IMG/VR virus record: IMGVR_UViG_3300025701_000041
Span: 1 to 28,319 of that record
From: a virus
Reading direction: 5' to 3' (one strand)
DNA length: 28,319 nt
In this document: positions 1 to 28,319 of the stretch, one piece after another
Numbering within the stretch: the first letter of the stretch is position 1
Layout: every line of letters begins with the position of its first letter
Translations under genes and position numbers: made by a program
The notes under the pieces: generated by a model
The model's input: the letters and a program-made list of their open reading frames with translations, nothing else
What the model was told of the DNA's origin: nothing
Database searches by the model: none

Positions 1-310
1 TACTTCATCTATATTCTCATATAAAGGACAAAATGTTTTAATTAAAAATAAACTTGGTTCTAATCAGTTACAAATACTAGATCTTAATGACAGTGTTAAA
101 GTTACTAATATCGGTACATATGATTCGGCTAAGGGGTTAATAACATTATCAGGGTTAAATGTGGAACTTTCCACTAATCTTAAAATGTATGTTGTTCCTG
201 CTAATCAAAGTACATTGGTTCCTTTACGAAACTATATTCTATCATTAGATGAATCTAGATTGAGTGTTATGGGATATACTGAAACAGTAAACAGTAAGGC
301 AGTATTATAA
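1..310 (+). CDS. C-terminal end of a probable baseplate wedge protein (5' truncated)
   Basis: An open frame enters the window (first full codon at base 2) and runs 102 codons to a TAA at 308-310. No start is in the window. The visible residues are a beta-rich, Thr/Ser/Val/Leu-rich tail ending in an ESRLSVMGYTETVNSKAVL-like stretch. The stop overlaps the next start as TAATG, so the two genes are probably translationally coupled. In T4-like phages the gene before this type of tail cluster is usually baseplate wedge gp6, and an ending of this kind is compatible with gp6. That identity is inferred mainly from position; the fragment alone has no diagnostic motif. Confidence 0.6.
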   Translation, partial: TSSIFSYKGQNVLIKNKLGSNQLQILDLNDSVKVTNIGTYDSAKGLITLSGLNVELSTNLKMYVVPANQSTLVPLRNYILSLDESRLSVMGYTETVNSKAVL

Positions 311-1221
311 TGTTAAACGTTCGTCTGAATAGTCCAAGATTAAACACAAGATTTCACGCGAGCGAAGTAACTCAACTATTACCTGAGTTCTTTGCTCAGG
401 ACTATCCATTATTAGTAAAGTTTTTAGATTACTATTATGAACACTCAGGTGAAAGTAATTCTGGGTCATTCGAACACCAAATCAAAACATTATTTGATAT
501 TAGAGATATTACTTCAACTACATTAGAAACGTTAGATCTTATATTAGGTGAAGTGGGTAATGGGTTACAACATACTTCATTCGCTCAGAATCCTAAATTG
601 ATGGTCAAGTTAATTTCAGACTTTTATAGAGCAAAGGGTTCTCAAATATCAGCTGAACAGTTCTTCAATTCTTTCTTTGCTGAAGACGTTGAGATTACAT
701 ATCCAAAAAGAGATATGTTTATTTTAAACGATTCTAAGATAGGTTCTAGAAGTTTAAAATATATTACAGATAATAAGAAATATCAAATATTTTCTATCGC
801 AATTAAAACTGGATTATCGTTAAAAGATTATGAAGCGTTATATCGCAAGTTTGTACACCCTGCTGGTTTTTACTTAGCATCTGAAGTTTCTAGTATCGGT
901 CATGCTGACATTGAAGTGAAAGCTGGTGATACAATTGATCCGTTAGAAGATCCTAATTATCCTATTGAATTATTAAGTTCAGTTGAGTCTAAAATAACAC
1001 CTTCTTGGACATTGTTGGTCATCGAAGAAACTGATCCAGTAGATACAGGACTTATGATTAGTTCCATTCCTTTACTACAAGATTATATGAACGAAACGTT
1101 TGAAGGGTTAATGACTCAAGGTTACCTAACATTATATGATTTAGCGGACCTAAATACACCAGCTACAATAGACGCAACTACTACTAATTTACCAACGTTT
1201 GACCAAGACGGACACTTATAG
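310..1221 (+). CDS. Putative baseplate/tail structural protein (marine T4-like type)
   Basis: A 303-residue protein starting at an ATG that overlaps the previous stop (TAATG). Residues about 23-45 carry the aromatic, acidic segment LPEFFAQDYPLLVKFLDYYY, which recurs in conserved structural proteins of marine T4-like phages. It is followed by a helical region with SDFYRAKGSQISAEQFFNSFF near residue 105, consistent with a packing domain, and KFVHPAGFYLASEV near residue 185. There is no signal peptide or membrane segment. It sits between a probable gp6-like gene and fibre-like genes, so a role in the baseplate or its periphery is likely. I do not recognise it as a T4 gene product by sequence. 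An enzymatic role is unlikely because no catalytic motif is visible. Confidence 0.8.
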   Translation: MLNVRLNSPRLNTRFHASEVTQLLPEFFAQDYPLLVKFLDYYYEHSGESNSGSFEHQIKTLFDIRDITSTTLETLDLILGEVGNGLQHTSFAQNPKLMVKLISDFYRAKGSQISAEQFFNSFFAEDVEITYPKRDMFILNDSKIGSRSLKYITDNKKYQIFSIAIKTGLSLKDYEALYRKFVHPAGFYLASEVSSIGHADIEVKAGDTIDPLEDPNYPIELLSSVESKITPSWTLLVIEETDPVDTGLMISSIPLLQDYMNETFEGLMTQGYLTLYDLADLNTPATIDATTTNLPTFDQDGHL

Positions 1222-1230
1222 GAAGCAACA

Positions 1231-2208
1231 ATGGCAATTCAACCAATCAATATAGGTAATGCTGCTAATGACGGTCAAGGTGATACACTAAGACAAGTCG
1301 GTATAAAAATCAACGAGAACTTTCAGTTTTTAAATCAATTGATTTCTGCTGGCGGTAGTGGTACAATAGACTTAGATGTATTACAAGGTTTAATTTCTCA
1401 AAGTGTTTCGTTAGAACTTCAAAATGTATTAGATTCAGATTATAGTTCAAGAATCAATACCAATGAAGCAAAGATAGCGAATCACGATAATATCCTTATT
1501 GATTTACAAGACCAAATACAAAACGGTGGTACTGGTGGTTCAGTACTCAACTCTGTTAATATTATTTTATATAAATCATCAAACGAAAAGGTTCTACCTG
1601 TAAGTGAAGATATCGCTGTTGATCTAGTATATTCTTTTGAAACTAATACGTTAGATCCTGTTCAAGGTGGGTCTGAACCTGATGGTTGGCAATTCTTAAT
1701 ACCAGAATCAGGTAGATATGTACACGCAGTTCAAGTATCAATATTCAGCGGTGAACCTACTAAAACTATATTCGCTGCTAACTGGTCGTCCCCTATCGTA
1801 TTATTTGACCGTGGAGTTGAAAACTTACAAGTAGATATAATCGCGAGTAATGGTAATATATTCAGAAACGACCAAGGTGAAACTGAATTATCAGCGTTTA
1901 TAACAAATAACGATATTGAAATATCAGAAATAGATTACAGTAAATATGATTATGAATGGTTAAAAGGTGGTACAGAATTGGTTTGTATCAATCCTAATAC
2001 CAAAAGAGTTTCTCATATTAACGGTAATATAGTCACGGTCGACGAAACGGGTTCATGTCCTTTAGGATATGGAGTTCCAGCGTCGACAAAAGAACTAAAT
2101 ACATTCACTGGTTCAGACTTAAAAAGCATTCTAATCGAAGCGCAAGCAGTACCAAATAATGGTACGTTGCCTTTACAACTCAAAATCAATGACAAACAAG
2201 AGGATTAA
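1231..2208 (+). CDS. Tail-fibre-like virion protein with KINENF head and Ig-like module
   Basis: A 325-residue protein; AGGA seven to eight bases upstream of the ATG supports this start. Residues 1-36 contain INIGNAANDGQGDTLRQVG then KINENF, a head module widespread in tail-fibre and structural proteins of T4-like marine phages; it probably docks or trimerises. Residues about 40-85 look like a short coiled coil. From about residue 195 a beta-rich Ig-like segment carries the pattern NG-IFRND-G-LSA and then YDYEWLKGG. The same pattern recurs near the C-terminus of the next gene, so the two proteins are partly paralogous. It is probably a fibre or baseplate-attached adhesin. The protein has two Cys in its last 80 residues. 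Confidence 0.8.
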   Translation: MAIQPINIGNAANDGQGDTLRQVGIKINENFQFLNQLISAGGSGTIDLDVLQGLISQSVSLELQNVLDSDYSSRINTNEAKIANHDNILIDLQDQIQNGGTGGSVLNSVNIILYKSSNEKVLPVSEDIAVDLVYSFETNTLDPVQGGSEPDGWQFLIPESGRYVHAVQVSIFSGEPTKTIFAANWSSPIVLFDRGVENLQVDIIASNGNIFRNDQGETELSAFITNNDIEISEIDYSKYDYEWLKGGTELVCINPNTKRVSHINGNIVTVDETGSCPLGYGVPASTKELNTFTGSDLKSILIEAQAVPNNGTLPLQLKINDKQED

Positions 2209-2210
2209 CC

Positions 2211-3398
2211 ATGGCAATTCGCACAGCAACAGCTGCCATAACACTAACAGACTTAGCGGACGGACAAAGTTCCGTATCAGCATTTCTAACTAATGAGAAC
2301 CATACATTCGCAGCAAATGATGCTGGCGTTGTTTCTGATGCCACACGACGTGACTTTTCATGTTCTGTAAAGGTGTTTGTTGGTGGTTCTGAACAACAAT
2401 TTACAACTTCATCGCCTTCTGCTGGACAATTCACTATTGGTTCTATTGCTGCGGTAAGCGGTTGGGAATTCTTAGTATCACAAACTAACGGTTTTGATAT
2501 CGGTGGTGGCGTAACTAAAGACGCTGGTGTAATTTACACTGACGCTGTTGGTACTCCTACTTCTGCTGTTATCATTGTACCTATTACATATAATAACAAT
2601 GGTACAACTGGTTCTTTCAACTTAGAACTATCTGTTAACCGTATTCAAGACGGTGCTGGTGGTACAGTAATTAAGATGGTTCCATCTAGTCAAATGTTCT
2701 CTGCTAATGCTGACGGTGTATTAAATGGTAGTCAAGCATCTAGTACAATCTTATTTGACATTGCTGGTAATCCAGGCGAATTAGCGTATGAAACCTCTTT
2801 GAATGGTGCACCTTTTGTTGCTCAAACAGCAACGTCAACTGACGCTGGTGGCATTTCTGGTTTTGACACTGACGCTTCAGGCGCATTCTCTACTGGTACA
2901 TTACCGAATAACTTAGTATCTAACTCACGTCTTCAAATTTCTCCATCTAACTTAGGTGATGGTGCTGAAACATTATCTGTACGTGTTGTTGGTGAACAAG
3001 GTAAAGATGCGGTAACATTCGCTAAAGTACGTTCAGGTCGCGCAGCAATTTACGTTGAAGTAACTGCTAACGGTCCTACAGTATTCCGTAACAATTCTGG
3101 TGATCCAGTAACATTAACCGCAAGTGTGTTTGACGCAAACGACGGTAGTCAATTAACTGATGGTGTTGGTGGTGTTTCAATCGCATATGATTGGGAATGG
3201 GTAACTGGCGAACAAGTATACGTAGGTGCTAGTGATTTAGAAGTACAAACTGATGCTTCAGGTACACCTTCTACTTCAGGTCGTGCTGCTAATGGCGTCG
3301 CTTTCAATACAAGTCAAGTAATTGTTGGACCTTCAGATATTCCTGATACAGGTGTTCCAATTAGTATTCGTTGTGTTGCTACTGTAACTACACCATAA
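2211..3398 (+). CDS. Beta-rich virion/fibre protein with C-terminal Ig-like module
   Basis: A 395-residue protein starting two bases after the previous stop, with AGAGGA overlapping the end of the upstream gene. It is rich in Thr, Ser, Gly, Ala and Val, with no predicted signal or membrane segment. Residues about 280-395 contain NGPTVFRNNSGDPVTLTAS and later YDWEWVTG, matching the module in the gene before it. The first 150 residues resemble stacked beta-sandwich domains. Codon use is richer in GCT/GGT/ACT than in the first two genes. The context (between two fibre-like genes) suggests a structural part of a fibre or of a whisker-like appendage. The exact role is unknown. Confidence 0.78.
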   Translation: MAIRTATAAITLTDLADGQSSVSAFLTNENHTFAANDAGVVSDATRRDFSCSVKVFVGGSEQQFTTSSPSAGQFTIGSIAAVSGWEFLVSQTNGFDIGGGVTKDAGVIYTDAVGTPTSAVIIVPITYNNNGTTGSFNLELSVNRIQDGAGGTVIKMVPSSQMFSANADGVLNGSQASSTILFDIAGNPGELAYETSLNGAPFVAQTATSTDAGGISGFDTDASGAFSTGTLPNNLVSNSRLQISPSNLGDGAETLSVRVVGEQGKDAVTFAKVRSGRAAIYVEVTANGPTVFRNNSGDPVTLTASVFDANDGSQLTDGVGGVSIAYDWEWVTGEQVYVGASDLEVQTDASGTPSTSGRAANGVAFNTSQVIVGPSDIPDTGVPISIRCVATVTTP

Positions 3399-3413
3399 TA
3401 AAGGATTTATCGT

Positions 3414-5744
3414 ATGCCAACTATTACTGCTTCTGCTTCAATAACATTTACTGATGTAAGTGATGCTGTTGGTTATGAATATATCTACTCAAGAACAGTC
3501 GCGTCTATAACTGATGCGACTGATTTCCTACCTTCTCAACTACCTAGTAATAACTGGACTTATGGCAATCCTTCTCCTAACGGAAGTGTTGATGGTATTT
3601 CTTGGACTACTTTTGGTGAGAATGTCAGTCAAACCTTTCCTATTCTTTGGGAATGTCGACGTGTTATAGTCGGTAATCCATATGATGGCGAGAGTATTCC
3701 TGCTCAATGGGAAGATCCTACTATCGTTGGTATTGCTGGTATAGACGGTGTTGTTGGTCCTACTGGTCCTCGTGGCGCTACTGGCCCACGCGGTTCTCAA
3801 GGTATCCAAGGGTTAACTGGTATTCAGGGTACTATCGGACCACGTGGTCTTACGGGTACGCAAGGTCCTATCGGGACTCAAGGACCAAAAGGTTCTCAAG
3901 GTATCCAAGGTCCAACTGGACAACAAGGTCCAACTGGTATTCAAGGACCTGATGGTACTCAGGGTATCCAAGGTGTCACTGGTATTCAGGGACCGACTGG
4001 CCCACAGGGTACACAAGGTCCAAAAGGTACACAGGGAACCCAAGGTCCACAAGGAACTCAAGGTCCACAGGGTACACAGGGTCCGAAGGGAACACAGGGT
4101 ATTCAAGGACCAACTGGTATTCAAGGTCCAACTGGACCACAAGGCACACAGGGCATTCAGGGTACACAAGGTATTCAAGGCGTAACTGGTCCTCGTGGTA
4201 CTCAGGGTCCAAAAGGCACACAGGGTATTCAAGGAACTCAAGGTACACAGGGTCCTCAAGGAACACAAGGTCCTCGTGGTACTCAGGGTCCAAAAGGCAC
4301 ACAGGGTATTCAAGGTCCAACTGGACCACAGGGTACCCAAGGACCAAAAGGTACTCAAGGTATTCAAGGAACGCAAGGTCTAACTGGACCTAGAGGAACG
4401 CAAGGTCCAAAAGGTACTCAAGGTCCAAAAGGTACTCAAGGTATTCAAGGTCCTAGTGGTAGTGACGGTCCTACAGGTATCCAAGGACCTACAGGTATCC
4501 AAGGTCCATCTGGTCCACGGGGTACTAGAGGTGCTACTGGTCCTAGAGGAACTCGAGGTATTGAAGGTCCTGTTGGTACAATTGGTCCACAGGGTACAAT
4601 TGGTCCATCGGGTCCACAAGGACCACAGGGTACTAGAGGCCCGCAGGGAACGCAAGGTCCAAAAGGAACAATTGGCCCGCAAGGTAGTCAAGGTCCTAGA
4701 GGTTCTGTAGGTCCACAAGGAACACAAGGTCCACGTGGTGTAACTGGTATCCAAGGTTCCCAAGGTCCTAGAGGTTCTGTAGGTCCGTCTGGTCCTAGAG
4801 GTGTTACTGGTATTCAAGGTTCTCAAGGTCCCAAAGGTACGATTGGACCACAAGGACCATCTGGCCCTAGAGGTGTTACTGGTTCTCAAGGTCCTCAAGG
4901 TACACAGGGACCTAGAGGGACACAGGGACCGCGCGGTGTTACTGGTATTCAAGGTTCTCAGGGACCACAAGGTACTAGAGGTCCGCAGGGTACGCAAGGT
5001 CCTAGAGGTGTTACTGGTATTCAAGGTTCTCAAGGTCCACAAGGTACGCAAGGACCTAGAGGAACGCAAGGGCCACGTGGTGTAACTGGTATTCAAGGAA
5101 CTCAAGGTACACAGGGACCTAGAGGTACACAAGGTCCACAGGGTACTATTGGTCCACGTGGTAGTCAAGGTACAAGAGGTCCACAGGGTACACAGGGTCC
5201 ACAGGGTACTATTGGTCCACGCGGTAGTCAAGGTCCTAGAGGAACGCAAGGTCTACGAGGTCCATCTGGTCCACGTGGTATAACTGGTTTACAAGGAACA
5301 CAGGGACCACGTGGTTCTCAGGGTCCGAGAGGTTCTGTTGGTGATCGAGGTTCTAAAGGGCCTACTGGTACAATTGGTCCATCTGGTCCAGCTGGTTCTG
5401 CTGGTAATGCGATCGTATTTGATACTGACGCCACTATCAATGCTGATACTGGTTCAAGTTCTAAATCAGATCTGATCCGTCAGTTTAGAGGAGAAGACAT
5501 TCTACTCAAAAATGATACATATTGGCATATACAAACTGGTCGAGTGTTCCAATATCAAGGTGCTGATTACTCTGGTACGGGTGATAAGACATTCACTGAA
5601 GTTACTACTAACTCGGGTGGTATATTGAATCTGAATGGTCTTAGAAATACTGCTGCTTCTGGTGCTAGGATTGAGTTCCAAGGAGATAATATTCAAATAT
5701 ATGACGCTGGGGGTAAACTCAGGGTTAAATTGGGTAATTTATAA
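3414..5744 (+). CDS. Collagen-like tail fibre protein
   Basis: A 776-residue protein; AAAGGA precedes the ATG. Three parts are visible. Residues 1-105 form a beta-rich head ending in a WECRRVIVG...IPAQWEDP segment that resembles the Ig-like modules of the two upstream genes. Residues about 106-665 are an essentially unbroken Gly-X-Y tract of about 186 triplets, dominated by [15 protein letters not shown] and GPK. Residues 666-776 form a globular tail ending in [17 protein letters not shown]. The Gly-X-Y tract should form a collagen-type triple helix, giving a long thin trimeric shaft. Gln, Thr, Lys and Arg, rather than Pro, fill most Y positions, as is usual in prokaryotic and phage collagens that lack 4-hydroxyproline. 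A terminator follows. Confidence 0.93.
3729..5405 (+). repeat. Gly-X-Y collagen-like coding repeat
   Basis: This 1.7-kb tract is built from 9-base units (GGN NNN NNN) and larger near-repeats such as those encoding [14 protein letters not shown]. Synonymous variation (GGT/GGA/GGC, CAA/CAG, CGT/AGA) is high, so the DNA copies are diverged while the protein pattern is kept. Long false open frames in other frames and on the other strand are artefacts of this periodicity. Confidence 0.95.
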
Positions 5745-5756
5745 CTGACTTAGAAA

Positions 5757-5782
5757 GGCGCTATATATTAGCGTCTTTTTTT
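5757..5782 (+). terminator. Rho-independent terminator after the collagen-like gene
   Basis: The arms GGCGCTA and TAGCGTC pair over seven positions (one G-T wobble) around a TATAT loop, followed immediately by seven T. It begins 12 bases after the stop of the collagen-like gene. Only AAGG and a short leader separate it from the next gene, so that gene depends on readthrough or on a promoter I cannot see. Confidence 0.88.
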
Positions 5783-5795
5783 ATAAGGTTATATC

Positions 5796-7067
5796 ATGAG
5801 TAAACGCACACCATTAATGTATCACGATGGCGACAACTGGAAGTTCTTTGAGTCATATGTCAAAGAGAATATGAACGTTGGTATATTCGTCGGTGGTGGA
5901 CCATCTTTAAATAAAATCGATATTTCAAAACTAACTGGTGCTGGTAAAACGGTAGTCGGTGTCAACACAACTTATCCTAAAGTGAGGCCTGATATATGGG
6001 TCGGTATGGACGAACCTTCATGTTACAACGAACACGTCTATAAAGAATCTTTTATGAAAATCACAAGAGGTGGTTTACAGAATCGTATTCTGGACGGACA
6101 TAAATTATCAGAATACCCGTTTGTTTATTTTGGAAACATGTTAGATTCTAAAGATCCAATGGACGTCTTCACTTGTTCGGAACCAGAAAGTGAAAACATT
6201 ATATGGGAGAAAAATGTATTCTCTACTACAATGAATATAATGTTACATATGGGGTTCAAAAAGATATACCTTGCTGGCGTAGACTTTGAGGTTTCTGAGG
6301 GTAGTTACTTTGATGATAGGGAAATGACGAAAGACCAAGATGCTTGGAATATGAATCTATACAATCACCTATATCATTATCTTGATTGGTTCGCTAAAGA
6401 ATGTAAGAAACGTGGTGTTGAAGTATACTCTATTAGTCCCGATTCTAAAATAAACGATTTAGTACCTTATATAGATTTAGATGAACTTAACGATTCTATA
6501 CATTTACCACCTAAAACTCTATTACACCACTCATCCGCATTCTTCACAGATCACTTAGTATCTGATGATTATATGAATACGTTGAAAAAAGAACATAGTA
6601 CAGAACATTGGGGTACTAGTGCTGGGTCTATGGTAGATACGTTACATGATTGGTTGAAACGTAATAATGCGAAAGAAGTTATCGACTATGGATGTGGTTC
6701 AAGTAGTTTTAAAAGCAACTTACCTGATGATGCTGACTATACCGTATATGAGTATGATCCAGGCATACCAGGAAAGGAAGGATTACATACACCTAAAGAC
6801 TTCTTAATATCAATTGACGTACTCGAACACGTAGAACCAGAACTGATAGATAATGTTATCCAACAAATCGCATCTAGTATAAAGGTACAAGGTTACTTAA
6901 CTATCGCGATGTATCCAGCTATGCGTATTCTACAAGACGGTAGAAACGCACACTTAATCGTAGAAGAAATGCCTTGGTGGGTAGAGAAACTATCAAAATA
7001 TCTAGATATTATTAGCATTAAAAAGACTAATGGTCAATTAGATGTCATAGCCGAACCTAAAAAGTGA
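5796..7067 (+). CDS. Bifunctional enzyme: DUF115/sialyltransferase-like domain fused to SAM methyltransferase
   Basis: A 423-residue cytoplasmic protein; AAGG eight bases upstream supports the ATG. The N-terminal half (about 1-220) is Rossmann-like: GIFVGGGPSLNK at residues 29-40, GVNTTYPKVRPDIWVGMDEP near 55-74 and KKIYLAGVDFE near 165-175. This pattern is seen in DUF115/Maf-type and bacterial sialyltransferase-like glycosyltransferases. The C-terminal part (about 265-423) is a class I SAM methyltransferase: EVIDYGCGSSSF near 292-303 is the glycine-rich SAM loop, and ISIDVLEHVEPE near 337-348 is the motif IV-like segment. The fusion lies directly behind a collagen-like fibre gene and in front of baseplate genes. 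It may therefore build or methylate a glycan on virion proteins. The donor and acceptor are unknown, and the N-terminal domain could instead bind another nucleotide-linked substrate. Confidence 0.82.
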   Translation: MSKRTPLMYHDGDNWKFFESYVKENMNVGIFVGGGPSLNKIDISKLTGAGKTVVGVNTTYPKVRPDIWVGMDEPSCYNEHVYKESFMKITRGGLQNRILDGHKLSEYPFVYFGNMLDSKDPMDVFTCSEPESENIIWEKNVFSTTMNIMLHMGFKKIYLAGVDFEVSEGSYFDDREMTKDQDAWNMNLYNHLYHYLDWFAKECKKRGVEVYSISPDSKINDLVPYIDLDELNDSIHLPPKTLLHHSSAFFTDHLVSDDYMNTLKKEHSTEHWGTSAGSMVDTLHDWLKRNNAKEVIDYGCGSSSFKSNLPDDADYTVYEYDPGIPGKEGLHTPKDFLISIDVLEHVEPELIDNVIQQIASSIKVQGYLTIAMYPAMRILQDGRNAHLIVEEMPWWVEKLSKYLDIISIKKTNGQLDVIAEPKK

Positions 7068-7073
7068 AATACT

Positions 7074-7116
7074 CCTGTTAAAACCAGTATAAATAACTTT
7101 ATATAATTTTAACAGG
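7074..7116 (+). promoter_or_regulatory. Inverted repeat enclosing the late promoter and covering the RBS of the gp8 gene
   Basis: CCTGTTAAAA (7074-7083) and TTTTAACAGG (7107-7116) are perfect 10-base complements with a 23-base loop. The right arm contains the AGG of the AGGA ribosome-binding site (7114-7117). The late-promoter box TATAAATA lies in the loop. Readthrough RNA would contain both arms and hide the RBS; RNA started at the late promoter would lack the left arm. Confidence 0.75.
7088..7095 (+). promoter_or_regulatory. T4-type late promoter for the baseplate operon
   Basis: An exact match to the T4 late -10 consensus TATAAATA, in the gap before the gp8-like gene. The expected start of transcription is about six to seven bases downstream (near 7101-7103), leaving a leader of about 26 bases. 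No sigma70 -35 element is present, as expected for sigma-gp55-type recognition. Confidence 0.8.
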
Positions 7117-7127
7117 AATATGTAATA

Positions 7128-8477
7128 ATGTCAGCGATTGTTAGACAGTCTATTAGTAAAGAGTTATCGAAACAGTTTCTCGATGATATACTAGGACAAG
7201 AGAACAACTATTATATTGGTATAGGTAAATCAGACGTCTTTAATATAGAAGACACTGTAATCGATCCTATTGATTCACTTCTTGAAGAACGTGAGTTTCG
7301 TCACAATCTACAGTCTATAAAGTCTGTTGAAGGTGCGACTTATGTGACTCGTAGATATAACTGGAACTCTGGTACCAAATACAAAGGTTGGACAGACAGC
7401 AGTGATTTACAACAAGATAGATTCTATGTGTTGAATAGCGCAAAGGAAGTTTATATTTGTTTAGAACAAGGTATGAGTCAAACTGGCGAAGTTAATGTGT
7501 CTACAGTAGAACCTAATTATGCGTTACACGCACCAAGAGATGTTGACAATCATGTTATGCACTGGGAACCGTTCACTACTGGAGACGGTTACACGTGGAA
7601 ATTCTTATATTCATTAACACCTGAAACAATCTTTCAATTCCTTTCATCGAATTATATTCCTGTACATATTCCTGAAAGTGATTTAGCGACTGGTGATGCG
7701 ATTGAAGATTTACAATTTGTCGTAAAACAAAATGCTGTTTCTGGTCAAGTACTTCGTTGTGAAATTATAGACAAAGGTTATGGATATTCTGAAGCACCTA
7801 TCGTTACAATTAAAGGTGACGGAACTGGCGCTACAGCAATCGCATATGTTACAAATGGTCACTTAACTAAAATAGAAATGACATCTTACGGTTCTGGTTA
7901 TACACACGCTACTGTAGAAATTACAGGTGACGGTGTGAATGCTGCTGTTCGTCCAATTGTTAGTCCTATTCAAGGTATTGGGTTTGATGCCGTTTCTGAT
8001 TTAAAAACAAGTTCTATATTACTTACCATTAAACCTGATGGTGAAGAAGACGGTACATTTATCGTAGAAAACGAATTTAGACAAATCGGTCTTATTAAAA
8101 ACCCATTGACTCCAGAAGGTGTTAAAACTACAGAAACTTCTTTGAAAGTTTTACCTAAGATGACATTAGTAGATTCTTCACCTTTCTCTTCGGGTAAACA
8201 TATCGTAGGTTCTCAGTCTGGCGCTATAGCATTCGTAGACGAATCATACGATAATATAGTTCACTTCCATCAAAACGAGAGTACTGGATTCGTAGATTTC
8301 ATTCAAGGTGAGGTTATTACTCAAACTGGTGTTGTCCTTACGGGTACGGTGTCTGAAGTGACTCGAACACAAAGTATAGATAGATTCACTGGTGATGTAT
8401 TATATATTGAAAATCGTCACAGAATAAGACGCGATGCCGAACAACAAGAAGACATAAAAGTTGTAATTACAATTTAG
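7128..8477 (+). CDS. 8: Baseplate wedge protein gp8 homologue
   Basis: A 449-residue protein beginning at the first ATG after the late promoter, with AGGA at 7114-7117. T4-like gp8 features are visible: an N-terminal region with NNYYIGIGKSDVF; an aromatic HWEPFTTGDGYTWKFLYSLTP segment (about 144-165), followed by PVHIPE; two repeated GYGYSEAPIVTIKGDGTGA-type beta-hairpin units near 233-275; and a late segment containing FRQIGLIKNP (about 318). In T4, gp8 dimerises and joins gp7, gp10 and gp6 in the wedge. T4 gp8 is 334 residues, so this homologue is longer, as is common in marine relatives; the extra length includes the GxGY hairpin units. It is the first gene of the operon that includes the giant DUF4815 gene. 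Confidence 0.85.
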   Translation: MSAIVRQSISKELSKQFLDDILGQENNYYIGIGKSDVFNIEDTVIDPIDSLLEEREFRHNLQSIKSVEGATYVTRRYNWNSGTKYKGWTDSSDLQQDRFYVLNSAKEVYICLEQGMSQTGEVNVSTVEPNYALHAPRDVDNHVMHWEPFTTGDGYTWKFLYSLTPETIFQFLSSNYIPVHIPESDLATGDAIEDLQFVVKQNAVSGQVLRCEIIDKGYGYSEAPIVTIKGDGTGATAIAYVTNGHLTKIEMTSYGSGYTHATVEITGDGVNAAVRPIVSPIQGIGFDAVSDLKTSSILLTIKPDGEEDGTFIVENEFRQIGLIKNPLTPEGVKTTETSLKVLPKMTLVDSSPFSSGKHIVGSQSGAIAFVDESYDNIVHFHQNESTGFVDFIQGEVITQTGVVLTGTVSEVTRTQSIDRFTGDVLYIENRHRIRRDAEQQEDIKVVITI

Positions 8478-8486
8478 GATTGATTG

Positions 8487-11400
8487 ATGACTAATTTTAC
8501 TAATAAAACATTCAAAGAAACATACCGCGACTTTTATAACGCGGAAGACGGTTATCATAAAGTTCTATTCAATGCTGGTCGTGCGTTACAAGCGCGAGAG
8601 TTGAATGAATCTCAAACTATCATTCAAGAAGAACTTTCTCGTTTAGGTCGTAACTTATTCCGCGAGGGTGCGCTTGTGAAAGCAGGTGGCGCGATGATTG
8701 ACAATGCGAGAGAATATGTACGCATTGATGCGGTAAGTGCGTTACCAGAAGATCTTGACATCTTAGTCGGTAAAGTATATACTAATACAGCTGGAGTAGA
8801 ATTCCAAGTACTAGAAGTTCTAGAATCGACAGAAACAGATCCAACTACATTGTATGTAAAATACACAAACACGACAGGCGCTGTAGACAACAGTGTAAGC
8901 GCACGTGTTGGTAGTGGTGAGGTTATCTTATCATCTGATTCTTCATACCCACTGACAGTCGCTCCAGACGGTGTCGTACCTGCTAGTGGTCTAGGTACTA
9001 AGGTATCAGTAAACGAAAGTGAGTTCTTTATTCTAGGTCACTTTGTACACGTTTCAGCAACAAGTTTATACGTCTCAAAGTATAGTTCTACTCCTACAGT
9101 AGACTTTGGTTTTAAAGTAGAACAATTAATTATCACAGAAGGCGAAGATCCTAGTCTGTATGATAATCAAGGTGATGTACCTAATATCTCATCTCCAGGC
9201 GCTCACCGTTATAAAATTAAATTAACTCCAACTACACGTGATACTATTGACACTGAAGATAACTTCGTATATGTGTGTCGTATCGTAGATGGTGTTATAA
9301 CTAGAGATAATGAAACTAATGATGCGTATAACGTTTTAAACGATTTACTTGCTACACGTACTAAAGAAGAATCTGGTGATTATGTAGCAAAAGAATTCAA
9401 AGCAATCTTTACGGATAAAGATTCAACTTCTTTACAATTAGAAGTAACTGAAGGAACAGCATATGTAGACGGTTATCGTTTGAACTTTGGTGATACATTT
9501 ATTGATGTACCGAAGTCACAAGATACAACTCTTATTAACAACGGTAGTACACCAGCAACATATGGTAACTACGTTGAGTTCGATCCACTGTTGAGTAAAG
9601 GTCTATCTACAATCGCCACTTTTGGTGAAGTAGAATTAAAGGACGAAAACGGAACGGTACTTGGTACAGCGTTCACTCGTGGTATCGAGACTTATGGTAG
9701 TTCATTCCGTTTATTCTTATTTAATATCAAAATGGAAAGCGGTATGAGTTTCCGTGATACTGTAGCAATAACAGCACAAGATACTCTATACACTTTATCT
9801 GAAACACCTGCTCAGTTATATGGTTCAACAGATAATAGTTTATTATTCCCGTTACCAGACGGACGTCCTGAGTCTATCTCGGATATGAACTATGTTGCTC
9901 AGTTTGTTAAAACTGGAGAGTCACCAGACGCATCTGGTAAGTTAACAGTACCTAATAACATTGATGCTTCGTATCCAGTTATTATATCTGACGGTACTAA
10001 TATAAGCACATATGATCCAGTTACCGATACTGTAGCTGCTGGTAACTATGATATGGTATACTGGCAACAAGAAGAAAACCCACAGTTACGTCAAAAAGTA
10101 TTGACCGAAGTAACTGAAAGTGGTTTACAGATTGTTGAAGCAGAAGGTTCGGTTGGTCCGCTATATAATAGAACTACGTTTGGTACTTATTGGCAAGTAG
10201 AACAAAATATAAGCGGTGAACGCGTTTACTTATGGTGGGGCGGAGTTCTATTGGCTACATTTAGTAGCGTGACAGGTTTCACATCTTTCACAGTAAATGG
10301 CGCAATCTATACTCGCGGAGACTTTCAAGTACAAGAAAGTCAATACACTTTCTACGAAATCACTAAGACTCCAATTGTATCTGCTTCATCTGGTGTTTTA
10401 AATTTACCGTACAATGACGGTATCGAATTACTAAGCGTTACTGACCAAGACGGGAATGACCTAACAGGTTCATTTGACTTCGATGGTGGTCAACGCGATA
10501 ACTTTTATGATAATATAAAACTGACACTTCGTCAAGGTTTATCTTTATCTAACGATCGTACTTTAACAGTTACATTAACTCACTTCGCACACACTTCAGG
10601 TAAATACTTCAGTGTTGCGTCATATGATGGTAATGATTTAACGTTCGATCAAATCCCTAAACATACTCTTGCGAGTGGTGAGAAAGTAGCGTTGAGTGAT
10701 GTACTTGACTTTAGACCGACTATGGAAATAGATACGGTAAATGGTACATATCAAACTAACGTTTCAGGTATTAATCCATTACCTCGCAGCAATAGTATTA
10801 TTTCCGCAGACGTCAACTATTACTTACCACGTATAGACACATTAGTCGCAAATACAGTGGATAGTAGAGGTCGTAAAGGACTTGGTGAGTTACAACTCAT
10901 TCAAGGCGAACCTTCGTTGACTCCACGCGCACCAAGCATTCCGACTGGATCTATGGCATTATTCAACTTCGCGTTGAATCCGTATACTGTAGACGCCAGC
11001 GATTTATCAACTACAGAAATTCCTAACAAACGATTCACAATGAAAGATATCGCTAACTTGGAAGAACGTGTTGAAGATCTTTATGAATTAACGACATTAA
11101 GTCTATTAGAAGCTAATACAAATTCTTTGAATATATTAGATGAAAATGGAAACAACAGAACCAAAGCAGGATTTATTGCTGATAACTTCAGTTCATTATT
11201 CTTCGCTGATGTTGAGAATCCAAACTTCCGCGCTTCATTAGACTTAGAAAATGGTGAGTTACGTCCATCTTTCCGCGAACACTCAGTTCGTTTGAAGACG
11301 GGTACTGGTACGACAGCACAAAAACAAGGTGACTTGGCTGTACTACCTTATACACATCATTCGTTAGTTTCACAAACGGTTGCTTCAGGTGCTTTAAATA

Positions 11401-13517
11401 TTAACCCTTTCGAGGTCATTACTCAGACTGGTCACTTAACTTTATCGCCAGCAAGCGACGAATGGGTGGAAGTCAACCGTTTGCCTCCTTTATTACAAAC
11501 GACTGTACGTCGTACATTTACGAATAACCTTGCTACTACAGCAGGTTCTGGTATTCGTACAAGACGTGTACGTAGAACTATTCAAGAATTCTTAGGTGAT
11601 AGAATCTTAGATGTTGAAATCATTCCATTTATGCGTTCACGTCGAATCAGTTTTAAAGTAAAAGGTTTACGTCCTAATACTAAGATGTTCCCATTCTTCG
11701 GTACAAAAAATGTATCTGATTGGGTACGTCAAGAAACAACGTTCACTAACTTCTCGGATGATCCTGTAGAATATGGTAGTGAATATGCGACTGCTTCACA
11801 ACATCCATTTGGTGGTCCGACTGAATTAGTAACAAATGAGAAAGGCGAATTAATTGGTTCATTCTTCTTACCGAATACTTCTTCTGTAAGTTTCCGAACT
11901 GGTACTCAACGTTTAGAGTTATTAGATATTAATTCACATGATGTTAATAACGCTATTTGTAAAGCACGTGCGAACTATACTTCCACTGGAACTATCGAGA
12001 CTGTACAGAATACAATTAGAACTACACGTTTAGTAGAAGATATCCTAGAACGTTACGATCCGCTTGCTCAAACATTCTTTATTGACCAAGTTGAGAATCC
12101 TAATGGACTGTTCTTATCTAAAGTCAAAGTGTATGTCGAAAGTAAAGACAATGTAATTCCGATGCAGGTTCAAATACGTCCAGTATTAAATGGTATCCCA
12201 ACTACTCAGTTAGTACCAGGATCTGTTAAGTTTGTTGATCCAGAAGATATTAACGTTACACCTTTAACGGAAACGACTTCACTCGAGTCAGTACAAAACA
12301 ATGGTACAGAAATCGAATTCGATGAACCTGTATACTTAACTGCTGGTCAAGAATATGCGATTGTATTACTTGCTGAGTCTATTAACTATAATGTCTATGT
12401 TGCTGAAACATATGCGTTCTTAATTGGCGCGAACCAAGAAGCGCGTGTAAGTAAACAACCTACATTAGGTACATTGTTTATGTCTCAGAACGGTTCTACT
12501 TGGACTCCTGACCAAACACGCGACTTAATGTTTGAACTGTATCGCGCTGAGTTTGAACCTTCTGCTACGGTTGAACTAGTTAACACAGTGATTCCTAAGA
12601 AGTCTTTGATTCCAAACCCTATCTCAGTGGATAAAGATTCTACTATAGTATTCATCAATCATCAAGGTCATGGATTTATTTCTAATGACTCTGTAACGAT
12701 TACAGGTGTGACTGAAGATATCGGTGGTATTCCTGCTGAAAGTTTCAATGGTACTCATACAGTACTGAATGTCACTTGGGAAGGATATGTGATTAACACT
12801 TCTATCGTTGCTACATCATCTGCGGTAGGTGGTGGTGATACTGTCGTTGCTGCTGAACAAGTAATGTATGATGAGTTCGTACCACAAGTTGGTAACATCG
12901 CTCCTACAGATACTACAGTAACAGCAACAGTGATTCAGACTAAAGGTGCTTCATACGGTGGAGATCGTAACAACCCTGTCGCGAATAGCGCATACTCAAC
13001 TATGAGCGAGAAACAAGTATTCTTAAATGATACTAATACAAATGACGTTCCTGCTCTAGTAACTAATAATAGTACAGTTAAATTTAATGTTCAATTGTCT
13101 ACTATGGATTCTAAGGTATCGCCTGTAATCGACTTACAACGTGTGTCTATGTTAGCATTAGAAAACGTTATTGATGAAAATGATGCTGCTCAACATATTA
13201 CGACTCCTGTTGTAGTTGAAGATTCTTCGGTGGGTGTTAAAATTATCTTTGGTGCGAATCGTCCGAAAGGTTCAGAACTTGAAGTCTATATTAAGACTGC
13301 GACTGATGATGCTACGTTGACAACAGCAACTTGGAAATTAGTTGAGATTGATGCTGACATCCCTGCTGATGATAACACGACAACCTTTAGAGAATATTCA
13401 TATACTGAAGAAACAGAACCATTTACAATATTCCAAGTTAAGATTGTTATGAAAACAAACAACTCGTCTAAGTCTCCAGTAATTACAGACTTACGTACGA
13501 TAGCATTGGCGGTATAA
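8487..13517 (+). CDS. Giant DUF4815-type baseplate/virion structural protein
   Basis: A protein of 1,676 residues. A TTG at 8484 could add one residue, but the ATG at 8487 is preferred because AGGA (8476-8479) then lies seven bases upstream and overlaps the previous stop. Residues about 10-60 contain the DUF4815 hallmark YHKVLFNAGRALQARELNES followed by IIQEELSRLGRNLFREG. Large beta-rich sections follow. Near residues 1190-1365 there is DPLAQTFFIDQ, LTAGQEYAIVLLAES and LFMSQNGSTWTPDQT, a segment found in structural proteins of marine T4-like phages. No transmembrane segment or catalytic motif is visible. The position between gp8 and a small conserved protein fits a peripheral baseplate component, functionally near T4 gp7/gp10. 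That equivalence is inference. Confidence 0.88.
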   Translation: MTNFTNKTFKETYRDFYNAEDGYHKVLFNAGRALQARELNESQTIIQEELSRLGRNLFREGALVKAGGAMIDNAREYVRIDAVSALPEDLDILVGKVYTNTAGVEFQVLEVLESTETDPTTLYVKYTNTTGAVDNSVSARVGSGEVILSSDSSYPLTVAPDGVVPASGLGTKVSVNESEFFILGHFVHVSATSLYVSKYSSTPTVDFGFKVEQLIITEGEDPSLYDNQGDVPNISSPGAHRYKIKLTPTTRDTIDTEDNFVYVCRIVDGVITRDNETNDAYNVLNDLLATRTKEESGDYVAKEFKAIFTDKDSTSLQLEVTEGTAYVDGYRLNFGDTFIDVPKSQDTTLINNGSTPATYGNYVEFDPLLSKGLSTIATFGEVELKDENGTVLGTAFTRGIETYGSSFRLFLFNIKMESGMSFRDTVAITAQDTLYTLSETPAQLYGSTDNSLLFPLPDGRPESISDMNYVAQFVKTGESPDASGKLTVPNNIDASYPVIISDGTNISTYDPVTDTVAAGNYDMVYWQQEENPQLRQKVLTEVTESGLQIVEAEGSVGPLYNRTTFGTYWQVEQNISGERVYLWWGGVLLATFSSVTGFTSFTVNGAIYTRGDFQVQESQYTFYEITKTPIVSASSGVLNLPYNDGIELLSVTDQDGNDLTGSFDFDGGQRDNFYDNIKLTLRQGLSLSNDRTLTVTLTHFAHTSGKYFSVASYDGNDLTFDQIPKHTLASGEKVALSDVLDFRPTMEIDTVNGTYQTNVSGINPLPRSNSIISADVNYYLPRIDTLVANTVDSRGRKGLGELQLIQGEPSLTPRAPSIPTGSMALFNFALNPYTVDASDLSTTEIPNKRFTMKDIANLEERVEDLYELTTLSLLEANTNSLNILDENGNNRTKAGFIADNFSSLFFADVENPNFRASLDLENGELRPSFREHSVRLKTGTGTTAQKQGDLAVLPYTHHSLVSQTVASGALNINPFEVITQTGHLTLSPASDEWVEVNRLPPLLQTTVRRTFTNNLATTAGSGIRTRRVRRTIQEFLGDRILDVEIIPFMRSRRISFKVKGLRPNTKMFPFFGTKNVSDWVRQETTFTNFSDDPVEYGSEYATASQHPFGGPTELVTNEKGELIGSFFLPNTSSVSFRTGTQRLELLDINSHDVNNAICKARANYTSTGTIETVQNTIRTTRLVEDILERYDPLAQTFFIDQVENPNGLFLSKVKVYVESKDNVIPMQVQIRPVLNGIPTTQLVPGSVKFVDPEDINVTPLTETTSLESVQNNGTEIEFDEPVYLTAGQEYAIVLLAESINYNVYVAETYAFLIGANQEARVSKQPTLGTLFMSQNGSTWTPDQTRDLMFELYRAEFEPSATVELVNTVIPKKSLIPNPISVDKDSTIVFINHQGHGFISNDSVTITGVTEDIGGIPAESFNGTHTVLNVTWEGYVINTSIVATSSAVGGGDTVVAAEQVMYDEFVPQVGNIAPTDTTVTATVIQTKGASYGGDRNNPVANSAYSTMSEKQVFLNDTNTNDVPALVTNNSTVKFNVQLSTMDSKVSPVIDLQRVSMLALENVIDENDAAQHITTPVVVEDSSVGVKIIFGANRPKGSELEVYIKTATDDATLTTATWKLVEIDADIPADDNTTTFREYSYTEETEPFTIFQVKIVMKTNNSSKSPVITDLRTIALAV

Positions 13518-13518
13518 T

Positions 13519-13728
13519 ATGAATTCTCGATTTCAGAAAGTGAAAGGACATAGTAACCTGATGCGCGATAAGCGCACAGGTGCTATACTAAATATGAATA
13601 GAAGCGAGATCGATCAAGCGCGTCGAGTCAAACAAACCAAATTAAAAGAACAAGAAAGAATCGAAAATTTAGAGAAAGAGATGGGTGAAATAAAAACCCT
13701 TCTCGCTCAAATAGCGGAGAAACTATAA
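13519..13728 (+). CDS. Small conserved phage protein with C-terminal coiled coil
   Basis: A 69-residue basic protein starting two bases after the giant gene's stop and ending immediately before the next ATG. Residues 1-30 carry KVKGHSNLMRDKRTGAILNM, a pattern I recognise from short proteins following large structural genes in marine T4-like phages. Residues 35-69 are a heptad-like helix rich in Lys, Glu and Leu. The tight spacing shows that it belongs to the late operon. It may be a chaperone or a minor virion component; its function is unknown. Confidence 0.8.
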   Translation: MNSRFQKVKGHSNLMRDKRTGAILNMNRSEIDQARRVKQTKLKEQERIENLEKEMGEIKTLLAQIAEKL

Positions 13729-15267
13729 ATGAGCATTGATAACTTACAAGTCATTAATTTAGCAGATAATATCAATGCTGCTGTTGATAAGATTAACGAG
13801 AACTTTGACCTAACAAAAGTCGAAATGAATAATATCACGAATTATATTGATTCGGGTGTTATCGGTGATATTATTAGTAGTAACTTTATTAATATTATAG
13901 ATTCGGATACTATCAAGTATATTGAAAATAATATCGTATTAGAAGGTCAGTTTGATTCTAACCAGATAGTAAATGCTGTCGCGAACAGTTCACTTGGCGC
14001 TCGTATCGATAGTATTGATGGTGGGTATGTTATTTTAGCAGAACAACTCACGCAATTGGGTGTTGATTATGTTAATTTAGAATCTGGTACTACTGCGAAT
14101 GCGAGTGCTATTTCAAATCTGACAACTTCTATTACTTCTACTGATAGCGCATTGACTGTTTTATCGCAAGACTTGGTTGATTTAGGAGCAACGCTTGCTG
14201 GTAATATTCAAATAGATTCTGACTTAATAGTACAGGCGGTCGGTGGCGCGTTAAGCGATTTATCTACTCAGATTACATTAACCGACAGTTCAGTAAGTGT
14301 TATCTCACAAGACTTGACACAACTATCCGCAGACCTAACTTTATTAGATAGTAACTTACAACAACAAATTTCTATTAGTGCTGATGTTGAGCAACAATTG
14401 ATAGCAAGAGTTGACGCGACTGATAGTAGTCTTTCTGCTTTATCGGGTGAGTTCAATTCGTTTGAGGTTAGATTCGATAGTGCGCTTGCTGATGGTCTAA
14501 CTATTACTCCAGAAGAAGTATCATCTGCTGTTGGTGGAATTACTGACGACTTATATTCTCGTATCCACGCTAACAGTGATTCTATTACAGTAATTTCTGC
14601 CGACTATACCGAATTAAATGCTAGACTAGTATTATTAGATAGTGATGTTGTGGCAAATGGTACAGCGGTATCATTATTAGAAACAAGAGTATCATTTACA
14701 GAAAGTGATTTAAGTGTTATCAGCGAAGATGTAGTATCATTAAATGCTACATTAGAAGGCACTCCTTGGGAGAGTGATGTTGATAGTGCGGTATCAACTG
14801 CTGAACAAAGATTAGATGCGCGTATTGATGCTGACTCGGAGAAACTTGAAGCGACATCATTATTCGCAATTAATTTAGAATCTCGTCTAGATAGTAGTGA
14901 TTCATTATTCGCAACTGCGACTCAAAGTCTACAAACTCAAGTGAATAGTTTAGGTGAGGTTGAAGCGTCGTATACATTAAACTTAAATGCTAATGGTCAC
15001 GTTGCTGGTATAGAATTTGGTAATGACGGTACGACTGCTGATATGACAATTATCGCGGATAAGTTTGGTATTGTAAACGCGACTAATAATGCGGTTAAAC
15101 CATTTACAGTAGACGGTGATCAAGTATTATTGTCGAATGCTACGGTTACTGGTCAACTAAATATAAGTTCTACAGGGAACAACGGTTCCATGACAATGAC
15201 TAATGACGTGATGGAAATATTTGATGGTTCAAACAACCTGAGAGTAAGATTCGGTCGTTTGGCGTAA
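13729..15267 (+). CDS. Tail-tip/fibre protein with KINENF head, repeated helical motif and DUF1983 tail
   Basis: A 512-residue protein beginning directly after the previous stop. Residues 1-35 hold a KINENF head like that of the protein at 1231-2208. Residues about 134-344 contain five diverged copies of a roughly 25-residue motif of the form TDSSLSVISQDLTxLxAxLxxLDS, probably a coiled-coil shaft. Residues 411-480 match DUF1983, the C-terminal domain of lambda-type tail-tip protein J: YTLNLNANGHVAGIEFGNDG followed by TIIADKFGIVN. The last residues, MEIFDGSNNLRVRFGRL, match the end of the collagen-like protein. It is probably a trimeric host-recognition fibre or tip. Finding a J-type domain in a T4-like baseplate cluster implies module exchange. 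Confidence 0.85.
   Translation: MSIDNLQVINLADNINAAVDKINENFDLTKVEMNNITNYIDSGVIGDIISSNFINIIDSDTIKYIENNIVLEGQFDSNQIVNAVANSSLGARIDSIDGGYVILAEQLTQLGVDYVNLESGTTANASAISNLTTSITSTDSALTVLSQDLVDLGATLAGNIQIDSDLIVQAVGGALSDLSTQITLTDSSVSVISQDLTQLSADLTLLDSNLQQQISISADVEQQLIARVDATDSSLSALSGEFNSFEVRFDSALADGLTITPEEVSSAVGGITDDLYSRIHANSDSITVISADYTELNARLVLLDSDVVANGTAVSLLETRVSFTESDLSVISEDVVSLNATLEGTPWESDVDSAVSTAEQRLDARIDADSEKLEATSLFAINLESRLDSSDSLFATATQSLQTQVNSLGEVEASYTLNLNANGHVAGIEFGNDGTTADMTIIADKFGIVNATNNAVKPFTVDGDQVLLSNATVTGQLNISSTGNNGSMTMTNDVMEIFDGSNNLRVRFGRLA
14128..14760 (+). repeat. Five diverged coiled-coil-like repeats in the DUF1983 protein
   Basis: Five copies can be aligned by eye: STDSALTVLSQDLVDLGATL, LTDSSVSVISQDLTQLSADL, ATDSSLSALSGEFNSFEVRF, NSDSITVISADYTELNARL and TESDLSVISEDVVSLNATL. 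Spacing is irregular (about 37-50 residues). Apolar residues recur at three/four spacing, suggesting a trimeric coiled-coil shaft. Confidence 0.7.
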
Positions 15268-15277
15268 GGATTAAATA

Positions 15278-15733
15278 ATGGCAGATTATACTTTATCTTT
15301 TTCAAAAACTTTGAGTTTTGCTGGTAATTATACCAATTCTTTTGCTGGCAACTACATAGGCACGTACACAAAAACACGTACACCTACAAGACAATCAGCA
15401 TTTATCAAGGACTATACTGTAACTAGAGTATCGGCAAATGATATAACGCGCAGCAGTTCATATATCGGTTATTATACTAGTGCATTCACCACTAACGTAG
15501 AAAAGAACTCTACTAGAGATAATATTCAAGAAACTAACCGAGTTTTTTACACGGAAACATATGTTAGAAACGGTACGTCTGTTCGAAGTTTCACTAACAC
15601 AGTTACAAAATATTTCACGGGAAGTACTATAGTATATTATGGTACATCTTTTATTAGAACTTCTACGTACACTAGAGAAGAAGCGAGTATAACATTTACT
15701 TCTCCTACTTATAGTGGAACGATTGAACAATAG
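15278..15733 (+). CDS. Small aromatic/Ser/Thr tetrad-repeat protein
   Basis: A 151-residue protein; AAGGA overlaps the previous stop. Nearly the whole sequence is low complexity. It reads as diverged four-residue units with an aromatic residue or Arg in the first position, for example FAGN YTNS FAGN YIGT YTKT RTPT. It is the most degenerate of three neighbouring proteins with this pattern, the others being at 15743 and 17935. It lacks a separate globular domain, Cys and signal peptide. Its place in the tail operon suggests a virion component or a partner of the giant tetrad protein. I do not recognise a named family. Confidence 0.75.
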   Translation: MADYTLSFSKTLSFAGNYTNSFAGNYIGTYTKTRTPTRQSAFIKDYTVTRVSANDITRSSSYIGYYTSAFTTNVEKNSTRDNIQETNRVFYTETYVRNGTSVRSFTNTVTKYFTGSTIVYYGTSFIRTSTYTREEASITFTSPTYSGTIEQ

Positions 15734-15742
15734 AGATTAATT

Positions 15743-16492
15743 ATGCCCGCTAATTATTTCGTAGGGACTGTTTCACGGTCTAGTACATTAACCTTTGTTG
15801 GTACAGGTTCGTCCGCTGTATTTACTAGAAGTCGTGCTGCTGATTTTACTACTAGTAGATATTCGTCTTACACTAGAAAGATTTATCGTAATGCGATTGA
15901 AGGAAGTAGTGCCATATTCACCACGACATATGTCGGTGATTATATTGGCGACTTTACTAAGTATCGATACAGCGCATATGCGGGCAATTATAGTCGTGAC
16001 TTTATTGGTGACTACAGTCGTAGTTTTACGAGAAGTCGAGCGAGTTCTTTTAGTCGAGACTTTATTGGTAATTACACGCGCTCAGTAGATAAAACCTTTA
16101 TAGGTGATTATTCTCGTGAATTCATCGGTGAATCCACAAGAGTATCTTCGTACACCCGTACGCTTTCTGGTGGTTCGGGTGAAGGACCTACATATACTGC
16201 GACAGCATCTGATGCTGATTATGGTTTAATTGTTTATGGACCTGATGGTGTAACTGAAATAATTAACCCACAAACTAGGGTTATAAATATTGCGTACTAT
16301 GCTAATGTATCTGTATCAGGTAATTCATCAACAACTGTCACTATTGATGATGTTGGTGATCCTACTAAAGTTATGGTGTCATTTGTAACTCCTCAAAGAG
16401 GCATGACTTTATCTGCGTCAGGTAATACATTAACAGTAACCAATACATTTAGTTACAATAGAAATCCAACAATTCTAGCAATAAGGTTATAA
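15743..16492 (+). CDS. Chimeric tail protein: tetrad repeats plus YGLIV-type domain
   Basis: A 249-residue protein with two clear parts. Residues about 27-140 are tetrapeptide units such as YVGD YIGD FTKY RYSA YAGN YSRD FIGD, the same pattern as in the 1,837-residue protein. After a Gly/Ser linker (about 141-150), residues 153-249 form a beta-rich domain starting DYGLIVYGPDG, which resembles the beginning of the next gene (MSYGLIVKSFDAGG). The YGL[IR]V opening is seen in small phage tail proteins. The protein seems to join the repeat shaft to an ordinary tail domain. This suggests that the repeats are displayed on the virion rather than being an intracellular product. Confidence 0.8.
   Translation: MPANYFVGTVSRSSTLTFVGTGSSAVFTRSRAADFTTSRYSSYTRKIYRNAIEGSSAIFTTTYVGDYIGDFTKYRYSAYAGNYSRDFIGDYSRSFTRSRASSFSRDFIGNYTRSVDKTFIGDYSREFIGESTRVSSYTRTLSGGSGEGPTYTATASDADYGLIVYGPDGVTEIINPQTRVINIAYYANVSVSGNSSTTVTIDDVGDPTKVMVSFVTPQRGMTLSASGNTLTVTNTFSYNRNPTILAIRL
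15821..16162 (+). repeat. Tetrapeptide (12-base) coding repeat, short copy
   Basis: About 28 consecutive four-residue units of form [Y/F/R]-small-[R/G/S]-polar are visible. They keep phase through most of the tract and are more diverged than in the giant gene. Lys occurs here, unlike in the giant gene. Confidence 0.85.
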
Positions 16493-16494
16493 CA

Positions 16495-17241
16495 ATGTCG
16501 TATGGATTAATAGTAAAATCATTTGATGCTGGCGGTAATGAAATCATACAGATAGATACAACTAAAGGATTGACTAATTACGTTGTTGTTCGCGCTGGAA
16601 CTGGAAGTTCGATTGCTGTTGGAACATTCGTTGGTAAAAATAGAAGAATATTTGTCAGACCTAAAAGAGACGCGAGCGGTAATTACTTACCCGTCGAAAC
16701 ATTTACAACTGGTACAATAACAAATTACGATTTAGCAATCCTTGCTGGTACACATACTTCTTCTACCATTAAATTCGTTACAACGGATGAAGATTTATAT
16801 TATGAAGATGGTATGTCTTGGTATTCAGCACATTCACCCGTACAAGTTGACTACATTGTTATGGAAGATGTTACAGGTGTCGATCCCGTTGGTGACTATG
16901 GATTACAAACATTGAGTGCTGGCGGAGAATCTGCGTTTGATTCTAGAAAGATTAAATTTAATAATACTATTCAAATAGATTCAATCATTCCTCCAGGCGC
17001 ACTTGGTGGCGCAGCAGGAACAACGGATGTTATCAGTAACGATTCGAATAAATATATTGAAATAAGTTGGTCTTGGTGGGATAGTATAGGTACTAAAGCA
17101 GGTCTTCAAGTAAGAGGTGGAACTAAACAAATTAGACACTTAGATATTGAAGACGACGAATATATACCTGGAAGTGGTGATATAAATTATCCGCCTAACT
17201 TTTACGATAACTATGCTGCCATAATGATAGCAACTAATTAA
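16495..17241 (+). CDS. YGLIV-type minor tail protein
   Basis: A 248-residue protein starting two bases after the upstream stop. It opens MSYGLIVKSFDAGGNEIIQIDT, related to the C-terminal domain of the preceding gene. Beta-rich segments follow, and the C-terminus contains YIEISWSWWDSIGTKAGLQVRGG and many Asp/Tyr residues. Proteins with this type of start are found near tail-fibre genes of diverse phages (DUF6453-like), but I assign the family only tentatively. There is no catalytic motif. It is probably a tail or fibre-tip component. Confidence 0.75.
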   Translation: MSYGLIVKSFDAGGNEIIQIDTTKGLTNYVVVRAGTGSSIAVGTFVGKNRRIFVRPKRDASGNYLPVETFTTGTITNYDLAILAGTHTSSTIKFVTTDEDLYYEDGMSWYSAHSPVQVDYIVMEDVTGVDPVGDYGLQTLSAGGESAFDSRKIKFNNTIQIDSIIPPGALGGAAGTTDVISNDSNKYIEISWSWWDSIGTKAGLQVRGGTKQIRHLDIEDDEYIPGSGDINYPPNFYDNYAAIMIATN

Positions 17242-17258
17242 CAAGAGGAAATTTTAAA

Positions 17259-17726
17259 ATGAGTAAAGTAGTAAAATATGTTGCTACAATTGAGGAAAGT
17301 ACTGGTAGAATACTCAGTGTTGAATTTCCTCAAGTATCACTACCACCTGAACAAAGTAAAGATGGTCTAATTACAGTACATGTTACCGAAGATAATATGC
17401 CCGAAGGTTTTATGGGTATTGGTTTTAACCCATCATTATACTTTTGGGATGGTTCAGAATTCTTTCACGTAGGAACACCACCTAACAGACACGCTATATA
17501 CAATGGTACTGATTGGGAATGGGATGCTGACGCATTTATGTCAGATATCAAAGTTTTACGTAATCGTAAGATTGCTGCGACTGATTGGACTCAAACTGCT
17601 GATGCTCCGTTAACAGACGAACAAGTTGCTGCGTATCGGTTATACCGTCAATCATTACGTGACTTCCCTGCTACTTTAGACAATCCATCATCTCTTGATG
17701 AACTAGAATGGCCAGTCAAACCATAA
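17259..17726 (+). CDS. Phage tail assembly chaperone-like protein (Phage_tail_APC type)
   Basis: A 155-residue protein with AGAGGA upstream of the ATG. The C-terminal half has the characteristic motif RNRKIAATDWTQTADAPLTD followed by EQVAAYRLYRQSLRDFP (about 107-143), which matches small tail-assembly-chaperone-like proteins usually placed next to fibre genes. The N-terminal half is beta-rich with FYFWDGSEF-like segments and may bind a fibre. It is the last gene before a terminator and directly precedes the giant tetrad-repeat gene, so it could help fold or attach that protein. That partnership is inference. Confidence 0.8.
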   Translation: MSKVVKYVATIEESTGRILSVEFPQVSLPPEQSKDGLITVHVTEDNMPEGFMGIGFNPSLYFWDGSEFFHVGTPPNRHAIYNGTDWEWDADAFMSDIKVLRNRKIAATDWTQTADAPLTDEQVAAYRLYRQSLRDFPATLDNPSSLDELEWPVKP

Positions 17727-17734
17727 TCTAAGAT

Positions 17735-17756
17735 AGGGAGTCTCTGTACTCCCTTT
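17735..17756 (+). terminator. Rho-independent-type terminator after the tail operon
   Basis: AGGGAGT and ACTCCCT form a perfect seven-base stem around a six-base loop, followed by TTT and a pyrimidine-rich stretch. The T-run is short, so efficiency is uncertain. It lies 9 bases after the stop of the chaperone-like gene. Confidence 0.72.
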
Positions 17757-17886
17757 ACTATTCTCCCCTTTTCTATAGAAATATTATATCACATAATTCT
17801 ATTTCTGTCAACTTATTTTTTCTCTTTACTTCACACACTAAATAGAGTATAATCACTGGACGTATATGTTTGGTGGTTACAAACTA

Positions 17887-17894
17887 TATAAATA
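17887..17894 (+). promoter_or_regulatory. T4-type late promoter of the giant tetrad-repeat gene
   Basis: An exact TATAAATA, 41 bases before the GTG start, in a 208-bp non-coding gap. The expected leader is about 34 bases and contains the AGAGAG ribosome-binding site. A TCTCTTT at 17821-17827 could pair with AAAGAGA at 17919-17925 across this promoter, but both are low-complexity and the pairing is weak. Confidence 0.8.
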
Positions 17895-17934
17895 AACGCA
17901 TCCTATTAACAAATTAAAAAAGAGAGCGATTAAA

Positions 17935-20900
17935 GTGTCAGCATCGAGTATCCCTTTAAAAATATACAATTCGAATGGTGACCTCAAGGAATTCACTCCG
18001 CTAGAAGAAAATTATCTGGCATATGCAGTGGGACAAGCAATGTTGAACCCTACAGACGTAGGTGCTCTATCATTGACTTCAGGTAATCCAGTCGGTTCAT
18101 ATGTAGATTCATTCTTCAATGAAGCGTCAGGTACTCACCCTGCATCTCAGATTACTTCTGGAACCACAACCACTACCTTAAAGCAAGTGGTTGGTCCAGC
18201 ATCTGAAAGCGGTATAAACATTCCTGTAGGTTATTACGCCGAAGGAGCAAGTCCAGGTTTCTACGAAATGGTAGACGCAGACTTGACTAACTTATGTAAT
18301 CGTGTTCTTGGTAATATGGTCGAGAATGACTATATTGGTACGTACAAACTATCTTCATCATCTCCTGGTTCAGATTATGCCATTTTCATCGAAAATGTAT
18401 TTACTGATACTCGTGGTGATGGAAACGCTACCAATTATCATATCTGGATCCGTACAGCAATGTCTGTTATCGGTCCAACTCGTCCAGTCAAAATTCGTTA
18501 CGACAACGGTAGTTTTGACGGTTTCCAAGAAATGACGGACGCTGAGATCCAAGATGTATTGGGTCAACGCATTAAAACTTTACGTGCCACAGCAGGCAAC
18601 ATCGGGTCATATCAATTACGGTCAAGTGTACAAGGTGCACCGACTGACGCTGGTGTTTGGAAAGCTGTAGGTACTGCGTTTAATACGCAAAGAACTACTT
18701 CGCAAATTGACTACACTCGTACACGTAACTCATCTTACGTTCGCGCACGTGTATCAACTTACGCACGTACACGTAGTTCATCATTCTCACGTGTTTCTAC
18801 ACGTACAACACATCAAGATTTCATTGGTGATTACGTTGGTAATTACACACGTGATTTTGCGGGCAATTATTCACGCGGTTTCGCTGGAGAATATGTCGGT
18901 GACTTCATTGGTAATTATATAAGAACTCGTGTATCTTCTTATACAAGAGATCGTCTACAAGCATTTACTGGTACATTCAGTGGTGTTTATTCTCGCGCTC
19001 GTGTATCAGTTTATACTCGTAATCGTATCACTGACTTTACTGGTTACTTTACACGCACACGTCCTTCGAGTTATGCTCGTGGTCGAGTATCTGCTTACGC
19101 TGGTACATATGCGCGTAATCGTGTTTCTGTTTATACAGGTACATATGCTCGTAACCGTATTTCAACATATACAGGTACTTACTCACGCGCTCGCGTATCT
19201 ACATACACTGGTAACTATGCCCGTGATTTCGTAGGTAACTATGCTCGTTCGTTTGTTGGTAACTATACTGGTGAGTTCTCACGTACTCGTAACAGTACTT
19301 TCACAGGTACTTACTCACGTACACGTGTTTCAACTTACGTCGGTAATTATGCTCGAGATTTCGTAGGTAACTATTCACGAAACTTTGCTGGTAACTACAC
19401 TGGTGAATTTACACGTACACGTAACAGCACCTTTGCTGGTACATACGGTAGAACTCGTGTATCTGCTTATACTGGTACTTACGCAAGAGACTTCGTAGGA
19501 AACTACGCTCGTGGGTTTACAGGTAATTACTCGCGCAACTTTACCCGTGGTCGTGTATCAACTTACACTGGTACTTACGCAAGAACTCGTGTATCTTCTT
19601 ACTCAGGTAACTACGCAAGAGACTTCGTAGGAAACTACGCTCGTGGATTCGTAGGTAATTATTCTCGTAACTTTACTCGTTCAAGAGTTTCTGCTTACGC
19701 TGGTACTTACTCAAGAACTCGTGTATCTGCTTATGCTGGTACATATTCGCGTAACCGTATTTCAACTTACTCGGGTACTTACTCAAGAACTCGTGTATCT
19801 GCTTATGCTGCGGATTATACTCGCGTTCGCGCTACCAACTTCACACGCGATCGTGTAACTAACTTTGCTGGTATCTATACTCGTGCTCGTGTATCAACTT
19901 ATGCTCGTACTCGTATTACAGATTTTGCTGGTAACTTCATTGGCAACTATTCTCGTGGGTTTGTAGGTGACTATGCTCGTGGGTTCGTTGGTAACTACGC
20001 TCGTGGATTTGCTGGCAATTTCGTCGGTAACTATGCCCGTACTTCTACACGTACTTCAGCAAGAACTCGTTACAGTGCTTATGCTCGTACACGTGCTGCT
20101 TCTTACGTAGGAAACTACTCAAGAAACTTTGCTGGCGAATATACAGGTAACTATTCTGGTGCTTATGCGACAACATTTACTGGCGACTTCGCAGGTAACT
20201 ATGCTCGTGGATATGCTGGTGAATATACAGGTAACTATTCTGGTGCTTATGCCCGTGATTTCGTCGGTGACTTCGCTGGTAATTATGCCCGTGCTTTCGC
20301 AGGTGACTTCGCTGGTAATTATGTTGGCAACTACGCTCGCGACTTCGTAGGTGACTTTGTTGGTAATTATGCTCGTGGATATGCTGGTGACTTCGCAGGC
20401 GATTTCGTAGGTAACTACGCAAGAACTTCTACACGTAATTCTATACGTAACCGTTACAGTGCTTATGCTCGTACATCAACGCGTACACGTTATAGTGCTT
20501 ATGCTCGTACAAGTACACGTACTTCTACGCGTACATTAACATATACTCGTGCGTTATATTACGCAGGAGACTTTGTTGGTAACTATGCGAGAACTCGCAT
20601 AACAGACTATACAACTACACCAACGTATGCTCGTGATCGTGCTTACTATCCAACATATACACGTGATCGTACTGTAGCATATGCTATAAGTCCTTCGTAT
20701 ACTCGTGGTCGTGTTTACTATCCTAACTATACTCGTACTCGTACTGCTTCTTATGTCGGTGACTATGCCCGTACTGCTTATTACACTGGTAACTATGCTC
20801 GTACATTGTATTACACTGGTAACTATGCCCGTACATATTACTACACTGGTAACTATGCCCGTACATATTACTATACTGGTAACTATGCTCGTACATTAAC

Positions 20901-23448
20901 ATACACTGGTAACTTTGTTGGTGATTACGCTCGTACTGGTTATTACACTGGTAACTATGCTCGTACTGGTTACTATACTGGTAATTTCGTTCGACATAAT
21001 GTAGGTTATTCTCGTACACTATACTTTACTACTCCTCAAGGTTGGGGTGGCGATCCTGGTGTGCCGAGTACGGTAACTAATTACTTTGTCGGTACTGGAG
21101 ATTTCACGCGTACTTCTACACGTACTTTAGCGTATGCCCGTACTTCTACGCGTACATTAGTATACACTAGAACTCGTGCTACTAACTATACAGTAAGTCC
21201 AGCGTATGCTCGTGACCGTGCTTACTATCCAACGTATGCTCGTGACCGTGCTTATTATCCGACGTATACTCGTGACCGTGCTTACTATCCAACGTATGCT
21301 CGTGACCGTGCTTACTATCCGACGTATACTCGTACTCGTGCTGCTTCTTATGTCGGTGACTACGCAAGAACATCGTACTATACTGGTAACTATGCTCGCA
21401 CGTTATATTACGTAGGTAACTTCGTTGGTAACTATGCTCGTACATTGTATTACACTGGTAACTATGCTCGTACATTAGTATATGCTGGAAACTTTGTTGG
21501 CGAATACGCTCGTACATCTACACGTACACGTACTGCTACTGGTTACTACACGCGTACTGGTTACTATGCTGGCGACTTTGTTGGTGATTACGCTCGTGGA
21601 TATGCTGGTGACTTTGTTGGTAACTACGCAAGAAACTTTGTTGGTGACTTCGCTGGTAACTTTGTTGGTGAATACGCTCGTACATCTACACGTACTTCTA
21701 CAAGAACTCGTTACAGCGCTTATGCTCGTACTCGTGTAACTAACTATGTTGGTGACTTTACACGTACATCTACTCGTACAAGTACTCGTACTCGTTACAG
21801 TGCTTATGCTCGTACTCGTGTAACTAACTATGTCGGTAACTTCGTTGGTGCTTATACTCGCGTATCTAACCGTACACGTTACAGTGCTTATACTCGTACA
21901 CGTATTACAGATTATGTTGGTGACTTCGTTGGCGCTTATACTCGCGTATCTAACCGCACACGTGTTTCTGCTTATGCCCGTACACGTAACGCGTCTTACG
22001 TTGGTAATTACGCTCGTGCTTTCGCAGGTAACTACGCTGGTGACTTTGTTGGTGAATACACTCGTACTTCAGCAAGAACTCGTTACAGTGCTTATGCTCG
22101 TACACGAATTTCTACTTACGCTCGTACTCGTAACTCAGCATATGCTCGTGATCGTGTAACTACGTTTACTGGTGATTTTGTTGGTAACTACGCAAGAACG
22201 TTTACTGGAAATTACGCACGTAACTTCGCTGGTAACTTTATTGGTGATTATGTCGGTAACTTTACAGGTAATTACGTCGGTAACTATAACCGTGGATTCG
22301 TAGGTGAATATACGGGTACATATTCTAGAGGTTTCTCTGGTCAATATGCTGGTACTTACTCTCGCGGTTTCGTAGGTGAATATGCTGGTACTTACACTCG
22401 TGCCTTTGCGGGCAACTATGCTGGCGCGTTTACACGTACACGTGTTTCTGCTTATACTCGTTCACGTCCAAGTTCATATGCTGGTACTTACACTCGCGGT
22501 TTCGTAGGTGAATACACTGGTACATATGCGACTACGTTTACTGGTAACTATGCTAACTCGTATAGTCGTAATCGTATCTCGACATATTCTAGAACTCGTC
22601 CAAGTTCGTACTCAGGTACTTACTCGCGTAACTTCGCTGGCGAATATACTGGAACATATGCTAGTGATTATATCGGTAACTACTCGCGCGACTTCACTCG
22701 TTCGCGTAACAGTGCTTATGCTCGTACACGCGTATCTACATACGCTGGTAACTATGCTCGCGACTTTATCGGTGAATATACTGGAGTTTATGCTCGCGAT
22801 TACGTAGGTAATTACTCACGTAACTTCTTACGTACACGTTTTGAGTATTACTCACGTACACGTGGTTCAGCATATGCTGGCACATATACTCGTGCGTTTG
22901 CTGGTGAATATACTGGTACATACAACCGTGGTTTCGCTGGTGAATATACTGGTACATACAACCGTGGGTTTGCTGGTGAATATACTGGTACATACAACAG
23001 AACGTTTACTGGTGATTATGCTCGCGATTACGTAGGAAACTACGCTCGTGACTTTGCTGGCGACTTCGCTGGTAATTACTCAAGAACGTTTGCTGGCGAT
23101 TACACAGGTAACTATCAACGTGATTTCGTTGGTAACTTCGTTGGTAACTATACTCGCGACTTTATCGGTGAATATACACGTAACTCGGTAAACACGTTCT
23201 CAAGAGTTCGCGTATCTGCTTACTCGCGTTTACGTACAAGTGCTTACACAGATAACTATGCGCGTACACGTGTATCAAGTTATGCTGGTAACTACACTGG
23301 CGACTATGTCGGTGAGTTTGTAGGTAACTATGCTCGCGATTACGTAGGTAACTACTCACGTGCGTTTATCGGTAACTATGTTGGTTTGACAATCAATCCA
23401 ACGTTCTCAATTGTTGAGACTTACACGTTATATGTAAGAGTTGCTTAA
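17935..23448 (+). CDS. Giant tetrapeptide-repeat virion/fibre protein (1,837 aa)
   Basis: The start is a GTG with AGAGAG (17921-17926) eight bases upstream; no better ATG lies before the globular domain. Residues 1-259 form an ordinary domain, opening LKIYNSNGDLKEFTPLEENYLAYAVG, with an internal duplication (GFYEMVDADL and GFQEMTDAEI). Residues 260-1817 are about 389 four-residue units: position 1 Tyr/Phe/Arg, position 2 Ala/Val/Thr/Ser/Ile, position 3 Gly/Arg/Ser, position 4 Asn/Asp/Thr/Ala/Gly. Examples are YARD, FVGN, YSRN, RVSA and YAGT. The tract contains no Lys, Cys or Met that I can see and is very rich in Arg and Tyr. One non-repeat insert occurs near 1018-1057 (contains GWGGDPG). The last 20 residues are non-repeat. 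It is a single-gene transcription unit. It is probably an extended fibre; no catalytic motif is present. Confidence 0.9.
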   Translation: MSASSIPLKIYNSNGDLKEFTPLEENYLAYAVGQAMLNPTDVGALSLTSGNPVGSYVDSFFNEASGTHPASQITSGTTTTTLKQVVGPASESGINIPVGYYAEGASPGFYEMVDADLTNLCNRVLGNMVENDYIGTYKLSSSSPGSDYAIFIENVFTDTRGDGNATNYHIWIRTAMSVIGPTRPVKIRYDNGSFDGFQEMTDAEIQDVLGQRIKTLRATAGNIGSYQLRSSVQGAPTDAGVWKAVGTAFNTQRTTSQIDYTRTRNSSYVRARVSTYARTRSSSFSRVSTRTTHQDFIGDYVGNYTRDFAGNYSRGFAGEYVGDFIGNYIRTRVSSYTRDRLQAFTGTFSGVYSRARVSVYTRNRITDFTGYFTRTRPSSYARGRVSAYAGTYARNRVSVYTGTYARNRISTYTGTYSRARVSTYTGNYARDFVGNYARSFVGNYTGEFSRTRNSTFTGTYSRTRVSTYVGNYARDFVGNYSRNFAGNYTGEFTRTRNSTFAGTYGRTRVSAYTGTYARDFVGNYARGFTGNYSRNFTRGRVSTYTGTYARTRVSSYSGNYARDFVGNYARGFVGNYSRNFTRSRVSAYAGTYSRTRVSAYAGTYSRNRISTYSGTYSRTRVSAYAADYTRVRATNFTRDRVTNFAGIYTRARVSTYARTRITDFAGNFIGNYSRGFVGDYARGFVGNYARGFAGNFVGNYARTSTRTSARTRYSAYARTRAASYVGNYSRNFAGEYTGNYSGAYATTFTGDFAGNYARGYAGEYTGNYSGAYARDFVGDFAGNYARAFAGDFAGNYVGNYARDFVGDFVGNYARGYAGDFAGDFVGNYARTSTRNSIRNRYSAYARTSTRTRYSAYARTSTRTSTRTLTYTRALYYAGDFVGNYARTRITDYTTTPTYARDRAYYPTYTRDRTVAYAISPSYTRGRVYYPNYTRTRTASYVGDYARTAYYTGNYARTLYYTGNYARTYYYTGNYARTYYYTGNYARTLTYTGNFVGDYARTGYYTGNYARTGYYTGNFVRHNVGYSRTLYFTTPQGWGGDPGVPSTVTNYFVGTGDFTRTSTRTLAYARTSTRTLVYTRTRATNYTVSPAYARDRAYYPTYARDRAYYPTYTRDRAYYPTYARDRAYYPTYTRTRAASYVGDYARTSYYTGNYARTLYYVGNFVGNYARTLYYTGNYARTLVYAGNFVGEYARTSTRTRTATGYYTRTGYYAGDFVGDYARGYAGDFVGNYARNFVGDFAGNFVGEYARTSTRTSTRTRYSAYARTRVTNYVGDFTRTSTRTSTRTRYSAYARTRVTNYVGNFVGAYTRVSNRTRYSAYTRTRITDYVGDFVGAYTRVSNRTRVSAYARTRNASYVGNYARAFAGNYAGDFVGEYTRTSARTRYSAYARTRISTYARTRNSAYARDRVTTFTGDFVGNYARTFTGNYARNFAGNFIGDYVGNFTGNYVGNYNRGFVGEYTGTYSRGFSGQYAGTYSRGFVGEYAGTYTRAFAGNYAGAFTRTRVSAYTRSRPSSYAGTYTRGFVGEYTGTYATTFTGNYANSYSRNRISTYSRTRPSSYSGTYSRNFAGEYTGTYASDYIGNYSRDFTRSRNSAYARTRVSTYAGNYARDFIGEYTGVYARDYVGNYSRNFLRTRFEYYSRTRGSAYAGTYTRAFAGEYTGTYNRGFAGEYTGTYNRGFAGEYTGTYNRTFTGDYARDYVGNYARDFAGDFAGNYSRTFAGDYTGNYQRDFVGNFVGNYTRDFIGEYTRNSVNTFSRVRVSAYSRLRTSAYTDNYARTRVSSYAGNYTGDYVGEFVGNYARDYVGNYSRAFIGNYVGLTINPTFSIVETYTLYVRVA
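20779..20898 (+). repeat. Four tandem 30-base repeats encoding YYTGNYART-x
   Basis: Four consecutive 30-base units encode YYTGNYART followed by Leu or Tyr (the fourth ends in Leu). Related copies follow after a short break near 20939-20990. Differences are mostly silent (GCT/GCC, TAT/TAC), indicating recent tandem duplication inside the tetrad tract. Confidence 0.88.
21205..21324 (+). repeat. Four tandem 30-base repeats encoding Y-x-RDRAYYPT
   Basis: Four nearly identical 30-base units encode YARDRAYYPT or YTRDRAYYPT. A diverged copy lies upstream near 20625-20660. The near identity suggests recent expansion or gene conversion, and this is a likely site of copy-number change. Confidence 0.9.
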
Positions 23449-23453
23449 AATAC

Positions 23454-23482
23454 TTGACATAGGTCAATTATTAAAGTAATAT
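23454..23482 (+). promoter_or_regulatory. Sigma70-like promoter for the glycosyltransferase/oxygenase operon
   Basis: TTGACA at 23454-23459, a 17-base spacer, then TAATAT at 23477-23482. The -35 is a perfect match and the -10 matches at four of six positions including the key first, second and last bases. It starts six bases after the giant gene's stop. The predicted RNA start (about 23489) lies inside the terminator hairpin. Confidence 0.68.
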
Positions 23483-23484
23483 AT

Positions 23485-23512
23485 GAGGGTCAGGGAAGAT
23501 CCTCTTTTATTT
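23485..23512 (+). terminator. Terminator after the giant repeat gene
   Basis: GAGGGTC and GATCCTC form a seven-base stem (one G-T pair) around a six-base loop, followed by TTTTATTT. It overlaps the start region of the sigma70-like promoter. RNA initiated there would lack part of the 5' arm and so escape termination. Confidence 0.78.
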
Positions 23513-23560
23513 AATGACTATATACTTTTGCTTGAAATGAATTAAACTGGAGAAATATTA

Positions 23561-24022
23561 ATGAGTTACAGAAAATGGTTAGACAATGCGTTTTGGGAAG
23601 ATGAAACTAAATCCCAAGTGAATTGTATTTTAGAAATGGAAGACGACGTCGGTCGTGTTACTCGTCAAGTTATGAAACTAAATCGTTTAGATAAAGACGG
23701 TAACGAAAACGAATTATTTAATGAAGTTGTTGATTCTGTCACTGAAGAACTAATCGACAAAGAAACTAATGATCGTGTTGAACGCAAGAAAGCGGAACAA
23801 GACGAACATAGACAACGTGAACTCGAACACGAGAAAGCACGAAAATTAGAAAAACTTTTCAACTACAAGCTAGAAGCATTTGAAGTTGAAGAGATTAAGA
23901 ATTCCAAGAACAGAAAGCTGAAAGGTAAATTGCGTCGTGCTAAGTCACGAATCGAAGTAGATCTATATTCTATCATGATCCTTCAAGAGCAACTAGAGGC
24001 AGATTCGAATGGAAAAGACTAA
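23561..24022 (+). CDS. Charged coiled-coil protein of unknown function
   Basis: A 153-residue protein, first gene after the sigma70-like promoter, with GGAG eight bases before the ATG. It opens MSYRKWLDNAFWEDE, and residues about 60-150 are a very charged helix (Glu, Lys, Arg) with heptad-like apolar positions. No enzyme motif, signal or membrane segment is visible. Its last 14 bases overlap the next gene, which suggests coupled translation with the glycosyltransferase. Lys/Glu-rich composition sharply contrasts with the Lys-free repeats just upstream. Regulatory or scaffolding roles are possible, but there is no evidence for either. Confidence 0.8.
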   Translation: MSYRKWLDNAFWEDETKSQVNCILEMEDDVGRVTRQVMKLNRLDKDGNENELFNEVVDSVTEELIDKETNDRVERKKAEQDEHRQRELEHEKARKLEKLFNYKLEAFEVEEIKNSKNRKLKGKLRRAKSRIEVDLYSIMILQEQLEADSNGKD

Positions 24023-24743
24023 AGGTTTTGTTATCGTTGCGTCTCATAAACGCAACTTTTATTTGTATGCGCTGAATTTAGCTGAGTCTATTCGCGATTT
24101 TTATGAACCCGAAGAAGAATGTAATATCTGTTTAGTTACAGAAGAACGTTTTATCGACGACCGTGGTTATGATGTTGCTGATGAAGTAATCTTTTGTGAT
24201 GATCACTATCGTTCTAAATTATGGGGTATGGCCAAGTCTCCTTACGACTTAACTATGTACATTGACGCTGACATGGAATGTGAGCATGAAGATATTATTA
24301 AAGTATGGGATGAGATGAAAGACTATGATATGGTCTACTCTGAACTTACTGATGACCGTGACTACATTTACGCGGAACGTGATTTTGATACACCAGAAGG
24401 TAAATCTAAATTTACTCTATGTGGTGGTGTTTGTTTATATGATATGAGCAAACCAATCGTCCGTGAATTTATGGATGACTGGTGGGACTTAACATATCGT
24501 CAAATGAACGATACTTGGTGGCCAGATGGTTACGCTGATTCACTTAAATCTTGGGATCAGTTTTCATTATGGTGGCTTACCGAGAAAGAAGAAAAATATA
24601 AAGACCTTAAAATCGGAATCTTTGATGATGATTTAAGGTGGAACTACTATAACGCTTTTAACTGGGCAAGAACTCAGCCAAAAGATCCTGTCATTTTACG
24701 ACACTTTTCGGCTGGTCTAGACAAGGATAAACCGATCGTATGA
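24009..24743 (+). CDS. GT-A-fold glycosyltransferase
   Basis: A 244-residue soluble protein. The N-terminus GFVIVASHKRNFYLYALNLA is the first beta strand and nucleotide-binding region of a GT-A fold. Residues 84-89 read YIDADM, with D86-A87-D88 as the DxD metal/nucleotide-sugar motif, following a WGMAKSPYDLTM segment as in GT8-like enzymes. Later CGGVCLYDMSKPIV and WWPDGYADSLKSWDQFSLWW resemble acceptor-side segments. It overlaps the preceding gene by 14 bases (AGAGG lies nine to ten bases upstream) and the next one by four (ATGA). It probably transfers a sugar from a nucleotide donor to a protein or glycan. The acceptor could be a virion fibre or a host molecule; the sequence does not decide this. 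Confidence 0.82.
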   Translation: MEKTKGFVIVASHKRNFYLYALNLAESIRDFYEPEEECNICLVTEERFIDDRGYDVADEVIFCDDHYRSKLWGMAKSPYDLTMYIDADMECEHEDIIKVWDEMKDYDMVYSELTDDRDYIYAERDFDTPEGKSKFTLCGGVCLYDMSKPIVREFMDDWWDLTYRQMNDTWWPDGYADSLKSWDQFSLWWLTEKEEKYKDLKIGIFDDDLRWNYYNAFNWARTQPKDPVILRHFSAGLDKDKPIV

Positions 24744-25447
24744 CACAGATTAATGACCAATATTTAAAACATGTTGAGGTAAATAATCCTGAACTGTTAG
24801 AAATCCTAAACGAGTATGCTAAATTACATACTATTGAAGGGTTCGAAAAAAACTGCCACTTGACCGCAAAAGAACATGCGCGTCAACGTCCTCATTGGAT
24901 GGGCGAAGAATATCGTAAAGAAGTGATGGGTCAAGGTCCAGCACATGAAGGCTTTCCTGATATGATCGTTGGGTACAATTTTAAACTCGCTGATAGATCT
25001 CATACGTTTTTTGAACGTGATGCTGATCCTGTCTTTAAGCGCGACTTGACACATAAGTTGAGTGACCTAAATGGCAAGATGATGAATTTCTTATCTGTCA
25101 AGCATAATGCGTTATGTGCCGTCTATCCTCCAGGTGGTTTCATTTCTTGGCATAGTAACCATAATGCTCCTGGGTATAATCTGATATTCTCATATTCAGA
25201 AACAGGTGATGGTCACTTCTCTTATGTTCATCCTGAAACTAAAGAAGTTGTTAAATGCGAAGACGCTGTAGGTAAGTGGACTTGTAAAGCAGCATACTTT
25301 GGTTCTTGGACTGAACAAGATAAAGTTTTATATCATGCTGCTGAAACAGATTGTTGGCGTGTCACAGTTTCTTACGTATTTGATATGTCTGAAACTTCTG
25401 ATGAATTACGCGAAATGATCCTAGAAGACATCTCTTCTCCAGTATAA
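24740..25447 (+). CDS. 2OG-Fe(II) oxygenase-like protein
   Basis: A 235-residue soluble protein starting in an ATGA overlap with the glycosyltransferase; no strong ribosome-binding site, so translation is probably coupled. Residues 130-155 contain YPPGGFISWHSNHNAPGY, and near 199-215 there is LYHAAETDCWRVTVSYVF. This is the layout of the double-stranded beta-helix oxygenases common in marine T4-like phages: proximal metal His at 138, distal His at 199 and a 2-oxoglutarate-binding Arg at 207. The usual Asp of HxD is Asn at 140, a possible active-site change. The substrate might be a Lys, Pro or other residue of a virion protein, or a small molecule. The family call is moderately sure; activity is not. 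Confidence 0.7.
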   Translation: MTQINDQYLKHVEVNNPELLEILNEYAKLHTIEGFEKNCHLTAKEHARQRPHWMGEEYRKEVMGQGPAHEGFPDMIVGYNFKLADRSHTFFERDADPVFKRDLTHKLSDLNGKMMNFLSVKHNALCAVYPPGGFISWHSNHNAPGYNLIFSYSETGDGHFSYVHPETKEVVKCEDAVGKWTCKAAYFGSWTEQDKVLYHAAETDCWRVTVSYVFDMSETSDELREMILEDISSPV

Positions 25448-25469
25448 AGAAGAAACTTAGTTAAATAGT

Positions 25470-25539
25470 CATCTTCTCTAGTTTATAACTCGTATAAATA
25501 TATTAAATTATATTGTAACGGGAATTAATTAGGAAGATG
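25470..25539 (+). promoter_or_regulatory. Inverted repeat spanning a late promoter and covering RBS and start codon
   Basis: CATCTTC (25470-25476) and GAAGATG (25533-25539) are perfect seven-base complements, extendable by a G-T pair on either side. The right arm includes part of AGGA and the whole ATG of the next gene. The late promoter at 25493 lies between the arms. The loop is about 56 bases, so the hairpin is weaker than the one at 7074-7116. Confidence 0.45.
25493..25500 (+). promoter_or_regulatory. T4-type late promoter for the downstream fibre operon
   Basis: An exact TATAAATA in the 89-bp gap between the oxygenase-like gene and the 118-aa virion protein. The expected leader is about 30 bases and carries AGGA six to eight bases before the ATG. 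Confidence 0.8.
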
Positions 25540-25893
25540 GCTACTTACGAAGATTTCTCAATTTCACAAGGCTCAGATGTTGCCTTTCAATTAGAGTTGA
25601 CCGAAGCTGATGGTTCAACTAAAAATCTTACAGGTCACACAGTAGAAGCGAAAATGAAAAAATCATTTAACGCTGATGTTGATAACACCATTGTATTCGA
25701 CGCTATTGTCTCGCAACCAGCGACAGACGGTATCGTAGTCCTTGCCCTTACAAACGAACAAACTGATGAATTATCTACTCGCGGTAGATACGTATACGAT
25801 GTCGAGTTAGCGTACGAAGATAGTGACGGTAACGTAATTGTTGAACGTATTTTAGAAGGTAAGATTAAAGTCACACCTTCTGTAACAAGGTAA
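25537..25893 (+). CDS. Conserved small Ig-like virion protein
   Basis: A 118-residue protein, first gene of the last late operon. It opens with FSISQGSDVAFQLELTEADGSTKNLTG, then TVEAKMKKS; near the end come RGRYVYDVELAYEDSDGN and ILEGKIKVTPSVTR. This beta-sandwich pattern occurs in small proteins of many marine and other T4-like phages, next to fibre genes, and resembles baseplate upper-protein (BppU-type) N-termini. It is likely a fibre-attachment or virion accessory protein. Its stop is four bases before the next ATG. Confidence 0.8.
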   Translation: MATYEDFSISQGSDVAFQLELTEADGSTKNLTGHTVEAKMKKSFNADVDNTIVFDAIVSQPATDGIVVLALTNEQTDELSTRGRYVYDVELAYEDSDGNVIVERILEGKIKVTPSVTR

Positions 25894-25897
25894 TGTA

Positions 25898-26167
25898 ATG
25901 CCAATCAGAAGAGTTTCGAAATCTAATACAACAACAACGCATATAATTGACGGTGTTTCTACAGGTAATAACACAAAAGTAAAACGTGTTACGCTTGGAC
26001 GTCCTGTCAAACGCGTTATTGCTGATAATGGAAACTTAGTTAATTTAAATGATGTCGACGCCTATGCTGCCGAGGATGGTGATGTATTGGTTTGGAGCGA
26101 CGAAACAGAAAACTGGGTAGCACAAAAACTACTTGATAAACAAATTATTAATGGGGGTCAGTACTAA
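25898..26167 (+). CDS. Small fibre-associated protein
   Basis: An 89-residue protein with AAGG upstream overlapping the preceding gene's end. The N-terminus is basic (MPIRRVSKSN) and Thr-rich; residues about 57-75 read AEDGDVLVWSDETENWVAQ, a motif recurring in tail-fibre proteins. The stop overlaps the next start in TAATG. It probably acts with the adjacent fibre protein as a connector. A specific function cannot be given. Confidence 0.75.
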   Translation: MPIRRVSKSNTTTTHIIDGVSTGNNTKVKRVTLGRPVKRVIADNGNLVNLNDVDAYAAEDGDVLVWSDETENWVAQKLLDKQIINGGQY

Positions 26168-27441
26168 TGGCATCAATAATTAGAATAAAACGTTCCGGCG
26201 TACAGGGAAATCCCTCGATACTCGGACAAGGTGAATTAGCATATTCGTATTTTAACGGTGCTGGTGGTGATAGATTATATATCGGTACTGGTGCTGAAGT
26301 CAATGGCGACGCAGTCAATCATGAAGTCATTGGTGGTAAGTATTTCGTCAACCTATTAGGTGGCGAAGGTGATGCTCCTTTTGGGACACTGACTCCTAAT
26401 ACTGCCGTAATCGTTGATGCGGATGGTAAAATCAACGAATTTAAAGTTGATGACTTAGTATTTGACGGTAATGTCATCTCGACTACTGCTGGTGATATTG
26501 TATTCACTCCTGCTGAAGGTCAAAACATTGACGTCAGTGGTACGCGAATCACTAACCTTGCTAGTCCAGTAGATCCTTCTGATGCTGTTACTAAACAATA
26601 TGTAGATGAATTTGTAACTGACGCTATCGCCCCTACAGGCGTCGAAGCAGGTTCTTACGGGTCTCAAACTCAGATCCCTACATTTACCGTAGATTCTGAT
26701 GGTCGTCTGTCTGAAGCAGGTACAGTAGACGTAGCGACTAATCTTACAGTAAATGGCGACTCTATATCTTTATTAGATTCAGACTTAACATTTACTGGTT
26801 CTGATAACATTGACGTAACATATGACTCCTTAACAAATACTGTTAACGTTGCGTTACAAACTGATGTCACTGAATTAACAAATCTAGAAGTTGGTAACTT
26901 AAAATTAGAAGGTAATACACTTTCTTCTACCGACTCTTCAAATACCTTATACTTAGATCCTGCTCCGACTGACTCGGACGGTGGTACATTAATTGTACGT
27001 GGTGACTTAGTTGTTCAAGGTACACAAACAATAATTAACTCGACTGTAATGTCGGTTAATGACCTTACACTTACTTTAGCAGACGAAGCGGCAACTCCTG
27101 CTGAAGCGGACGGTGCTGGTATATACATTGCTGGTGCTGATGCTAGTTTAGTATATGATGCTGCCAATGACGTATTAGACTTAAATAAAGGTCTAAACGT
27201 AACTGCTCCATTTAGTATTAATGGCGTAGGAATCAACCAAGTAATTGATTCTGAAGTTGCTGACTTATTAACTGCTGGCGAAGGTATCGATTTAGTATAT
27301 AATGATGCGAACAATGAATTAACTATTTCTGCGGAATTAGCAACCACTACTAATGTGGGTGTTGCGTCTTTCGATTCAGATCAGTTTATTGTTACTGCTG
27401 GTGCGACTACTATCTACCAAATTGACGGTGGAACGTACTAA
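26167..27441 (+). CDS. Tail fibre protein (marine T4-like type)
   Basis: A 424-residue protein starting in a TAATG overlap. It opens MASIIRIKRSGVQGNPSILG and LGQGELAYSY, the head module of many marine phage fibres. Near 126-145 it has ITNLASPVDPSDAVTKQYVD, a tail-fibre repeat motif. Near 275-345 it has GDLVVQGTQTIINSTVMSVND and YIAGADASLVYDAANDVLDL, a hallmark of these fibres. Residue use is Asp/Thr/Val/Leu-rich, with alternating beta strands. Its start resembles that of the truncated gene at 27541, so the two are probably paired segments of one appendage. Confidence 0.85.
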   Translation: MASIIRIKRSGVQGNPSILGQGELAYSYFNGAGGDRLYIGTGAEVNGDAVNHEVIGGKYFVNLLGGEGDAPFGTLTPNTAVIVDADGKINEFKVDDLVFDGNVISTTAGDIVFTPAEGQNIDVSGTRITNLASPVDPSDAVTKQYVDEFVTDAIAPTGVEAGSYGSQTQIPTFTVDSDGRLSEAGTVDVATNLTVNGDSISLLDSDLTFTGSDNIDVTYDSLTNTVNVALQTDVTELTNLEVGNLKLEGNTLSSTDSSNTLYLDPAPTDSDGGTLIVRGDLVVQGTQTIINSTVMSVNDLTLTLADEAATPAEADGAGIYIAGADASLVYDAANDVLDLNKGLNVTAPFSINGVGINQVIDSEVADLLTAGEGIDLVYNDANNELTISAELATTTNVGVASFDSDQFIVTAGATTIYQIDGGTY

Positions 27442-27450
27442 TTTCTAATA

Positions 27451-27458
27451 TATAAATA
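27451..27458 (+). promoter_or_regulatory. T4-type late promoter for the last fibre gene
   Basis: An exact TATAAATA nine bases after the stop of the preceding fibre gene. The leader to the next gene would be about 76-94 bases, longer than the 26-34 bases of the other late promoters here, and it holds several inverted repeats. Confidence 0.72.
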
Positions 27459-27468
27459 ATCTTGAATA

Positions 27469-27536
27469 CTTTATATAAAGTTGAGATTATGTATAATATA
27501 TGATTATACGATATTAGATATCCCCTTATATAAGGG
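27469..27536 (+). promoter_or_regulatory. Structured leader with three inverted repeats and a possible sigma70 -10
   Basis: CTTTATATAAAG (27469-27480) is a palindrome; GTATAAT/ATTATAC (27491-27509) is a perfect seven-base hairpin with a five-base loop; CCCTTATATAAGGG (27523-27536) is a 14-base palindrome containing the AAGGG before the ATG at 27541. TATAAT at 27492-27497 is a perfect sigma70 -10, with only a weak -35 (TTTATA, 16-base spacing). Confidence 0.5.
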
Positions 27537-27540
27537 TTGA

Positions 27541-28319
27541 ATGAAGAGGAAGCCAACATTGGCACGTAATGTAGATATTAGGTTAAGACGTTCTTCCGTA
27601 TCAGGAAACGTCCCTACCATAGAACAGTTAAACCTCGGTGAGTTGGCAGTCAACACCGCTGATGGTAAACTGTATCTTAAAAAGAAATTTGATGGTATCG
27701 AACAAGTCATTGAAGTGGGCGCTGATGCTCGATCTGGTCTTGTCAGTACATTCAATACATATATCTACACGTCAGATGGTACGTTACAGAACGTAACTGG
27801 CGCAGACGACTATGGCAACTTCCTTTCATACGACCTTTCTTCACCTCGAAGAATCCAAGTATATCTGAATGGTGTCTTGTTACACCAAGGCATCGACTAC
27901 ACTGCTGCTGATGGCGAGACTATTAGTTTTGTTTATCCTATTGACGAAGGTCAAGTCGTTCAGATTGCTGCCTATAACTCTGATGGTGCGTCTATCGACG
28001 CAGACTTGATACTTGATGACGGTTTTTCATTTACAGTCGGTACAGACGAAGAGACGAAGTTATACCACAACGGTTCTAACACGATTTTAAAACATATGGC
28101 GTATGGTGACAATACGTTCAAGATGATGTGGCGAGATTCGGACCGTTTGGTTATGGGTGAAGATGGTGTTGCGATTACTGGACATCTTACAATCAACGGC
28201 AATGAAGTCGTTACTGATTCTGATGTACTTGTTTTAATAAACGGTGAAGTTACTCAACAATACGTTGAAGACCTTAATATCGCAGCGAGTTCTGTATCTT
28301 ATATTCCCGATAGTGCTGG
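27541..28319 (+). CDS. Long tail fibre N-terminal part (3' truncated)
   Basis: The frame is open to the window end (259 codons, no stop). Two starts are possible: ATG at 27541, with AAGGG only four bases upstream, and TTG at 27559, with AGAGGA eight bases upstream. With the TTG the protein begins MARNVDIRLRRSSVSGNVPT, which parallels MASIIRIKRSGVQGNPSI of the previous gene; that favours the TTG. LNLGELAVNTADGKLYLKK follows, the usual fibre head. Near residues 100-145 IQVYLNGVLLHQGIDY and SFVYPIDEGQVVQIAAYN form a beta module common in marine phage fibres. It is probably a long tail-fibre subunit. Confidence 0.82.
   Translation, partial: MKRKPTLARNVDIRLRRSSVSGNVPTIEQLNLGELAVNTADGKLYLKKKFDGIEQVIEVGADARSGLVSTFNTYIYTSDGTLQNVTGADDYGNFLSYDLSSPRRIQVYLNGVLLHQGIDYTAADGETISFVYPIDEGQVVQIAAYNSDGASIDADLILDDGFSFTVGTDEETKLYHNGSNTILKHMAYGDNTFKMMWRDSDRLVMGEDGVAITGHLTINGNEVVTDSDVLVLINGEVTQQYVEDLNIAASSVSYIPDSA

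Follow-up and report, generated by a model that had tools for sequence, protein, structure and literature searches.

Candidate hairpin-enclosed late promoters at a gp8-like baseplate gene and a tail-fibre-assembly-like gene of a marine T4-like phage

Control by RNA structures that hide the ribosome-binding site (RBS) has been described for genes e, soc, 49, 25 and 26 of phage T4, i.e. late genes that include two baseplate genes (25 and 26), and for several homing endonuclease genes (PMC3014915 and PMC2988022). The four precedents named in an earlier note on the DNA analysed here (e, soc, 49 and I-TevI) are documented in PMC3014915. In that article the late TATAAATA promoter of gene e is assigned to the 5' strand of the structure, with the left arm on one side of it and the RBS on the other. 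The long e RNA is predicted to hide the Shine-Dalgarno sequence (SD), and the late RNA is devoid of the left arm. The same anatomy and logic apply to the hairpins of T4 I-TevI, I-TevII, I-TevIII and segB and of Aeh1 mobE, which are homing endonuclease genes inserted in early or middle units (PMC2988022). In marine T4-like phages, cyanophages included, late genes are preceded by the promoter motif NATAAATA (PMC2984593), and the words 'hairpin' and 'ribosome' occur nowhere in that review.

In the present study, two candidate cases of the e-type order were predicted from the sequence of a marine Kyanoviridae-like phage (Table 1; "the window" denotes the whole analysed stretch of 28,319 nt). Both involve genes for virion structure or assembly, unlike gene e, and neither is a homing endonuclease gene inserted in an early or middle unit. 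At gp8 the promoter is situated mainly in the loop, and not in the 5' strand as in e. Neither gp8 nor a tail-fibre-assembly-like gene is among those named in the available parts of PMC3014915 and PMC2988022.

Table 1. Positions in the window of the elements of the two hairpin-enclosed promoters
Feature	Position	Strand	Remarks
Stop codon of methyltransferase-like gene upstream of gp8	7065-7067		
gp8 hairpin, left arm	7069-7083	+	perfect part TCCTGTTAAAA (7073-7083); directly after upstream stop
TATAAATA, T4-type late promoter -10 element, in gp8 hairpin loop	7088-7095	+	motif
gp8 hairpin, right arm	7107-7121	+	perfect part TTTTAACAGGA (7107-7117); covers SD
AGGA, SD of gp8	7114-7117	+	within right arm
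gp8-like baseplate wedge gene, first of late unit	7128-8477	+	ATG at 7128; PHROG 438, Pfam
Second hairpin, left arm (TAGTCATCTTC, one unpaired T, CTAGTT)	25466-25483	+	
TATAAATA late promoter inside second hairpin	25493-25500	+	motif
Second hairpin, right arm (AATTAGGAAGATGGCTA)	25527-25543	+	pairs with AGGA SD and AUG
Gene 25537, 118 aa, 'L-shaped tail fiber protein assembly'-like	25537-25893	+	PHROG 1084 / PHROG 3304

The gp8 leader contains an inverted repeat that the earlier note had described as perfect over 10 bases (7074-7083/7107-7116). The repeat is real and perfect, but its length was understated: 11 bp can be read directly from the sequence, and in a repeat search it reached 15 nt (93%), one position being mismatched. 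The promoter motif inside the repeat, the overlap of the right arm with the AGGA of gp8 and the gp8-like nature of the gene, all noted previously, were confirmed, the last by matches of the product to PHROG 438 ('baseplate wedge subunit', E 5e-78) and to Pfam Phage-Gp8. Inverted repeats that are perfect over 11 bp or more and enclose a loop of 5-40 occur twice in the window; in 60 dinucleotide shuffles of it they averaged 0.3 and never exceeded 1. The 55-nt segment 7068-7122 folds with -15.7 kcal/mol (z -6.1), a value reached in 0/200 shuffles.

A second hairpin-enclosed late promoter, which constitutes a stronger case than gp8, was detected in front of gene 25537 (25466-25543). The surrounding segment (25450-25560) folds with -33.8 kcal/mol (z -6.7). 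Elsewhere, the window encodes a protein of 776 aa that contains a long G-x-y repeat of collagen type (3414-5744), with a hairpin and T-run resembling a terminator behind it (approximately 5756-5782), as well as an 1837-aa protein (17935-23448) composed largely of the short repeats 'GNYARxFVG' / 'ARTRVSAY', which recur in two small proteins (15278-15733 and 15743-16492). The gene occupying the same position as that of the 1837-aa protein in the relative C48C1 encodes 3347 aa.

The number of TATAAATA copies in the window, which is short, is not significant (5 found, 3.6 expected). In the relatives C48C1 and G001 the motif is enriched and strand-biased (22/3 and 25/3 copies on the two strands, respectively, with about 3-4 per strand expected from shuffling). 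A late sigma factor and a regulator of late promoters are annotated in C48C1; the corresponding region is not covered by the window, which is a fragment of 28 kb. T4 spacing places TATAAATA at -13 to -6 relative to the start site, and the putative start sites would be located near 7101 (gp8) and 25506 (gene 25537).

Folding with and without the left arm, suggested in the earlier note as a check, came out as proposed there. The pairing probability of the gp8 SD is 0.97-0.99 on read-through RNA versus 0.44-0.46 on late RNA starting at about 7101, so the SD would be freed only partly (about half open), and for the gp8 AUG no clear increase in pairing is predicted in the read-through form. For gene 25537, predicted pairing of both the SD and the AUG is 1.00 on read-through RNA and falls to 0.19 (SD) and 0.34 (AUG) on the short late RNA.

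The cost of opening the SD and AUG was then computed for the long and the late RNA at every TATAAATA site of the window, two long relatives, two shorter contigs and T4, and the 50 nt 5' of each promoter were shuffled 200 times. Both window sites (7088 and 25493) gave z 5.4 with 0/200 shuffles, and in T4 the positive controls, e (67011) and I-TevII (45631), gave z 4.1, also with 0/200. T4 soc (15603) was missed (125/200), and therefore a gene that fails this test may still have a hairpin. The gain in opening energy amounts to 11.8 kcal/mol at gp8 and 19.6 at gene 25537 (11.6 and 16.8 kcal/mol with the shorter 3' end of the control), both above the maximum of 10.4 kcal/mol observed for negative controls, i.e. 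178 C48C1 genes with no TATAAATA nearby, cut at a matching distance. Thus, by upstream shuffles and control genes alike, the predicted hairpin depends on its specific left arm beyond chance at both window sites.

In relatives, further late promoters with a hairpin over the RBS were encountered at L078 (C48C1 80999; 0/200 shuffles) and L082 (G002 10234; 9/200). At L087 (T4 116450 / 116454), where the late promoters of genes 26 and 51 overlap and diverge, a single inverted repeat is common to both and would conceal the RBS on either strand (7/200 shuffles for each). In the window region 27451-27560 a late promoter is followed by the perfect palindromes ACTTTATATAAAGT and CCCTTATATAAGGG ahead of the next start, and no RBS sequestration is predicted there.

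Analysis of about 39 distinct gp8 leaders revealed that the late promoter is nearly universal. The hairpin was found in only four of them (the window, L100, which equals L003, L101 and L103); the remaining leaders keep the promoter and lack the hairpin. In the nearest relative, L100/L003 (gp8 67% identical), a 13-bp hairpin surrounds TATAAATA (upstream shuffles: z 4.1, 1/200; second run z 3.2, 3/200). The hairpin of L103 is significant (0/200) and that of L101 is not (20/200). For covariation of the arms, another check put forward in the earlier note, the evidence at gp8 is thin and consists of one two-arm change: between the window and L100 a left-arm G and its partner right-arm C were gained or lost together. 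A single change of state on the gp8 tree is enough to account for the four carriers, though support is weak (64/83). A scan of IMG/VR with the gp8 stem pattern returned 29 contigs, among which only the known relative had a late promoter in the loop; the stem sequence is thus not a shared motif.

The genes upstream of gp8 differ among the carriers (methyltransferase in the window, glycosyltransferase in L100, a structural-looking protein in L101/L103), which indicates that the hairpin goes with gp8 and not with its upstream neighbour. That it follows the type of upstream gene was considered and rejected, as there are three different upstream genes and the same genes occur elsewhere with no hairpin. 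The gp8 hairpin appears, from these comparisons, to be restricted to one small lineage and to have been kept while the upstream gene changed. The slot ahead of the gp8 promoter (5796-7067 in the window; L100-L178) is a site of turnover, holding methyltransferase, glycosyltransferase and other accessory or structural genes, and the promoter stays on the gp8 side.

Support from relatives seems thinner at gp8 than at gene 25537. In the gene 25537 family, 68 of the 70 distinct leaders carry an exact TATAAATA at 32-68 nt upstream of the start, and 22 of the 70 passed the hairpin test (a gain of at least 4 kcal/mol and at most 2 of 100 shuffles). The stems comprise several unrelated sequences, e.g. 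CCTCAGATTGT/ACAATCTGAGG in L180, CCCTAAG/CTTAGGG in L184, L195 and C48C1, and CCAGTTTC/GAAACTGG in L186 and L190. The CCAGTTTC/GAAACTGG group was aligned manually together with the sequence of the window itself, giving a subset of 11 members in which 92.6% of cells pair, as against at most 62% in slid controls, and five of the 11 pairs have changed on both sides; since the alignment was made in the hairpin register, these counts lean towards pairing, against which the shuffles and slides are the guard. MAFFT with RNAalifold found no common structure in this subset, because the right arms were misaligned. The cultured cyanophages and pelagiphages checked have a gene 25537 homologue with no clear hairpin, and in the Methylophilales phages Melnitz-1 and Melnitz-3 a candidate hairpin around TATAAATA at the homologue, predicted to pair both SD and AUG, is not significant by shuffling. 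The comparisons are strong evidence for selection on start-region pairing in a part of this family.

We consider it probable, as the earlier note proposed for gp8, that the hairpins act as a T4-type temporal lock on translation at gp8 and gene 25537. RNA entering from upstream would carry both arms, fold and hide the gp8 SD, and at gene 25537 it would hide the AUG as well. Once the late sigma factor is active, transcription would start in the loop, some 13 nt beyond the point where TATAAATA begins; because of this start position the late RNA would lack the left arm, leaving the ribosome site available. With late RNA open and read-through RNA closed, translation of the unit downstream of 7128 would depend on RNA from its own late promoter, not on read-through RNA. 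It is from anatomy and prediction that we infer the lock, together with read-through RNA and translational repression. The claim for gp8 has two limits, i.e. the restricted distribution of the hairpin and the lack of an identified source of read-through. Sigma-70-like sites near gp8 and gene 25537 are no commoner than expected by chance, so that no early promoter feeding read-through was identified, and a search for conserved early promoters before accessory genes gave no clear result.

A possible, though rather less likely, explanation is that the hairpin serves insulation and not timing, silencing read-through of any age, including late RNA from more distant promoters, so that the amount of protein from the gp8 unit would be set only by its own promoter. 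L101 and L103 keep the hairpin although their upstream gene is structural and presumably late, and it is hence not obvious why early RNA would have to be blocked there. The anatomy would be identical, so all of the structural results fit equally; the two readings differ in purpose and not in mechanism. The T4 precedents, however, have been explained by early or middle read-through (available parts of PMC3014915 and PMC2988022).

Translational coupling is improbable. A ribosome terminating on the upstream gene would overlap the left arm and open the hairpin, gp8 being translated only then; this would fit the distance of 2-6 nt between the upstream stop and the left arm in the window, and the situation in L003, where the left arm lies within the upstream reading frame, whose stop overlaps TATAAATA. 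However, the stop upstream of gene 25537 (25447) is placed about 18 nt ahead of the left arm, the upstream gene varies among relatives retaining the gp8 hairpin, and the hairpin would re-form as soon as the ribosome was released.

It is very unlikely that the gp8 hairpin arose by chance, with the right arm conserved as a promoter-to-RBS spacer and the left arm matching it accidentally: its absence from most gp8 relatives would agree with this, but the shuffling results for the window site and L103, the two-arm change in the nearest relative and the second case within the same 28-kb window argue against it. Equally remote is a role of the repeat as a DNA-level element (operator, cruciform) or transcription terminator, since, although a perfect 11-bp inverted repeat does flank the promoter, neither arm is followed by a T-run, the terminator scan did not return the gp8 repeat, and at gene 25537 the stems vary across relatives yet pairing with the start region is kept, which fits an RNA structure and not a protein-binding sequence. 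The reading as an intrinsic terminator (GC-rich stem plus T-run) was rejected for want of the T-run.

The mechanism of the proposed temporal lock is already known from T4, to which gp8 and gene 25537 would add predicted cases. As judged from the open literature searched (earlier descriptions elsewhere are possible), the novelty lies in the genes concerned, in the group of phages, in the comparative evidence from gene 25537 and in stem turnover. The several unrelated stems serving the gene 25537 family are an instance of such turnover around a fixed promoter. Whether, in marine T4-like phages more generally, the RBS-hiding hairpin is a repeatedly evolved and fast-changing module, in which the promoter stays fixed and unrelated stems arise and are replaced, we regard as evenly balanced.

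If the lock is real, a form of control known from a few T4 genes would extend to abundant phages of the ocean, with comparative support at one gene, and the upstream-shuffle test would provide a means of finding such switches with no need for RNA data. Within the gene 25537 family the same promoter occurs naturally both with the hairpin and without it, which would allow one to ask directly what makes a second lock necessary for some late genes.

Follow-up and report, generated by a model that had tools for sequence, protein, structure and literature searches.

A tetrapeptide-repeat protein from a T4-like phage that probably folds back on itself into a giant beta-hairpin fibre

The IMG/VR virus fragment examined here spans 28,319 bases (hereafter the window, meaning that whole stretch of DNA). 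Its plus strand carries a gene starting with GTG (positions 17935-23448), which encodes a protein of 1,837 amino acids. Between residues ~260 and 1815 this protein consists of a tract of four-residue units, raising the question of which structure such a chain might adopt and what purpose it might serve for the phage. The preliminary description of this locus had put forward two answers, a new beta-solenoid or fibrous fold and a polymer of Tyr and Arg stickers.

The tetrad can be written as [YF/R][A/V/T/S][G/R/S][N/D/T], with Tyr, Phe or Arg at position 1, a small residue at position 2, Gly, Arg or Ser at position 3 and a polar residue at position 4. Identity within the tract at lags 4, 8 and 12 amounts to 0.19, 0.26 and 0.295, against an expected 0.106 and no more than 0.133 in 1,000 shuffles, in full support of the open reading frame, tract boundaries and tetrad pattern first proposed. 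Odd lags are depleted (identity ~0.03), pointing to a two-residue alternation along the whole tract, and 12-residue super-repeats are present as well. The composition count likewise bears out the reported lack of Lys, Cys and Met, with Tyr plus Phe at 20.8% and Arg at 13.8%. A single phase maintained for kilobases, as initially described, was instead not found: two in-phase blocks (residues ~260-900 and 1190-1815) differ in phase, and between them lies a non-repetitive centre flanked by 10-residue units. Such a phase change between the blocks is what a fold-back of the chain predicts. We also noted a direct duplication at residues ~860-1040 and ~1085-1215, whose decapeptide units, YYPTYARDRA and YYTGNYART, occur on either side of the tip described below.

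The dN/dS ratio of the tract, calculated on locally alignable stretches with a filter that biases the value down somewhat, is 0.07-0.26; the frame is therefore translated and under purifying selection, contrary to the concern that it might not be translated at all. Database searches agreed with the earlier view that the repeat belongs to no named family, pentapeptide, collagen and TPR repeats included. Specifically, the whole protein found no match in Pfam even at an E-value of 10 and none in a PDB sequence search at E<=1, and its best PHROG match (0.002) is to a family of unknown function. In addition, a literature search returned no paper on the tetrad repeat or on Phage C48C1, a carrier of this protein introduced below.

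Scans of IMG/VR led to 37 loci; a profile built on the N-terminal domain then gave 225 matches, and 80 of these were kept. Together with the Phage C48C1 protein, these relatives range from 331 to 3,347 amino acids and all share the N-terminal domain and the last residues, which read ETYTLYVRVA, or TLKLWLRIA in distant members; these family-wide anchors at both ends had escaped the preliminary description. The aromatic content is constant (median 18.6%) and Lys is near zero throughout, whereas Arg varies from 1 to 15%; in one group it falls to ~2%, with ~13% Asp/Glu instead. The invariant feature is thus an aromatic lattice rather than an Arg/Tyr mixture. Phage C48C1 (Kyanoviridae) is the sole carrier of the protein among 50,697 phage records. 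A true relative also occurs on the 142-kb contig L309; the assignment of this contig to a Sphingobacteriales MAG is a weak hint at a host. Matches in bacterial genomes (L310-L330), from gut Gastranaerophilales and other MAGs, were rejected as chance matches: these proteins are autotransporter-like, and their GDITGDFIGNY...GGAIYN repeats include no tetrads.

The two ends of the protein offer an entry point to the architecture of the tract. Structure prediction of segments, suggested at the outset, was run as AlphaFold2 monomers. Residues 1-250 were modelled with pLDDT mostly of 85-96 as three modules, the third without its last strand. Modules 1 and 2 (residues 1-180, positions 17935-18474) are each predicted to end in a beta-hairpin, as supported by a strand motif, and AlphaFold2 and a position-specific scoring matrix (PSSM) place the incomplete module 3 at residues 181-252 (positions 18475-18690). 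When the PSSM of the last strand of module 2 was run along the 86 non-redundant proteins, the C-terminal tail was the top match outside module 2 in 71 and among the top three in 85, its usual competitor being the same strand of module 1. On this basis we take the closing strand ETYTLYVRVA (positions 23413-23445) to be the strand that module 3 lacks, and the tract to be inserted in that hairpin; since the ends of the tract meet, the chain must run out and return. A Foldseek search with the N-domain model against PDB and BFVD gave no match at E<=0.001, and the best VIA-align match was an unconvincing Z of 2.9; the model used carried a disordered tail, and a new fold is not thereby proven. In the predictions covering residues 1-500 and 1390-1837 the pLDDT of the tract was below 40 nearly throughout. 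The two arms lie in separate models, so that a hairpin of such size could not form in either of them.

We then asked at which register the two halves of the tract are related. Mutual information between residue classes, computed with 80 residues per end and the tip left out, peaks at the register predicted from the anchors, and the peak was recovered separately in the acidic members and in the short members (z of 5.2 and 4.7, respectively). Register searches were started from positions out to +-100; nearly all of them ended at most 4 residues from the predicted one, and no wrong start was self-sustaining. On the window protein, the best of ~2,300 fold centres is i+j=2077 with 527 bits, the next one elsewhere reaching 217, and shuffling the tetrads within one arm reduces the score to 81+-34 (maximum 197, n=1,000). 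The same value of 2077 emerged among 2,100 centres when the pairing table was learned from 28 distant proteins alone. In 29 of the 49 long proteins scanned singly, with no learned table, the predicted register came out on top; for the window it ranked first among 801. Carrying over the register from the predicted hairpin of module 2 gives 2079, compared to the observed 2077; offsets 0 and -2 score alike, the register being certain to ~2 residues.

The best fold-back segment of the window protein is a single gapless duplex of 768 pairs, with a score of 425, in which the outgoing arm (residues 253-1020, positions 18691-20994) pairs with the returning arm (residues 1057-1824, positions 21103-23406). 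Shuffled tracts score 20-21, and the controls, namely other window proteins and the fibre of S-RIM2, 10-26. Duplexes elsewhere comprise 885 pairs in L008, 948 pairs in L049 and 453 pairs in L047. For 31 of the 71 proteins the best-scoring segment lies off the predicted register; C48C1 is among them, and most are either short or degenerate or have an extra hairpin. The arms of the window protein enclose a tip loop (residues 1021-1056, positions 20995-21102) with a predicted centre at 1038.5, in QGW|GGDPGVP; the tip holds GGDPG. In 40 of the 71 proteins (7.1 expected, P 5e-22), the 20 least tetrad-like residues lie no further than 5% from the centre of the tract. Tips differ strongly among relatives and some hold a larger inserted segment. 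A related inserted segment, EGG...DG...GG.TYYRG, was observed in the tips of the L039, L089, L083, L076 and L010 proteins, and similar segments seem to be present in MSYG-type proteins, too.

A second line of evidence comes from insertions and deletions. As many as 54 of 134 events have a mirror-positioned partner of equal size (26 disjoint pairs of closely related proteins), compared to a mean of 6.9 and a maximum of 18 in 2,000 trials of random placement. For instance, 60 residues at distances of 268 and 267 from the left and right ends, 84 residues at 302/302 and 44 residues at 301/301 are matched in this way, and a compound case combines 12 residues at 478/474 with 10 residues at 546/539. 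Some indels have no mirror partner, e.g., 24 residues in L051/L053. Among indels of at least 3 residues, 161 of 206 are multiples of 4 and 203 of 206 are even, counts that do not represent fully independent events; mostly they are not multiples of 8 or 12. All together, four tests (covariation, tip position, duplex extent and indels) agree: the two halves covary residue by residue at a single constant sum i+j, and compensating indels keep the arms equal, as is expected of a self-paired hairpin.

The pairs found at this register show distinct preferences. Aromatic-Arg pairs are enriched (log2 odds of +1.9/+1.6), as are aromatic-Gly (+0.75), Arg-Gly (+1.4), Val-Val (+2.0) and Asn with Asn or Asp (+1.6 to +2.0), whereas aromatic-aromatic, Arg-Arg and Gly-Gly pairs are strongly avoided. 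Mirror symmetry of residue identity gave no unique peak, because the pairs are complementary rather than identical. A DNA palindrome was also discarded as the cause, reverse-complement identity at the register being just 0.17.

As judged by these sequence statistics, the tract folds back in a single register, with a central tip and arms of equal length, and we regard it as very probable that the tract, inserted in the hairpin at the end of module 3, forms a giant antiparallel beta-hairpin and acts as a fibre that presents a variable tip. In such a structure, the chain would exit module 3 at residue ~253, extend outward for ~768 residues, turn in the 36-residue non-repetitive tip and come back in register (i+j = 2077), finally supplying ETYTLYVRVA as the strand that completes module 3. 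Aromatics would line one face of the ribbon, each opposite an Arg or Gly from the partner arm; the second face, small and polar, would carry Val-Val, Thr-Thr, Asn-Asn and Asn-Asp pairs. An aromatic residue of one arm would always be opposite position 3 of the other, which would explain the tetrad. The beta conformation of the arms is suggested by the two-residue alternation, the confidently predicted hairpin anchors and the beta-type pair preferences. An extended ribbon rises by ~3.3 Å per residue, and from this value we predict a fibre of ~255 nm, if straight; a coiled two-start hairpin is possible.

What such a structure would be used for is suggested by the neighbouring genes. The window corresponds to a baseplate/tail-fibre block of a T4-like phage, comprising a gp8 baseplate wedge, a gp9/10-type protein, a collagen-like fibre, a tail-tip fibre, a tail assembly chaperone and later fibre genes. 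The collagen-like fibre contains GTQGPx repeats (positions 3414-5744) and is followed by a methyltransferase/MptE-like fusion gene (5796-7067). The gene of the tetrad protein sits within a tail-fibre/baseplate block together with a chaperone, a Phage_tail_APC protein (17259-17726, plus strand; PF16778, E 4e-16) encoded directly upstream in the main clade. Two further upstream genes on the plus strand, overlooked in the preliminary description, encode short tetrad tracts (15278-15733 and 15743-16492), the latter with a separate C-terminal domain; these small neighbours gave no strong fold-back signal. Upstream tetrad proteins with other N- and C-terminal domains were also seen in relatives (L011:6387-10490, L039:4960-9273, L014:7077-10574). 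Larger other tetrad proteins, including the MSYG type, have weak fold-back scores of 38-44, compared to 10-26 for the controls.

Downstream, on the same strand, come in nearly every case genes for a protein of ~153 amino acids, a glycosyltransferase-like protein and an oxygenase-like protein. In the window, the first is a conserved, charged 153-aa protein (23561-24022), a possible chaperone or adaptor. The second is a GT-A-like glycosyltransferase candidate (24009-24743), proposed on the basis of a YIDADME (DxD) motif, linkage and weak profile matches: 8 of 11 members of its family match Glycos_transf_2 below threshold (best 4e-4), and one matches GT8 (9e-4). The third is a 2OG-Fe(II)-oxygenase-like candidate (24740-25447), named after a motif resemblance (invariant H-x-N...H...R); it lacks the H-x-[DE]...H facial triad and has no Pfam or PDB match. 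Two further oxygenase-like paralogues per genome were noted in C48C1 (18273-18896 and 40127-40801) and in the long-contig relatives. For the glycosyltransferase-like gene, 80 close homologues were examined; 77 are accompanied by a tetrad protein with this C-terminal tail, and the other 3 have too little upstream sequence. In 70 more distant loci such a protein is linked wherever the upstream sequence suffices, except in L255, where a family member lies elsewhere in the locus. A search of bacterial genomes for the glycosyltransferase-like gene found none. Profiles of the N-domain and of the cassette both hit seven genomes of the group, and neither hit the five reference marine phages P-SSM2, HTVC008M, S-SM2, P-HM1 and S-RIM2. 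The adjacent glycosyltransferase-like and oxygenase-like candidates may modify the fibre.

From this neighbourhood we infer that the protein is most likely a virion tail fibre or adhesin made by a single gene, keeping a variable tip away from the virion to contact the host. The location in the virion is deduced from the neighbouring genes, and for this reason the hairpin could be correct and yet belong to the capsid, the neck, a secreted adhesin or an intracellular function. We consider such a role unlikely, though worth keeping in mind, given that in nearly all relatives the gene lies between baseplate/tail-fibre genes and fibre chaperones.

A different arrangement would have the arms of one chain running antiparallel to those of another subunit. 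Covariation cannot separate pairing in cis from pairing in trans, and phage fibres are usually oligomers; the closing strand and the central turn (GGDPG in the window, loops of 7-29 residues in forked members) suit, however, a chain folding on itself, and we hold a domain-swapped pairing to be rather improbable. The forked members are three proteins (L021:5569-10926, L118:10001-15244 and L108:10001-15802) in which an outer stem of ~380 pairs encloses a nested second hairpin of ~220-320 pairs; the C48C1 protein is possibly forked as well.

Much less weight falls on a chain winding one way to give either a beta-solenoid or a trimeric, T4 gp5C-like triple-stranded beta-helix in which the tetrads would form half-strands or sides. 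Its appeal lies in the two-residue alternation and the G-[ND] pairs, which recall gp5C, in the 12-residue super-repeats and in strands 12 residues apart in the low-confidence model. Nevertheless, it predicts neither the mirrored indels, nor covariation at constant i+j, nor a central tip, nor a C-terminal tail completing module 3, and the indels, mostly in multiples of 4, for the most part do not follow steps of 8 or 12. In addition, gp5C is octad-periodic, with identities of 0.08, 0.41 and 0.07 at lags 4, 8 and 12, and the tract (0.19/0.26/0.295) does not show its G-[ND]-x4-V-x octapeptide periodicity. Of the first proposal, then, a new fibrous beta structure fits the data; the one-way solenoid is disfavoured, as it leaves the matching length and register of the two halves unexplained. 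Finally, a disordered Tyr/Arg polymer adhering to surfaces or forming condensates, though reminiscent of sticker-spacer proteins in composition (Tyr/Phe 21%, Arg 14%, no Lys) and in agreement with a tract pLDDT mostly below 40, is scarcely credible in view of the strict position alphabets, the register-specific pairing of the halves, the mirrored indels and the fact that some members have acidic residues in place of Arg but keep their aromatics.

The giant hairpin preferred here would have several consequences. Phages of marine metagenomes would build a fibre from one gene, with over 1,500 residues of a single chain paired among themselves in exact register and with a length expected to scale with arm length; beta duplexes would have a readable pairing code; compensatory indels would occur in a protein in a manner comparable to the evolution of RNA stems; the tip that contacts the host could be located within a very large protein of low complexity; and the fibre would have its own candidate modification enzymes. 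More generally, the case would show that a solvable structure signal can be present where AlphaFold2 offers no model. We think it likely that these proteins represent a new class, a self-templated beta duplex of up to ~950 residue pairs with RNA-stem-like pairing rules, mirror indels, forked members and exchangeable tips. The architecture appears unlike any in the libraries searched and, as far as the tools reach, a new kind of fibre.

Among the known systems with which the window protein can be compared, Phage C48C1 CDS0201 (3,347 aa, annotated as 'hypothetical protein') is a homologue sharing the N-domain, the tail strand, the neighbours and the cassette, but differing in nested stems that lie off the simple register. 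A structural protein of cyanophage S-RIM2 (L045:3990-9728) has a four-residue period with Gly-Asn in its VTGN repeats; these are, however, aliphatic rather than aromatic, match gp5C weakly in sequence and give no fold-back signal. T4 gp5C is likewise a fibrous phage-tail protein with Gly and Asn/Asp in a short beta repeat, but there an octapeptide is repeated in three chains running one way over about 110 Å (PMC3004832), whereas here tetrads occur in one chain that is probably paired with itself. Elongated antiparallel hairpins emerging from a globular body are known from tail-fibre chaperones, where they form tentacles (gp9 of Alteromonas phage A5; the intramolecular chaperones of T5 and K1F); the longest one modelled in that study measures about 88 Å (PMC10579305). 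This is the longest hairpin found in our literature search, and the predicted hairpin of the window is ~30 times longer, and repetitive. Finally, the T4 long tail fibre (gp34-gp37), about 1440 Å in length (PMC3004832), is similarly long, of the same length order, encoded in the tail region and served by dedicated chaperones. In that case four gene products form parallel homotrimers ending in a C-terminal tip, whereas the fibre proposed here would derive from a single gene, with a chain running out and back and a tip in the middle of the sequence.
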